Part shown: piece after piece, positions 1-59,843 of the stretch | How positions within the stretch are numbered: position 1 is the first letter of the stretch | Layout: every line of letters begins with the position of its first letter | Assembly (NCBI GenBank): GCA_027859205.1 | Contig: JAQIBH010000016.1 | Location: 1-59,843 of the forward strand | DNA from: Bacteroidales bacterium | GTDB lineage: Bacteria; Bacteroidota; Bacteroidia; Bacteroidales; UBA12077 | Reading direction: 5' to 3' | DNA length: 59,843 nucleotides | Program-made: the position numbers and the translations under genes | The notes under the pieces: generated by a model | The model's input: the letters and a program-made list of their open reading frames with translations, nothing else | What the model was told of the DNA's origin: nothing | The model's database searches: none

Positions 1-293
1 AGAAAAAATAATTTTTGAGAAAAACTTATTTTCTGGATAATCTTTGTTTTAACATGAAAACACTGGGATACAGCTATGTTTTCACTAATTATTCAAAAAC
101 TTTCGGATGCTAGTGATAAGTGTTTATGCTGTTGATGTTTCTAAACATATATTTTTGAAATTGGAGTGAGGGTCTTTTTTTTGAATAAATAAATTCTTAA
201 ACTTGCTAATATTAACTATGGAAAAACAACACAATAAAACTACTTTTACTTTTACGATATTAGTTAATTTTCGAGTAATGCAAGAAAGAATTT
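1..293. other. Non-coding left edge
   Basis: No reading frame of any length enters from the left edge: all three plus-strand frames meet stops within the first 40 bases. The stretch is AT-rich and holds one 19-bp sequence that recurs near the right edge. A T-run at about 175-182 has no convincing GC stem before it, so I do not call a terminator. The promoter of the downstream nuclease gene presumably lies here, but I see no clear -33/-7 pair. Confidence 0.6.
99..117 (+). repeat. 19-bp dispersed repeat, copy 1
   Basis: The sequence ACTTTCGGATGCTAGTGAT occurs here and, exactly reverse-complemented, at 59724-59742. Both copies are intergenic and lie upstream of a plus-strand gene. Its base composition is much richer in G+C than the surrounding DNA, which makes a chance 19-base match unlikely. 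Function unknown; it may be part of a larger dispersed element or a protein-binding site. Confidence 0.7.
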
Positions 294-794
294 ATGAGTA
301 GAATAAAGTTAAATGTATTGGGAATATCTTATAGTCAAACTCAGACTGGTGCGTATGCACTTGTACTAACGGAAGAAAAAGGTGAACGCCGAATCCCAAT
401 TATTATTGGAGGATTCGAAGCTCAGGCAATAGCTATTCAGCTTGAAGGTTTAAAGCCCCCAAGACCTCTTACACACGATTTATTTCTTAATTTCTCAATG
501 TCTTTTGGAATTAATTTGATTGAAGTAAATATATACAGATTAGAGGAAGGTGTATTTTATTCTAAATTAATATGTAATAATGGAGGTAAGGATATCACAA
601 TTGATGCACGAACTTCTGACGCAATTGCCTTGGCACTTAGGTTTAAATGCCCCATGTATACTACTGAAGAAATACTACAAAAGTCAGGAATTGTAATTGA
701 TATTCATGAAAAGGGGGATAAGAAATTTTCTAAATCTAAAACTATTGAAAGTGAAGATGAAAAAACTTTTCCAACAGCTGATATTAGTAAATAA
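294..794 (+). CDS. Bifunctional nuclease family protein (BFN, DUF151)
   Basis: This 166-residue protein matches the BFN/DUF151 family. Cues are the opening segment, the stretch RRIPIIIGGFEAQAIAIQLE near residues 33-52, and the pattern DARTSDAIALALRF near 104-117, all within one domain of about residues 5-135. Family members have been reported to have DNase and RNase activity; the role in Bacteroidota is unclear. Bacteroidota homologues usually run to about 200 residues and end in a UvrB/UvrC-type (UVR) helical hairpin. Here a TAA at 792-794 stops translation first, while the UVR-coding codons continue in the same frame to 905. The ATG at 294 begins the conserved domain directly. Downstream is a nucleoside transporter. 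Base use resembles the neighbours, so there is no sign of transfer. Confidence 0.85.
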   Translation: MSRIKLNVLGISYSQTQTGAYALVLTEEKGERRIPIIIGGFEAQAIAIQLEGLKPPRPLTHDLFLNFSMSFGINLIEVNIYRLEEGVFYSKLICNNGGKDITIDARTSDAIALALRFKCPMYTTEEILQKSGIVIDIHEKGDKKFSKSKTIESEDEKTFPTADISK

Positions 795-905
795 AAAAAA
801 TTAGATATTGATTCATTGGAGGAACTTCTGGCAGAAGCTGTAAAAAATGAAGAATACGAAAAAGCTTCAATGATTCGTGATGAAATAAGGAAAAGAAAAA
901 AATAA
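795..905 (+). other. Detached UVR-motif tail of the nuclease gene
   Basis: After the TAA at 792-794 the same frame stays open for 36 codons and ends at TAA 903-905. The translation contains LDIDSLEELLAEAVKNEEYE followed by KASMIRDEIRKRKK, a textbook UVR motif (LEELL.EAV..E.YE.A..IRDEI). Removing one stop codon would give a continuous protein of about 203 residues, the usual size for Bacteroidota members. The stop could be a true nonsense mutation, a sequencing error next to the A-run at 793-800, or a site of readthrough. No start codon with a ribosome site is apparent for separate translation. Confidence 0.6.
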
Positions 906-956
906 TTACTTTATTAATAACTTTCCTAAATTTTAAGCTCTTTATAGGCTCATTAA

Positions 957-988
957 TTGTTTTAACAAGGTTTATAAATTTAAATTTG
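957..988 (+). promoter_or_regulatory. Bacteroidota-type promoter before nupC
   Basis: TAAATTTG at 981-988 fits the -7 consensus TAnnTTTG, and a TTG lies 21 bases upstream at 957-959. It sits 43 bases before the transporter start. Prediction by eye only. Confidence 0.35.
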
Positions 989-1031
989 AATTATATTCTC
1001 ATTTTTTTAAACTCAAATTAATAAAATATAG

Positions 1032-2537
1032 ATGAAAAAAATTATAGTTTATTCAAGTTTGTTTTTCCTACTTTTTATTACATCAACTTATTTTATTGCA
1101 AAAGCTAATGATGTTAATGTAACAAATGACACAATTATTGAAAATTATTCGATTGAAGATACATTAGTTGTAAGTTCTGAAAACGGAAATGGTTTAGTGG
1201 ATGGGAATAGTGTAGTTAATACTGCCCTGGGAGAAGGTTTAAGTTTTATAAATATTTTACGTGGATTGTTAGGAATGCTGGTTCTTATTGGTATTGCATA
1301 TGTTTTTAGTACTAACAGAAAGGCTATTTCGTGGAAAGTTGTTGGAATAGGATTACTTATTCAAATTTTATTAGCTATTGGGGTTCTACAAGTTCCATTT
1401 ATTCAGGCTTTCTTTGAGATTATAGGTAAGCTGTTTGTAAAAGTCTTGGATTTCACAAACGAAGGAACAAAATTTTTATTTAAATCATTTGCATCGGGTG
1501 AGATTGAATCACCATTATTAAATTTTGCGGTTACAATTTTGCCAACTATAATATTTTTCTCCGCATTAACAAGTGTGCTTTTTTATTTAGGAATAATCCA
1601 AAAAATTGTTTGGGGTTTGGCGTGGGCAATGACCAGATTGTTAAAATTATCGGGTGCTGAAAGTTTATCAGTAGCAGGTAATATATTTTTGGGACAAACA
1701 GAATCGCCTTTAATGATAAAAGAGTATCTCGACAAAATGAACCGTTCTGAGATTCTTTTAGTTATGGCTGGAGGAATGGCAACCTTGGCTGGAGGTGTGC
1801 TGGCGGTATATATAGCTTTTCTGTGTGGTGATGACCCGGTTCAACGTCTGATTTTTGCGAAACATCTTTTGGCGGCTTCAATAATGGCTGCACCCGGAGT
1901 AGTTGTTATTTCTAAAATAGTAATTCCTCAAACCGAAAAAATTAGCTCTGATATTGAAATATCGCAAGAGAAAATAGGAAAAAATGTTCTCGATGCAATT
2001 TCAAATGGTACTACGCAAGGATTAAAATTGGCTGTTAATGTAGCCTCTATGTTACTTGTGTTTATTGCATTTATTGCAATGTTTAATTATATATTTTTGA
2101 AAATAGGCGATTGGACATCCTTAAACGAAGTTATTGCCAGAGTAACTGATGGCCAGTTTAATGAATTATCATTACAATTTATATTAGGATATTTATTTGC
2201 TCCTTTAATGTGGTTGTTGGGTGTTGCTACCGAAGATATTACACTTGTTGGACGTATGTTAGGAGAGAAACTTATTATGACAGAGTTTATTGGTTATGTT
2301 AGTCTTGCTGAGTTAAAAGCTGCAGGATCATTTGTTTCGCAGAAATCTATTATTATGTCAACTTATATGCTTTGTGGTTTTGCCAATTTTGCTTCCATCG
2401 GAATCCAGATTGGTGGAATTGGTTCGTTGGCACCTGGAAAAAGAGTAATGTTATCGCAATTAGGATTAAGAGCTTTACTTGCCGGAACATTAGCTTCCTT
2501 AATGTCTGCTACAATTATTGGAATGATTATAGGTTAA
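1032..2537 (+). CDS. nupC: Concentrative nucleoside transporter (CNT/NupC family)
   Basis: This 501-residue inner-membrane protein should import nucleosides by H+ or Na+ symport. The first 25 residues form a hydrophobic signal-like helix, followed by a polar stretch to about residue 70. The CNT core covers about residues 75-500, with the gate region near 170-270 (GNIFLGQTESPLMIKEYL, then GGMATLAGGVLAVY) and the C-terminal transporter domain ending in repeated glycine-rich helices (LGVATEDITLVGRMLGEK). The N-terminal extension is longer than in E. coli NupC (400 residues), which is usual in Bacteroidota. The downstream cyclophilin starts 4 bases after the stop, so the two are probably co-transcribed. 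Substrate range cannot be read from the sequence. Confidence 0.9.
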   Translation: MKKIIVYSSLFFLLFITSTYFIAKANDVNVTNDTIIENYSIEDTLVVSSENGNGLVDGNSVVNTALGEGLSFINILRGLLGMLVLIGIAYVFSTNRKAISWKVVGIGLLIQILLAIGVLQVPFIQAFFEIIGKLFVKVLDFTNEGTKFLFKSFASGEIESPLLNFAVTILPTIIFFSALTSVLFYLGIIQKIVWGLAWAMTRLLKLSGAESLSVAGNIFLGQTESPLMIKEYLDKMNRSEILLVMAGGMATLAGGVLAVYIAFLCGDDPVQRLIFAKHLLAASIMAAPGVVVISKIVIPQTEKISSDIEISQEKIGKNVLDAISNGTTQGLKLAVNVASMLLVFIAFIAMFNYIFLKIGDWTSLNEVIARVTDGQFNELSLQFILGYLFAPLMWLLGVATEDITLVGRMLGEKLIMTEFIGYVSLAELKAAGSFVSQKSIIMSTYMLCGFANFASIGIQIGGIGSLAPGKRVMLSQLGLRALLAGTLASLMSATIIGMIIG

Positions 2538-2541
2538 AGAC

Positions 2542-3165
2542 ATGAGCCATAAAAGTGTTTTATTGATTTGTGTTTTATTTCTTATTTCTTTATTTTCATA
2601 TAGCCAGGAGAATAGTGATGAAAAGGAGTTCCTAATTACAATAAATACCGAATATGGTAAAATAAAGCTCATTCTATTTGATGATACACCTTTACATAAG
2701 GAGAATTTTTTAAATCTGGCAAAAGCGGGTGTTTATGATCATATAATTTTTCATCGTGTCATTAATAATTTTATGATTCAGTCGGGAGATTATACAACAC
2801 GAAATAAACCAATTAATTATGATCCAAGAGTAATTCAAAGTCCAATAAAAGCAGAGGTATTTCCACACCATTTACATGTTCATGGAGCAATTGGAACTGC
2901 AAGAAAAGGAGATGATGTTAATCCGGAACGAAAATCGAATAGTACGCAGTTTTATATAATACAAAATCGCAAAGGAGCTCATCATTTAGATGATAAATAT
3001 ACTGTTTTTGGTCAGGTTATGAGTGGATTTGAAGTGCTTGATTTAATTGCAATGCAACCAACATCTAACAAAGACAGACCATTGAATAATATCAGGATTA
3101 CTGTTGATATTGATCAGGTTAGTAGGCTTGATATCGAAAAGTTTTATAATTTTACATATAAATAA
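2542..3165 (+). CDS. Exported cyclophilin-type peptidyl-prolyl isomerase
   Basis: This 207-residue protein has an N-terminal hydrophobic segment of about 20 residues ending at SYSQ, consistent with export to the periplasm. Residues about 28-195 form a cyclophilin domain. The active-site pattern is FHRVINNFMIQSGD near residues 71-84, with the catalytic Arg in FHRV and the conserved Gln, followed by STQFYI near 134. Cyclophilins catalyse cis-trans isomerisation of X-Pro bonds during folding. An insertion between the core strands (about residues 85-125) is common in the short bacterial secreted members. It follows the nucleoside transporter by 4 bases and probably shares its message, although the functions look unrelated. 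Confidence 0.9.
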   Translation: MSHKSVLLICVLFLISLFSYSQENSDEKEFLITINTEYGKIKLILFDDTPLHKENFLNLAKAGVYDHIIFHRVINNFMIQSGDYTTRNKPINYDPRVIQSPIKAEVFPHHLHVHGAIGTARKGDDVNPERKSNSTQFYIIQNRKGAHHLDDKYTVFGQVMSGFEVLDLIAMQPTSNKDRPLNNIRITVDIDQVSRLDIEKFYNFTYK

Positions 3166-3274
3166 TTTACATATTCTGAAGTGAAACAGTCTATGGCTAA
3201 GATAAATTGTGTAACAAACAATTAAATTTAATTTTTGTGATACTATCTTGAACTTGGGAATAAATTTTAAACAT

Positions 3275-4399
3275 ATGAAGAAAATTGTTGTATTAGGTGC
3301 TGGTTTAGTTGGAAAAGCAATAGCGGTTGATTTATCCAAATCTTTTAATGTTACTACAGTAGATGAAAATCACACTAGTCTGGAGGCATTAAAAAGTTAT
3401 TCTAATATAAAAACTATATTAACTGATCTTTCTGAAGAGGGTGAAATGCAAAGGGTTGTTAAAGATTTTGATTTGGTAATTGGATGTCTTCCTGGATACA
3501 TGGGTCATGATACTGTTCAACAATGTATTCTGGCGGGTAAGGATATTATTGATATTTCATTTTTCCGTGAGGATCCGTTCGAATTAGATGAATTAGCAAA
3601 AAAACATAATGTAACTGCAATAATTGATGCGGGAGTTGCGCCTGGAATGGGAAACTTGATTCTGGGGTATCATAACGCCAAAATGGATGTATCTAGCTAT
3701 AAATGTTACGGTGGAGGATTACCTTTTAAACGTGAATGGCCGTTTGAGTATAAAGCAGTTTTTTCACCCATGGATGTGTTAGAAGAGTATATCAGACCTG
3801 CAAGATATATGCTTAATGGAGAATTAGTTGTGCGCGAAGCATTGTCTGAAGCTGAGATTGATCATTTTGAACCAATTGGTTCACTTGAAGCATGGAATAC
3901 TGATGGATTAAGAACATTAATTGAAACCATGAAGATTCCAAATATGATTGAAAAGACTTTACGTTATCCTGGAACAGTAAAATATATTAAGGTATTAAGA
4001 GAAACTGGATTTTTCTCTAAAGACCCTGTGTTGGTTAACGGAGAACAAGTTAGACCAATAGACGTAACAACTAAATTACTTTTTCCAGTTTGGGAACTTA
4101 AAAAAGACGAAGAAGATTATACCATGTTAAGGGTAATAATAAAAGGGAAGGAAAACGGAGAAGAGAAAAAAGTTACTTATAGTCTTTTTGACAGATATGA
4201 TAAAGAAACAGAAACTACTTCAATGGCGCGAACTACAGGTTACACTTGTAATGCAATAGCAAATTTATTCATAAACGGAGAAATAAAAAACAAAGGAATA
4301 TGCCCACCTGAATTTATAAGTGTTAACAAAAGTAATTTCGATTTCATATTACAGTATTTGATTGAAAGAGGTGTTGAGTTTAACATTACACTGGAATAG
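3275..4399 (+). CDS. Saccharopine dehydrogenase family oxidoreductase
   Basis: The 374-residue product opens with a Rossmann fold (VVLGAGLVGKAIAVDL, a GxGxxG/A dinucleotide site at about residues 5-20). It continues with the family features DIIDISFF and DAGVAPGMGN near residues 90-125 and a long C-terminal catalytic domain. Members act on amino-acid conjugates such as saccharopine or carboxynorspermidine using NAD(P)H. In Bacteroidota this short form is often placed in lysine metabolism, but the substrate is not determined here. I chose the ATG at 3275 because the nine codons before it, opening with TTG at 3248, add nothing to the Rossmann fold. The gene is followed by a dispersed repeat and a convergent lipoprotein gene. 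Confidence 0.8.
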   Translation: MKKIVVLGAGLVGKAIAVDLSKSFNVTTVDENHTSLEALKSYSNIKTILTDLSEEGEMQRVVKDFDLVIGCLPGYMGHDTVQQCILAGKDIIDISFFREDPFELDELAKKHNVTAIIDAGVAPGMGNLILGYHNAKMDVSSYKCYGGGLPFKREWPFEYKAVFSPMDVLEEYIRPARYMLNGELVVREALSEAEIDHFEPIGSLEAWNTDGLRTLIETMKIPNMIEKTLRYPGTVKYIKVLRETGFFSKDPVLVNGEQVRPIDVTTKLLFPVWELKKDEEDYTMLRVIIKGKENGEEKKVTYSLFDRYDKETETTSMARTTGYTCNAIANLFINGEIKNKGICPPEFISVNKSNFDFILQYLIERGVEFNITLE

Positions 4400-4460
4400 A
4401 TTTCGCTAATAAAACAAATTGTCAAAATTCAAATATCAGATAATTACAATATTTAAAGGA

Positions 4461-4589
4461 GGGTGTTCAAAAAGTAATTATTTGTCATCTTCAACTTGAT
4501 TGAAGATCTCATAATCGACTCTACTACTGTGAAGTACGAGATTTTCTTTTTCAAGGAAATGACAGTTTTCGCACTTTTTGGACAGCATC
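4461..4589. repeat. MITE-like or REP-like hairpin repeat
   Basis: The element lies between two convergent genes. Its ends form an imperfect inverted repeat: GGTGTTCAAAAAGT at 4462-4475 against ACTTTTTGGACAGCATC at 4573-4589. Inside the left end is a perfect hairpin, ATCTTCAA (4487-4494), loop CTTGA, TTGAAGAT (4500-4507). TGTCA (4483-4487 region) and TGACA (4560-4564) form an inner inverted pair. There is no open frame. The layout resembles non-autonomous dispersed repeats common between convergent genes in this phylum. It could also serve as a transcription stop for both flanking genes. No second copy is present in the window. Confidence 0.55.
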
Positions 4590-4642
4590 TTTGTCGTTTG
4601 GTATTTATTTGGAGATTGTTGATTATTTTTTGATCATTGATT

Positions 4643-5557
4643 TTAATGGTGTCCGAAATGCTCGTTTATTTTTTCTCCAGCGAGGATTTTTGCGGTTAAA
4701 AAATTTTCTCTTGGTGGCAAAGGGCAAGTTGCAAAATCTGTAAAAGCACAGGGAGGATTGGTTGCCTTATTAAAATCAATAAAAGTATTTCCGTTCTCAT
4801 CAGGTTTGTTAACCGATAAAAATCTGCCGGCACCATAGGTTTCTTCAGCGCTGGTTTCATCAGCAAATATTAAGAAAAAACTACTTGTTCCATCTCCTAA
4901 AGGCATTAAGGTGTATTTTTCTTCTCCAATTTTAAATTTTAAAAGTCCATAGCATTTTTCATATTTGGTATCACCTAAAACATTGGGTACAGCAATTTCC
5001 TTTGGAGTGTCAAATTTTTCGAATTTAGCTTTTACTCTCCATTTTGAATCAATTGGGAACGATGGTATTTCGGTTATTAGATTTATTAGTGGGCTCTCTA
5101 AATTTTTTAATCTTATTGCATATCGGTCGCCTCGTTTAATAATGTACCATCTAAAAGATCCCATCCTAAACTGAGTTGTATTATTATCAGCATCAGTATA
5201 AATATCATTTTCTTTAAGTAAGGAATCATTAATAAATACCTCAACATCATCATAAATAATTATACTAAGATTTCCTTTATAAAGAATAATAGTTCCAATA
5301 AATTCAGGAGTGTTTTCAGGGAAAATAATATTATTGGCTGTGTTGCTACCAAAGGGATTCTGACCGTCTTTTAGCCAATGTAAACCAACTAAATTTAGCC
5401 ATCCGTTTTCAGATTTCAAACCCTCCAGTCGCTTAACTTGCCATTCTTGAACAGACTTGATATAATCTTCTTCGTTGAACTTTTCGGTATTTGACTGGCA
5501 TGCAGTTAGATTTATAATTAATATAAATACGATTATCTTAGAAATAAATTTGTACAT
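4643..5557 (-). CDS. DUF1684 family lipoprotein
   Basis: This product of about 304 residues starts with a lipoprotein signal: a hydrophobic stretch ending in LTAC, with the Cys near residue 20 as lipidation site. It should be anchored to the inner or outer membrane facing the periplasm. The mature part matches DUF1684: the N-terminal EWQVKRLEGLKSENGWLNLVG and the C-terminal DFNKATNPPCAFTDFATCPL, with the final segment PPRENFLTAKILAGEK. DUF1684 has no established function. The ATG at 5557 is preferred to the TTG one codon earlier. It ends close to the dispersed repeat and appears to be transcribed on its own, 60 bases downstream of the cupin gene. Confidence 0.8.
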   Translation of the reverse strand: MYKFISKIIVFILIINLTACQSNTEKFNEEDYIKSVQEWQVKRLEGLKSENGWLNLVGLHWLKDGQNPFGSNTANNIIFPENTPEFIGTIILYKGNLSIIIYDDVEVFINDSLLKENDIYTDADNNTTQFRMGSFRWYIIKRGDRYAIRLKNLESPLINLITEIPSFPIDSKWRVKAKFEKFDTPKEIAVPNVLGDTKYEKCYGLLKFKIGEEKYTLMPLGDGTSSFFLIFADETSAEETYGAGRFLSVNKPDENGNTFIDFNKATNPPCAFTDFATCPLPPRENFLTAKILAGEKINEHFGHH

Positions 5558-5617
5558 CAAAATAAATTTTTAAATTTTTAGAAATATAAAAGCTTATTCT
5601 ATAAATACGAAATAAAC

Positions 5618-5923
5618 TTACAAGAGTTTAATAACTAAAAGTCTTAAATCTTGATTTGAAGTGTTTTTCCAACCGCGCATTTTTTCAGAAGTAACTTTAG
5701 TAACATCGGTAGCTTTTAATAAGTAATCTTTTCCTTCAATTGATAAGGTGCCGTATCCTTCAGCTACAAAAAATATTACATTAAACGTATTTTTATGTTC
5801 AGCAAGTGCTTCTCCGGGTTTTAATAATAAATGAATAAGTTCAATTTGTTTTTCGGAATGTAAAATATAACCTTCAAGATCGAATGGTACTTTTGGGGAA
5901 TTGCTTAAGTTTCTAATTGTCAT
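5618..5923 (-). CDS. Small cupin protein, paralogue 1
   Basis: This 101-residue protein is a single cupin barrel. It contains LLLKPGEALAEH, then FFVAEGYGTLSIEG, which fits cupin motif 1 with one His and a Glu as likely metal ligands (about residues 35-62). It is clearly related to the second cupin at 6259-6597: PGE, the H, FF/FY and EG.G fall at equal spacing. Motif 2 here lacks the PxxxxH pattern seen in the paralogue, which may weaken metal binding. It is the last gene of the three-gene unit cupin-YgbA-cupin, starting 41 bases after the YgbA stop. Its substrate is unknown; the neighbourhood suggests a role linked to reactive nitrogen species. Confidence 0.75.
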   Translation of the reverse strand: MTIRNLSNSPKVPFDLEGYILHSEKQIELIHLLLKPGEALAEHKNTFNVIFFVAEGYGTLSIEGKDYLLKATDVTKVTSEKMRGWKNTSNQDLRLLVIKLL

Positions 5924-5964
5924 GTTATTTTTTGGCGTTTATGTAGAAATTTTTAGTAGAAGTA

Positions 5965-6243
5965 CTATAAAGTATCCAGGGGATTTGTGTAAATCATTTT
6001 CGAACCCACAGTCCGCATTACCAATTTTATTTTGTCTTGTTGATTTTTATTATAACAATGAATTTCACAATTTACACAAACGGGTTTATTTTCTATAAAA
6101 GGACATGTAAGTAACCTTTTTTCGGTATAATTTAAAAGTTCCTGGCAATCAGAGCATATTTCAAATCTTTTATGAACATCAAGACAAAAATTAGTAATCA
6201 TTATTTCAATTATTCTCTTCTCTCTTGCTACTCTTGGATGCAT
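5965..6243 (-). CDS. YgbA-type nitrous oxide-stimulated promoter family protein
   Basis: This 92-residue Cys-rich protein matches the YgbA_NO family. It opens with HPRVAREKRIIEIMI and then has C20, C30-x2-C33 (CSDC), C47-P, C56-x2-C59 and C63 with HCY. In E. coli the family member ygbA is part of the NsrR-controlled response to nitric oxide; its biochemical function is not firmly known. The Cys pattern suggests binding of a metal or cluster (inference). It is shorter than E. coli YgbA (about 117 residues) because the C-terminal helix after the conserved MI..NP is missing. It lies 15 bases after one cupin and 41 before another, next to hcp, which supports an NO-stress role. Confidence 0.85.
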   Translation of the reverse strand: MHPRVAREKRIIEIMITNFCLDVHKRFEICSDCQELLNYTEKRLLTCPFIENKPVCVNCEIHCYNKNQQDKIKLVMRTVGSKMIYTNPLDTL

Positions 6244-6258
6244 AAATGCTATTTTAAT

Positions 6259-6597
6259 TTATAAAAGCTTTGCCGTACTATTAGGCTTTGGAACCTTTGT
6301 AACTAAAACTCTTAAAATTTCATCACTTTTATTATACCAGCAATGTGGAATTTTAGCTGGACTATCAATTAAGGTATCTTTTGTAACTTCTAATTTTTCG
6401 TCTCCAATTTCAACTATTCCTGTACCTTCTAATACATAGAAAAAAACATCAACGGGAGTAATATGTTTTTTTAACTGCTCGCCAGGTTGTAATAATAAAT
6501 GCATTACTAGGGCGTGATCGCTATCATATAATTTTCTGGCATCAATGCCATGAGGATTCTTACTAGTTTCTGTTTCGGTATACTTTATTGTTTTCAT
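6259..6597 (-). CDS. Small cupin protein, paralogue 2
   Basis: This 112-residue cupin has motif 1 (LLQPGEQLKKH with the Glu in YVLEGTG, about residues 33-60) and motif 2 (SPAKIPHCWYN, about 78-88) with its His. It is therefore likely to bind one metal ion such as Fe, Mn or Zn. It is the first gene of the cupin-YgbA-cupin unit and is preceded by a hairpin in its leader. The similarity to the cupin at 5618-5923 points to duplication. Cupins next to hcp or ygbA are plausible dioxygenases, isomerases or sensors, but nothing in the sequence picks between these. Confidence 0.75.
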   Translation of the reverse strand: MKTIKYTETETSKNPHGIDARKLYDSDHALVMHLLLQPGEQLKKHITPVDVFFYVLEGTGIVEIGDEKLEVTKDTLIDSPAKIPHCWYNKSDEILRVLVTKVPKPNSTAKLL

Positions 6598-6613
6598 GTG
6601 AAAAAGTTTTATA

Positions 6614-6650
6614 AAAACCAGATAAGTTTAAGTACAACCTATCAGGTTTT
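6614..6650 (-). promoter_or_regulatory. Leader hairpin before cupin-YgbA-cupin
   Basis: AAAACCAGATA (6614-6624) and TATCAGGTTTT (6640-6650) pair at 10 of 11 positions around a 15-base loop. On the minus strand the hairpin is followed by T-rich sequence and then the cupin start at 6597. It may be a weak terminator after hcp, an attenuator, or an operator. Confidence 0.4.
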
Positions 6651-6744
6651 ATTTTGTTCAAATTAATATACTAATCTCTCATTTAAATATGTACTATTAA
6701 GCTATTTTAAAAATCGTTTTTTTGATTTATTTGAGTTTACAAAT

Positions 6745-6801
6745 AGCTATTAGCTCCAAGTGTTAAATTAGTTTCCACTAATAGCTAGAAGCTAAAGCTA
6801 G
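6745..6801. repeat. Cluster of TAGCT-type short repeats and inverted repeat
   Basis: AGCTATTAG (6745-6753) is perfectly inverted as CTAATAGCT (6778-6786), and the right side goes on with further AGCTA units up to 6801. It lies just after the hcp stop codon. It may fold as an hcp 3' end, although no T-run follows on the minus strand. Confidence 0.45.
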
Positions 6802-6815
6802 ATGCTTTTTTATTT

Positions 6816-8474
6816 TTAGTTCATAAACATTTTAATATCATCATCAACTTTTCCTATACCTGCAATACCAAAAGTATTTACTAATACATCAGCAACATTT
6901 GGAGATAAAAATGCAGGTAATGTTGGTCCTAAATGTATGTTTTTAACACCTAAGTATAGTAAAGCCAATAATACAATTACTGCTTTTTGTTCGTACCACG
7001 CAATGTTGTATGCAATTGGTAAGTCATTGATATCATTTAGTTCAAATACTTCTTTTAATTTAAGTGCGATAACTGCTAAAGAGTAACTATCATTACATTG
7101 TCCAGCATCTAAAACTCTTGGAATTCCACTAATATCACCTAACTCTAATTTGTTATAACGAAATTTAGCACAGCCAGCAGTTAAAATAACTGTATCTTTT
7201 GGTAATTTATCAGCAAACTCGGTGTAATAATCTCTACCTTTCATTCTTCCATCACAACCTGCCATTACAAAGAATTTCTTAATTGCTCCAGATTTAACAG
7301 CATCAACAATTTTGTCTGCTAATTGCATAACTTGATTGTGAGCAAATCCACCAACAATTTCTCCAGTTTCAATTTCAATAGGAGCTTCACACTTTTTAGC
7401 GTGTTCAATAATTTGAGAGAAATCTTTTTGACCGCCCTTTGCTCTATCAGCGATATGTGGAAAACCATCAAATCCTGCAGCGCCAGTTGTATAAACTTTA
7501 TCGAAATATCCAGAATCCTTTTTAGGTGGAACTAAACAGTTTGTAGTAAATAGTACAGGACCATTGAAACTTTCAAATTCTTCTTTTTGTTTCCACCAAG
7601 CATTTCCATAGTTTCCAATAAAGTGCTTGTATTTTTTGAAAGCAGGATAGTAGTTTGCTGGTAACATTTCACTGTGTGTGTAAACATCAACGCCTGTTCC
7701 ATCAGTTTGCTTAAGAAGCTCTTCCATGTCCTTTAAATCGTGACCACTTATCAAAATTCCAGGTTTGTCGCTAACACCAATATTTACGCTTGTAATTTCA
7801 GGATTACCATAAGTTGTTGTGTTTGCTTTATCTAGTAAAGCCATTACATCAACACCGAATTTACCAGTTTCCATTACTAAAGCAATGTTTTCTTCAACAG
7901 TTAATTCATCATTTGTAAGTGAAGCAATTGCTTTCTGAACAAATGCATGTAAGCTAGCATCTTCAAATCCTAAGTTAAAAGCATGCTCTTGGTATGCTAC
8001 TAATCCTTTTAATCCATAAAGTACTAGTGCGCGTAATGAACGAATATCCTCGTTTGGAGCATCAATTTTACCGCTAATTTGTTGTGCTTTTGCTTCAAGC
8101 TCATCGAAATTTGTATTTGTCCAAGTTGCGCTTTCATGAGTAATATTACTTATATCAACTCCTTTTTCAATTAATTGATTCTTGATTTTCTCTCTTAATT
8201 CTAAAGCTTTTGTAATTTCTTTTACAAATACTTCTTTTGAGAAGTTAGCATTAGTGATTGTTTTAAATAAACTAGTAAAGAAAAAGTTATTTACTTCCTC
8301 ATCTTCAATGCCATTTTCTCTAGCCACTGTACTATATAAAGAAACTCCTTTTAAAATGTATACGGTTAAATCTTGTAAATGAATTACTTCATCTTTGATT
8401 CCACATACACCAACAGCTCCAGTACAACCCGTGCCTTTCGCAGCTTCTTGACATTGATAACAAAACATGCTCAT
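6816..8474 (-). CDS. hcp: Hydroxylamine reductase / hybrid cluster protein, class I
   Basis: This 552-residue protein is the hybrid cluster protein, which reduces hydroxylamine and has been shown in enteric bacteria to act as an NO reductase. The N-terminal cluster motif is C5-x2-C8-x8-C17-x6-C24, the short spacing of class I proteins that carry a [4Fe-4S] cluster; class II proteins of facultative bacteria have a longer spacing. Hybrid-cluster ligands are visible as the C-terminal half motifs [16 protein letters not shown] and DAGQCND. The length is that of class I proteins. Two ATGs lie at the start; the upstream one is used here. It lies downstream of a ferredoxin-like gene on the same strand, its likely electron donor, with 133 bases between containing a palindrome. 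Confidence 0.95.
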
Positions 8475-8551
8475 AATTTTGAATAATTTAAAATGAATAA
8501 TTTTATAAATTGTTATTTGATGATTTTTGATTGAGATGTATCTTTCCCAGT

Positions 8552-8575
8552 TAGGTGTTGTTACATAAACACCTA
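8552..8575. promoter_or_regulatory. Palindrome in the hcp upstream region
   Basis: TAGGTGTT (8552-8559) and AACACCTA (8568-8575) pair perfectly around 8 bases. No T-run follows on either strand, so an operator fits better than a terminator. It lies about 80-100 bases upstream of the hcp start. The inner TGTT-N5-AACA has the shape of a CRP/FNR-family site. Confidence 0.45.
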
Positions 8576-8607
8576 TTATTTAAAAAAGCAAATTTTTGTG
8601 TATCAAA

Positions 8608-9546
8608 TTACAACCAGTCTTCAGATACAATTTCACCGTTAATATCAACGGTTATAGATTTAATTGGGACTTTTCTTGTTGCTTGTTGAGAAGCAATTTG
8701 TGCCATTTGCAAAATACCACCACAACAAGGAACAGTCATTTTCATTACTGTAATAGTATTAACCTTCGATTCATCTATTAAGGCAATTAACTTGTCAATA
8801 TATATTTCTGTATTTGAATCTAATTTCGGACAAGCAATTGCTAATGACCTTCCTTTTAGGACCTTACTATGGAAATTACCCATTGAAAAAGCAACACAAT
8901 CAGCTGCTAATAATAAATCTGAATTTTGGAAATATCCAGCTGCTGGATTAATTAAATGCATTTGCACTGGCCATTGTGTTAACTCTGATGGAGCATCTCC
9001 TACATTTGAGTTTGACGTTTCGGGTTTGTTAATTGTTTGAGCCTGTGATCCAGGACAACCACCGCCACCATGTCCGTGATCATGTTGGTGACTATGTTGA
9101 TGTTTTGGTTGATCATCGTGACTGCTACAACCACAAGCACTTGGTGCTTCTTCTTGTATTCCATTGTGTACTGCTGACATAACTTCATCTATATTAAAAT
9201 CAATACTATCTTTATTTTCTTGCATCCAACTAACGCCTTGTTGTAAAAATCCAATTTCTTTATGATCTTTTAAGTGGGTAAGGTGAGCTATAACTGTATT
9301 TTTACCTTTGGTTACCATTTCTTTAATAACCATAACCTCATCATATGGTGCAGCTTCGCGTTCAATAATCTCAATTGCTCCTTCAGGGCAATGACCAATA
9401 CATGCTCCTAAACCATCGCACATTAAATCACTTATTAATCGTGCTTTCCCGTCAATCATTTGCAATGCACCTTCATGACAGTTTGGTATACATTCACTGC
9501 AACCAGTACATTTCTCCTCGTCAATTTCTATTATTTCTCTCTTCAT
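8608..9546 (-). CDS. Ferredoxin-like protein with His-rich linker, probable Hcp partner
   Basis: This protein has about 312 residues. The first 60 hold a dicluster ferredoxin domain: C13, C16, C19, C23 in CTGCSECIPNC, then C43, C49, C53 in CDGLGACIGHCP. A linker at about residues 140-190 contains CGCSSHDD and a run of His and Gly (QHSHQHDHGHGGGGC), probably metal-binding. The C-terminal domain carries CVAFSMGNFH and a VPCCGGI motif near residue 274, so further Cys are available for a cluster or metal. The ATG at 9546 starts the ferredoxin domain; an upstream extension of 19 codons lacks family character. It probably passes electrons to Hcp, encoded next, replacing the Hcr reductase of enterics (inference). 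Confidence 0.8.
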   Translation of the reverse strand: MKREIIEIDEEKCTGCSECIPNCHEGALQMIDGKARLISDLMCDGLGACIGHCPEGAIEIIEREAAPYDEVMVIKEMVTKGKNTVIAHLTHLKDHKEIGFLQQGVSWMQENKDSIDFNIDEVMSAVHNGIQEEAPSACGCSSHDDQPKHQHSHQHDHGHGGGGCPGSQAQTINKPETSNSNVGDAPSELTQWPVQMHLINPAAGYFQNSDLLLAADCVAFSMGNFHSKVLKGRSLAIACPKLDSNTEIYIDKLIALIDESKVNTITVMKMTVPCCGGILQMAQIASQQATRKVPIKSITVDINGEIVSEDWL

Positions 9547-9599
9547 AGGTTCTTTTTTATAAATTTTTAATATCTCAAAAGCAATTAAGTAATCGAATA

Positions 9600-9632
9600 C
9601 CAAAATAACAAATAGTTTTGCACCTTACCAAA
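9600..9632 (-). promoter_or_regulatory. Putative promoter of the ferredoxin-hcp unit
   Basis: On the minus strand a -33-like TTTG (9632-9629) precedes a -7-like TATTTTGG (9607-9600, one mismatch to TAnnTTTG) by 21 bases. The start codon at 9546 follows about 50 bases later. Confidence 0.3.
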
Positions 9633-9642
9633 TTTTTATGAG

Positions 9643-9654
9643 TGATTTATATCA
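9643..9654. promoter_or_regulatory. FNR/CRP-like palindrome
   Basis: TGAT-TTAT-ATCA matches the core of the CRP/FNR-family site TTGAT-N4-ATCAA without the outermost pair. Its centre lies roughly 55 bases upstream of the expected transcription start, a plausible activator position. Many anaerobes control hcp with a CRP/FNR-type regulator. Confidence 0.35.
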
Positions 9655-9867
9655 TGTTCTATAGTATTTAAATAGAATTGATTTGATTAGCAATACAGAG
9701 AAATGAGAAAAACAGCACATTTTTCACGTTAAAATATTATACATGACATCAAAAGAAAATCCAGGAAGAATTTAGATTTATAGTTTAATTAGAATCATTG
9801 TTGAGGCAGGAGCTAAGGTTGGTCCTAGAACATTTTTAAAGACTCTAGGCTTAATATTTTACCACAT

Positions 9868-10266
9868 CTATATATAATTATCAACCGTTTGATTACTTAA
9901 ATAAGTTCTAAATTCAAGTGTCATTTGAATAGTAACATTGTTCATAATGCATTTATCAAATGGACATATTTGTTTTTCCATAGGACATTTACTTACCTCA
10001 ATAGGTCCTTCAATAACTTCATATATTTCAAGGAAAGTAATTTTAGCTGGATCTTTTTTAAGTTTAAAACCTCCACTAGGACCTCGTTGAGATATTAAAT
10101 ACCCCGACTTAACTAAACGCTGCATTATTTTTGCCACATGATGTTTTGAAGTATTAGTCCGCTCAGCAATTTTAATAACATTTAATCCCTCCTTTTCTTG
10201 AGCGATTAAAATTATTCCATGTAACGCTATTGAGGCAGCCTCTGAAAGCGAAAATAAACTAGCCAT
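9868..10266 (-). CDS. Rrf2-family Fe-S transcription regulator (NsrR/RsrR-like)
   Basis: This 132-residue protein has an Rrf2 winged-helix domain: LSEAASIALHGI at the start, a recognition helix region TNTSKHHVAKIMQRLVKSGYL (residues about 37-57) and the RGPSGGFKL wing (61-69). Three Cys at 94, 101 and 106 (KCPM, ICPFDKC) are the usual ligands of an iron-sulfur cluster in IscR, NsrR and RsrR. The gene lies next to ferredoxin-hcp on the same strand and near ygbA, so sensing of NO or redox state is the best guess. A 23-bp palindrome 37 bases upstream of its start suggests autoregulation. The name NsrR is not used because the family splits are hard to tell apart by eye. Confidence 0.85.
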   Translation of the reverse strand: MASLFSLSEAASIALHGIILIAQEKEGLNVIKIAERTNTSKHHVAKIMQRLVKSGYLISQRGPSGGFKLKKDPAKITFLEIYEVIEGPIEVSKCPMEKQICPFDKCIMNNVTIQMTLEFRTYLSNQTVDNYI

Positions 10267-10302
10267 AAAAATTCTATTTTAATAATTTAGGTAATTAAAT
10301 GC

Positions 10303-10325
10303 TAAAAATAATTAAATTATTTTTA
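10303..10325. promoter_or_regulatory. 11-1-11 palindrome, candidate Rrf2 operator
   Basis: TAAAAATAATT (10303-10313), one central A, then AATTATTTTTA (10315-10325) form a perfect palindrome. Two 11-base arms one base apart is the published geometry of NsrR sites. It lies in the divergent region between the rrf2 gene and thyA. Its all-AT content means chance cannot be dismissed. Confidence 0.4.
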
Positions 10326-10490
10326 TTAACAGCTAAAACTTTTTTATAATATTGATTTTGTTAGGTTTTATCTGTGGATTGTTATCAAAACAATAATGAA
10401 ATGTTGAATAGAAAAAGTTTAAAAAGAACAAATTCGGCATTTGTTTTTTTACTTTTACATAGATTTTTTTACGCGAAAACTTTTATATAT

Positions 10491-11285
10491 ATGAAGCAAT
10501 ATCTCAACTTACTCGATCATGTAATTAAAACAGGTGTAAAAAAAGAAGATCGCACGGGTACTGGTACAGTTAGCACTTTTGGTTATCAAATGCGATTTAA
10601 TTTACAAGACGGATTTCCGTTGCTTACTACAAAAAAGCTTCATTTAAAATCGATAATTCATGAATTGCTTTGGTTTTTAAATGGAGATACAAACACAAAG
10701 TATTTAAATGATAATAATGTTAAAATTTGGGATGAGTGGGCAGACGAGAATGGTGATTTAGGAAATATTTATGGTTACCAATGGCGATCGTGGCCAGCAC
10801 CAAAAGGTGAATCTGTTGATCAGATTTCCAAAATTATTGAATCAATTAAAAACAATCCGAATTCGCGACGACACATTGTAAGTGCCTGGAATGTTGGTGA
10901 TATAAAAAACATGGCATTACCGCCTTGCCATATTCTTTTTCAATTTTATGTTGCCGATGGAAAGCTTTCGTGTCAGCTATATCAGCGAAGTGCAGATATT
11001 TTTCTGGGAGTTCCTTTTAACATTGCATCATATGCTATTTTATTAAAAATGATTGCTCAGGCAACTGGCTTAGAAGCATATGAATTTATACATACTTTGG
11101 GTGATGCACATATTTATTTAAATCATATTGAGCAAGTAAAATTACAGTTGTCGCGAGAACCAAAATCTTTGCCTAATTTTAATATAAATCCTGATAAGAA
11201 AGATATTTTTTCTTTTGAATTTGATGATTTTGCTCTAGAGAACTATGAGTCACATCCACATATCAAAGGTGCTATATCGGTATAA
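10491..11285 (+). CDS. thyA: Thymidylate synthase
   Basis: The 264-residue enzyme methylates dUMP to dTMP with 5,10-methylene-tetrahydrofolate. It starts [15 protein letters not shown], has the family block [16 protein letters not shown], and carries the catalytic Cys in PPCH at residue 146, the E. coli position. The RRSADIFLG-type segment ([18 protein letters not shown]) binds phosphate and nucleotide. Length equals that of E. coli ThyA when the ATG at 10491 is used; the frame is open upstream to 10374, but those 39 residues are not family-like. It is followed 35 bases later by folA, which regenerates tetrahydrofolate from its dihydrofolate product, a classic pairing. Confidence 0.97.
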
Positions 11286-11320
11286 TAAACAAGTAAGCCA
11301 ATAAACTAATAAACAAAATT

Positions 11321-11809
11321 ATGCTGTCGATTATTGTAGCTGTAGCAGAAAATAATGTAATAGGAAGAGATAATGACTTGATTTGGCATTTGCCACGAGA
11401 TATGAAGCATTTCAAAGAAACAACCACTGGACATCATGTTATCCAAGGTAGAAAGACCTTTGAGTCGTGTGGAAAACCTTTGCCAAATAGGACAAATGTA
11501 ATTATTACTAGAGATAAGAATTATACTGCTGAGGGTTGTGTAATAGTTCATTCCCTAGAAGATGCAATTGAGGAAGCAAAAAATGATTCTGAAGCATTTA
11601 TTATTGGTGGCGGGAAAATTTATGAGCAATCCATGTCTTTAGTTGATAGAATATATTTAACTAAAATTCATCACGTATTCGATGGGGATACTTTTTTCCC
11701 TGAAATAAATGTGGATGAATGGACTGAAATTGATCGGCGAGATTTTGAACCCGACGAAAAAAATAAATATGCTTTTACAATTTTAACTTTGGACAAGAAG
11801 AATGATTAA
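11321..11809 (+). CDS. folA: Dihydrofolate reductase
   Basis: This 162-residue NADPH-dependent enzyme reduces dihydrofolate to tetrahydrofolate. The N-terminal VAVAENNVIGRDNDLIWHLP carries the substrate-binding loop and the conserved Trp and Pro; the acidic catalytic residue falls in PRDMKHFKE. HVIQGRKTFES and NVIITRD are the cofactor-binding strands, and IIGGGKIYEQS is the glycine loop. Length and motifs are those of the chromosomal type. It forms an operon with thyA, so one-carbon units used for dTMP synthesis are recycled by products of one transcript. It converges with clpX, with a shared terminator between. Confidence 0.96.
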   Translation: MLSIIVAVAENNVIGRDNDLIWHLPRDMKHFKETTTGHHVIQGRKTFESCGKPLPNRTNVIITRDKNYTAEGCVIVHSLEDAIEEAKNDSEAFIIGGGKIYEQSMSLVDRIYLTKIHHVFDGDTFFPEINVDEWTEIDRRDFEPDEKNKYAFTILTLDKKND

Positions 11810-11864
11810 AACAAAATCTGCCCAGCCGTTGGAGTGGCTAGGCGGATACTAATTAAGCATAAAA

Positions 11865-11890
11865 AAACAGCCACCATAAAGTGACTGTTT
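11865..11890. terminator. Bidirectional terminator between folA and clpX
   Basis: AAACAG-C-CAC pairs with GTG-A-CTGTTT around a CATAAA loop. An A-run precedes it and T-rich sequence follows, so it can act on both strands. A second small hairpin (CCGC-AAG-GCGG, 11903-11913) follows. Confidence 0.75.
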
Positions 11891-11932
11891 CTTGTTTGTA
11901 AACCGCAAGGCGGATTTATATTAAATTAATGA

Positions 11933-13153
11933 TTAAGCTGCTTTTAATCTTTGGACATTTATTTTATTAATTTTTTCTTTTGCTAACTCAAGAGTGATTT
12001 TTACTTCTTTTTCGTCTTTTGAAGGCATATCAAACATAACATCTATCATAATTGCTTCGCAAATAGAACGTAATCCTCTAGCGCCTAATTTAAATTCGAG
12101 AGCTTTTTCTACAATGTAATCAAATACTTTCTTTTCAAAACTTAGTTTTACGCCATCCATCTCAAAAAGCTTTTCGTATTGCTTAATGATTGCATTTTTA
12201 GGTTCTGTAAGAATCCTCTGTAATGCTTCTTTTTTAAGTGGATTTAAGTATGTAAGAACTGGTAATCGACCAATAATTTCAGGAATTAATCCAAAAGATT
12301 TTAAATCCTGAGGTGCAATATATTGTAATAGATTATCCACATCAAATTGATCTTTTTCTCTACTTGCTGAATATCCAACAACTTGAGTATTTAGTCGTTG
12401 ACCAATTTTTCGTTGAATTCCATCAAATGCACCTCCGCAAATAAATAGAATATTTTTTGTGTTAACAGGAATCATTTTTTGGTCTGGATGTTTACGTCCT
12501 CCTTGTGGCGGAACGTTAATAATTGATCCCTCTAATAATTTTAATAATCCTTGTTGAACACCTTCACCCGATACATCACGTGTAATTGAAGGATTATCAC
12601 CTTTACGAGCAATTTTATCGATCTCATCTATAAAAACGATGCCTTTTTCGGCTGCTTCCACATTATAATCGGCAACTTGTAGTAATCTTGTTAAAATACT
12701 TTCAATGTCTTCACCAACATAACCGGCTTCTGTTAATACCGTTGCATCAACTATTGTAAATGGAACATGAAGCATTTTTGCTATAGTTCTTGCTAATAGG
12801 GTTTTTCCTGTTCCTGTTTCACCAACTAAAACAATATTAGATTTTTCTATCTCAATATCATCATCGTCTTTTTTATTAGTTTGAAGTAATCGTTTGTAAT
12901 GATTATATACAGCAACAGAAAGATATCTTTTGGCATCTTCTTGACCTATAACGTATTGGTCAAGAAAATCTTTTATTTCAACAGGTTTAAGTAACTCAAT
13001 CTCATTTACATCAAAATCACCTTTTTTCTGAAGTTCTTCTAAAACAATTCCATGGGCTTGTTCAATACAACGATCACAAATGTGACCCGACATCCCGGCA
13101 ATTAAAAGATTTGTATCTTTCTTCTCTCTCCCACAAAACGAACACTTATCCAT
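11933..13153 (-). CDS. clpX: ATP-dependent Clp protease ATP-binding subunit ClpX
   Basis: The 406-residue AAA+ unfoldase recognises substrates and feeds them to ClpP. The N-terminal zinc-binding domain has C4, C7, C26 and C29. Walker A is GETGTGKT and Walker B is VFIDEIDKI; the pore loop is GYVG, sensor-2 is GARGLRSI, and the ClpP-binding IGF-type loop is replaced near IQRKIGQ by the usual tail of the sensor region (IGRLPVL follows). Length is typical. It lies downstream of clpP on the same strand, but a strong intrinsic terminator stands between, so clpX may depend on read-through or its own promoter in the 100-base gap. Confidence 0.96.
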
Positions 13154-13203
13154 ATAAACTATTTAATAATTAATTTGACACAAATTTACGGCATTAATTA
13201 GAA

Positions 13204-13234
13204 TAAAAAAACCGCATTATGATTAATGCGGTTT
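13204..13234 (-). terminator. Intrinsic terminator between clpP and clpX
   Basis: AAACCGCATTA (13209-13219) and TAATGCGGTTT (13224-13234) form a perfect 11-bp stem with a 4-base loop. On the minus strand it is followed by a run of seven T (A-run 13205-13211). It is correctly placed to end clpP transcripts. Confidence 0.85.
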
Positions 13235-13254
13235 AATTTTATGTTTTCTAAATC

Positions 13255-13938
13255 TTATTTTTTACTACCGTTTCGAGTTAATATTTCATCGATCATGCCG
13301 TAGTCTTTGGCTTCTTGAGCAGTCATCCAATGATCTCGATCGGAATCTTTTTCAATTTTCTTAAAAGAATTTCCAGAATGTTTTGCAAGGATGTCGTATA
13401 ATTCTTTCTTTAATTTTTGAATTTCACGAGCAGTAATTTCAATGTCAGATGCCTGACCTTGTGCTCCACCCATAGGCTGGTGAATCATTACTCTTGAATG
13501 AGTTAATGCTGTGCGTTTACCGGTAGCTCCTGCCGATAATAAAACAGCCCCCATAGATGCAGCCATTCCTGTACAAATTGTTGCAATATCAGGTTTTATA
13601 TATTGCATTGTATCATAAATGCCTAATCCTGCATGTACACCACCACCTGGAGTATTCATGTATACTTGAATATCTTTTGAAGGATCGGTCGATTCAAGGA
13701 AAAGTAATTGAGCTTGAATTATATTAGCAACATAATCGTCTATAGGAACACCCAAAAATAGGATTCTATCCATCATAAGACGGGAGAATACATCCATTTG
13801 AGCTACATTTAATTGACGTTCTTCTATAATTGTTGGAGAAATATAATTACTAGAAATTGAAGCGTATTTTTCCAAGGATATACTGCTTATACCAAGATGT
13901 TTGGTTGCATATTTTTTAAATTCGTCTTCTGGAATCAT
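13255..13938 (-). CDS. clpP: ATP-dependent Clp protease proteolytic subunit ClpP
   Basis: This 227-residue serine protease forms the barrel of the ClpXP complex in the cytosol. The catalytic triad is visible: S128 in GMAASMGAVL, H153 in MIHQP and D202 in the DSDRDHW segment. The oligomerisation and substrate-groove strand NTPGGGVHAG is at about 95-104. The N-terminal extension of about 30 residues is normal for Bacteroidota. Trigger factor is upstream and ClpX downstream on the same strand, the common tig-clpP-clpX order; each junction here holds its own terminator-like hairpin. Confidence 0.97.
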   Translation of the reverse strand: MIPEDEFKKYATKHLGISSISLEKYASISSNYISPTIIEERQLNVAQMDVFSRLMMDRILFLGVPIDDYVANIIQAQLLFLESTDPSKDIQVYMNTPGGGVHAGLGIYDTMQYIKPDIATICTGMAASMGAVLLSAGATGKRTALTHSRVMIHQPMGGAQGQASDIEITAREIQKLKKELYDILAKHSGNSFKKIEKDSDRDHWMTAQEAKDYGMIDEILTRNGSKK

Positions 13939-14010
13939 AATTTTATAAGATTTAATTTATAGGAGATAAAGTTAATTAAAATTTGAATGATTTTATATCC
14001 ATTATGAAAT

Positions 14011-14050
14011 AAAAAAAGTCGCATTATTTTAGTATAACGCAACTTTTTTT
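14011..14050. terminator. Terminator-like hairpin between tig and clpP
   Basis: AAAAAAAGT (14011-14019) pairs with ACTTTTTTT (14042-14050), and an inner GC plus TTAT/ATAA extends the stem with two mismatches. Both strands end in a T-run. It lies in the 135-base gap after the trigger factor gene. Confidence 0.65.
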
Positions 14051-14073
14051 TATTTGTTTAAAGTATATTCAGA

Positions 14074-15456
14074 TTATTTACTTTTCTTTTGATCTTTTTT
14101 CTGCTCTTCTTCCCAAAGTTTTTGAAATTCCTCTACTGTAACTTCTTTTGTGTCAAGTTTTACAGAATTTTTGATGAGATCAACCACTTTATCTTCAAAT
14201 TTCTTTTCGTAAAGTTTTCTTTTTTCATCATCTTTTTTAAGAATTTCTTTTGCATATTGCTCTAATTGCTCGTCGGGAAGATTTCCTAAGCCATATTGAG
14301 CAAATTGCGCTGCAGTAACTTCTTTTGCTGCTGCAAGAACATCACTTTCTTCAACTTTGATTTCATTATCCCTAATGATTTGATCTTTTATTAACTGCCA
14401 TTTTAAATCATCTTCAAATTTAGGATATTCTTCTTTAATTTGTTCGGCAGTAAATTTTCCTTCATTTACAACAGTTAACCATCGTTGAAGAAATTCAGTT
14501 GGCAATTCAGGATTTATCTTTTCAACAAATTTTTGTTTTGCATCAATCATAAATCTATAATCTGTTTCACGAACAAAATTTGATTTAATTTCTTCTGTCA
14601 TTTTTGCTTTAAACTCTTCGTCAGATTTTATAACATCTTTGCCAAAAGCTTTGTCAAATAATTCTTGATTTATTTCTGCTTTATCGAAACGCTGTACTAC
14701 TTTAATATCAAATTGGAAATCACCATTAACAATTTTTGCGATTTCTTTGTCGATTTTTAACATAGAAGCAATTTCAGAATCGCTAGGGTAAGCTTTTCGA
14801 ACATCAAAAACGATATTGTCACCTACTTTTTTACCAGCAAATGTTGCTTTTATGTCAGCATCTTTAATGTACTCAATTGTAATTTTTACATCTTCAGATT
14901 TAATGCCGTTTTCAAGAATACCACCTTTATCGTCTAACTGAATAAAGTTCCCTGTTAATAATTCGTTATCAGTTGCTTCCTCAACGTCAAGAAATTGTCC
15001 AAATTTACGAGTGTAATTATCTGTATGAGATTCTAATAATTTCTCATTAACTTTAATGTCGTAAAAGGGCACTTTATCTTTTTTCGATAATTTGATTTCA
15101 ATTTCAGGAGCTAAAGCAACATCAAATTTAAATTCAAATTCAGTTTCCTTATCGAAATCGGCAACTGTTTGATCTTCGTTTGGTAAAGGTTCACCTAAAA
15201 GATTTAATTTTTCGTCGCGTATATAATTAGTAAGAGAGTTAGAAATAAGTTTATTTACTTCCTCGATAAGAATTCCTTTGCCGTACATCTTTTGGACTAA
15301 TCCCATTGGTACTTTACCAGGACGGAAACCATCAATACGAGCTTTTTTGCGGTAATCTTTCATAACATTTTCTACTTTTTCAGCATAATCATCTTTAGAA
15401 ATGTTAACTTTTAAAACCGCTGTTAAATCATTGTTGTTCTCTTTAACTATGTTCAT
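14074..15456 (-). CDS. tig: Trigger factor (ribosome-associated chaperone)
   Basis: The protein, about 460 residues, binds at the ribosome exit tunnel and shields nascent chains. The N-terminal ribosome-binding domain has the signature GFRPGKVPMGLVQKMYG (about residues 43-59, a variant of GFRxGKxP). A divergent PPIase-like domain (about 160-255) and the helical C-terminal arms follow, ending in a Lys/Glu-rich tail. Bacteroidota members are divergent in the middle domain, as here. I chose the ATG at 15456 rather than the GTG one codon earlier. Upstream are a tRNA-Leu gene and its terminator-like repeat. Confidence 0.93.
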   Translation of the reverse strand: MNIVKENNNDLTAVLKVNISKDDYAEKVENVMKDYRKKARIDGFRPGKVPMGLVQKMYGKGILIEEVNKLISNSLTNYIRDEKLNLLGEPLPNEDQTVADFDKETEFEFKFDVALAPEIEIKLSKKDKVPFYDIKVNEKLLESHTDNYTRKFGQFLDVEEATDNELLTGNFIQLDDKGGILENGIKSEDVKITIEYIKDADIKATFAGKKVGDNIVFDVRKAYPSDSEIASMLKIDKEIAKIVNGDFQFDIKVVQRFDKAEINQELFDKAFGKDVIKSDEEFKAKMTEEIKSNFVRETDYRFMIDAKQKFVEKINPELPTEFLQRWLTVVNEGKFTAEQIKEEYPKFEDDLKWQLIKDQIIRDNEIKVEESDVLAAAKEVTAAQFAQYGLGNLPDEQLEQYAKEILKKDDEKRKLYEKKFEDKVVDLIKNSVKLDTKEVTVEEFQKLWEEEQKKDQKKSK

Positions 15457-15488
15457 CACTTATGTGTTAGATATTATTTAAACTTTAA

Positions 15489-15531
15489 AAACCGCCAAAC
15501 CACCGATTTTGTTCGATAGTTCAAGCGGTTT
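15489..15531 (-). terminator. Possible terminator of the tRNA-Leu gene
   Basis: AAACCGC (15489-15495) and GCGGTTT (15525-15531) pair across a 29-base loop, and on the minus strand the stem ends in a short T-run. It begins 12 bases after the tRNA 3' end. Confidence 0.45.
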
Positions 15532-15542
15532 GTTTTGTTAAG

Positions 15543-15624
15543 TGCGGATGAAGGGACTCGAACCCCCACGCCTTGCGGCACTAGATCCTAAGTCTAGCTC
15601 GGCTACCAATTACGACACATCCGC
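15543..15624 (-). tRNA. tRNA-Leu (anticodon UAG)
   Basis: On the minus strand an 82-base type II tRNA folds cleanly. Acceptor GCGGATG pairs with CATCCGC, the anticodon stem CTAGA/TCTAG encloses loop CTTAGGA with anticodon TAG, a long variable arm GCCGCAAGGC is present, and the T-arm contains GGTTCGAGTCC. The discriminator base is A. The 3' CCA is not encoded and must be added after transcription. It decodes CUA and probably other CUN leucine codons. Confidence 0.95.
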
Positions 15625-15779
15625 AAAAGAGAGTGCAAATATATTACAAATTTTTAGATTTCAAGAAATTTTTTAAAATATTTTGAGATAATTTGTAGTT
15701 GATAATCTAAGCTTTAGAGTTTATTATTTGTTAGAATGTATAAAGATCTATTTATGCTATTTAAATCACTAAAAATGAC

Positions 15780-16322
15780 CTAGTTTATTTCTATATAGAA
15801 ACCCATTTTGTTAGGATGATCAGAAACTAACGCTTCACTCTCAAGTTTTCGAAGCATAAAAAGAGAAATAATATCTCCTCCGGCTGTCCAAGTAAAGAAA
15901 ATCCCAAATGAAAGATAAAGTCCGTTTCCTAAAAGCGTTCCTATTATTGAAGGAATAATTCCCATTATTATAAGTGGCATTATTCCTCCAAGTACATAAT
16001 GTTTTACTTTTAGCGGTTCTTTGCAATGACAATAAGGTGTTATGCCATTTATTCCAAATTTTATTGATTTGAAACCTCCTTTCGTAAAAAGAGCCCAGGT
16101 AATTCCATGTAATAATTCATGAATTATGATTCCGAAAATTAAGGCATATAGGAAAAATCGCATAAATTCTTTCCTGCCTATTACGAAAGTCTCATAATCC
16201 CAAATTAGTATAAATGGAATTAATAAAATTACCGTAATCGGGATAATCATTAAAAGAGAGTAAAAGTTAACTTTCCCAATGCTTAATGTATATTCTTTTA
16301 TATTTTCAGAATTTAAGTCCAT
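15780..16322 (-). CDS. DUF3267-type membrane zincin
   Basis: The protein, about 180 residues, has four predicted membrane helices (roughly residues 20-42, 55-67 with the active site, 100-125 and 130-160). A metalloprotease motif HELLH lies at 68-72 inside or next to a helix. The context GIIIHELLHGITW and the later GGIMPLIIMG recall DUF3267 and site-2-like membrane peptidases. Substrate unknown. The frame is open from 16355, but positions 16340-16375 form the terminator of the upstream lptB gene, so the ATG at 16322 (MDLNSEN) is the better start. It stands as a single gene before tRNA-Leu. Confidence 0.7.
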   Translation of the reverse strand: MDLNSENIKEYTLSIGKVNFYSLLMIIPITVILLIPFILIWDYETFVIGRKEFMRFFLYALIFGIIIHELLHGITWALFTKGGFKSIKFGINGITPYCHCKEPLKVKHYVLGGIMPLIIMGIIPSIIGTLLGNGLYLSFGIFFTWTAGGDIISLFMLRKLESEALVSDHPNKMGFYIEIN

Positions 16323-16339
16323 TATAATTGAGATTATTA

Positions 16340-16375
16340 AAAAGAGGCTGTCCAATTTTTGGATCAGCCTCTTTT
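16340..16375 (-). terminator. Terminator after lptB
   Basis: AAAAGAGGCTG (16340-16350) pairs with CAGCCTCTTTT (16365-16375), extended inside by TCC/GGA. On the minus strand a T-run follows. It ends the kdsD-tatC-DUF5686-lptB transcript. Confidence 0.85.
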
Positions 16376-16391
16376 CATTTTTATTTTGAAA

Positions 16392-17150
16392 TTAATCATC
16401 AATACCTATAGTGCGTAAATCGAAGTTTTTACCTAAATAAACACGACGAACTTGCTCGTCTTCAGAAAGTTCTTTTGCATTTCCTGCTTTAAGGATAGAA
16501 CCTTCGAAAAGCAAATAAGCCCTATCAGTTATTGATAAAGTTTCGTGAACATTATGATCAGTAATTAAAATTCCAATATTCCTTTCTTTAAGTTTGCCAA
16601 CAATCTCTTGAATATCTTCTACAGCAATTGGGTCAACACCAGCAAAAGGTTCATCAAGTAAAATGAATTTTGGTTTTATTGCAAGAGCACGAGCAATTTC
16701 TGTTCTTCGTCGTTCGCCACCTGAGAGCTGAATTCCAAGACTTTTTCTAATTTTTTCTAATCGAAATTCGCCAATTAAATTTTCTAATCTCTCCCGCTGT
16801 TCTTCTTTAGACATCCCGGACATCTCAAGAACAGCTTTTATATTATCCTCAATGCTTAACTTCCTGAAAACAGAAGCTTCCTGAGCTAAATATCCAATCC
16901 CTTTTTGTGCTCTTTTGTACACAGGTTCTTTTGTAATATCTTGGTTATCGAGATAAATTTTGCCTGAATTAGGAGTAATTAATCCAACCACCATGTAAAA
17001 TGTAGTTGTTTTCCCAGCTCCGTTAGGACCGAGTAATCCAACAATTTCTCCTTGCTCAACTTCAACAGAAACTTCTTTTACTACAGTACGAGAACGATAT
17101 TTCTTTACTAAATTTTCTGTGCGAAGTTTTATCTTTTTTACCTGATCCAT
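16392..17150 (-). CDS. lptB: LPS export ABC transporter ATPase LptB
   Basis: The protein, about 252 residues, is the cytoplasmic ATPase that powers LptFG extraction of lipopolysaccharide from the inner membrane. It has Walker [10 protein letters not shown], the signature [15 protein letters not shown], Walker [14 protein letters not shown] and the H-loop in [10 protein letters not shown]. The sequence [17 protein letters not shown] is typical of LptB rather than of amino-acid importers. I prefer the ATG at 17150 to a TTG at 17168. It follows the DUF5686 gene by about 70 bases on the same strand. With kdsD (Kdo supply) in the same cluster, a role in outer-membrane building is well supported. 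Confidence 0.93.
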
Positions 17151-17221
17151 GGAACGTGTTTTTTGCAAATGTATATATTTTATTTATAAACTTTCTTAAT
17201 ACAAATGTGTGTAAGAATTCC

Positions 17222-19684
17222 TTAAAAAACAAATTGAACTAATACTCGCAAACCGAACTTTTCAATATTATCATGATCTAAATATGACATTCGCCACATA
17301 GCATCAACTCTAAATATTTTAAAAATATTTTCGATACCTACACTTGTTTCCCAATATGGATCGTTTAACGAATATAGTCCTTCGGGAAAATCCATAATAC
17401 TTTCATGTCTGCTACTTAAATCACCAATTAAACCTTTAGCTGAAACTACTTCACGCCATTTTAATTTTCGCATAATAGGTATTTTATTTAGGAAAAAACC
17501 TTGAAAATGGTGTTCAACATACAAACTAACATATCTATCACTTGCAAATTCGTAATAGTTCATCATATTAAAAGCATATCGATCAAATGCATAAGTTTCA
17601 TTTCCCTCATGTAGCTTTAATAAAGGATATGGCACAGTTCCAAATAGCTGTCCGGCATCAATAATATATTTAAAATATCCAAGAGGGCTTACAGGTACTT
17701 TATGTGCCAGACTCAAATTTAATTTGTAATATTCATAGTTGCTTCCAAATATATTTTTAAATCCAGCAGTAAAATATAAATTTAAAATAGGTGCATCAGT
17801 ACCAAGATTAATTTTTTCAAATTCGCCCCTTAAATATTTTTCATTTTTAGCATAGCGAATATTTAATGTTGCTTCCGACGTTGTTACATTGTTATAAGAG
17901 ACTGTGTCTGATACCGTGCTTTTATAAAATGGAATATATTCTGTTGGTTCGATACTCTTATAATTAAATGTTAGTTCATTCGAAAAGCCCTGAAACCACT
18001 CTTTTTCAAATGAAGTACTAAAATCTCGAACCATTGTAAGTTTGTAATTTGGATTACGCCTTAGTATTGATGTGAAAATATTATCTTCGGTTAAAGCATT
18101 TGGGCTTTGTCCAAGTTGTTGAATGTCGTATTTGTATTGAACTTCAAGAGCACTTCTCGGATTTTTATCAAGCATATAAATAAAACCACCACCATATTTA
18201 AATTTATTATCTAGTTCTCCATAGGCAAGGTGAGCATTTATCATTAATTTTGTACTAAAGTTATTACTTGTACGTCCTCCAAAACGAAATCTATTTCCTT
18301 CGATTTCATTAAAGCTGAATATTTTATAATATGGTCCAAGTTCGAATAATCCTGCTTCGTAATGATACATTGCAAACATTCCAACAATCTTTTCATAAGT
18401 TCTGAAAATTGGTACATGCTTTATGGAATCAACCATTTTGTAAATATCTTTTTCTTTAGGTGTAAGGCTTATTGGTCGATGTATGTCCCAGTATTTTTCG
18501 TCATTAATTATTGCATCTTCTTGTACAATTACATTTTCATTTAGATCAGCTACATGATCAGGCATTTCAACATTAAAGTGTATATCCATGTAATTGGTCG
18601 TTTTTTTACCAAAGAAACCAGTTGAACGATCACTTAAATTAAAGTCAAAAAATAATTTCTCATTTGTTAAAAACCACAAACTGTCATCAACAGGTGCATA
18701 TTCATAATCGACTAAAAAATCATTAATATAATTTATGTTTACATCTTTTGACATTCGCATTTGTATTTTAACTATAGCAAATGAAGTATCGTTTACCCAA
18801 AAATCTCCCCGGAAAGTTCGTTCTTGTTTTCTTTTTGGGATGAACGATATTTGATAACACCATTTGTTTTCTATATAAGCACTATCAATAAGATAATATT
18901 TATAGTAAGTTAATCCAAAATCGGCAATAGGACTAACGAATCCTGGTTCAAAAACTTTTTGAAAGTTCTCGTAGATATTAATTTTTTGATACATTTTACC
19001 CGTAAATTGGGATAAACTGGCGTTTTCTATTCCTGAGATTTTCGTAGCTGTAATTATCTCATGCTCAGCAGCTGGATTTTTATTATAATAATAATCTGAA
19101 AATGATTCTGTAATAAATAGCGGTAAATATGATTTTCCAGTTATTGCTGACGTGTCGATATAATCAAAGATAAACTGAAAGTCGCTCAGTAATCGTTGGT
19201 TCTTAAAATCTTCATCAACATTGTTTACGTCTATTTCAACTTTGTTATAAAGTTTATAAACATATGAATCGAACTTTTTTGGATTATGTTTTTCCTTATT
19301 GGTTATTATGTTCCGAAGAATAGGATGAGCTGGGTTTTCGGTTGGAAGAACAACAATTTCTTCTAATTCAAAAATATTAGGTGCTAAGGCAAAATTGACT
19401 TCTTGAAATTGATTTTTTTGTATAAATTGAGATTGTAGTTTATAACCTACAAAAGAAACTAAAATAGAATCATAATAATTCCGAGATTCTAGGAAATATT
19501 CACCATCAGTATTAGTTATAGTGCCAATTGTTGAGTTTTGAAAAGTAACATTTACAAATGGAAGCACTTCTAATGTGTTGGCATCAATGACTTTGCCTCG
19601 CACTTTGGTTATTTGACCAAACGAAATAGTTCCTGTTAAAAGGAATGCAATTATAATAATCCAAAAAGGGAATTTATTTTTCAT
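17222..19684 (-). CDS. DUF5686 / carboxypeptidase-regulatory-like outer-membrane protein
   Basis: This 820-residue protein has a signal peptide (about 1-23, ending at SFGQ) and then a carboxypeptidase-regulatory-like beta-sandwich at about 25-105 (VRGKVIDANTLEVLPFVNV, TNTDGEYFL). The rest matches the DUF5686 family and ends in strands with a terminal Phe (VLVQFVF), as expected of an outer-membrane beta-barrel. Function is not known; the N-terminal domain is shared with SusC/TonB-type proteins of the phylum, but no plug domain is seen. It lies between tatC and lptB with short gaps, so it is expressed with envelope genes. Confidence 0.85.
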   Translation of the reverse strand: MKNKFPFWIIIIAFLLTGTISFGQITKVRGKVIDANTLEVLPFVNVTFQNSTIGTITNTDGEYFLESRNYYDSILVSFVGYKLQSQFIQKNQFQEVNFALAPNIFELEEIVVLPTENPAHPILRNIITNKEKHNPKKFDSYVYKLYNKVEIDVNNVDEDFKNQRLLSDFQFIFDYIDTSAITGKSYLPLFITESFSDYYYNKNPAAEHEIITATKISGIENASLSQFTGKMYQKINIYENFQKVFEPGFVSPIADFGLTYYKYYLIDSAYIENKWCYQISFIPKRKQERTFRGDFWVNDTSFAIVKIQMRMSKDVNINYINDFLVDYEYAPVDDSLWFLTNEKLFFDFNLSDRSTGFFGKKTTNYMDIHFNVEMPDHVADLNENVIVQEDAIINDEKYWDIHRPISLTPKEKDIYKMVDSIKHVPIFRTYEKIVGMFAMYHYEAGLFELGPYYKIFSFNEIEGNRFRFGGRTSNNFSTKLMINAHLAYGELDNKFKYGGGFIYMLDKNPRSALEVQYKYDIQQLGQSPNALTEDNIFTSILRRNPNYKLTMVRDFSTSFEKEWFQGFSNELTFNYKSIEPTEYIPFYKSTVSDTVSYNNVTTSEATLNIRYAKNEKYLRGEFEKINLGTDAPILNLYFTAGFKNIFGSNYEYYKLNLSLAHKVPVSPLGYFKYIIDAGQLFGTVPYPLLKLHEGNETYAFDRYAFNMMNYYEFASDRYVSLYVEHHFQGFFLNKIPIMRKLKWREVVSAKGLIGDLSSRHESIMDFPEGLYSLNDPYWETSVGIENIFKIFRVDAMWRMSYLDHDNIEKFGLRVLVQFVF

Positions 19685-19708
19685 TATCTATTAAATAAAA
19701 CAGATAAA

Positions 19709-20524
19709 CTAATTTTTGGGGTTTTTAGTACTTGATTTGTTAACTATTTTCCTGGAAATTATTATGCCTGCTTCATAAAGAATTAATAGTGGGAATGTAA
19801 CAAGAATAAGGCTAAAAATATCTGGAGGCGTTATTGTTGCTGCTAAAATTAAAATTACAATTATAGAATGACGTCTGTATTTTTTTAAAAACTCAGGAGT
19901 AACCAATCCCGCTTTACTTAAGAAATAAATTAATACCGGAAGCTCGAAAGTTAAACCTGCCGCTAGAGTTACAGAAGTAATTGTTCCGATGTAAGATTTT
20001 AAATTAATTTGGTTGGCAACTTGTTCGCTAACACTATAAGATCCTAAAAAATGAATTGATAAAGGTGCAATAACAAAATAGCCGAATAATACTCCTATCA
20101 AGAAAAGAAAAGAGCTAATGAAAACGGCCCCTCTTGAGTGGGTTGCTTCTTTTTCGTAAAGGGCTGGCTTTAAGAAACGCCAAAATTCCCAAAACACATA
20201 CGGAAAGCCAACAATTAACCCAACAACAATTGATGTTGTTATGTGCATTGTAAATTGACCGGCCATTTTAATGCTTATAATTTGGAATGTAGTTGTGTTA
20301 ATACAAAGTTTTGGAATATTCACTGATTGACCTAAAAGACATAGCATCCTATTGGTAAAGAAATCCGAATTTTTGGGTGCAAGAATAATTTTATCAAAAA
20401 CAATTTCATGGAATATAAATGCAACAATAGCAATAATAATTATCGCAGAAATTGCTCTTAATAAATGCCATCTTAATTCTTCAAGATGTTCAAGAAATGA
20501 CATGTCGGCTTCTTTTGTAACCAT
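19709..20524 (-). CDS. tatC: Sec-independent protein translocase TatC
   Basis: This 271-residue inner-membrane protein is the receptor of the twin-arginine pathway, which exports folded proteins. It starts with the conserved MSFLEHLEELRWHLLRA at about residues 8-24, followed by six membrane helices and the conserved block FPYVFWEFWRFLKPALY (about 108-124). TatC of Bacteroidota carries the longer first periplasmic loop seen here (about 45-85). No tatA or tatB gene lies nearby. It lies 34 bases after kdsD and 24 before the DUF5686 gene in the same direction. Confidence 0.95.
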   Translation of the reverse strand: MVTKEADMSFLEHLEELRWHLLRAISAIIIIAIVAFIFHEIVFDKIILAPKNSDFFTNRMLCLLGQSVNIPKLCINTTTFQIISIKMAGQFTMHITTSIVVGLIVGFPYVFWEFWRFLKPALYEKEATHSRGAVFISSFLFLIGVLFGYFVIAPLSIHFLGSYSVSEQVANQINLKSYIGTITSVTLAAGLTFELPVLIYFLSKAGLVTPEFLKKYRRHSIIVILILAATITPPDIFSLILVTFPLLILYEAGIIISRKIVNKSSTKNPKN

Positions 20525-20558
20525 CTTAATTAATTATATCAATTGATAATTGAATTTG

Positions 20559-21515
20559 TTAAACTATTCCTTCTTTGAAAATATCATGTAAATGTACAAT
20601 TCCCACATAATTATCTTTATGCAGAACCACAAGCTGAGTAATATTATTATTCTCCATTAAATGAGATGCATTAACGGCAAGTTCATCTTTATCAACTGTT
20701 TTTGGATTTACAGACATAATATCTTTAGCGGTTAAGTTCTCAAGCGAATCGTATTTTTGTAACATACGTCTTATATCACCATCAGTTATTATACCTAGCA
20801 CTGTGTTTTTTTTATCTAAAACAACGGTTGCTCCTAAACGTTTTGAACTTATTTCGATGATTACATTTTTTACATTTTCGTTGGCAAAAACTTTTGGTGC
20901 TTTATTGTTTTTATACAAATCGTCAACACGCATGTAAAGCTTTTTACCTAAAGCACCACCAGGATGAAATTTTGCAAAATCGTCGCTTGAAAATCCTCTG
21001 TATTCCAGCAAACAAACAGCCAAAGCATCACCAATTACTAATTGGGCAGTAGTACTGTTTGTTGGAGCAAGATTATTAGGGCAAGCTTCATTGTCAACAG
21101 TCGATTTTAAAACAAAATCAGATTCTATTCCTAGAAAAGACTCTGTTTCTGAGACCATTCCAATCAGTGTATTTCCTCTGCTTTTAATTAATGGAACTAG
21201 AACTTTAATTTCGGGAGTATTACCACTCTTTGAGATACAGATAATAACATCATCTTCCTGAATTATCCCTAAATCACCATGAATAGCATCTGCGGCATGC
21301 ATGAAAATTGCAGGAGTTCCAGTTGAGTTTAATGTAGCAACTATTTTTTGTGCAATGTTTGCGCTTTTTCCAATTCCTGTAATGATTACTCTTCCTTTAC
21401 TCTTATATATAACAGTAACAATTTTTTCAAAATCTGAGTCAATATAATCTGCTAATTTTTTAATAGACTCCGCCTCTTGTAAAATAGTGTTTTTTGCTAA
21501 ATCAGTGATATTCAT
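20559..21515 (-). CDS. kdsD: Arabinose-5-phosphate isomerase (KdsD/KpsF/GutQ family)
   Basis: This 318-residue enzyme interconverts ribulose-5-phosphate and arabinose-5-phosphate, the first step of Kdo synthesis for lipid A-core. An SIS sugar-isomerase domain covers about residues 30-165 (GRVIITGIGKSANIAQKI, then CISKSGNTPEI). Two CBS domains follow at about 200-318 (GIITDGDIRRML). The motif APTNSTTAQLVIGDALA is typical of the family. It is the first gene of an envelope operon ending in lptB. Assignment to LPS rather than capsule or gluconate use rests on that context. Confidence 0.9.
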   Translation of the reverse strand: MNITDLAKNTILQEAESIKKLADYIDSDFEKIVTVIYKSKGRVIITGIGKSANIAQKIVATLNSTGTPAIFMHAADAIHGDLGIIQEDDVIICISKSGNTPEIKVLVPLIKSRGNTLIGMVSETESFLGIESDFVLKSTVDNEACPNNLAPTNSTTAQLVIGDALAVCLLEYRGFSSDDFAKFHPGGALGKKLYMRVDDLYKNNKAPKVFANENVKNVIIEISSKRLGATVVLDKKNTVLGIITDGDIRRMLQKYDSLENLTAKDIMSVNPKTVDKDELAVNASHLMENNNITQLVVLHKDNYVGIVHLHDIFKEGIV

Positions 21516-21712
21516 ATGTAAATTGTTTTAAATCCTGATATTTATCAAAAAATTAATAAAAATGTAACATAAGACATATTGGTTTTAAAAATTTATTGTA
21601 AATTTATGTACAAATGTATTTATTTTAAAACAAACCGAGTAGGTTTCTTGGGAAACATATATTTGGATTATAGAAAAATGATTAAGAAAGTAAAATGTTT
21701 TAATTGTTAAGT

Positions 21713-21728
21713 ATTGATTTTGATCAAT
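21713..21728. promoter_or_regulatory. FNR-box-like palindrome before recQ
   Basis: The sequence reads ATTGAT-TTTG-ATCAAT, a perfect match to the CRP/FNR-family consensus TTGAT-N4-ATCAA. It lies 25 bases upstream of the recQ start in the region divergent from kdsD. In AT-rich DNA such a match may arise by chance about once per few hundred kilobases. Confidence 0.3.
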
Positions 21729-21753
21729 TTAGTATTAAAATTTACAGACAGGC

Positions 21754-23949
21754 ATGAGTGTAGGAGCAGATATTTCGTTAAAAGATTCTCTTAAAAAACA
21801 TTTTGGATTTAATGCATTTAAGGGCAACCAAGAGGTAGTAATTAGGAACGTTCTTGATGGTAATGATTCCTTTGTTTTAATGCCGACAGGTGGAGGTAAG
21901 TCCTTGTGTTATCAATTACCATCATTAATAATGGATGGTACCGCAATTGTAATATCTCCTTTGATAGCATTGATGAAAAATCAAGTTGACGCTATGCGCG
22001 GGTTTAGTACAGAAGATGGGATAGCTCACTTTCTTAATTCTTCGTTGACTAAAACTCAAATGCAGAAAGTAAAGCAAGATGTTTTAGACGGCAAAACAAA
22101 ACTACTTTATGTGGCACCAGAATCCTTGACTAAAGAAGAGAATATTACGTTTTTAAAAAGAATAAAAATTTCTTTTTATGCGGTTGATGAGGCTCATTGT
22201 ATTTCTGAGTGGGGTCATGATTTTAGACCTGAATATAGACGAATCAGACCAATTATAAACAAAATCGGCATTGCTCCATTAATTGCATTAACAGCAACTG
22301 CAACACCAAAAGTACAAAGTGATATTCAGAAAAATTTGGATATGATTAATGCGAATGTTTTTAAATCTTCTTTTAATAGGGAAAATTTGTATTACGAAGT
22401 TCGGCCTAAGGTTAATGCAGCTAAAGAAATTATTAAGTTTATTAAAAGTAATTCCGGAAAATCGGGAATAATATATTGTTTGAGCAGGAAAAAAGTGGAA
22501 GAACTTGCCGAGATATTGCAGGTAAACGAAATAAAAGCGCTAGCTTATCATGCAGGAATGGATGCTATAACACGAAGTACAAATCAGGATAAATTCCTAT
22601 TAGAGGATGTGGATGTTATTGTTGCGACTATAGCTTTTGGTATGGGTATTGACAAACCCGATGTACGCTTTGTTATCCATTATGATATCCCTAAAAGCTT
22701 AGAAGGCTATTATCAGGAAACTGGGAGAGCGGGCCGTGATGGAGGCGAAGGTAAATGTATTTCGTTTTATAGTTATAAAGATATTCAAAAGCTAGAAAAA
22801 TTTATGCAGGGAAAGCCTTTAGCTGAACAAGAAATTGGAAAGCAATTGTTGTTGGAAACTGTTGCTTATGCTGAAACTGCGGTATGTAGAAGAAAAATTT
22901 TACTTCATTATTTTGGTGAAGAATACCATATTGATGATTGTGAGAATTGTGATAATTGTAATCATCCAAAAGAACAATTCGAGGGACAGGATGATGTAGT
23001 TTTAGCTTTAAATGCAATTTTAGCGGTAAAAGAAAAATTTAAGTCAGATCATGTTGCTAATGTAATTTCGGGAGTTAAAAACACTTCAATAAAAGCATAT
23101 AAACATCATGAATTAGGGCTTTTTGGTGACGGTTCTAAAGAAGATCCAAAATACTGGAATGCTGTTATAAGACAAGCACTCGTTTCTGGCTTTATCGATA
23201 AAGATATTGAGAATTACGGTTTACTGAGCCTTAACAAAGCAGGTAAGGAATACATTAAAAACCCAATTTCATTTACTCTCACAAAGGATCATGATTATGA
23301 AACTATAGACGATGAAATGGATGCTCAATCGGGCGCTGGTAAAACGGGAGCAGTTGATACCGAATTATTTAATATCTTAAAGGATTTAAGAAAAAAAACA
23401 GCAAAAGATTTAAACTTACCACCGTTTGTAATTTTTCAAGATCCTTCCATTGAAGACATGGCTATTCAATATCCTATAACATTAGAGGAAATGCAACATA
23501 TAGCTGGTGTTGGAACAGGCAAGGCCAAAAAATATGGAAAAGAGTTTGTAGAACTTATCGAAAAGTATGTTGATGAAAAGGAAATAATTCGTCCAATGGA
23601 TATGGTTGTAAAATCTGTAGTGAATAAATCGGGTATGAAGGTTTATATTATTCAAAGTATAGATAGACAAATGCCTTTAACGGATATTGCAGATGCTAAA
23701 GGTATAGAAATGAATCAATTGCTTGACGAGATAGAATCAATAGTTCAATCCGGTACAAAAATAAATATTGATTATTATATCAATGATAAAATTGATGAGG
23801 ATAAGCAGGAAGAAATATTTGAGTATTTTAGGGAAGAGGCAGAAACAGAATCCATTGAGGCTGCTCTTGAAGAACTTGGCGAAGAAGAGTATTCAGAAGA
23901 GGAGATAAGGTTAATGAGAATAAAATTCTTCTCGGAATTAGGAAACTAA
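21754..23949 (+). CDS. recQ: ATP-dependent DNA helicase RecQ
   Basis: This 731-residue 3'-5' helicase takes part in recombination repair and fork restart. Helicase motifs appear in order: I (PTGGGKSLCYQLP, near residue 45), II (DEAHCISEWGHD, near 145), III (ALTATATP), and VI (QETGRAGRDG, near 325). A zinc-binding RQC subdomain has CRRKILLHYFGE followed by CENCDNC near 375-410. An HRDC domain covers about 530-605 and an acidic tail of about 100 residues ends the protein, as in other Bacteroidota RecQ. It appears to be transcribed alone, ending at a strong terminator. Confidence 0.96.
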   Translation: MSVGADISLKDSLKKHFGFNAFKGNQEVVIRNVLDGNDSFVLMPTGGGKSLCYQLPSLIMDGTAIVISPLIALMKNQVDAMRGFSTEDGIAHFLNSSLTKTQMQKVKQDVLDGKTKLLYVAPESLTKEENITFLKRIKISFYAVDEAHCISEWGHDFRPEYRRIRPIINKIGIAPLIALTATATPKVQSDIQKNLDMINANVFKSSFNRENLYYEVRPKVNAAKEIIKFIKSNSGKSGIIYCLSRKKVEELAEILQVNEIKALAYHAGMDAITRSTNQDKFLLEDVDVIVATIAFGMGIDKPDVRFVIHYDIPKSLEGYYQETGRAGRDGGEGKCISFYSYKDIQKLEKFMQGKPLAEQEIGKQLLLETVAYAETAVCRRKILLHYFGEEYHIDDCENCDNCNHPKEQFEGQDDVVLALNAILAVKEKFKSDHVANVISGVKNTSIKAYKHHELGLFGDGSKEDPKYWNAVIRQALVSGFIDKDIENYGLLSLNKAGKEYIKNPISFTLTKDHDYETIDDEMDAQSGAGKTGAVDTELFNILKDLRKKTAKDLNLPPFVIFQDPSIEDMAIQYPITLEEMQHIAGVGTGKAKKYGKEFVELIEKYVDEKEIIRPMDMVVKSVVNKSGMKVYIIQSIDRQMPLTDIADAKGIEMNQLLDEIESIVQSGTKINIDYYINDKIDEDKQEEIFEYFREEAETESIEAALEELGEEEYSEEEIRLMRIKFFSELGN

Positions 23950-23990
23950 TAAAAACATTGAATTAGATTAAATATTTTATAACTTGCTCG

Positions 23991-24016
23991 GGATGCAAAA
24001 TGCATCCTGTTTTTTT
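23991..24016 (+). terminator. Terminator after recQ
   Basis: GGATGCA and TGCATCC form a perfect stem around AAA and are followed by TG and a run of seven T. Confidence 0.9.
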
Positions 24017-24036
24017 AAACTTAAACATTTGAACTT

Positions 24037-24924
24037 GTGGATACAGTATTAAAAATAAACAATCTAAGTAAAAATTACGGGAATCTTCGGGCTGTTAGTG
24101 ATATATCTTTTGAGGTAAAAAAAGGAGAAGTATATGGTTTATTGGGACCTAATGGAAGCGGAAAAACAACCACTTTAGCTGTTGTTTTAGGAATTCTAAA
24201 TGCAAATGGAGGAAGTTATCAATGGTTTGATGAACCATTTACGAAACTTGCTAGGCGTAGAATAGGTTCTTTAATTGAAACTCCGAATTTTTATCCTTAT
24301 TTAACACTTTGGGAAAATCTTCAAATAGTTGCAAAAATAAAGGATGCACCAGAAAATGATATTAATTATGCCTTAGGTGTTGCAAATCTGTTGAAAAGAA
24401 AACACACTAAATTTGGGCAATTGTCTTTAGGAATGAAGCAGCGAATGTCTATAGCATCTGTTCTTGTTGGAAATCCGGAAGTTTTGGTTCTTGACGAGCC
24501 AACAAATGGATTAGATCCTGAAGGATTCGCCGAAGTAAGAAATATTATTCAATCACAGGCAAAAGAGGGCAAAACAATTATTATTGCAAGTCATATTCTG
24601 GATGAGGTTGAAAAAGTTTGTTCGCATGTTGCCATCTTAAAATCAGGAGAAATAGTCGCAAATGGTAAAGTAGGAGAGTTGTTATCTTCGGAGGAAACGG
24701 TATTTATTCAAGCAGAAAAATTAAATGAGCTTGAAGAAATTATTATTAGATCTGGGTTTGCAAATAAAATTTATATGAAAGAGGATGATTTGGTTGTGGT
24801 ATTAAAACCTGATTTTAAATCAGCAGAATTAAGTAAGTTCTGCTTTGAAAAAGGATTTTCTCTTTCAAAAATTGTGGTTAAAAAACAGAGTTTAGAGGAT
24901 CAGTTCTTACAATTAGTAAAATAA
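24037..24924 (+). CDS. ABC transporter ATP-binding protein (ABC-2 exporter type)
   Basis: This 295-residue ATPase has Walker A GPNGSGKTT (about residues 37-45), the signature LSLGMKQR, Walker B VLVLDEPTNGLDP, and the H-loop ASHILDEVEK. The extra C-terminal 80 residues resemble those of antibiotic-peptide or daunorubicin-type exporters. The start codon is GTG at 24037. It is followed 6 bases later by a membrane permease gene, its likely partner. What is exported cannot be read from the sequence; lantibiotic or stress-type gliding-related exporters are all possible. Confidence 0.88.
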   Translation: MDTVLKINNLSKNYGNLRAVSDISFEVKKGEVYGLLGPNGSGKTTTLAVVLGILNANGGSYQWFDEPFTKLARRRIGSLIETPNFYPYLTLWENLQIVAKIKDAPENDINYALGVANLLKRKHTKFGQLSLGMKQRMSIASVLVGNPEVLVLDEPTNGLDPEGFAEVRNIIQSQAKEGKTIIIASHILDEVEKVCSHVAILKSGEIVANGKVGELLSSEETVFIQAEKLNELEEIIIRSGFANKIYMKEDDLVVVLKPDFKSAELSKFCFEKGFSLSKIVVKKQSLEDQFLQLVK

Positions 24925-24930
24925 AATTTC

Positions 24931-25761
24931 ATGTCAATGAGAAAGTTATTTCATATCGAGAAAATAAAAGCATTATCATATCCAGCCTTTAAAACGCTAA
25001 TGATTATTCATTTTTTGCTTTTCTTTTTAGTCATTTTAATTGTCTCAAGACAGCATATTACAGTGCCTGGATTTTCAATTAAAGGATTGTATCAGTTTCC
25101 TAATATTTGGAAATTTTTTCCATGGGTCGCAAGTTGGTTTAATATTTTTTTAACCATTGTATTAATAACCTTAGTTGGGAATGAATTTTCATTCAAGACT
25201 TTTAGGCAAAATGTTATTGATGGATTAAGTAGGAATGATCTTGTAAAGGGAAAATTGATTCTGATTTTTACAATAGCCATTTATACTTTTTTAATGGTTT
25301 TATTGGCCGTTTTGATTTTTGGATTTTTTAAATCTGATGAGATTTCTCTAAGCAAAATGATTGAGAGTTCTTATTTAATACTCGTCTATTTTATTCAGGC
25401 TATTGGATATATGACCCTTGGATTACTTTTTGCGGTTGTCTTAAGGAATAATGCTTTATCTATTATTTTATTTTTATTATACTTTCCAGTTGAAGGGATA
25501 GTAAGACTTTTTTTCCCGAAAGCAAGCAGGAGCTTTTTCCCACTTAAGATAATTTCAAATTTGACGCCAAAGCCAGAATTCCTTACAATTGCTTCAGAGA
25601 AATCATATACGACAGCCTCAGGAACAAGTTCATTGGATTTTAGCGAAATAGGATTGTTGCCAGAAAATCTTTCTGTTGGCATTACAGTGTTAGTATCTGT
25701 AGGTTATATAGGTTTTTTTATTGCATTAATATACGTTTTAATGAATAAACGAAATCTGTAG
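24931..25761 (+). CDS. ABC-2 type transporter permease
   Basis: This 276-residue protein has six predicted helices (about residues 20-42, 65-90, 110-135, 145-170, 180-200 and 250-272). The segment GNEFSFKTFRQNVIDGLSR near residues 86-104, between helices 2 and 3, is the hallmark of ABC-2 permeases (NEYRYGT...). It lies 6 bases downstream of the ATPase gene and shares its message. No further subunit is nearby, so the exporter is probably a homodimer of each. Confidence 0.85.
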   Translation: MSMRKLFHIEKIKALSYPAFKTLMIIHFLLFFLVILIVSRQHITVPGFSIKGLYQFPNIWKFFPWVASWFNIFLTIVLITLVGNEFSFKTFRQNVIDGLSRNDLVKGKLILIFTIAIYTFLMVLLAVLIFGFFKSDEISLSKMIESSYLILVYFIQAIGYMTLGLLFAVVLRNNALSIILFLLYFPVEGIVRLFFPKASRSFFPLKIISNLTPKPEFLTIASEKSYTTASGTSSLDFSEIGLLPENLSVGITVLVSVGYIGFFIALIYVLMNKRNL

Positions 25762-25808
25762 AAAAAGTTAATTCAGAAGATTTGAATCTTATTTATTGAA
25801 TTAAAACC

Positions 25809-26168
25809 TTAATGTTCAGAGATATTATTTTCTTTGATTAGCTCCGTTAATTTAGAGCAAGTTTCATAATCTTCGATTTCCGAATAATGATTTAGTAGTT
25901 CATTAAAAAAATCTTTGTCATTAAAAAAAGGATGTTTTTTGTCGAAATCTAGTGCTCCATTTATAGTGAGGTCTAAATAATCTTCTTTTTTAATTTTTGG
26001 AATTTGATTATTCAATTTAACTTTTTGAGTTATGTTTTTATCTACTGTTAAACCTTCTGGAAATTTATTTGTATCGTTATAATAATTTTCGATAAATAAG
26101 AGAATTTCTTTTTGAAGCAATATCGCATCATTATTTTCTTTTAATAATTCCTTGTTGGAATTGAACAT
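25809..26168 (-). CDS. Unrecognised 119-residue protein with UVR-like end
   Basis: I do not recognise this protein as a whole. It is acidic-basic mixed, Asn/Lys-rich, soluble, and has no signal or membrane helix. Residues about 88-115 (FFNELLNHYSEIEDYE then TCSKLTELIKEN) look like the UvrB/UvrC helical hairpin (xxYxxxEDYExxxxLxxLI). The middle contains PKIKKEDYLDLTINGALDFD. It starts 5 bases after the stop of a 45-residue gene, so the two form a small operon. It converges with the ABC-2 permease gene. Confidence 0.65.
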   Translation of the reverse strand: MFNSNKELLKENNDAILLQKEILLFIENYYNDTNKFPEGLTVDKNITQKVKLNNQIPKIKKEDYLDLTINGALDFDKKHPFFNDKDFFNELLNHYSEIEDYETCSKLTELIKENNISEH

Positions 26169-26173
26169 TTTAT

Positions 26174-26311
26174 TTAGTTTTTCGGACCTTCCCTTTGAAA
26201 CAGGTTCTTTAAGGCACTCTTTAATTTTTTTTCGCTCTTATGCAAAAGATCTAAATTAAATCTAACAGCTTGTTTTAATACATCAATAGAACTCCTTAAA
26301 TTTCCTACCAT
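26174..26311 (-). CDS. Unrecognised 45-residue basic helical protein
   Basis: This short gene reads MVGNLRSSIDVLKQAVRF, continues NLDLLHKSEKKLKSALKNLF and ends QREGPKN. The predicted product is basic, with one long amphipathic helix. The start codon is ATG at 26311; the next gene begins 5 bases after its stop, a spacing that supports translation. Nothing in it points to a function. The tight pairing with the 119-residue gene is the main evidence that it is real. Confidence 0.5.
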   Translation of the reverse strand: MVGNLRSSIDVLKQAVRFNLDLLHKSEKKLKSALKNLFQREGPKN

Positions 26312-26433
26312 GATCTATAATTATTAATTACTTTATGTGTTATAAAACATAAAATCGAAGAAAATGTTTACTCATTTCTAATAATTATTAACTAATGATA
26401 AGTAAAAAAATCAATGAGTTGCTTAAAGGAGTT

Positions 26434-27654
26434 TTATGATTTTGAGTCTAAAGCATCACGTAAACCATTGCCTATTAGTGTAAAAGATAATACCATAATC
26501 ATAATTGCAATTCCTGGAATAATTGCTAAATAGGCTTTGTCCATAATAATATATCCGTAATGTTCTTTAATCATTGTGCCCCATGATGGTATTGGAGGTT
26601 GAACCCCAATTCCCAAAAAACTTAAACCGGCCTCAAGTAGAATTGCTGTTGCAAAATTAGCAGCAGATATTATTATTACCGGACTCATGATATTTGGGAG
26701 AATATGGCGAAATATTATTCTAATGTCACCAAACCCTAGAGCTCTTGCAGCTTCAATATATTCTTTTTCACGAATACTTAGGACTTGCCCTCTTACAACC
26801 CTTGCCACTTCAACCCACATAGTTAATCCAACAGCAATAAATATTTGCCAGAATCCTTTTCCAATTACCATTGTAATAGCAATAACCATTAGCAAGGTAG
26901 GAATTGACCAAATAACATTTATTAGCCACATAATTATATCGTCAACTTTTCCTTTATAAAAACCAGCAAAAGCGCCCAAAGTGACACCTATTACTAAAGA
27001 AATAAATACTGAAATTAGTCCAACCGAGAGCGATATACGAGTGCCAATTAATAAACGACTAAACAGATCTCTCCCAAATCGATCAGTTCCGAAAATGAAA
27101 TACCTCGATATTATATGTTCTGTAGTAATTTTATCTTTTACTTGTTGAAGTGATATTTCCTTGTTAATCCCACTAATATCGGTAAACTGAAATTTATTGT
27201 CTGCGAAAAATATTTTTGATCCATATTGAACCTTTGATATAACATTAATTGGATTTATTTCTTTATATATAGGATCTTCGTTCGCAATATCATTAAATTC
27301 TTCGAGGATTAATGTATTATTTATGAATTGAAAATTATTAAATGGAATATAAGTGAATTCGTTTACTCTTCCAGAAACCATTCTTTTAAAAACACCGACA
27401 TTTTCTTTAATTTCATTTTTCTGGATTTTAAGCATTTCGCATTTAAACCCAGGTTTTTTAGTTGATATTTCCAGAATTTGGGTATTTGCAAAACTTGTTT
27501 TGTCCGGAGTTATTAAATATCCAAGAACTCCAATAATTAATGCAACAACTATAACAAACAATCCCATTAAGGATAGTTTATTATTCTTAAATCTTTGCCA
27601 TGCAAGATAATTAAGTGAACCAGTAATCTCTGTTTTAGGTTTTCGGAATATCAT
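26434..27654 (-). CDS. OppC/DppC-type peptide ABC transporter permease
   Basis: This 406-residue inner-membrane protein belongs to the binding-protein-dependent permeases. The N-terminus (about residues 10-55) has the OppC-type cytoplasmic segment and first helix. An insert of roughly 120 residues (about 60-180) follows and should face the periplasm. Five more helices follow from about residue 205 with the EAA loop EYIEAARALGFGDIRIIFRHILPN. It ends SFTLIGNGLRDALD, the C-terminal signature of DppC. The insert makes it longer than E. coli DppC (300) and is common in Bacteroidota. No OppA, OppB or OppD/F lies near; partners must be encoded elsewhere. Confidence 0.88.
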   Translation of the reverse strand: MIFRKPKTEITGSLNYLAWQRFKNNKLSLMGLFVIVVALIIGVLGYLITPDKTSFANTQILEISTKKPGFKCEMLKIQKNEIKENVGVFKRMVSGRVNEFTYIPFNNFQFINNTLILEEFNDIANEDPIYKEINPINVISKVQYGSKIFFADNKFQFTDISGINKEISLQQVKDKITTEHIISRYFIFGTDRFGRDLFSRLLIGTRISLSVGLISVFISLVIGVTLGAFAGFYKGKVDDIIMWLINVIWSIPTLLMVIAITMVIGKGFWQIFIAVGLTMWVEVARVVRGQVLSIREKEYIEAARALGFGDIRIIFRHILPNIMSPVIIISAANFATAILLEAGLSFLGIGVQPPIPSWGTMIKEHYGYIIMDKAYLAIIPGIAIMIMVLSFTLIGNGLRDALDSKS

Positions 27655-27666
27655 ATTTAGTCAAAA

Positions 27667-28791
27667 TTATCTTTTTTCTTTAAAATTACGTCCCTTCCAG
27701 TTAAAATTTCCTATTAATCCGAAACTTACTGTAAGAATAATGTAAAAAGGATATTTAAACTGCAAAGGGAGAAATAACCAAAGTAATTTTTGCTGATGAA
27801 AAAATCGTGAAACAGGAATAAGAATACTTAAATCGAAAATAGATTTTAAGATAAAAATTGTAATAAAAGTGCTAAAAAAGCTAAAGTTGAAAATTGAATA
27901 TGCAAAACTAAAAACTAAAACTAAATTTGTTAATGTAACAATAATTGCAGTAAATATGATATCAAAATCACGATACATTTTGCTTTTTGATGTCCATCTT
28001 AATCTTTGATTAAATAATCCACGAATAGATTTTTCAGCCTTAGTATAAACAATTGCATTTTTCGATTTTATGAATTTAATAGCCTTCTTATATTTCTTTT
28101 TAATGTGCAACATAAAAAAAACATCATCGCCCGAAGCATAATTATAATAAAGCTTTGATTCCAAAAATGCAGATTTTTCAAATAAGAGATTTGCACCATT
28201 ACTCATAATGGCATGATTGATTCCAATAGCACCAGCACCCGATCCAACCAGGCTTAAAAATTCTAGACATTGCAATTGAATTAAAAGTGTTTTCCGATTT
28301 TTAAAAGCAACCGGACCAACTAATAATTTAGGTTTAAATTGATCGTAATAATTAACCAGAGTTCTTAACCAATATTTATTCATTGTGCAATCGGCATCGG
28401 TTGTTATAATAATTTCTGAACTTGAATTTTTAACTCCAAAAGCGATAGCTTCTTTTTTTCCAGATTTAGATTCAGGCAATCTTAAAAGTTTTATGAAATC
28501 AAAATCTTCTGAATATTTATCAATAATTTTAATAGTATTATCTTCAGAATGGTCATCAATTATTATTATTTCAATTTTTTCTTTTGGATAGGTTTGATTT
28601 AAAAGTGCTTCTAAAAGATTGGGAATATTTTGCTCTTCATTTCTGCAAGCAACAACTATACTTAGGTGATTTTTACTAATATCAATTTGAGCTATGAATG
28701 TTTTTATCTTTAACCAGCCAATAGTGTAACTAAGTATGGTTAAAGCGTATATTCCAATTATTGAATAAGCTATATATTCTGTAACATTCAT
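27667..28791 (-). CDS. Family 2 glycosyltransferase (membrane-bound)
   Basis: This protein of about 374 residues has an N-terminal helix (about 5-25) and a GT2 catalytic domain at about 40-260. Sites seen are VVACRNEEQNIPNLLEALL, the first acidic pair IIDDHSED, the DxD-like TTDADC and the acceptor-site region ending with the QxxRW-like QRLRWTSK near residue 265. Two to three helices follow in the last 110 residues. This plan fits processive or lipid-linked sugar transferases that act at the inner leaflet. Substrate not predictable. The ATG at 28791 is chosen over a TTG three codons earlier. The gene precedes the OppC-like permease by 12 bases on the same strand. Confidence 0.88.
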   Translation of the reverse strand: MNVTEYIAYSIIGIYALTILSYTIGWLKIKTFIAQIDISKNHLSIVVACRNEEQNIPNLLEALLNQTYPKEKIEIIIIDDHSEDNTIKIIDKYSEDFDFIKLLRLPESKSGKKEAIAFGVKNSSSEIIITTDADCTMNKYWLRTLVNYYDQFKPKLLVGPVAFKNRKTLLIQLQCLEFLSLVGSGAGAIGINHAIMSNGANLLFEKSAFLESKLYYNYASGDDVFFMLHIKKKYKKAIKFIKSKNAIVYTKAEKSIRGLFNQRLRWTSKSKMYRDFDIIFTAIIVTLTNLVLVFSFAYSIFNFSFFSTFITIFILKSIFDLSILIPVSRFFHQQKLLWLFLPLQFKYPFYIILTVSFGLIGNFNWKGRNFKEKR

Positions 28792-28967
28792 TATAAACAA
28801 AAATACTAAAAATAGGGATGACCTTTGTTAATCGTGCGTATTTTAAGGGCTAAACCAAGTAACACTAAATTAAAATATTTAAAAGATATTGATAATAGGA
28901 ATCAATTTTTATAACTTAGCTAAAATCGTTTTGCAGCTTATTACTCAATTGTTTTATAAAAAAACAT

Positions 28968-29546
28968 ATGTCAGATAATCATTTTGAACTAACAAATCAG
29001 GAAAAGAAAAAACTTTTACAAATAGCCAGATCTACCATTAATGAGTATTTAGTTACAGGTAAATCATTAAAAATTGAAAAATCGGAGCTCACTAGTTCTT
29101 TGGAAATGGATTGCGGAGCATTTGTCACTTTACATAAAGATAAAGCATTACGCGGTTGTATAGGTCGTTTAGTTACTGATGAATCCTTATATATTATAGT
29201 TCAAAAAATGGCTATTGCTGCTGCAACAGAAGATTCAAGATTTTCCGTGGTTGAAAAAGACGAATTGAATAATATCGATTTGGAAATTTCTGTATTAACA
29301 CCTTTAGAGAAAATTGAATTGATAGATGAAATTGAAATAGGCAGGCATGGAATTTATATTAAAAAGGGATTTTCTTCAGGGACATTTTTACCTCAAGTAG
29401 CCGTTGAATCACAATGGACAAAGGAAGAGTTTTTAGGTTATTGTGCAAAGCATAAAGTAGGAATTGGTTGGGATGGATGGAAAGACGCTGACATTTATAC
29501 TTTTGAAGCAATTGTTTTTAGCGAAGAAGAATCCAAAAATAAATAA
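28968..29546 (+). CDS. AMMECR1-domain protein (AmmeMemoRadiSam system protein A)
   Basis: This 192-residue soluble protein matches the AMMECR1 family throughout. Its signatures are GAFVTLHKDKALRGCIGRL at about residues 50-68 (with conserved LRGCIG), AAATEDSRF and the C-terminal GIGWDGWKDAD. Family A proteins are usually linked with a Memo-like protein B and a radical SAM protein. The biochemical role of the trio is not known, though protein modification has been proposed. Neither partner is encoded next to this copy, which stands alone between a divergent glycosyltransferase and a convergent VanZ gene. Confidence 0.9.
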   Translation: MSDNHFELTNQEKKKLLQIARSTINEYLVTGKSLKIEKSELTSSLEMDCGAFVTLHKDKALRGCIGRLVTDESLYIIVQKMAIAAATEDSRFSVVEKDELNNIDLEISVLTPLEKIELIDEIEIGRHGIYIKKGFSSGTFLPQVAVESQWTKEEFLGYCAKHKVGIGWDGWKDADIYTFEAIVFSEEESKNK

Positions 29547-29628
29547 AATAACTACGTACGGACTTTCACCAAACCCCGGAATCTTATTGAATTTTAAAAA
29601 AATATATTGCAGGCTGAGATTATGCAAT

Positions 29629-30012
29629 TTATTTAAATATCAGCTTTGGAATAATAACTCCTAAAACAAGACCAGAAAAATTTGAATAAAAATCGAAAGG
29701 ATTAAATGTGCGTCCGGGAATATATGATTGAGCAAATTCGGTTAAGCCCGATAATAAAAGCCCCCCAATTAGAAAATATATAAGATAAATAGACTTTACT
29801 TTAAGATAACGATCTGCTTTCCATAGTAAATACAGAATAGCAAGACTGAAATACACAAGAAAGTGAAGAATATAATCTAGTCTATAAGTATGATCTTTAA
29901 CATCTAAACTTAGTTTTATACTATTAGGAATTAATGTGAAGTATAGAATAATAACTATCCAGAACCAAAAGGCGAGGGCAAATATTTTTTTATTTTTAAA
30001 AAGGAATTCCAT
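29629..30012 (-). CDS. VanZ family membrane protein
   Basis: This 127-residue protein has four helices (about residues 10-28, 45-65, 75-92, 103-124). Conserved features are the Asp and His pair in DYILHFLVYFSLAILY, and GLTEFAQSYIPGRTFNPFDF, with the acidic Glu-Gln pair and DxxxN that mark VanZ-like proteins. The founding member confers low teicoplanin resistance, but the role of chromosomal relatives is unknown. It lies on the same strand downstream of copA with a 98-base gap, so co-expression with the copper genes is possible but not implied by function. Confidence 0.85.
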   Translation of the reverse strand: MEFLFKNKKIFALAFWFWIVIILYFTLIPNSIKLSLDVKDHTYRLDYILHFLVYFSLAILYLLWKADRYLKVKSIYLIYFLIGGLLLSGLTEFAQSYIPGRTFNPFDFYSNFSGLVLGVIIPKLIFK

Positions 30013-30110
30013 AATTATCGTACAAAGTATCTAGATATGAGTATCAAGAATATTTTTGTAAAAGTAGACATTAATCATTTATCTTGATACTAATATCTCA
30101 CATCTAATAT

Positions 30111-32327
30111 CTAAATAGATTTTGATTTTAATCTGAGGCTGTTTAAAACTACCGAAACAGAGCTAAAAGCCATTGCTCCGCCAGCAATCATTGGACTTAA
30201 CATAAATCCATTTATAGGATAAAGTATTCCTGCAGCTATAGGAATAGCAATAATATTATAAATAAATGCCCAAAAAAGATTTTCTTTAATTGTTCGTACT
30301 GTTGCTTTTGAAAGTTTTAATGCTGCTGCTATTTTTTCTAAATCTCCTTTAACCAATGTGATATCTGAGCTTTCAATAGCAATATCGGTTCCATGTCCCA
30401 TGGCAATTCCAATATCTGCTTGCGATAAGGCAGGAGAATCATTTATTCCATCACCAACCATGGCAACTTTATAACCTTTTTGTTGGAGTTCTTTAATATA
30501 ATCTAGTTTATCTTTTGGTAAAACTTCAGCTTTAAACTTATCAATGCCTGTTCTATTAGTTATATCTTCGGCGGTTCCCCGATTGTCGCCTGTTAACATG
30601 TGAACATGGAGGCCCATCTTATGTAAGTTTTTAATAGCACTAATCGAATTTTCTTTTATTATATCGGCAATAGAAATTAAAGCTACAAGTGAATTATTTT
30701 TGGCAACAAAAACTTGTGTTTGTGGTTTATTCCCATATTGATTAAAATATTGTTCTTCTTCTTCAATACCAATATTATTTTCTCTCATTAATTGGTAATT
30801 CCCAATTAAATATTCATTCGTATTTATTGTAGCCAAAACTCCTAATCCAGTTTGGCTTTTAAAGTTTAGCACATTAATACTGCTATTTGTTAAATGATTT
30901 AAATATTTTACGATAGAACTAGCTAAAGGATGTTCTGATTTTTTCTCAATAGCCCAAACGTCTTCTAAAATCTGATCTTGTTTAATATCGCTTTTTAGCC
31001 AAACAAGCTCCATTACCTCAGGTTGGCCTTTGGTTATAGTTCCTGTTTTATCAACAACAACTATATTTATTTTTTTAGCATTTTCAAGTGTTTCGGCATT
31101 TTTAATTAAAATTCCGTTTTCGGCTCCTTTACCAATTCCAACCATTAAGGCTGTTGGTGTTGCTAATCCAAGGGCACAAGGACAAGCTATAATTAAAACA
31201 GTAACTAATGTAACAAAAGAGTATGTGATTTGTGGCTCAGGACCAAGGAAGTACCAGATTGCTGCACTTATAATTGCTAAAGTTATTACAGTTGGAACAA
31301 AAAACGATGCAATTTTATCAGCAAGTTTTTGAACAGGAGCTTTACTTCCTTGGGCATTTTTAACCATTTCAATTATCTGCGATAGCATTGTATCTTTTCC
31401 AACTTTCTCTGCAATCATTTTAAAACTACCTGTACTATTTATTGTAGCTCCAATTACTATGTCATTCTCGTTTTTCTCCACAGGAATAGCTTCTCCTGTA
31501 ATCATACTCTCGTCAACAAAGGAGTTTCCTTCAATGATTTTACCGTCAATTGGGATTCTTTCTCCTGGTCGAATAATTAATATATCTCCTACAATTACAT
31601 CATCAATGGAGATTTCTTGTTCTACATTGTTTCTAATTACATGGGCTGTTTTCACTTTTAAGCCCAATAGTTTTTTAATGGAAGTTGAAGTTTTTGATTT
31701 AGCCTTTTCTTCAAGATATCGCCCAAGTAGAATCAGTGCGATAATGATTACTGCTGCTTCGAAATAAACGTGTGGTTTAATTCCTTTTGAAATAAGAAAA
31801 TCTGGGAAAATAGTATTGAAAGTACTAAATATAAATGCTGTCCCCGTACTTAAAGCTACCAATGTATCCATATTAACGGATTTATTTTTTGCTTGCTTAA
31901 AAGCGATAACAAAAAAATCACGTCCAAACCACGCTAATATTGGAATTGTTATAAATAACAGAATCCAATTTGCATAGGGGAGATTTGTGAAAAACATGGA
32001 TATTGTAAAAACAGGCGACGCTAAAAGAATAGAATACGCAGCTTTTTCTTTAGCTCTTTTCAAATGAGCTTTTTCTTTAGCTTCAATTTCTTCAATATTA
32101 TTTACAGATTGATTAATAATCAATTTATATCCTATGCTATCTACTGCATTTTTTAAATCTTGAGAGGAAACATATTTTTCATCAAATTCAACTAATACAC
32201 TCGCCGAGGCAAAGTTCACATTCGCTGATTTTACACCCCAAACTGACGACAACATTGATTCTACACTTTGTGCACAGACAGCACAACTCATTTCTTCAAC
32301 CGGATATGTTTCTTTTATTAAACTCAT
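30111..32327 (-). CDS. copA: Copper-translocating P-type ATPase (P1B)
   Basis: This 738-residue inner-membrane pump exports Cu(I). An N-terminal heavy-metal-associated domain has C15-x2-C18 (MSCAVC). Eight helices surround the core. The transport site CPC lies in [10 protein letters not shown] near residue 380. The actuator TGEAIP, the phosphorylated Asp in DKTGT (near 425), and the hinge [12 protein letters not shown] are all present, and helix 7/8 ends in NPL-type NSLRLKS. The phosphatase loop TGE and the HP motif (SEHPLA) are intact. It is the last gene of a copper unit with CopZ-like and DUF302 proteins directly upstream. Confidence 0.96.
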
Positions 32328-32342
32328 TTTTAATATTATGTT

Positions 32343-32564
32343 TTATAAGTTTTCAATTTCATATCCTGCTTTTGTAACAGCATCCATAACATTATTTGCA
32401 ATTTCTTCTGTATTGGGGTCATCGAGATCAACTTCTAATGTTTTTTCTTGAACATCAAGAAAAACTCGCCATGTTTTGATTCCGTTTATTGTATCCATAT
32501 TTGGTTTAATAGTAGTAACACAGCCATTACATTTAAGGCTGGTTTTAAATCTTAATGTTTGCAT
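32343..32564 (-). CDS. Heavy-metal-associated domain protein (CopZ-like copper chaperone)
   Basis: This 73-residue protein is one ferredoxin-like HMA fold. The metal site is C-x2-C in LKCNGCVTTIKP (Cys 13 and 16). CopZ proteins carry Cu(I) to CopA, and the two genes lie 15 bases apart here on one strand, so that role is likely. It lacks the usual Met before the first Cys, having Lys instead, as several Bacteroidota members do. The upstream DUF302 gene ends 2 bases before its start. Confidence 0.9.
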   Translation of the reverse strand: MQTLRFKTSLKCNGCVTTIKPNMDTINGIKTWRVFLDVQEKTLEVDLDDPNTEEIANNVMDAVTKAGYEIENL

Positions 32565-32566
32565 GT

Positions 32567-32953
32567 TTATAATGATTTTATAACTCTTTCGAGTTTGGTT
32601 TTTATTTCTCCCGCAATATCTACTAATGCAGGGTTGTTAACAGCTTGCATTGATGCTTGCGGATCAACAGCCGAAACATCAATCTTACCGTCTATGGTTT
32701 CTTGTACAACAATGTTACAAGGTAACATTAATCCAATATAAGGTTCGTTTGATAATGCTTTGTATGCATTTGGAGGATTACATGCACCAAGTATTTTATA
32801 TTTTCTAAAATCGACATTGATCTTCTTTTTTAATGTTTCTTGAACATCAATTTCAGTTAATACACCAAAACCTTCTGATTTTAATTTTTCGGTAACTTGT
32901 GTAATTGCAGAATCAAAGTCGGTAGATATAATTTTATTAATGTAATATGACAT
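32567..32953 (-). CDS. DUF302 domain protein
   Basis: This protein of about 128 residues matches DUF302: GFGVLTEIDVQETLKKK (about residues 32-48), YKILGACNPPNAYKAL (about 55-70) and MLPCNIVVQE. The domain often occurs next to copper or other metal resistance genes and may bind heme or metal, but no function is proven. The ATG at 32953 is preferred over 32965 because GGAGG stands 7 bases before it, a rare clear Shine-Dalgarno in this genome. It is the first gene of the copper unit, downstream of a structured leader. Confidence 0.85.
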   Translation of the reverse strand: MSYYINKIISTDFDSAITQVTEKLKSEGFGVLTEIDVQETLKKKINVDFRKYKILGACNPPNAYKALSNEPYIGLMLPCNIVVQETIDGKIDVSAVDPQASMQAVNNPALVDIAGEIKTKLERVIKSL

Positions 32954-32974
32954 TACAACCTCCATTTACTATAT

Positions 32975-33054
32975 AAAAAAATCGGCTCCGGAAGCGTCAA
33001 AGAAAATGATTATGAGAAAAATTACCTTGTTATTAACCCAGCTTCCGAAACCGA
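32975..33054 (-). promoter_or_regulatory. Structured leader or terminator before DUF302-copZ-copA
   Basis: TCGGCTCCGGAAGC (32982-32995) pairs with GCTTCCGAAACCGA (33041-33054) at 12 of 14 positions; the two exceptions are wobble-like on the RNA. The loop is 45 bases long and on the minus strand the stem is followed by seven T (A-run at 32975-32981). It stands between a CDF-like transporter gene and the copper unit. It can be read as a terminator with an unusually large loop or as an attenuator. Confidence 0.6.
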
Positions 33055-33105
33055 CTTATATTATAACACCAAAGATATAAAATTGTTCAGTGTGATTAAA
33101 TATTT

Positions 33106-33744
33106 TTAACAATTATCATTGCAACAACATTCAATTTTATTTTGTTTTGCTTTCCCGAAAGCTTCTTTGCCTTCCTTAAAAGCAAACCCAGCAATTAATA
33201 ATGATCCTATTATATCAATGTACCCTATTTCAAATATTTCATATAATCCACTTGAAACTAATAAAACAACTGATAAATATAAACAAGATTTAGTACAATT
33301 AGCATCAGCAATTATAGCATCTGAGTTTAATTTTTTCCCAACTGTTAATTTATATCGCATTAAAGAAAACATAGTGAGAATTGAAATTCCTGCTATTATT
33401 AATCCAGGAATAGTTGTTTCTGGTTTATTTTTTCCAATAATAGTAATTATAGCCCCAACTATAATACCGGCAGTTAAAATATAAAAACCAGTACCAGTAA
33501 TTCTTAATGCCTGTCGTTCAAATTTATCCCTTTTCTCAATTTTGGAACTTTTCATTCTGAAAACCATGTGAGCAATTCCAATACCAGAAATTACTTCAAC
33601 AAAGCTATCAGTCCCAAAACCAAGAAGTGACAATGTTTCATCCTCTATTCCAAAATATACTGATATAATTCCTTCAATAACATTATAAAATATTGTTATA
33701 AAGCTTAAAATTAAAGCTGTATTTAGGAGCTTCTGGTTATCCAT
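33106..33744 (-). CDS. Cation transporter, CDF-like, with Cys-rich tail
   Basis: This 212-residue protein has six helices (about residues 10-28, 38-58, 78-105, 115-135, 150-165, 175-190). The pattern FYNVIEGIISVYFGIE and GFGTDSFVEVISG near residues 20-55 recalls the first half of cation diffusion facilitators with SxxxxSxxE/D sites. The C-terminus ENxxCCCNDNC-type tail (QNKIECCCNDNC) offers four Cys for metal binding. It is shorter than standard CDF proteins and lacks their cytoplasmic domain. The place upstream of a copper unit suggests a metal-efflux role, with the metal not known. Confidence 0.75.
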   Translation of the reverse strand: MDNQKLLNTALILSFITIFYNVIEGIISVYFGIEDETLSLLGFGTDSFVEVISGIGIAHMVFRMKSSKIEKRDKFERQALRITGTGFYILTAGIIVGAIITIIGKNKPETTIPGLIIAGISILTMFSLMRYKLTVGKKLNSDAIIADANCTKSCLYLSVVLLVSSGLYEIFEIGYIDIIGSLLIAGFAFKEGKEAFGKAKQNKIECCCNDNC

Positions 33745-33777
33745 AACAGAATAAGAGATGTGATTATCTTCAATTGT

Positions 33778-34755
33778 TCAAATGTAATTATTTGTTTTTA
33801 TAAAAGACGCTTTTCTTAGGAAAAATACAGAACCAATGATTGAAGGAATAGCTAAATTAATAAACCACAGGAACATAGTTGACAAAACTATTCCTAAAAT
33901 ATTTATTGAAAACATTCCAATAAAGAAAATAGCTAGAGAACCTCTGATTCCGAGCTCTACAAGAGTAGTTGTTGGAATGACCGTAGCAAATAAATAAATA
34001 AGACTAATAGAAATATAAGCTTGAATTATAGTTATATTAATATCAAAGAATATAAGTAAAAGATAAAATTGACTGGAAAAAACGAAATAACGAGCAAAAC
34101 TTAATAGTAAAACCTTAAGTAATGAGCCAGGTTTTGTTTTCGAAAGGTATTCAAGTTGATTTTTACGCGTTTTGAAAAAAGGAATTCTTAGAAGCAATTG
34201 CTTTATTAATATTATATTAAAATACAGCCAAATTAAAATCAATAAAATAAGTGATAGACAGAAACCTGTAATTTTATTAAATATTGGGTTAATAATTGTT
34301 TTATCGGGGAATAAAAAAAGGAACAAAATGAATCCTAAAATCCCGGTGCTTATAGTTGTTAGGAATTGGGAAAAGCTTCCAATTCCGGTAGCTAATACTC
34401 CAAAAGTTCGTTTTCCTTTATCAATAAAAAGCACTCTGCCGCCAATGTCTCCAATTCTGTTTGGTGTAAATATGCCTAATGTTATTCCAGAAAGAACAGC
34501 TTTAAAAGCCGCATTAAATTTAAGATGCTGGATTTTATTGATTAAAATTTTCCATTTGAAAGTTTCAATACTCCAGTTAAAAATCATTAATAAAAATACT
34601 AACAGTAATATTAGTAAATCGCAGAAAGAATAATTTTGTGCAGAAAGTTTTATCTGGCTTATTTCTTCGAATTGCCACACCTTATATATTACGAAACCAT
34701 AAGATAGTAATATTAAAAAAATACTGACAATTATTTTTATTGATTTGCTCTTCAT
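33778..34755 (-). CDS. Lysylphosphatidylglycerol synthetase-like membrane protein (flippase-like domain)
   Basis: This 325-residue protein has about eight hydrophobic helices and matches the LPG_synthase_TM / UPF0104 family: NWSIETFKWKILINKI near residue 60, ITLGIFTPNRIGDIGGRV near 95 and IPTTTLVELGIRGSLA near 255. Such proteins without an MprF catalytic domain are thought to be lipid flippases or stability factors, unproven. The genes on both sides are unrelated. It is the first gene on the minus strand before a divergent rsmA. Confidence 0.8.
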   Translation of the reverse strand: MKSKSIKIIVSIFLILLSYGFVIYKVWQFEEISQIKLSAQNYSFCDLLILLLVFLLMIFNWSIETFKWKILINKIQHLKFNAAFKAVLSGITLGIFTPNRIGDIGGRVLFIDKGKRTFGVLATGIGSFSQFLTTISTGILGFILFLFLFPDKTIINPIFNKITGFCLSLILLILIWLYFNIILIKQLLLRIPFFKTRKNQLEYLSKTKPGSLLKVLLLSFARYFVFSSQFYLLLIFFDINITIIQAYISISLIYLFATVIPTTTLVELGIRGSLAIFFIGMFSINILGIVLSTMFLWFINLAIPSIIGSVFFLRKASFIKTNNYI

Positions 34756-34924
34756 GTAAATATTAGTACAATTAGGTCAAAGATATAAGAAGAATCTCAA
34801 TTGTTTGAAAATGATTTAAGTTTTTCGATCTTTGCAGCAATTTAGGTTAAGTTCGGTGTAAGTGTTTATAGATTTGAGTTCCGTATTTTAAACTAATTTT
34901 AAACCTCCTAATTAATTGTTTATC

Positions 34925-35707
34925 ATGAGCTATGTACGAGCCAAAAAAAGTTTAGGTCAGCATTTTTTAAAAGATCAAAATATTGCCCAAAAAATTGTTG
35001 ATACAATTGATGGTTTCTCTCAAAAAACTGTTTTGGAGATTGGCCCTGGCACAGGCGTATTAACAGCCCTTTTATCAAAAAAAGAAGATATAAATTTGTA
35101 CGCTATTGAAATAGACACGGAGGCCTACGAGTATTTGCAGAAAGCTTATCCGGAATTAGGGGGTAAACTTATTTTAAAAAATATTTTGAAATTCGATTTA
35201 AAGGAGATTTTTAGTGATCCAATGACTATTATTGGAAATTTCCCATACAATATTTCCAGTCAAATATTTTTTAAAGTACTCGAGAATCGTGATTTAGTTA
35301 TAGATGTTGTTTGTATGATCCAAAAAGAAGTAGCTGAAAGGATTAATGCCTCGCATGGTAATAAAACCTACGGAATACTAAGCGTTTTTTTACAGGCTTT
35401 TTATGATATTAATTATTTATTTACAGTTGGACCTAAAGTTTTTGATCCTCCACCAAAAGTTAATTCAGCGGTTATTCATTTAAAAAGGAATAATAGAAAA
35501 AACCTAAATTGTAACGAAGATTTGTTTTTTAAGATTGTAAAACAAGGTTTTAATCAACGTAGAAAGACCTTGCGAAACTCTTTAAAAAGTATTTTGTTAA
35601 ATTTACCGGCAGATTCTGATAATGAAATTTTTAGTCAGCGACCAGAGCAATTGAATGTCGAAGAATTTATTTATCTTACAAATCTCATTGATCCTAATGT
35701 AAAGTAA
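34925..35707 (+). CDS. rsmA: 16S rRNA dimethyladenosine transferase
   Basis: This protein of about 260 residues dimethylates A1518 and A1519 of 16S rRNA (KsgA). It opens VRAKKSLGQHFLKDQ, carries the SAM-binding motif LEIGPGTGVLT near residues 38-48, the acidic end of strand 2 AIEIDTE, and the catalytic NFPYNIS near 107-113 with the FxxPPPKVNS segment (FDPPPKVNSAV) in the last third. The ATG at 34925 starts the conserved sequence; a TTG at 34916 is less likely. mgtE follows after 25 bases in the same direction. Confidence 0.97.
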   Translation: MSYVRAKKSLGQHFLKDQNIAQKIVDTIDGFSQKTVLEIGPGTGVLTALLSKKEDINLYAIEIDTEAYEYLQKAYPELGGKLILKNILKFDLKEIFSDPMTIIGNFPYNISSQIFFKVLENRDLVIDVVCMIQKEVAERINASHGNKTYGILSVFLQAFYDINYLFTVGPKVFDPPPKVNSAVIHLKRNNRKNLNCNEDLFFKIVKQGFNQRRKTLRNSLKSILLNLPADSDNEIFSQRPEQLNVEEFIYLTNLIDPNVK

Positions 35708-35732
35708 TATTATAATTCAAAAATCTCGTCCT

Positions 35733-37088
35733 ATGCAATTCGAATTAACTAAAGAATATATTGATCAAATTAAAGATCATATAGAAAAAAGCAATGAGGT
35801 TGAAGCTTTTAAAATGGTGAAAGATCTTCATCCAGCAGATATAGCTGAAATTTACGATGTACTTAATGTTGATGAAGCACGATTTATTCATGTAATGCTT
35901 GATCCTGAGGATGCTGCCGATGTTCTGGTAGAACTGGAAGAAGATGATCGCGAGAGGTTTCTTAAAGTTTTGCCCAATGAAGTAATTGCAAAATATATTA
36001 ATAAATTAGATTCTGATGACGCTGCCGATGTTATTGGAGAATTTTCTGAAGAAAGACAGGAAGAGGTATTATCGCATATTGAGGATTTAGAACAAGCCGG
36101 CGACATTGTTGACCTTTTAAATTACGATGAGCATACGGCTGGTGGATTAATGGCCAAGGAATTAATTACAGTTAACGAAAACTGGAATATAATGACTTGC
36201 CTTAAAGAAATGCGTAAACAGGCAGAAGATTTAGACGAAATTTACTACGTGTATGTTATCGATGACAATGAAGTATTAAAAGGAACCTTATCATTAAAAA
36301 AATTATTACTTACAGCATCGAATAGGAAAATAATTAATATCATTAATACTGATGTAATTTCTGTAAAAACAGATACTCCTTCAGAAGATGTAGCAAACAT
36401 AATGGATAAATATGATCTTGTAGCACTTCCGGTAGTGGATACTTTATACAGGTTGGTTGGTCGAATTACTATCGATGATGTTGTGGATGTTATTCGTGAA
36501 GAGGCGGAACGTGATTATCAGTTGGTTTCGGGTATTACGCAGGATGTTGAATCTACTGATAGTGCGTGGGTACTAACACGAGCACGAATTCCATGGTTGT
36601 TTATTGGTTTGTTTGGTGGAGTTATTGCAGCATTGGTAATGGGTGTTTACGAAGTTGATTTAGGTATTAATCCTAAAATGGCATTTTTCATTCCTTTAAT
36701 TGCTGCGATGGGCGGGAATGTAGGAGTACAATCATCTTCAATTATAGTGCAAGCATTGGCAAGTAATTCTATGGGATTTGAAGGAATTGGCAGAAAATTA
36801 TTAAAAGAACTGGGCGTAGCTACAATAAATGGTGTTGTATTATCAACTGTTATATTCGCATATAATTTCTTTTTCACTGATTCTTTTGCTTTAACAATGA
36901 CTGTTAGCGCAGCTTTATTCTCTGTAATAATATTCGCTTCTATGTTTGGAACCTTTGTTCCAATGATTTTGGATAGAATGGAAATTGATCCTGCATTGGC
37001 AACAGGACCATTTATCACAACAGTTAACGATATTATGGGATTATTTATTTATTTGATGATTGGACGAGCTTTTTTTGTTCTTTTTTAA
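35733..37088 (+). CDS. mgtE: Magnesium transporter MgtE
   Basis: This 451-residue Mg2+ channel has the N-terminal superhelical domain (about residues 5-130, DDAADVIGEF and DYDEHTAGGLM-like ends), a CBS pair (about 130-255) and five helices from about 285. The pore signature MGGNVGVQSSSIIVQALA lies near 325-342. High internal Mg2+ closes the channel through the cytosolic domains. Length and domain order are standard. The last 4 bases overlap the stop codon of the convergent PepSY gene. It follows rsmA by 25 bases and is probably in the same transcript. Confidence 0.95.
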   Translation: MQFELTKEYIDQIKDHIEKSNEVEAFKMVKDLHPADIAEIYDVLNVDEARFIHVMLDPEDAADVLVELEEDDRERFLKVLPNEVIAKYINKLDSDDAADVIGEFSEERQEEVLSHIEDLEQAGDIVDLLNYDEHTAGGLMAKELITVNENWNIMTCLKEMRKQAEDLDEIYYVYVIDDNEVLKGTLSLKKLLLTASNRKIINIINTDVISVKTDTPSEDVANIMDKYDLVALPVVDTLYRLVGRITIDDVVDVIREEAERDYQLVSGITQDVESTDSAWVLTRARIPWLFIGLFGGVIAALVMGVYEVDLGINPKMAFFIPLIAAMGGNVGVQSSSIIVQALASNSMGFEGIGRKLLKELGVATINGVVLSTVIFAYNFFFTDSFALTMTVSAALFSVIIFASMFGTFVPMILDRMEIDPALATGPFITTVNDIMGLFIYLMIGRAFFVLF

Positions 37089-37651
37089 AATATTTTCCAA
37101 TAATAAAGTAATAAGTAAGCTATAGGTACTATTATTCCTAGTCCTGTTAACCAAGCACCTCGACGTTTAATGCCGTTTTTACCTTTTAAAATGAATAATC
37201 CTGAAAAAGCTAATACCAGAAGTGAAATAGCATAAATATCGGAAATTGCTGTCCACCATTTCTGAGGATTATAATGTAAGTAGTTAGATAAATGCAATAT
37301 AGGGCGTCGTTTTGAAGTTTCTAAATTTCCTTGTCCTGTTTCTAAATCCACGTATAAATTTCCATCTTTAAGAAACACTTTAAGTGTAATTTTATCGGGA
37401 AAGTAATGATTTTTGTATTTTTCAGATGGTGTATATTCTTCAATTAACGCAATTACATTTTTTCGGTTTAAATCCTTTTTATTTAGCTGTTTTGGATTAA
37501 TTGTAATTTCAGAATGTTTTACAATATAACTTGGATTCCAATCATCAATATGGTTTAAAGCGATTCCCGATAAGCCATAAATTAAGGTTAGGAAAAAGAA
37601 AATATAACCTAAATCGCGATGGATATTTCTATTAAGTTTTCGAAGGTTCAT
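37085..37651 (-). CDS. PepSY-associated membrane helix protein
   Basis: This 188-residue protein has helices at about residues 12-32, 137-155 and 168-185 and a periplasmic PepSY-like section between. It begins RKLNRNIHRDLGYIFFFLTLIYGLSG, with the conserved IHRxLG, typical of PepSY_TM proteins; the end of the middle contains NYLHYNP. Longer relatives function in iron reduction or as nutrient-uptake helpers; a short one may be a partner of a reductase. It stands 80 bases after a metal-rich lipoprotein gene on the same strand. Confidence 0.75.
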   Translation of the reverse strand: MNLRKLNRNIHRDLGYIFFFLTLIYGLSGIALNHIDDWNPSYIVKHSEITINPKQLNKKDLNRKNVIALIEEYTPSEKYKNHYFPDKITLKVFLKDGNLYVDLETGQGNLETSKRRPILHLSNYLHYNPQKWWTAISDIYAISLLVLAFSGLFILKGKNGIKRRGAWLTGLGIIVPIAYLLLYYWKIF

Positions 37652-37671
37652 TTTTTGACTAATATAAAAGA

Positions 37672-37700
37672 TGTCCGAGAGTTTTGAAAATCCTCGGACA
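37672..37700 (-). terminator. Hairpin after lipoprotein gene
   Basis: TGTCCGAG (37672-37679) and CTCGGACA (37693-37700) pair perfectly across 13 bases. The T-run on the minus strand is short, so termination may be partial, leaving some read-through into the PepSY gene. Confidence 0.55.
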
Positions 37701-37731
37701 AAACAAATAAATATATTTTAAGGAATAAGAT

Positions 37732-38385
37732 TTAGCGAGAATGACCTTCGCCTTCAGCGTGTTCATGATCGTGATCGTCATCGTGGCCTTCTTCTTTGGT
37801 AGGCATATTCTCTTCGCTTTCGTCTTGTTCGTGTTCGTATTCTTTAACTTCAAACTTAACAGCTTCAATCCAATATTGAGAATAATATCCATTTTCCGAT
37901 TCAGAAATCTGAGTTCTCATTGCTTCAATTTGAGCTTTTTGTTCATTTTCTGCATCTTCATCATGAGTTCCTGCTGAATGATCATGCATTGCCTCAGCTT
38001 TAGCAACTTCGTTGCCTTCTTTTTCAAGACTTACAACATAATCTTCGTTAATACGTAATTCTTTTACCATACCAGTTACTATAACAAAGCTTCCTTCTAG
38101 TTCTTTTTCAAATACTCCAATTTTTTCATTTGGTGTAATTTTAATAGCTACATCTGGATCTTCGCCCATTATAAACATTCTTTTTCCACCATGCGAACAA
38201 ACATGATTTACAATTCCTTCAATAACAATATTTTTGTCAACGTAACTCTGTAAGTCTGCCATTACTTGATCGACAGTAATCGTGGTAATTTCTTTATCAC
38301 AACAAGCTTCCTTTTTTTCTGTTTTACTTGCACATGAAAACATGATAACGGATACAACAAGGATCCCCAATACTCTCTTAATCAT
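37732..38385 (-). CDS. Lipoprotein with OB-like domain and acidic, His-rich tail
   Basis: This 217-residue protein has a lipoprotein signal (FSC, Cys near residue 18), a small CC pair (EACCDKE), and a likely OB-fold at about residues 35-125 (NIVIEGIVNHVCSHGG then FVIVTGMVKELR). The second half is rich in Glu, Asp and His, ending with a run such as EGHDDDHDHEHAEGEGH. Such a tail can bind divalent metals. No named family is certain. Position next to a PepSY protein suggests a shared role at the envelope, possibly with metal (inference). Confidence 0.65.
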   Translation of the reverse strand: MIKRVLGILVVSVIMFSCASKTEKKEACCDKEITTITVDQVMADLQSYVDKNIVIEGIVNHVCSHGGKRMFIMGEDPDVAIKITPNEKIGVFEKELEGSFVIVTGMVKELRINEDYVVSLEKEGNEVAKAEAMHDHSAGTHDEDAENEQKAQIEAMRTQISESENGYYSQYWIEAVKFEVKEYEHEQDESEENMPTKEEGHDDDHDHEHAEGEGHSR

Positions 38386-38517
38386 AATATTTAAGGTTTA
38401 ATGTTAATAATTGATTTTTGATTTGTAAAGATAAAAAGAACTTTAAGAATCTAATGATTAAGAATTATTTTAACATGACTATAACATTCTTAATTATTGG
38501 CAGTAAATGTAAAAAAT

Positions 38518-39777
38518 CTAAAAGGTTGAATTGATCGCTTCAACAGGGTTTAATTTTGCTGCTTTGTTTGAAGGGAAAATACCTGCAATAATTCCAATGC
38601 AAATAGATAAGAATAAACCAAGGATTATATTTCCAAGACTTAAAGATATTTCTAACTCAATTTTGTTTGAAGCAATGAAACTCCCTATGTAAATTAATAT
38701 TAAACCTATAATTCCACCGATTAAGGATAAAATTACAGCTTCAAACAAGAATTGAAATAATATGAATTTTCGTTTGGCACCTAATGATTTTTGGATTCCG
38801 ATCAAGTTGGTTCTTTCTTTAACCGAAACAAACATAATATTAGCTATTCCAAAACCGCCAACTAATATTGAAAATCCACCTATAAACCAGCCTGCAATGT
38901 TGATGACAGCAAATATGCTGTTTAAAGCTGAGTTTAAAATACTCGATTGATTTAACGCAAAATTATCTTTCTGTTTTGGATTTAAGGTTCTAGCCGATCT
39001 TATTATACTTCTTAATTCATCTTTTAATTCGCTAATATTTGTATTAGACTTTGCTTTAACCATTATCATAGGATTTGCATTTTCACTTTTAATATCCATT
39101 AATGATTTGGCATATATAACAGGAAGTATAATCATTTCATCTAAGCTGCCTCCACTATTAAGTATATCTTTGCCTTCTTTAGCAATTAAACCTACAATGG
39201 TAATTTTTCTGCCTTGAATTTTTATTTGTTTTCCTATAGGATTTATTTCCTGAAATAAATCATTTGCAAGTTGATGACCTATTAAGCAAATATTTTTTCC
39301 TGCATTTGATTCAAAAGGAGTAAAATAACGTCCCTCTTCTAATTCGAAGCTTCTAATTTTTTCAAACTCGTGTGAATTAGCCCAAATAATCGTATTTTCT
39401 GAAGTATTGTTGTTATATTTTACATTACGTATTGTCGATACAGCAAAATTTACAATTTCTGCTTTCTCTGATCGCTTTTTGATGAGTTCATATTCATTAA
39501 TTTTTGGAACCGGACGCTTTAAATACTCCCACCATTCAAACTCTTCACCAGGAGGAGGTGCCCAAGGCCATTTTTGAACATAAATTATATCATCACCTAA
39601 TGATGATAAACTATTTCGGATGGTGTTTTCTAAAGAATCAAGAACTGTAAAAACAGAAATAATTGCAAAAATTCCAATTGTAATTCCAAGTAATGTAAGC
39701 AGAGTTCTTAGTCTATTTACTTTCAGTGCATTAATCGCAAATAGAAAACTTTCCTTTATGATATTTAAAAATAGCAT
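38518..39777 (-). CDS. MacB/FtsX-type ABC transporter permease
   Basis: This 419-residue protein has the MacB_PCD plan: a first helix at about residues 20-45 (LRTLLTLLGITIGIFAI), a periplasmic domain at about 50-285, and three helices at about 290-415 ending in SNKAAKLNPVEAINS, with ERTNLIGIQKSLGAKRKFIL as the cytoplasmic coupling segment. These permeases do not transport across the inner membrane but drive outer-membrane export or lipoprotein handling with an ATPase. The partner ATPase is not adjacent. The gene appears to be transcribed alone. Confidence 0.9.
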   Translation of the reverse strand: MLFLNIIKESFLFAINALKVNRLRTLLTLLGITIGIFAIISVFTVLDSLENTIRNSLSSLGDDIIYVQKWPWAPPPGEEFEWWEYLKRPVPKINEYELIKKRSEKAEIVNFAVSTIRNVKYNNNTSENTIIWANSHEFEKIRSFELEEGRYFTPFESNAGKNICLIGHQLANDLFQEINPIGKQIKIQGRKITIVGLIAKEGKDILNSGGSLDEMIILPVIYAKSLMDIKSENANPMIMVKAKSNTNISELKDELRSIIRSARTLNPKQKDNFALNQSSILNSALNSIFAVINIAGWFIGGFSILVGGFGIANIMFVSVKERTNLIGIQKSLGAKRKFILFQFLFEAVILSLIGGIIGLILIYIGSFIASNKIELEISLSLGNIILGLFLSICIGIIAGIFPSNKAAKLNPVEAINSTF

Positions 39778-39904
39778 ATATATCTAAATAATAATTTTAA
39801 AACATTTTTAGCAAATATACGATTTGTGATTTTTTATTTGATGTATTATTTATATTTTCGAACAATAATTAGAATAATGTATTAAGCATGGATTTACACA
39901 CATT

Positions 39905-39962
39905 TTAAAGTCCTAAGATTCTAATATTAATGATTATTTTGATTATTTTTGTCGGACTTTAA
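39905..39962 (+). promoter_or_regulatory. Inverted repeat in the purH upstream region
   Basis: TTAAAGTCC (39905-39913) and GGACTTTAA (39954-39962) are perfect complements over 9 bases, with a 40-base AT-rich interval. The second arm ends 13 bases before the purH start, so folding would sit close to the ribosome site. A TATTTTTG at 39944-39951 matches the -7 consensus, in which case the arms would be an operator rather than RNA. Confidence 0.45.
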
Positions 39963-39975
39963 CAAGAATATGTAA

Positions 39976-41502
39976 ATGAGCAATTTAAAGCAAATCAAAT
40001 CGGCACTAATTTCGGTTTTTGACAAAACTAATTTAGAACCGATTATAGAAAAGCTAAACAATTTAGGAATACAAATTTATTCTACTGGTGGAACAAAACA
40101 GTTTATTGAAAAATTCGGCGTTAATGTTTTTGCAGTTGAAGATTTAACTGATTATCCATCTATTCTGGGAGGTAGGGTTAAAACTTTACACCCAAAAGTA
40201 TTTGGCGGAATATTGGCTCGAAGGGATAATGTGTCTGATAAAGAACAACTCGGACAATACCAAATTCCTGAAATTGATTTAGTAATTGTTGATTTGTATC
40301 CCTTTGAAGACACCGTTGCTTCGGTTGCAGCAGAGCAAGATATAATTGAAAAAATTGATATCGGTGGGATCTCGTTAATTCGTGCTACTGCAAAGAATTT
40401 TAAAGATACTTTGATTGTTTCTTCAAAAAATCAATATTCTGATTTACTTGAAATTCTTGAGGCAAACGAAGGAAAAACTTCGATAGAAGAACGTAAAAGC
40501 TTTGCCCTAGAAGCATTTAATGTTTCTTCGCATTATGATACTGCAATATTTAATTACTTTAACAACGAAAAACAAAGCCAAGTTTTTAAACAAAGTGTAA
40601 TTTCGGGAACAGAATTACGTTATGGAGAAAATCCTCATCAAAAAGGAGTTTTCTTTGGGAAAATAGCTGATGTATTTGATCAATTGCATGGCAAACAGAT
40701 ATCATATAATAATTTGTTAGATATTGAGGCTGCAGTTCAGTTAATTGCTGAATTTAATGAAACTACATTTGCAGTTTTAAAGCATAATAATGCATGTGGA
40801 ATTGCATCACGTGGTAAATTAGTTGATGCATGGAATGATGCTTTAGCTGGAGATCCCGTTTCAGCATTTGGTGGTATTTTAATATCCAATAAGGAAGTGG
40901 ATTTAAAATCAGCAATTGAGATCGATAAAATATTCTATGAAGTAATAATTGCACCATCATATAATTATGATGCATTAGAGCTATTAAAGAAAAAGAAAAA
41001 CAGGATTATATTGATCCAGAAAATGTTTGAATTTCCAGACAAGCAATATAGATCGATGTTGAATGGAGCTTTGGTTCAAGATAGAGATTTAAAAATGGAA
41101 GTGGTAGCTGATTTAAAAACTGCAACTAATAAAACTCCATCGAAAGAAGAAATTGAGGATTTATTGTTTGCTAATAAATTGGTGAAACATTCAAAATCAA
41201 ATACAATAGTTTTAGCTAAAAACAAACAACTTTGTGCAAGTGGAGTTGGTCAAACATCCAGAGTTGATGCACTTAAACAAGCCATCACAAAAGCTAATAA
41301 TTTTAGATTTAATTTAAAAGGTGCAATTATGGCATCGGATGCTTTTTTCCCTTTTGCTGATTCTGTGCAAATAGCTAGTGAAGCTGGAATAGCATCTGTT
41401 ATTCAGCCAGGCGGATCTGTAAAGGATCAAGAATCGATAGATTATTGTAACAAAAGCGGAATGACAATGGTATTTACAGGAACACGACATTTTAAACATT
41501 AA
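39976..41502 (+). CDS. purH: AICAR transformylase / IMP cyclohydrolase
   Basis: This 508-residue bifunctional enzyme makes IMP in the last two steps of purine synthesis. The MGS-like IMP cyclohydrolase domain covers about residues 1-195 (STGGTKQFIEK, GRVKTLHPKVFGGIL). The transformylase covers about 200-508, with the active-site KHNNACGIA near 269, ELRYGENPHQ near 212 and the C-terminal end TGTRHFKH. Length and ends are typical. It is followed 36 bases later by mreB on the same strand. Confidence 0.97.
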   Translation: MSNLKQIKSALISVFDKTNLEPIIEKLNNLGIQIYSTGGTKQFIEKFGVNVFAVEDLTDYPSILGGRVKTLHPKVFGGILARRDNVSDKEQLGQYQIPEIDLVIVDLYPFEDTVASVAAEQDIIEKIDIGGISLIRATAKNFKDTLIVSSKNQYSDLLEILEANEGKTSIEERKSFALEAFNVSSHYDTAIFNYFNNEKQSQVFKQSVISGTELRYGENPHQKGVFFGKIADVFDQLHGKQISYNNLLDIEAAVQLIAEFNETTFAVLKHNNACGIASRGKLVDAWNDALAGDPVSAFGGILISNKEVDLKSAIEIDKIFYEVIIAPSYNYDALELLKKKKNRIILIQKMFEFPDKQYRSMLNGALVQDRDLKMEVVADLKTATNKTPSKEEIEDLLFANKLVKHSKSNTIVLAKNKQLCASGVGQTSRVDALKQAITKANNFRFNLKGAIMASDAFFPFADSVQIASEAGIASVIQPGGSVKDQESIDYCNKSGMTMVFTGTRHFKH

Positions 41503-41538
41503 TAAACAAGAGAATAACTTAATAATATATCATTATAT

Positions 41539-42561
41539 ATGGGATTTTTTTCATTTTTTACGCAGGAATTAGCAATTGACTTAGGAACGGCTAATACTAT
41601 TATTATTCATAACGATAAAATTGTTGTTGATGAGCCTTCAATTGTTGCTGTAGAGCACGCAACCGGCAAGCTCATTGCAATTGGTAAAAAAGCTCGCCAA
41701 ATGCATGGTAAAACACATACAAATATTCGTACAATACGACCTTTAAAAGATGGTGTAATTGCTGACTTTAATGCTGCTGAACTAATGATTCGCGGAATGA
41801 TTAAAATGATTGATCAAAAACCTCGATTATTTGCTCCCTCATTAAAAATGGTGGTTTGCATTCCTTCAGGAAGTACTGAGGTTGAAATGCGCGCCGTACG
41901 TGATTCATCTGAACATGCTGGTGGCAGGGATGTATATATGATATATGAGCCAATGGCTGCGGCAATTGGAATGGGAATTGATGTTGAAGAACCAAAGGGA
42001 AGTATGGTTGTTGATATTGGAGGAGGAACAACTGAAGTAGCAGTTATAGCACTAGGTGGTATAGTTAGTAATAAATCAATTAGGATAGCGGGAGATGCTT
42101 TTACCGCAGATATACAAGCATATATGCGACATCAACATAATATAAAAATTGGAGAAAGAACAGCCGAAGAGATAAAAATAAATGTTGGATCTTGTCTAGC
42201 CGAATTAGAAAATCCTCCCGAAGATTACGTAGTTAGAGGTCCTAATTTAATGACTGCAATGCCGGTTGAGATTCCTGTTTCATATCAGGAAATTGCACAC
42301 TGTCTTGATAAATCTATATCAAAAGTTGAAACAGCTATACTTGGAGTTCTTGAACAAACTCCACCGGAATTATACGCCGATGTAGTTAATGATGGAATTC
42401 ACTTAGCAGGAGGTGGCGCATTAATGCGTGGATTAGATAAGAGATTGACTGATAAAATAGGCATTAAATTTCATGTTGCAGAAGATCCTTTACATGCTGT
42501 TGCGCGTGGAACTGGAATATCACTGAAAAATGCTGATAAATTTACATTCTTAATGAGATAA
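41539..42561 (+). CDS. mreB: Rod shape-determining protein MreB
   Basis: This 340-residue actin-like ATPase organises cell-wall synthesis along the membrane. It starts with a short amphipathic segment (MGFFSFFTQ), then the phosphate-1 loop DLGTANTII; other signs are VCIPSGSTEVEMRAV, VDIGGGTTEVAV (phosphate 2) and GGGALMRGLDKR (adenosine). It is the first gene of the elongasome set mreBCD-mrdA-rodA, which points to rod-shaped cells. Confidence 0.97.
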   Translation: MGFFSFFTQELAIDLGTANTIIIHNDKIVVDEPSIVAVEHATGKLIAIGKKARQMHGKTHTNIRTIRPLKDGVIADFNAAELMIRGMIKMIDQKPRLFAPSLKMVVCIPSGSTEVEMRAVRDSSEHAGGRDVYMIYEPMAAAIGMGIDVEEPKGSMVVDIGGGTTEVAVIALGGIVSNKSIRIAGDAFTADIQAYMRHQHNIKIGERTAEEIKINVGSCLAELENPPEDYVVRGPNLMTAMPVEIPVSYQEIAHCLDKSISKVETAILGVLEQTPPELYADVVNDGIHLAGGGALMRGLDKRLTDKIGIKFHVAEDPLHAVARGTGISLKNADKFTFLMR

Positions 42562-42587
42562 TTAATTCTTTAAGTGGCGAATAGAAT

Positions 42588-43418
42588 ATGAGGAGTTTAC
42601 TCAATTTTTTATTACGAATACATTTTTTACTTCTATTCATATTACTTGAAATATTTTCTTTTTCATTACTCGTTAATAAGAATAATTTCCATAAAGCTAA
42701 GGTTGTAAATTTCTCAAGACAGTTTGCAGGGAATTTTTATACTAAAACGGCAAAGCTGAAACAGTATTTATCTCTAACCGAAGAAAATCAGCGCCTAACC
42801 GAGGAAAACAATCGATTATTAAATATTATTGAATCAACGTATAAGTCGGATGAGATTTTTTTCCGGTCTGTAAATGATACAATTTTAAATCAACGATACC
42901 GATATACATCAGCTAGAATAATTAACAATTCAATAAATAAAAAGTATAACTTTCTTACATTAAGCAAAGGGAGTGAACAAGGAATTGCTCCAGAAATGGC
43001 CGTAGTCTCAGAAGGGGATATTGTTGGTGTTGTAAAAGGAGTTTCAAATAATTATTCTACGGTAATCTCACTATTAAATTTAGATTTAAAAATAAGCTCT
43101 AAAATTAAAAAAAACGGATATTATGGTTCTTTATCCTGGAATGGGAAAGGATATAAATCTGCTATTTTAAGCGAAATTCCATTGCACGCCGATATTCAGG
43201 TTGGTGATACGGTTATGACAAGTGGTTTTTCTTCTATTTTTCCCGAAGGAATTCTTATTGGATATATAAGTAATTTTAAAGAAAAAGGAGGTAGTTTCTA
43301 TGAAATAAAAGTAAATTTAAGTACTGATTTTAAGAGTTTAGATAATGTTAGTGTTGTTGGGAATTTAATCCAAAATGAAAAATTAGAGTTGGAAAAAGAA
43401 ACTGAAAAAAATGATTAA
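42588..43418 (+). CDS. mreC: Rod shape-determining protein MreC
   Basis: This 276-residue bitopic protein has a helix at about residues 8-28, a coiled coil at about 60-90 (LTEENQRLTEENNRLLNII) and two beta-barrel domains (about 100-265, KNGYYGSLSWNGKGYKSAIL). It bridges MreB with PBP2 in the periplasm. It follows mreB by 26 bases, and its last 8 bases overlap the start of mreD. Confidence 0.95.
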   Translation: MRSLLNFLLRIHFLLLFILLEIFSFSLLVNKNNFHKAKVVNFSRQFAGNFYTKTAKLKQYLSLTEENQRLTEENNRLLNIIESTYKSDEIFFRSVNDTILNQRYRYTSARIINNSINKKYNFLTLSKGSEQGIAPEMAVVSEGDIVGVVKGVSNNYSTVISLLNLDLKISSKIKKNGYYGSLSWNGKGYKSAILSEIPLHADIQVGDTVMTSGFSSIFPEGILIGYISNFKEKGGSFYEIKVNLSTDFKSLDNVSVVGNLIQNEKLELEKETEKND

Positions 43419-43926
43419 ATTATTTCCAAGATATTTGATGAGCTTTATTTTACTTGTTTTTTTGCAAGTCTTTATCTTAAATAATATCCAGTTTAGTGGG
43501 TATATTAATCCATATATTTATATCCTTTTTATAATAGCCTTACCATTTGAAACTCCTAAATGGGCATTATTGATTCTTGCATTTATTTTAGGTTTAACAA
43601 TTGATCTTTTTTCAAGTACTATTGGAATGCATTGTTCGGCAACCGTTTTTATTGCATTTATGCGACCGTATATATTAAAAGTAATATCACCCAGAGATGG
43701 ATATGAATCGGAAACTTTACCTCAACTAAAATATTACGGAGTAAATTGGTTTATTAAATATTCAACTGTATTAATATTTGCACATCATTTTGTTTTATTT
43801 TATATTGAAGTATTTAGGTTTTCAAACTTTTTTACCACATTTGTAAGAGTTGTTTTAAGTTCAATATTTACAATTATTTTAGTATTAATAAGCCAGTATT
43901 TTTACGGAAAAGAAGTAAGAAGATAA
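43411..43926 (+). CDS. mreD: Rod shape-determining protein MreD
   Basis: This 171-residue protein has five membrane helices, as expected of MreD. Weak family signs are the QVFILNNIQFSGYINPYIYILFIIALPF opening with the polar pair near 20-30, and GLTIDLFSSTIGMH near residue 65. It overlaps mreC by 8 bases, so translation is probably coupled. Sequence alone would be hard to assign, but position in the operon makes the call firm. Confidence 0.92.
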   Translation: MIKLFPRYLMSFILLVFLQVFILNNIQFSGYINPYIYILFIIALPFETPKWALLILAFILGLTIDLFSSTIGMHCSATVFIAFMRPYILKVISPRDGYESETLPQLKYYGVNWFIKYSTVLIFAHHFVLFYIEVFRFSNFFTTFVRVVLSSIFTIILVLISQYFYGKEVRR

Positions 43927-43949
43927 AAGCTGAGCACATAAGTTTTGTA

Positions 43950-45800
43950 GTGGATTCTTTTGCAAACAGAAGACATATTATTCGCTTTATTATCATCCTT
44001 ATAGGATTAATATTTGCTATAAAACTATTTATACTACAGGTTGCTGATAGTACATATAAATTGACAGCAAGTAATAATGTGTTACGATACGTTACTCAAT
44101 TTCCCGCCAGAGGACTAATCTACGATCGAGATGGCAAAATGCTAGTGTATAATGAGGCGGCATATGATTTAATGGTTATTCCTAGACAACTTTCACCGTT
44201 CGATACTACCGAATTTTGTCAAATATTAAATATTTCAAAGGAGTATATTGACGAAACTATTAAAAAAGCAAAGAACTTTTCAAATTACAATTCATCAATT
44301 TTTTTAAAACAAGTTTCTTCAAAAACATACGCCACTTTGCAAGAAAAACTTTATAAATATCCAGGTTTTTTTGTACAATCAAGAACATTGCGGAAATATA
44401 CAAACGAAAATGCAGCTCATCTTTTAGGTTACGTTGGTGAGGTTGATGAAAAGCTTATCGAAAATGATAAATATTATAAGCAAGGTGATTATATTGGAAT
44501 TAGCGGAATAGAGCAAACATATGAAGAATATATACGAGGAAAAAAAGGAGTTAATGTTTATTTAGTAGATGTACACAATAGAATAAAAGGTTCATATGCA
44601 GCGGGTAAATTAGATCGTAAAGCTGAAGTAGGTTCAAATATTATTTCAACAATTGATAGTGATTTGCAAGCATATGGCGAAAAACTGATGAAGAATAAAA
44701 TTGGGAGTATTGTCGCTATTGAGCCATCAACGGGTGAAATATTATCATTGGTTTCTGCGCCAGCATATAATCCGGAACTTTTAGTTGGTAGAACTCGAAC
44801 AAAAAATTTTATTACTTTAAATACAGATACACTTAAACCTCTTTTTAACAGAGCTCTTATGGCACAGTATCCTCCGGGATCAACATTTAAAGTTATTAAT
44901 GGATTAATAGGTCTGCAGGAAAAGGTGTTGTGGGCAAATACTAACTATAGTTGCGAAGGAGCTTATTTTTCTGGAAGATTTCGCATGGGATGTCATATTC
45001 ATAAATCGCCATTGGATTTTGTAGAATCAATTCAGATATCATGTAACACATACTATTGCAATGTTTTCAGAAGTATTTTAGACAATAAAAAATATCCATC
45101 AATAAGAGAATCATTTGATCAATGGCGAGACTATGTTATGTCTTTTGGTTTTGGACAATATTTGAATAGTGATTTAAGCAATGAATTAAAAGGTTTAGTT
45201 CCTACTAAACAAAGATATGATCGTATATATGGGGAAAAGGGATGGAAGTCATTAACTCTTATATCTATGGCAATTGGACAAGGTGAATTGGGAACAACAC
45301 CATTGCAAATGGCAAATATGACCGCTGCAATAGCAAATAGAGGTTATTTTTATACACCACATGTTGTAAAAGAAATTGAAGGAGAATTTGAATTAGATGA
45401 ACGGTTTTATAAAAAGAATTACACAAAAATTGATTCTAATTATTTTGAACTTGCAATACAAGGTATGGATTTGGCTGTTAATGGAGAACCCGGTAGCGGA
45501 AGTACAGCTCGACTAGCTCACATACCTAATATTACAGTTTGTGGCAAAACAGGAACGGCACAAAATCCTCATGGAGAGGATCATTCAATTTTTATAGCTT
45601 TTGCACCAAAGGAAAATCCGCAAATAGCAATAGCAGTATATATTGAAAATGGTGGTTTTGGCGGTACTTGGGCAGCTCCAACCGCAAAATTAATGATCGA
45701 GAAATATCTTAATGATTCAATATCGGTTTCTTGGTGGGAGGATTATATTTTGAATGCCAAAATAAATTATAATGCAGAGACGAGTAAACATATGGAGTAA
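43950..45800 (+). CDS. mrdA: Penicillin-binding protein 2 (elongation transpeptidase)
   Basis: This 616-residue class B PBP cross-links peptidoglycan during elongation. It has one N-terminal helix (about residues 10-28), a dimerisation domain with ARGLIYDRDGKMLVYN near residue 52, and a transpeptidase domain from about 240. Catalytic motifs are STFK (near 312), SCN (near 363) and KTGT (near 532). The start is GTG at 43950, chosen because it opens directly before the basic segment and helix. Its 3' end overlaps rodA by 29 bases. Confidence 0.96.
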   Translation: MDSFANRRHIIRFIIILIGLIFAIKLFILQVADSTYKLTASNNVLRYVTQFPARGLIYDRDGKMLVYNEAAYDLMVIPRQLSPFDTTEFCQILNISKEYIDETIKKAKNFSNYNSSIFLKQVSSKTYATLQEKLYKYPGFFVQSRTLRKYTNENAAHLLGYVGEVDEKLIENDKYYKQGDYIGISGIEQTYEEYIRGKKGVNVYLVDVHNRIKGSYAAGKLDRKAEVGSNIISTIDSDLQAYGEKLMKNKIGSIVAIEPSTGEILSLVSAPAYNPELLVGRTRTKNFITLNTDTLKPLFNRALMAQYPPGSTFKVINGLIGLQEKVLWANTNYSCEGAYFSGRFRMGCHIHKSPLDFVESIQISCNTYYCNVFRSILDNKKYPSIRESFDQWRDYVMSFGFGQYLNSDLSNELKGLVPTKQRYDRIYGEKGWKSLTLISMAIGQGELGTTPLQMANMTAAIANRGYFYTPHVVKEIEGEFELDERFYKKNYTKIDSNYFELAIQGMDLAVNGEPGSGSTARLAHIPNITVCGKTGTAQNPHGEDHSIFIAFAPKENPQIAIAVYIENGGFGGTWAAPTAKLMIEKYLNDSISVSWWEDYILNAKINYNAETSKHME

Positions 45801-47196
45801 TATTGATTGGTTAACAGTTACTATTTATTTAGTTCTTGTTATTCTGGGCTGGATTAATATTTATGCGGCGGTATTTAATGAAGATAACCAAAGCATATTT
45901 GATTTATCTCAACGATATGGTAAGCAAATTGTGTGGATATCTACTGCATTTGTAATTGCATTTATTATTTTCGTTATCGACATAAATTTTTATCCTTTTT
46001 TCGCTTACTTTGTTTATGGTATTGTGATTTTTGCATTAGTAGTGGTATTAATCTTTGGAACCAAAGTCCATGGAGCAACTTCTTGGTTGGAAATTGGGAA
46101 CTTCCGAATACAGCCTTCAGAATTTGCTAAAATTGCAACGGCATTAGCACTTGCCAGATATTTAAGTTCACATAATGTTCAAATAAATACTTTAAAATCA
46201 TATATCAGGATTGCAGTTATAATTTTGTTGCCTGCTTCATTAATCTTGTTACAAAACGATACAGGATCAGCATTAGTATATTTTGCATTTATATTAGTAC
46301 TTTATCGAGAAGGTATTTCAGAAGGCATCTTGCTTTTAGGGTTTTTTGTGATTGTATTATTTATTCTTGCATTAGTACTTGCAAAGTTGACAATAATTTT
46401 ATTGTCGATTGCAATAGTGTTTATCATATTTTGGTTTTTAAACAGAAGATTTAAAATTGTTAGTCTTGGATTAGGAATATTAATTTTAAATATCTCTGTA
46501 ATTTATGGTTTAAATGAACTGTTTAAAATTGGATTTTCTTTTTACTTAGTTATACTTATTGCTATAGGGATTTCGGGATTTATTTATATCATTTTGGCAA
46601 TTCGACATAAAATAAAAAAGGTTGTTATACTTCTTTTATTTTTTATAGGATCTATTTTATTTACAAATTCGGTTGACTTTGTTTTTGATAACTTTCTTGA
46701 ACCTCATCAACAGAAAAGAATAAACGTTGTGCTGGGTTTAGAGTCAGATCCTTACGGTGTTGAATACAATGTAAATCAATCAAAAATTGCTATTGGTTCT
46801 GGTGGAATTTACGGCAAGGGTTTTTTAAAAGGAACTCAAACTAAATTTGATTTTGTCCCAGAACAAAGTACCGATTTTATATTTTGCACTATAGGTGAGG
46901 AATGGGGTTTTGCTGGTACTTTATTTGTAGTTTTTGTGTTTACTTTCTTTTTATATAGACTCGTAAAAATCGCAGAAAGACAGAGATCATCCTTTAGTAG
47001 GATGTATGGTTATGGCGTTATATCGGTTTTGTTTTTCCATATAACAATTAATATAGGTATGACAATAGGATTAGTTCCGGTAATTGGAATTCCTTTACCA
47101 TTTTTTAGTTATGGAGGATCTTCACTTTTGGCATTTACTATTTTGCTTTTTATCTTGTTACGATTAGATGCAAGCAGGTTAGAATTACTAAAATAA
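45772..47196 (+). CDS. rodA: Rod shape-determining glycosyltransferase RodA
   Basis: This 474-residue SEDS protein polymerises glycan strands with PBP2. Conserved segments are GATSWLEIGNFRIQPSEFAKIATALALARYL (about residues 98-128, with the catalytic-region Ser-Glu), the later QSKIAIGSGGIYGKGFLKG and FVPEQSTDFIFCTIGEEWG, and the end PLPFFSYGGSSLL. It is about 100 residues longer than E. coli RodA because of extra helices and loop at about 165-290, usual in Bacteroidota. It begins inside mrdA (29-base overlap). It ends 6 bases from the convergent KamA-like gene. Confidence 0.95.
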   Translation: MQRRVNIWSNIDWLTVTIYLVLVILGWINIYAAVFNEDNQSIFDLSQRYGKQIVWISTAFVIAFIIFVIDINFYPFFAYFVYGIVIFALVVVLIFGTKVHGATSWLEIGNFRIQPSEFAKIATALALARYLSSHNVQINTLKSYIRIAVIILLPASLILLQNDTGSALVYFAFILVLYREGISEGILLLGFFVIVLFILALVLAKLTIILLSIAIVFIIFWFLNRRFKIVSLGLGILILNISVIYGLNELFKIGFSFYLVILIAIGISGFIYIILAIRHKIKKVVILLLFFIGSILFTNSVDFVFDNFLEPHQQKRINVVLGLESDPYGVEYNVNQSKIAIGSGGIYGKGFLKGTQTKFDFVPEQSTDFIFCTIGEEWGFAGTLFVVFVFTFFLYRLVKIAERQRSSFSRMYGYGVISVLFFHITINIGMTIGLVPVIGIPLPFFSYGGSSLLAFTILLFILLRLDASRLELLK

Positions 47197-47202
47197 GATT
47201 AA

Positions 47203-49386
47203 CTACAGTTTTAAATTTGAAAATTCACTAGTATTTTCATAAGTATATTTAGGATATTCAAATACAGGAAATCTTCGTTCTGTTTCTCCAATTGAATAGC
47301 CCCAAATTGTGCAATAATCATCTTGGTTTTCACCAAATTGTTTTAACTGACGTAAATATTCACCAATTGGTTTCGATTCTACAATAATTACATCATCCAT
47401 TTCATTTATAATTGGACTATGTATTCGAGTTGAATCATGATCGAATTTTAAGATCCTACGCCCACGTCGTGTAATTCCTATCGTTCTAAATGTTAGGCTT
47501 TTGCCTACTCCCGGAAGATTTATAACGTTCCTGTCCGTTGCTAAAAAAGGAAGGTTTTCTTGTTCGCGTAAGTAATTAATATTGTCTTTAATATTACTTG
47601 CATTGAGCTGATATGTTTTCAAAAGCTCAATATATTTTTGTGGAATTTTCCCAATTCTTTTTTCTTCGAGTTGCTCTTGAACAGCACGAGCATTGTTGGC
47701 AAAATTATTATAATTCTCCATATAACCTTTTACCGAAAAAGTATAATAAGTTATAACACCAATATCATTTAATACTTTGCGTAATTTATTAGTATGACCT
47801 CTTCGTGAAGATGCAGCAGTAAATACATGCTGATTTGTAATTGTCCAACCTGCTTTTATTATATTATCAATCGCAATTGTTACTTCAGGTGTAATTTCCA
47901 TTGCGGATTCAAAATGTGTTTGAATAACAAACTGATGTATTCCAAGTTTCGATGCTTTTTCTTTAAAATCAGTAAGTATTTTAATAAGCTCAGCAGTAAT
48001 TCTTTGAGGAAGGTATACTGGAAGTCTGGTGCCAAGTCTAACACGCATCATTTCAGCATATTTCTTACCATCTTCTAAAGTTTTATTCTTCTCTTTTTTT
48101 CTGTAAGCCATTTCATATACAGCATCCAGGATATTTATTAGTGATTTGTCAGAACTCATTAATGCATCGCCACCAGTTATTAAAATATCTCTTAATTGAG
48201 TATCATTTTCAAAATAACTCATTAAACGATCCAATTTAGCTGGCCAATTTTCATTTGGCTCAAGAGCTTTTAGGTTAAAATTTAAATTTCCGCTTTGGAA
48301 ATCGTACATTCGCTGACATGATGCGCACAAACCACCACAAGCTCTTCCTACAGAATCAGGGATAAGAATTGCCACTTCAGGATACCTCCTGTGAATGCTA
48401 TGTGCATTTGGAAGGAGCCAGCCTGCAGTGTTGGGCTTATCTGGTTCTACGATATCTTCTTTTTCCCAGGCAACAATATGACCGAATTCATGTACTAATT
48501 CTTTACTATAAATTATATAATCACGAATCGCAGCATCTGCATGATTTCTTTTTCTTTTATCAGTATCTAATAAAGAAAGATAATATGGATTGACAAAGAA
48601 TGGAATACCCTGTTTTTCAGCCTCTTTTAATATTGACATTGTCTCAGAATCCAACGACTCATCCAACATTCTATTAAGTAAATCAGGATTTCTTATTGCA
48701 AATTTTAAATGGAAATGTTTATTATTCCACCATTCATTTACTAATTTTATTTTACCTTCAACAGACAAGCCTTCTTCGAAAGTATATCTGGTACTTTTAA
48801 TTTTCTCCGAATCAATTAATTCAATTATAATGTTAATTATTCGATCTTTATTTTTTTGCCTTTTTATTACGATATCAGAATCTAATCCAGATGGATGATT
48901 ACACATCCATTGTTCAATTTGTTCTTTTGAAGGATATTTGTGTTTTTTTCGACCAGAGAACTGACTAAATAGTTCATGCATATCATCAAAAAAGAAATAT
49001 TTACCTCCACCAATTCCATATTTTGCTGCTAACCATAAAATTTTAAAAGGAGTATTGATTCGTTTCTGTCCTCGAACATTTAAGTCTGTATATTCTTGAT
49101 TAGTATAATCAATGTAATCAAGGATTCGAATAGCTGCAATTTCCTGCCATTTTATTTTTTCAAAAGCTTTTCGACCCGATACTTCTTTTCTATAGTATTT
49201 ATAAGCAAGCTTATTATTTCTAAGCTCCGAAACGGCCCAGATTTTTAAAGATTTATTTACTTGAATTTCATCTTCTGAATTTAATAATATTTCTTTAAGT
49301 CTGGGGTTTTCTTCAAGTATTAGATTTAACTTATCTTGAGATTTATTACTAATTTTAATTTTCTCTTCTGCTGTATAATTTGCCAT
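47203..49386 (-). CDS. KamA family radical SAM protein (lysine 2,3-aminomutase-like), long form
   Basis: This protein, about 727 residues, has the radical SAM cluster motif C-x3-C-x2-C (ACGGLCASCQRMYDF, near residue 350). The following region (GDALMS, RLGTRLPVYLPQRI, HFESAMEITPEV) is aminomutase-like. The PLP-type Lys site reads LPGVGKS near residue 623. Lysine 2,3-aminomutases are about 420 residues, so about 300 extra residues at the N-terminus (1-330, no obvious family) are unusual; they may bind substrate or a partner. In other bacteria KamA makes beta-lysine for catabolism or osmoprotection. The ATG at 49386 is preferred to a TTG upstream. Confidence 0.85.
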   Translation of the reverse strand: MANYTAEEKIKISNKSQDKLNLILEENPRLKEILLNSEDEIQVNKSLKIWAVSELRNNKLAYKYYRKEVSGRKAFEKIKWQEIAAIRILDYIDYTNQEYTDLNVRGQKRINTPFKILWLAAKYGIGGGKYFFFDDMHELFSQFSGRKKHKYPSKEQIEQWMCNHPSGLDSDIVIKRQKNKDRIINIIIELIDSEKIKSTRYTFEEGLSVEGKIKLVNEWWNNKHFHLKFAIRNPDLLNRMLDESLDSETMSILKEAEKQGIPFFVNPYYLSLLDTDKRKRNHADAAIRDYIIYSKELVHEFGHIVAWEKEDIVEPDKPNTAGWLLPNAHSIHRRYPEVAILIPDSVGRACGGLCASCQRMYDFQSGNLNFNLKALEPNENWPAKLDRLMSYFENDTQLRDILITGGDALMSSDKSLINILDAVYEMAYRKKEKNKTLEDGKKYAEMMRVRLGTRLPVYLPQRITAELIKILTDFKEKASKLGIHQFVIQTHFESAMEITPEVTIAIDNIIKAGWTITNQHVFTAASSRRGHTNKLRKVLNDIGVITYYTFSVKGYMENYNNFANNARAVQEQLEEKRIGKIPQKYIELLKTYQLNASNIKDNINYLREQENLPFLATDRNVINLPGVGKSLTFRTIGITRRGRRILKFDHDSTRIHSPIINEMDDVIIVESKPIGEYLRQLKQFGENQDDYCTIWGYSIGETERRFPVFEYPKYTYENTSEFSNLKL

Positions 49387-49536
49387 CTCTTTAATCAATT
49401 TTAGTAATTCACAAAAGTTTCAAAGAATCTAAAATGAAGTTTCTATATCCTTTTTGGGAATAAATATAAGATTTTTGGAATTGCAAAATTATCGAAAAAT
49501 GAGTAGAAATCAAAGTGCTTACGAGCTAAATAAGCT

Positions 49537-50133
49537 TCACAATCTTTTAATATCGATATTATGTACAGTTTTAATGTAATATGTAATATCACTAAAAAAC
49601 AAGAAGAAATTTCTTTTAAGAAATTCATAATTGTTTTCTAAAACCTCAATTGCAAAATCTGAGTGATCAGGGAGTGACGTGAATTTGGCCATTGTACTTA
49701 AAACCGATCGAATTCCTTCAATATCTTTATACGAATAGAGTCTTTTGTTTTTAATTAGTTTAGGATAAATTACCTGCACTTCTTTTGGGAGCATTTCATT
49801 ATTTTCAATTAATAAATTATGAAAATTGTTAATGAAATCTTGTAAAGAAATAAAAGAATACCTGCTCCAATTGCTGGCAAGAAAGTGATCATAAATAATA
49901 TCAATAACAACACCGGCATATTTCCTGTATTTTGGAGCAAAAAGTGATTTTGAATCAAAAGTATATGTGTTTTTATCGGTAAACGAATCTATAAAACGAT
50001 GTAATAAAATACCATTTTTAATATTTTCAGGATAAATATGATATTTATTGCCTTTTACGTAATCACCGATAAAGTTTCCTATTTTGATTTCGTCATTATT
50101 GCCAGAGAGATATATGTGAGCTAAAAAATTCAT
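49537..50133 (-). CDS. ACP phosphodiesterase family protein
   Basis: This 198-residue protein matches the acyl-carrier-protein phosphodiesterase (AcpH/YajB) family: MNFLAHIYLSGNNDEIKIGNFIGDYVKG at the start, the metal-site segment GILLHRFIDSFTD near residue 45, and DIIYDHFLASNWSRY near 80. E. coli AcpH removes the phosphopantetheine arm from ACP. The His and Asp residues fit an HD-like metal site. The ATG at 50133 begins the conserved sequence; an upstream TTG start is not needed. The gene stands alone between kamA and a divergent GTPase gene. Confidence 0.88.
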   Translation of the reverse strand: MNFLAHIYLSGNNDEIKIGNFIGDYVKGNKYHIYPENIKNGILLHRFIDSFTDKNTYTFDSKSLFAPKYRKYAGVVIDIIYDHFLASNWSRYSFISLQDFINNFHNLLIENNEMLPKEVQVIYPKLIKNKRLYSYKDIEGIRSVLSTMAKFTSLPDHSDFAIEVLENNYEFLKRNFFLFFSDITYYIKTVHNIDIKRL

Positions 50134-50347
50134 TATTGGCAATTTAATAAAAAACAAATTAGCAGCCTAATTTAAAAATAGTTTTGGATTTAAGGAAGCT
50201 TTTAAAACTTCACTACCAACAAATGTGTTTCTTAACATGTATTTTGGATTTCAGTAATTATCACTTAATTAAGTCTAGTTTGTGTGTACTAAGTATAACA
50301 TAATCTAAACTTTAAAGCTATAAATTATGAATTCTTAGTTTAAAATA

Positions 50348-50355
50348 TAACTTTG
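50348..50355 (+). promoter_or_regulatory. -7 promoter element before the GTPase gene
   Basis: TAACTTTG matches TAnnTTTG and would place the start of transcription about 40 bases before the ATG at 50402, next to a GAGGA ribosome site. No clear -33 TTTG is seen. Confidence 0.4.
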
Positions 50356-50401
50356 TCGTACGATTTTTTCAAATTATATAATAAATAAAAAAAGAGGAAT
50401 T

Positions 50402-51739
50402 ATGGCTAAAAAAAATGTTCTTATTATTGGAGCTGCTGGAAGAGATTTCCATAACTTTAATACGTATTATAGAGGCAATGAAGATTATAATGTTCTTGCA
50501 TTTACTGCTGCTCAAATTCCGGATATTGATGATAGAAAATACCCAGCTGAATTAGCAGGTAGTTTATATCCAGGTGGAATTCCAATTTATGCTCAGGATG
50601 AATTGGTAAGGTTGATTAAAGAATTAGAAATTGAAGACTGTATATTTTCATATAGTGATGTACCTTATCAGGCTGTAATGAACTTAAGTGCAGAAGTTAA
50701 TGCTGCTGGTGCAAATTTTGTTTTATTAGGCCCAGAAAGAACTATGATTAAGAGTACTAAACCGCTTATAGCAGTTGGTGCTGTGCGTACTGGTTGTGGT
50801 AAATCACAAACTTCACGTAGAATTATAGAATTATTAATGGAGCAAGGACTTAAAGTTGTTGCTATTCGTCACCCAATGCCTTATGGAGATTTAGTAGCTC
50901 AAAAAGTTCAGCGATTTGCAACAGTTGAAGATTTAGCTAAGCATAAGTGTACTATTGAAGAAATGGAGGAATACGAGCCACATGTTGTGCGTGGTAATGT
51001 TATTTATTCAGGTGTTGATTATGAAGCAATTGTAAGAGCAGCAGAGAATGATCCAGATGGTTGCGATGTTATTCTTTGGGATGGAGGAAATAATGATTTC
51101 CCATTTTATGTTCCAGATTTAATGGTTACAGTTGTTGACCCACACAGACCGGGTCATGAATTATCATATTATCCTGGCGAAGCAACTTTACGATTAGCTG
51201 ATTATGTTGTCATAAATAAAATGGATTCTGCTGATGCAGATGCTATTCAAATTGTTCGCGAGAATATAGCAAAAGTTAATCCAAATGCAGTTGTTGTTGA
51301 TGCCGCTTCTCCACTTACAATTGATAAACCTGAATTAGTAAGAGGTAAAAAAGTTCTTGTTGTTGAAGATGGACCAACTTTAACTCATGGTGAAATGAAA
51401 ATTGGCGCTGGAACAGTTGCTGCAATGAAGTGCGGTGCAGGCGAACTAGTAGATCCAAGAGGATATGCAGTAGGGAAATTAGCCGAAACTTTTGAAATTT
51501 ATCCTAATATTGGAACCTTACTTCCAGCAATGGGTTATGGTGATCAGCAAGTTAAAGATTTGGAAGATACTATTAATAACACGCCTTGTGATGTAGTTGT
51601 AATAGGTACACCAATAGATCTTAGTAGAATTGTAAAAATTAATAAGCCTACAGTAAAAGTTGGTTACGATTTACAAGAAATTGGTCAACCCGATTTAAAA
51701 CTAGCGGTTAACGATTTTATTCAAAAGAATTTGAAATAA
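50402..51739 (+). CDS. Cyclic 2,3-diphosphoglycerate synthetase-like GTPase
   Basis: This 445-residue soluble protein has an N-terminal Rossmann part (VLIIGAAGRDFHNFNTYYRGN, residues about 5-25) and a central P-loop GAVRTGCGKSQTSRRI near residues 125-140. It also has DVILWDGGNNDFPFY near 225 and VINKMD near 275. The whole pattern matches the family named after the methanogen cyclic 2,3-diphosphoglycerate synthetase, found in many bacteria where the reaction has not been shown. The NKMD motif suggests GTP or guanine-type specificity. It lies alone between terminators. No clustering gene hints at its pathway. Confidence 0.85.
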   Translation: MAKKNVLIIGAAGRDFHNFNTYYRGNEDYNVLAFTAAQIPDIDDRKYPAELAGSLYPGGIPIYAQDELVRLIKELEIEDCIFSYSDVPYQAVMNLSAEVNAAGANFVLLGPERTMIKSTKPLIAVGAVRTGCGKSQTSRRIIELLMEQGLKVVAIRHPMPYGDLVAQKVQRFATVEDLAKHKCTIEEMEEYEPHVVRGNVIYSGVDYEAIVRAAENDPDGCDVILWDGGNNDFPFYVPDLMVTVVDPHRPGHELSYYPGEATLRLADYVVINKMDSADADAIQIVRENIAKVNPNAVVVDAASPLTIDKPELVRGKKVLVVEDGPTLTHGEMKIGAGTVAAMKCGAGELVDPRGYAVGKLAETFEIYPNIGTLLPAMGYGDQQVKDLEDTINNTPCDVVVIGTPIDLSRIVKINKPTVKVGYDLQEIGQPDLKLAVNDFIQKNLK

Positions 51740-51760
51740 TATTGTTTATTTATAAATGAG

Positions 51761-51790
51761 AAGCTGTCTTAAAAAAAGGCAGCTTTTTAT
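51761..51790 (+). terminator. Terminator after the GTPase gene
   Basis: AAGCTGTCTT and AAGGCAGCTT pair at 9 of 10 positions around five A, followed by a T-rich run. Confidence 0.85.
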
Positions 51791-51856
51791 TTTTAGATAT
51801 CATCATTAAACTATTAAATTTGTATTATTGTATTTGAAATTTAATAACATACGGTT

Positions 51857-52474
51857 ATGATAAGGATTATTTTTGGTTTACTTACTATTTTACTTGTAAA
51901 TACAAGTATTAATGCACAGGTTATTTATCCTGAGGAAATTGATACTTCAAAAATTAACAATGAAAATAAATTAGACAATGCCATAAACAATGATGAAAAG
52001 CAAGATCAAAAAACGGATATATTATATCAACACGACGGTACAAAAACCTTTGTTAATGTAAAAAAAATATATTTAAATGACTTATATTATTCTTTACCAG
52101 GAGAAACGAAAGTAAATAAAATTGATCAGCGTTTGGTACATAAAATTGTATACAAAACAGGCAAGGTAGAGGTTTTAAATGAAACAGCACCCAAAGTACG
52201 TGAAGTAGGTGATTATAGAAAGGTTAAAGTAACATACGAACCCGATGAAGTTGAAGGGCTGGTTGAAGTAGCTAAACTTGAAGCTAAAGCAGAAGGAAAT
52301 GATAGAGGGCAAACTTCTCTTAAAACCTTAGAAAGGACTGCAACAATTATTCTTCGAAGAAAAGCTGCATTGGTTAATGCGAGTATTGTACTTATTACTG
52401 GTAAGAAATCAAACGCTGCCTTTGGGGAAACTCCTTCTTTAACTTTACTGGGAACAGCCTATTCCTATAGATAA
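51857..52474 (+). CDS. Unrecognised exported protein
   Basis: I do not recognise this 205-residue protein. It has a signal peptide of about 20 residues ending at INAQ, a polar Asn/Asp/Lys-rich region to about residue 55, a probable beta domain (residues 60-130, with KTFVNVKKIYLNDLYYSLPG and VRKVKVTYEPDE), then ILRRKAALVNASIVLITGKK and a C-terminal LTLLGTAYSYR. The last part recalls proteins that bind via a conserved hydrophobic C-terminal strand. It stands alone between terminators. Confidence 0.7.
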   Translation: MIRIIFGLLTILLVNTSINAQVIYPEEIDTSKINNENKLDNAINNDEKQDQKTDILYQHDGTKTFVNVKKIYLNDLYYSLPGETKVNKIDQRLVHKIVYKTGKVEVLNETAPKVREVGDYRKVKVTYEPDEVEGLVEVAKLEAKAEGNDRGQTSLKTLERTATIILRRKAALVNASIVLITGKKSNAAFGETPSLTLLGTAYSYR

Positions 52475-52498
52475 TATTTAATAGACACAAATCAAAAA

Positions 52499-52522
52499 GG
52501 AAGCTTAAGTGCTTCTTTTTTT
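52499..52522. terminator. Bidirectional terminator
   Basis: GAAGC and GCTTC pair around TTAAGT, with an A-run before and a T-run after. It can serve both the exported-protein gene and the convergent acyltransferase gene. Confidence 0.8.
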
Positions 52523-53870
52523 ATGTTATATTTTCCATCTTTTGAACTATAAATTTATATAAATCTATTAATTCTATTAAATCTTTATTCTTAAAGAAGG
52601 TTTTTAATTTAAATCTAATGCGGGCGAATGTTTTTTTGGCTTCAATATAATAATGAAAGGCAAATAAACCAACAAAAGGCAGTAAAGTAGGGATGGCCAA
52701 TTTACACCAAAATGATTCAATAAAAAATGTACTTAGAACTGTAATTATTATATAATAAACAGGAAAAATTAATAGGGCAATTACAACTTTTACTGAACTA
52801 ACAAATTGAGGGTCTTGTATTTTTTTGGTTGCCCAAACGGGAGTTTTATAAGGCAAATAATATACAATGCCTCCTAAAATGTAAATAGGAAAAAATAAAA
52901 ACAAAATTAAAATCTGTCCAATTAAGCTTAAAATATTAAACTTCCCTTTTTGTAATACCCAATTTCTTAAATGAAGCTTTTTTAGAAGCTCAGAATATCT
53001 AAGAGTGGTTTCATTTAATTTCTTTGCTTCTTCAGGATTTTCATGTACAAAATCATTTAAATTTTTTATAATTTTTTGTTCGCAGTAAAGTTGATTTGGT
53101 TGCTTTTTATCTTTGAAATTTAACTTCGAAATCATTTGTGGAAGAAATATATACCTAATATGATTAACCATATCATAATACTCATCATTTTCAATATGAA
53201 TCATATACTTTTTTAGTTCAACAGCTAATCTTTCGCGGAGCATATTCATAGCGCGTGGAGGATTATTTTTGTACTCTTCGTAGTATTCCGAAACGTTTAT
53301 TGCTTCACCATAGTATACAAATAATTTACTGCGGAAATTCTGATAATTACTCCAATCAAGTCCAACGGGAATAATTTTAATATTTAATTTAAAGTCGTTT
53401 GATTCTTCAGCTTCAAATGCAATTCTAGAAATCCCTTTTTTAAGGGTTTTTAGTGTACGTAATCCCCCATGTGTACCTTCGGGTAAAATAACTAATCCAT
53501 TTTTATTTTTTAGTACATCTACTGTTTTTTGAAAAACGGCGTTATTATTTCTTAAACTCTCTTTCCCATCGCGAATTCTATAAATAGGTAGGATTTTGAG
53601 AAAGGTTAATATTTTCGCAACAGTTTTCTTTTTAAAAATATCTGCTCTTGCTAAAAAAACGGGTTGTGTATTAGAGGTTGCAAGTACTGCTAACGCATCC
53701 ATTAACGCATTCTGATGATTAATAGCGTATATTAGAATTTCATCAGTTGGCACGTTTTTGTAATTGTAGCTGGTAGTTCTGAAAAATAATTTAGTAACTC
53801 CTTCAACGTAAGGTTTTAATATTGTATATGCTATATTTTTCTTTTCAATAGTTTCTCTGCTTATAGCCAT
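52521..53870 (-). CDS. PlsC-like glycerophospholipid acyltransferase
   Basis: This 449-residue protein has the acyltransferase motifs in order: block I NHQNALMD (NHx4D, near residue 52), block II-III around IYRIRDGKES, and block III-IV PEGTHG (near 131) with IPVGLDW for block IV. The C-terminal half has about four helices (residues 315-430). It acylates a glycerophosphate-type acceptor, probably in membrane-lipid synthesis, though the long tail is unlike the 240-residue E. coli PlsC. It follows the BASS transporter gene by 3 bases. Confidence 0.88.
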   Translation of the reverse strand: MAISRETIEKKNIAYTILKPYVEGVTKLFFRTTSYNYKNVPTDEILIYAINHQNALMDALAVLATSNTQPVFLARADIFKKKTVAKILTFLKILPIYRIRDGKESLRNNNAVFQKTVDVLKNKNGLVILPEGTHGGLRTLKTLKKGISRIAFEAEESNDFKLNIKIIPVGLDWSNYQNFRSKLFVYYGEAINVSEYYEEYKNNPPRAMNMLRERLAVELKKYMIHIENDEYYDMVNHIRYIFLPQMISKLNFKDKKQPNQLYCEQKIIKNLNDFVHENPEEAKKLNETTLRYSELLKKLHLRNWVLQKGKFNILSLIGQILILFLFFPIYILGGIVYYLPYKTPVWATKKIQDPQFVSSVKVVIALLIFPVYYIIITVLSTFFIESFWCKLAIPTLLPFVGLFAFHYYIEAKKTFARIRFKLKTFFKNKDLIELIDLYKFIVQKMENIT

Positions 53871-53873
53871 AAT

Positions 53874-54824
53874 TTATTCATTAGTAGATTTTAGAATAGG
53901 TTTTCGAGACCAAAATCCTGAAATTGCTAATCCCGAAATAATATGCCAAACGCCCCAAAGAGCGGCAATAAATGCCATTCCCCCGTTTCCATTAAATAAA
54001 TTAGGATTAAAAATTAGTACAAGCGCAAGTCCTGAATTCTGAATACCAGTTTCAATTGTTATTGTTCGTACATTATTTTTGCTTAGTTTAAAAATCTTTG
54101 CTATTGAAAATCCTGTAGAAAGAGCGAGTGCGTTATGAATTAATACAATAAGGAACACTAAATGCACGTATTTATAAAAATTCTCCCAGTTTAAAGCAAG
54201 CGCTCCGACAACGTAACTGGCAAAAATAACTATTGACGCTATTTTAATTGGTTTAACAATTTTTGATGTAATTCTTGGAAACTTATAAGAAAATATCATA
54301 CCAATAGTTAAAGGAATACCAAGTAAAATAATCATGGTTTTGAACATTTCTATTGGATCAATCTCGATAGGTATTATTAATCCCGATCCTGTAGAATATA
54401 ATGTAGAGTAAATTCCACCCCAAAATGCAAAATTTAAAGGAGTCATTATAAGAGCTGAAAAATCGGCAACAGCAGTTAAACTTACAGATAATTCGGTATT
54501 TCCTTTAGCCAAAGATGTCATGAAATTGGAGATGTTTCCACCTGGACAGGCAGCAACTAATATCATTCCAAGAGCAATACTGGGCGTAGGATTTAAAATT
54601 AGCACTAAACTTAAGGTTAAAAGTGGTAAAAGAAAAAACTGAGCCCCAATACCAATTAAAGCAGATTTTGGGTTCATAAATACTCTTTTAAATTTCTCTG
54701 TCTTAAGCTCAAGTGCAACGCCAAACATCACAAAAGCTAATGTAATATTCAGTATAAATAAACTTTCTTGATTAAAGTTTAAGCGTATATTGTCAAGTAA
54801 TTCTAATGAATCTGAAAACATCAT
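53874..54824 (-). CDS. Bile acid:sodium symporter family (BASS) protein
   Basis: This 316-residue inner-membrane protein has about ten helices. Family signs are FVMFGVALELK near residue 33, the Na+-site stretch ACPGGNISNFMTSLAKGN near residues 90-107, and IETGIQNSGLALVL near 255-268 with the E-x-G-x-Q pattern. Substrates in bacteria include pyruvate-type anions, pantoate and steroids; nothing decides here. It is transcribed 3 bases upstream of the acyltransferase gene, the pair forming a small operon. Confidence 0.9.
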   Translation of the reverse strand: MMFSDSLELLDNIRLNFNQESLFILNITLAFVMFGVALELKTEKFKRVFMNPKSALIGIGAQFFLLPLLTLSLVLILNPTPSIALGMILVAACPGGNISNFMTSLAKGNTELSVSLTAVADFSALIMTPLNFAFWGGIYSTLYSTGSGLIIPIEIDPIEMFKTMIILLGIPLTIGMIFSYKFPRITSKIVKPIKIASIVIFASYVVGALALNWENFYKYVHLVFLIVLIHNALALSTGFSIAKIFKLSKNNVRTITIETGIQNSGLALVLIFNPNLFNGNGGMAFIAALWGVWHIISGLAISGFWSRKPILKSTNE

Positions 54825-55071
54825 GCTAAGGATTAATTCGGGTAAAAATAATCATTTGAATTTAAAAAAGAAGAATGAAGTTTTATTAATCAAATTATTT
54901 TAAGTTTGATTTATAGGCTCTAAAAGTATTTTGATAATCAAATTAATTAATTTGGTCAAAAAACAAATTTCATCATCGGGTTTTTGAGTAAAGATTTATA
55001 TATTTACATTAACCTATACCACAATAGTGGACACCATCTTACTATTTAATAATCAAAACTATAGTTAAATA

Positions 55072-55500
55072 GTGAAAAACGAGCAAGTATTAAAATTAAT
55101 AGATGACATTTCTGAGGTCTTATCCTTATTAATCGTTCTAAGAAAAAAAGGAAGATTTAGGGAGGCATTGGAAAAGATTGATGAAACTTTATTGAATTAT
55201 TTTAAATTAGATGAAGATTTTATGTATTCTGTTTCGGAAGATTTTTTGGTTAATGCTTTAAAGGAAGACAGAGGTTTATCTTCGGAGCAAATGGTTTCTT
55301 TGGCAGAAATACTTAGTGAAAAAGGGGATATACTTCTTGAACAGAATAATTTACGTGAAAGTCAGGCCGTTTTAAAAAACACCTTGAAAATATATTATTT
55401 TTTAAATGAGGATCAAGATTTCTTCTCGTTTAAAAATATGAATAAAATGGTTTTAATAAATGATAAGCTGTCGAAAATAAATGTAAAAATTGAAAATTAA
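55072..55500 (+). CDS. Small helical protein of unknown function (TPR-like, possibly DUF6483)
   Basis: This 142-residue protein has no signal or membrane helix and appears all-helical. EVLSLLIVLRKKGRFREALEKIDETLLNY (residues 15-43) and EKGDILLEQNNLRESQAVLKNTLKIYYF (about 84-111) look like tetratricopeptide repeats. The pattern is like Firmicutes and Bacteroidota DUF6483 proteins, but I am not certain. The start codon is GTG. It lies alone between a divergent BASS gene and convergent pgi. Confidence 0.65.
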   Translation: MKNEQVLKLIDDISEVLSLLIVLRKKGRFREALEKIDETLLNYFKLDEDFMYSVSEDFLVNALKEDRGLSSEQMVSLAEILSEKGDILLEQNNLRESQAVLKNTLKIYYFLNEDQDFFSFKNMNKMVLINDKLSKINVKIEN

Positions 55501-55530
55501 TTACTTTACTTATTTCTGGAAATAACAGTT

Positions 55531-56877
55531 TTATGAATTAAGTTTTTTCTTTATTTCAATACTTTCTTCTTCAAAACCAGGCTTTTCTAAAAGGGCAAAC
55601 ATATTTTTCTTATATGCTTCAACTCCTGGCTGATCAAATGGATTTATTTCCAACAAATAACCACTTATAGCACAGGCTTTCTCAAAAAAGTATAGGAGTT
55701 CACCTAAATAATACTCATTTATTTCAGGTAATGTAATTTTGATGTTCGGAACATTTCCGTCAATATGAGCAAGGGTTGTTCCCAATTCGGCCATTTTATT
55801 TACATAGTCAATTGGTTTTCCTGCAAGATAATTTAACTTGTCAAAGTTATCGTCATCATTAGGAATTTGCAGATTGAATTTTGTTTTTTCAACCGATATA
55901 ACTGTTTCAAATATATTTCGCAATCCTTCCTGTACATATTGACCCATTGAGTGAAGATCCGTGGTAAAACTTACGCTTGCAGGGAAAATGCCTTTATTTT
56001 CTTTCCCTTCGCTTTCGCCAAATAACTGTTTCCACCATTCTGCAATGTAATTTAATTTGGGATTGTAATTCGTAAGTATTTCAATAGTTTTATTCTTAGA
56101 ATATAAAGCGTGCCTTATTGCTGCATATTTATAAACAGGATTGCTGTTAAACGTATCGTTCTGGGATAATTCAAGCATTGATTTTGCTCCTGCAATGATT
56201 TCTTCAATATTGAATCCTGCACATGCAATTGGGAGTAATCCAACTGGAGTTAATACAGAATATCGACCACCAATGTCATCATTAATTATAAATGATTTGT
56301 AGTCTTCCTTATTGGTTAATTCTCTTAAAGCACCTTTTGAAGCATCTGTAATTGCAACGATTCTTGCGGCAGCTTCTTTGTTACCAAATCTTTTTTCAAG
56401 ATCTTTTCTTAATAAACGAAAGGCTATAGCAGGTTCGGTTGTAATACCTGATTTTGAAATGACTATAAGTGAATATTTTTTATCTTTTAAATATTCTAAA
56501 AGCTCGTAATAATAATCTTCCGATAAGTTTTGACCAGCAAAAAGGATTTGTGAATTATTTTTGTCATGTTTTAAGTGATCAAATTGACCGGATAATGCAT
56601 CAATAATAGATTTAGCTCCAAGATAAGAACCTCCAATTCCAATTACCACAATTATTTCTGAGATATTTCTCAGCTTAGTTCCAGTTTCATTAATGTCAGC
56701 AATTTGATCTTTCGAAATATTTTCTGGTAAGTTTAACCAACCTAGAAAGTCATTTCCTTTTCCTGTTTTATTTTCTAATTGCTTATTCTGATCTTTAACA
56801 AGTTTATCATAACTCTTAAAATCATCCTGGTTAAGAAATGGTAGTGCATTTTTTAAATCAACTTGAATGTGTTTCAT
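55531..56877 (-). CDS. pgi: Glucose-6-phosphate isomerase
   Basis: This protein of about 448 residues interconverts glucose-6-phosphate and fructose-6-phosphate. PGI signatures are VVIGIGGSYLGAKSIIDAL (near residue 75), ISKSGITTEPAIAFRLL (near 137) and GGRYSVLTPVGLLPIACAG (near 200). The end part has QPGVEAYKKNMF. The size is that of the short bacterial type. The ATG at 56877 is taken rather than a TTG at 56886. It is the last gene of lysS-gpsA-pgi. Confidence 0.97.
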   Translation of the reverse strand: MKHIQVDLKNALPFLNQDDFKSYDKLVKDQNKQLENKTGKGNDFLGWLNLPENISKDQIADINETGTKLRNISEIIVVIGIGGSYLGAKSIIDALSGQFDHLKHDKNNSQILFAGQNLSEDYYYELLEYLKDKKYSLIVISKSGITTEPAIAFRLLRKDLEKRFGNKEAAARIVAITDASKGALRELTNKEDYKSFIINDDIGGRYSVLTPVGLLPIACAGFNIEEIIAGAKSMLELSQNDTFNSNPVYKYAAIRHALYSKNKTIEILTNYNPKLNYIAEWWKQLFGESEGKENKGIFPASVSFTTDLHSMGQYVQEGLRNIFETVISVEKTKFNLQIPNDDDNFDKLNYLAGKPIDYVNKMAELGTTLAHIDGNVPNIKITLPEINEYYLGELLYFFEKACAISGYLLEINPFDQPGVEAYKKNMFALLEKPGFEEESIEIKKKLNS

Positions 56878-56897
56878 GACAAACAATGTATTTTGGT

Positions 56898-57893
56898 TTA
56901 TCGAAGGTTTTCAGTTAATATTTTTATTTCAATAGACGGAGAGATTTTTTCATACAAAATATTATACACCGCTTCAGTAATTGGCATATTTACTTTATAC
57001 TTTTTATTTATCTCATAAATTGATTTAACGGCATAATAACCTTCAGCAATCATATTCATTTCTAATTGAGCTGATTTTACAGAATATCCTTTGCCAATCA
57101 TATTACCAAAAGTTCTATTTCTGCTAAATTGCGAATAAGCTGTAACCATTAAATCACCAAGGTAAGCAGAGCTTTTTATATCACGTGTAATTGGATGCAC
57201 AACATCAACAAAACGTTTAATTTCTTGTATGGCATTTGATATAAGAACGGCATTAAAATTATCACCATAGCCTAAACCATGACAAATACCTGCGGCAACA
57301 GCAAATACATTTTTTAAAACAGAAGAATATTCAGTGCCGTAAATATCATCAGAGATACTTGTTTTTATATAAAATGTACTAAGCATGTCGGCAATTAGAC
57401 GTGCATTTTTTAAATTTTTCGAAGCAATTGTTAAATAGGATAATCTTTCCAGAGCTACCTCCTCGGCATGGCAAGGTCCTGCTATTACAGCAATTGATTC
57501 CAGAGGAACATTGTAATGTTGATTAAAAAATTCTGCAATTATTAAATTTTCCTCCGGCACTAGACCTTTTATTGCTGATACTATAATCTTATCACTAAGA
57601 TCAACTGAAAGATTATGTAAAGCATTTTTTAAAAAGGCTGAAGGTATTGCAAAAATTAAAATGTCAGCATTTTCAACGGCTTTACTTAAATCATTAAAAA
57701 GTGTTATTTTTTCAGTGTTGAGAGAAACAGAGCTTAAATAAAAGTTATTGCGTTTGTGTTGCTTTATAAATTTAATTTTTTCAGTACTTCTCATGTACCA
57801 GTTAATTTCATCAAGGTTTTCGAGAAGCATTTTAATAATTGCTGTGGCCCAGCTTCCTCCACCTAAAATTGCTACTTTTGGTTTTTGATTCAT
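56898..57893 (-). CDS. gpsA: Glycerol-3-phosphate dehydrogenase [NAD(P)+]
   Basis: This 331-residue enzyme reduces dihydroxyacetone phosphate to sn-glycerol-3-phosphate for phospholipid synthesis. The N-terminal dinucleotide site is LGGGSWATAIIKML (residues 10-23). SAIKGL near 105, GPCHAEEVA near 140 and the catalytic Lys segment EYSSVLKNVFAVAAGICHGLGYGDN near 187-211 mark the family; MIAEGYYAVKSI is at the C-terminus. It lies 5 bases after lysS and 11-20 before pgi. Confidence 0.96.
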   Translation of the reverse strand: MNQKPKVAILGGGSWATAIIKMLLENLDEINWYMRSTEKIKFIKQHKRNNFYLSSVSLNTEKITLFNDLSKAVENADILIFAIPSAFLKNALHNLSVDLSDKIIVSAIKGLVPEENLIIAEFFNQHYNVPLESIAVIAGPCHAEEVALERLSYLTIASKNLKNARLIADMLSTFYIKTSISDDIYGTEYSSVLKNVFAVAAGICHGLGYGDNFNAVLISNAIQEIKRFVDVVHPITRDIKSSAYLGDLMVTAYSQFSRNRTFGNMIGKGYSVKSAQLEMNMIAEGYYAVKSIYEINKKYKVNMPITEAVYNILYEKISPSIEIKILTENLR

Positions 57894-57898
57894 ATGGA

Positions 57899-59629
57899 TT
57901 ATTTTATATTTTCAATCCAATTTTTTACATCATCTTGACTTGGGTTTTGTAATCCCAATTTATGTTTTTTATTTGTTCCACACAACTTTTGATGTAATCC
58001 ACCAGGACTAGTTTCCTTAAGGCTCGAAACAGTTACATATCCTGCCTTTTGAATTATCGGAATCCATTCTTCCGGTATTCCTATTTCTGTATAGCTTGAA
58101 TTATCATCTTTTAGAGCTTTCTTTTCTGGGCGCATTTGTGGAAAGAATAGGACATCTTGAATTGAGTTTGAATTTGTCATAATCATTGCTAAACGGTCAA
58201 TTCCAATCCCTAATCCCGAGGTTGGCGGCATGCCATATTCTATTGAGCGTAAGAAGTCCTCGTCAAGTACCATAGCTTCTTCATCACCACGCTTGCCAAG
58301 TACTAATTGTTCTTCAAATCGTTCACGCTGATCAATAGGGTCGTTTAACTCAGAATATGCATTACAAATTTCTTTACCATTGCAAATTGCTTCGAATCGC
58401 TCAACTAAACCATCAACACTGCGATGTTTTTTTGCCAAAGGCGACATTTCTATAGGATAATCAGTAATAAAAGTTGGTTGAATAAGCTTTGATTCACACA
58501 TCTCTCCGAAAATCTCATCAATTAGTTTTCCCTTACCCATTGTTTCATCAACTGGAACCTTAAGCTTGTTTGCTGTTGCAAGAAGTTCTTTTTCATCCAT
58601 TGTAGATATATCTATTCCGGTAAATTCCTGAATAGCCTCAAACATAGTAATTCGTTTCCATGGACGTTTAAAATTAATTACATTCTCGCCAACTTGAACC
58701 TCTGTTTCTCCGTGAATATCTAATGCAATTTTCTCGACCATTTCTTCAACGGTATCCATCATCCAATTGTAATCCTTATAAGCTACATAAAGTTCCATTT
58801 GTGTAAACTCAGGATTATGGAAACGACTCATTCCTTCGTTCCGGAAATCTTTTGCAAATTCGTAAACACCATCAAAACCACCAACAATTAATCTTTTTAA
58901 ATAAAGTTCATTTGCAATTCTTAAATATAATGTTTGGTCTAATGTGTTATGATATGTTTTAAAAGGACGGGCTGCTGCACCACCATACAAAGGTTGTAAA
59001 ACAGGAGTTTCAACTTCCAAATAACCTTTGCCATTTAAATATTCTCGCATCGAGTTTGTAAGTTTTGTTCTTTTAACAAAAACCTCTTTTACATTTGGAT
59101 TCACTATTAAATCCAAATGGCGTTGACGATATCTTTGATCCAGATCAGAAAAAGCATCATATATTTTTCCATCCTTTTCTTTAACAATAGGTAAAGGTCT
59201 AATAGATTTACTTAGAATTGTAAACTCAGCAACATTCACTGAGATTTCTCCAACTTTTGTTATAAAAACATTTCCTTTAACACCAATAATATCACCAATA
59301 TCAAGAAGTTTCTTAAATACAGTATTGTACAATGTTTTATCTTCATTAGGACAAATATTGTCTCGTTTGAAGTAAACCTGAATTTTACCACCGTTATCTT
59401 GTAACTCCACAAATGAAGCGCTTCCCATTATTCTTCTTTTCATTATTCTTCCGGCAATAGTAACCTCTTGGAAATTATTTTTTTCCGGATCGAATTTAGT
59501 AAGGATCTCCTTTGATGAAGCATTTATCTCATATTTTGCAGCCGGGTACGGATCGATTCCCAATTTTCTCAGCTCTTCTAACGATTGTCTGCGAATGATT
59601 TCCTGTTCGCTTAATTCCAAATTCACCAT
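57899..59629 (-). CDS. lysS: Lysine--tRNA ligase (class II)
   Basis: This 576-residue enzyme charges tRNA-Lys. The OB-fold anticodon domain is at about residues 55-140 ([22 protein letters not shown]). Class II motif 2 is [20 protein letters not shown] near 260, and motif 3 is [15 protein letters not shown] near 480. After about residue 515 there is an extension of some 60 residues typical of Bacteroidota. It is the first gene of the operon with gpsA and pgi, with a good promoter just upstream. Confidence 0.97.
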
Positions 59630-59664
59630 ACAAATTAATAATTTACATTTTTCAAAAAACAGTG

Positions 59665-59672
59665 CAAAGATA
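59665..59672 (-). promoter_or_regulatory. -7 promoter element of lysS
   Basis: On the minus strand the sequence is TATCTTTG, a match to TAnnTTTG, 35 bases upstream of the lysS start. No clear -33 box stands at the right distance. Confidence 0.4.
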
Positions 59673-59723
59673 AGATTAAATACTAACTTATAAGGATAAG
59701 TGCATTAATTGAAATTAAATAAC

Positions 59724-59742
59724 ATCACTAGCATCCGAAAGT
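59724..59742 (-). repeat. 19-bp dispersed repeat, copy 2
   Basis: This is the exact reverse complement of the sequence at 99-117. It lies 62 bases upstream of the partial gene at the right edge, in the region divergent from lysS. Confidence 0.7.
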
Positions 59743-59804
59743 CGGGATATTAAAAAGCCCTCAGAATCTTGTATTTTTGAGTTTGACAAAAAACTTTATA
59801 AAAT

Positions 59805-59843
59805 ATGGGACTCTTCAGGCGAAACAAAAATAACAATAAACCA
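59805..59843 (+). CDS. Partial gene cut by the right edge
   Basis: An ATG opens a frame reading MGLFRRNKNNNKP that runs off the window. Only 13 codons are visible, too few for identification. The basic, Asn-rich start gives no clue about localisation. The divergent position against lysS supports it as a real start. Confidence 0.4.
   Translation, partial: MGLFRRNKNNNKP

Follow-up and report, generated by a model that had tools for sequence, protein, structure and literature searches.

In a Bacteroidales genome, a gene for a protein with a bifunctional nuclease (BFN) domain and a C-terminal UVR motif is interrupted by an in-frame TAA codon between these two parts. We regard a very recent, single nonsense substitution in this lineage, which removed the UVR hairpin and left the BFN domain whole, as the probable explanation, with a confidence that goes somewhat beyond even. 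If the stop is real, the gene represents a natural UVR-less allele among examined relatives that all possess the UVR part, thus offering a handle for testing the function of the UVR tail. Otherwise, it shows that an in-frame stop seen in a single assembly should be compared with reads and related sequences before biological conclusions are drawn.

The window (i.e., the whole stretch of DNA that was analysed) is an entire contig (C116) of 59,843 bases. It belongs to an assembly of 3.6 Mb in 209 contigs with an estimated completeness of 95.5%, and its named relatives are, for the most part, Bacteroidales or Bacteroidetes MAGs. The gene is located near the beginning of the window, where the following features are distinguished.

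1 to 116, no strand assigned: end of an IS-like element with the terminal TTTCGGATGCTAGTGA at 101 to 116, the contig beginning within the element (from repeats at other contig ends)
117 to 293, forward strand: upstream region of the BFN gene, partly aligning with relatives (read by eye)
294 to 794, forward strand: BFN-domain open reading frame of 166 amino acids, from the ATG at 294 to the in-frame TAA (PF02577 above cut-off)
705 to 791, forward strand: fast-changing linker, residues 138 to 166 (from the mean dN to the other sequences and low pLDDT in the model of a relative, L032)
792 to 794, forward strand: TAA stop at the column where the genus and family relatives have a Tyr (16 of 20) or Phe (4 of 20) codon
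795 to 902, forward strand: UVR tail, in frame, 36 sense codons, beyond the protein encoded under table 11 (from PF02151 and constraint)
903 to 905, forward strand: second TAA closing the frame of the tail, likewise TAA in the nearest relatives

A single frame leads from the ATG at 294 through the TAA at 792–794 and the 36 following sense codons to the TAA at 903–905. The sequence-only reading, which had placed an in-frame TAA between the BFN domain and a UVR motif with no frameshift involved, is thus borne out. The first part matches the Pfam family BFN_dom (PF02577) over residues 23–135 with 135.4 bits against a cut-off of 27, and UVR (PF02151) is recognized in the 36 codons that follow the stop, with 31.2 bits (cut-off 21.5, E 1.7e-07). 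The UVR match shows that the frame of the tail is not open by chance, and a whole-genome search also recovered the UVR, at 807–893. Under table 11, no UVR motif is found inside the encoded protein, as the UVR codons all lie 3′ of the TAA at 792–794, which supports the earlier suggestion that the encoded nuclease has lost its UVR hairpin. No NCBIfam family is named for the frame at 294–794.

The extension was further compared with those of other genes in a sample of 279,587 bases of the genome (the window and 19 other contig pieces), which holds 173 gene-like open reading frames. At least 25 open codons follow the stop in 34 of these 173, and among the 34 extensions that of the BFN gene has the highest mean coding score (0.34 per codon). 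The genome yielded no further copy of the gene: the BFN match is single, and only the repeat at 1–126 recurs strongly. A plasmid search with the protein gave matches in 22 records, every one of them below 60% identity.

The stop is peculiar to this sequence among the relatives examined. Of 20 genomes of the genus, 18 (the source genome among them) gave a match to the gene; the remaining two have completeness values of 78% and 89%. We aligned the window with 20 relatives, namely genus members and three family members, giving 21 rows; identity to these genus and family orthologues is 78–88%. In all 20, the frame remains open where the window has its stop and goes on into the UVR tail. At the stop column, 16 have Tyr (TAT or TAC), four have Phe, and none has Lys. 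The three nearest relatives (L003, L004, and L006) read AAA TAT AAA AAA where the window reads AAA TAA AAA AAA, so the differing base is 794, the third of the Tyr codon, and not 792; it is this difference that gives rise to the run of eight A at 793–800. The proposal that a single-base change from AAA to TAA would suffice is therefore correct as to the one base, but AAA is rejected as the ancestral codon in view of the Tyr or Phe of the relatives.

A wider set of 132 loci (L003–L134) represents 125 distinct proteins, one of which (L019) is without its first 40 residues. A profile HMM of the UVR tail matches all 125, the profile having been built on genus tails that are themselves among the 125 and the loci being best matches rather than a random draw; none of the 125 has an in-frame stop at this point. 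An order-level search gave a match in 345 of 393 genomes, and among the 150 places listed the open frames are of at least 190 amino acids, except in the window (171) and in G201 (161). The latter was rejected as a second short case, as its contig ends 32 bases past the match. The sequence-only reading had named a clade whose members all end naturally at this point as the observation that would speak against it, and had proposed aligning close relatives; with the UVR tail in all 125 distinct relatives and the long frames listed, a clade-wide natural end at the stop is rejected. Because the stop occurs in no examined relative, it points to a very recent mutation or a sequence error, and not to a new mechanism.

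Apart from the stop, the gene is of an ordinary BFN–UVR type that is widespread in the Bacteroidales. Its orthologues in this order are the same gene with PF02577 and PF02151 and the same order of neighbours; they differ in having the UVR within the protein in all 125 distinct sequences, whereas in the window it lies behind the stop. The order BFN, nucleoside transporter, and cyclophilin is common to the window and relatives, extending to a saccharopine dehydrogenase in L137 and L139, where the piece is long enough. As a side observation, the nucleoside transporter of the window (1032–2537) has a Cys in AFLCGDDPV, where relatives have a Gly (AFLGGDDPV in L136 and L137, GFLGGDDPV in L139).

More distant proteins show the same parts in other combinations. 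TM0160 of Thermotoga maritima (164 residues in the chain of PDB 1SJ5 and 1VJL) has a BFN domain but no UVR tail, and the match ends near its C-terminus, so a BFN domain without UVR is a known form; TM0160 is, however, a distant relative in which the short form is normal and not the outcome of breakage. The plant BBD proteins (OmBBD, AtBBD1, and AtBBD2) and Arabidopsis UVR2–UVR4 share the DUF151/BFN plus UVR architecture, and, unlike the window gene, OmBBD, AtBBD1, and AtBBD2 carry an additional HCR domain (PMC7249048, PMC8889267).

The tail bears the marks of selection. The gene tree places the window sequence beside L003, L004, and L006 at a support of 94/90, below the tool's mark for firm support, and on a long terminal branch (0.38 changes per column). 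Synonymous sites in the BFN part are close to saturation against these three relatives. The pairwise dN/dS of the tail between the window and the same three is 0.08–0.15. Against L006, the tail shows 17 base differences, 10 of them at third positions, altering four amino acids; when 17 changes were placed at random, 12.5 codons (sd 1.5) were altered, and four or fewer in none of 20,000 trials. The low dN/dS and the four altered codons against 12.5 thus indicate a tail long under selection, that is, judging from these substitution patterns, for nearly all its history. With a tail so constrained, three readings are left: a stop of very recent origin, a spurious one, or one that translation sometimes ignores. 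One residue of the tail is unique to the window, the other 19 rows (with L019 left out) having between none and four. The linker changes fast (mean dN to the other sequences 0.96 versus 0.06 in the BFN part). Two residues of the BFN part are unique to the window (K3R and I121M), and this part gives no clear sign of relaxed constraint.

What the stop would do to the protein can be read from a structure model of L032, built with the 21-row alignment (mean pLDDT 76). Here, the BFN domain is folded up to about residue 133, residues 134–164 are disordered (pLDDT below 50), and the UVR forms two helices (172–184 and 188–202). In terms of this model, the stop (residue 167 of the window protein) falls at the border of linker and UVR, the hairpin being lost and the BFN domain untouched. 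For TM0160, an active site of Thr57, His58, and Asp115 has been proposed (as quoted in PMC7249048). Its Thr and His (in PLTHD) and Asp (in SDAI) correspond to T60, H61, and D109 of the window protein, and none of these three residues varies among the 21 aligned rows. In the PDB chain of TM0160, residue numbers are shifted by 12, presumably on account of a tag.

The mechanism that we favor would start from an ordinary, widespread Bacteroidales BFN–UVR gene in which one substitution at base 794 turned a Tyr codon into TAA, an event that would be very recent, at the species or strain level at most. Provided that base 794 is correct and the product is made, translation would stop at 794 and yield a protein of 166 residues with the complete BFN domain and the disordered linker but no helical UVR hairpin at its C-terminus. 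If the analogy to other UVR proteins applies, the truncation would cost the protein a handle for docking to partner proteins (UvrB/UvrC-like or ClpC-like) and not its catalysis. Candidates for such partners are encoded in the genome: a ClpC-like protein of 851 amino acids with Clp_N and UVR, and a UvrB-like protein, the UVR of which came up in the whole-genome UVR search. In Arabidopsis plastids, three DUF151–UVR proteins (UVR2–UVR4) are enriched with the chaperone CLPC1 (PMC8889267); by the same analogy, ClpC or UvrB may be the docking partner of the bacterial tail. As would be expected of a recently truncated allele, there is a sense codon in every close relative examined, a difference of one substitution, and a tail that has not yet decayed. 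Against the nonsense substitution, the BFN part shows no clear relaxation, and the near absence of decay in the tail is equally predicted by a sequence error.

Such an error is the most serious competitor, and we consider it a real but clearly less probable option: the consensus of the metagenome assembly would be wrong at base 794, or would combine different strains, and the living organism would have a complete BFN–UVR gene. The assembly is in 209 contigs, the question turns on one base within an A-rich stretch, the stop occurs in none of the 125 distinct relatives, and the tail has hardly decayed, all of which would fit. On the other hand, the contig break is accounted for by the repeated IS-like element, from which the stop lies some 675 bases away, and an error in homopolymer length cannot create the TAA at 792–794, for which a substitution is required. 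The same geometry disposes of the earlier idea that transcriptional slippage on the A-run at 793–800 might bypass the stop. T792 precedes the run and is always followed by at least two A, so TAA is kept at any run length and a changed length only shifts the UVR out of frame.

Broken genes elsewhere in the sample bear on the same question. Besides the BFN gene, four of the 34 extensions (in L149, L158, L144, and L157) were tested against Pfam, the other 29 being judged by eye. The one other clearly broken gene seen in the sample is a sodium:solute symporter gene (Pfam SSF) at 5340–6796 of L149 (contig C80), which is interrupted several times: positions 137–392 of the SSF profile lie in one frame, a frame change and stops come before that part, and a TGA at 6623–6625 is followed by 56 more open codons. 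Several lesions are what real decay would leave, and this gene counts in favor of a real mutation, although it has little bearing on errors of a single base. In L158, the extension belongs to an adjacent gene from a different family (TfoX_N, just below the cut-off, versus DUF2461 before the stop), and no Pfam matches were found for the extensions in L144 and L157.

It is far less probable, indeed hardly to be expected, that the stop is real and partly read through, giving mostly a UVR-less BFN protein and a little of the full BFN–UVR form, in which case termination efficiency would set docking via the UVR. In favor of this, the in-frame tail has no internal stop, resembles coding sequence, and is constrained, but with the stop in none of the 125 distinct relatives, the constraint is explained by the past, uninterrupted gene. 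TAA is, moreover, the commonest stop in the sample (133 of the 173 gene-like frames), and the base after the TAA at 792–794 is an A. No suppressor tRNA was detected, the anticodons TTA, CTA, and TCA being absent from the 37 tRNA matches in the genome, to each of which ARAGORN assigned an anticodon, and two open frames with release-factor domains are of release-factor size (344 and 363 amino acids), which we take from their lengths to be RF1 and RF2. Neither the relatives nor the tRNAs, release factors, or stop usage thus lend positive evidence to the two protein forms that the sequence-only reading had entertained, and on the last three grounds recoding of TAA in this genome is rejected as well. 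The RNA fold of 770–905 has a z of −1.16, with 27 of 200 shuffles as stable. A restart after the stop that gives a separate small UVR protein, for example from the one early in-frame TTG (816–818), is the least credible option, close to negligible, as the sole in-frame ATG of the tail (870–872) lies within the second UVR helix, too late for the motif, in-frame GTG codons are absent from the tail, and the UVR belongs to the BFN protein in all 125 distinct relatives.

Both ends of the window (1–116 and 59725–59843) are ends of an IS-like element with the terminal TTTCGGATGCTAGTGA. These 16 bp occur at 101–116 and, on the opposite strand, at 59725–59740, and nowhere else in the window with up to two mismatches. 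The first 115–126 bp of the window recur with 98–100% identity at the ends of contigs C38, C59, C69, and C170, and the ends of C140, C92, and C169 carry a relative of the element that is 73–74% alike. Contig C13 begins with a piece ending in the same 16 bases, followed by a gene for a SIS-domain protein; such a gene lies upstream of BFN in L136, L137, and L139. The flanks (101–125 of the window and 100–125 of L213) share seven bases, TAAGTGT, adjoining the element, as a target-site duplication would. From the SIS gene beside the element end on C13 and the shared TAAGTGT, it seems that the element was inserted between the SIS-domain and BFN genes. A loss of the upstream region through this element was considered and rejected, as the window retains (by eye) the AT-rich block ending in TTAAACTTGCT that is common to most genus members upstream of BFN; for this reason, we claim no loss of expression. 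We saw no evidence for a link between the element and the stop. Elsewhere in the genome, contigs C87 and C176 (L162–L165 and L170) both carry the tRNA set Thr(tgt)-Tyr(gta)-Gly(tcc), which reflects either a duplication or one place assembled in two versions.
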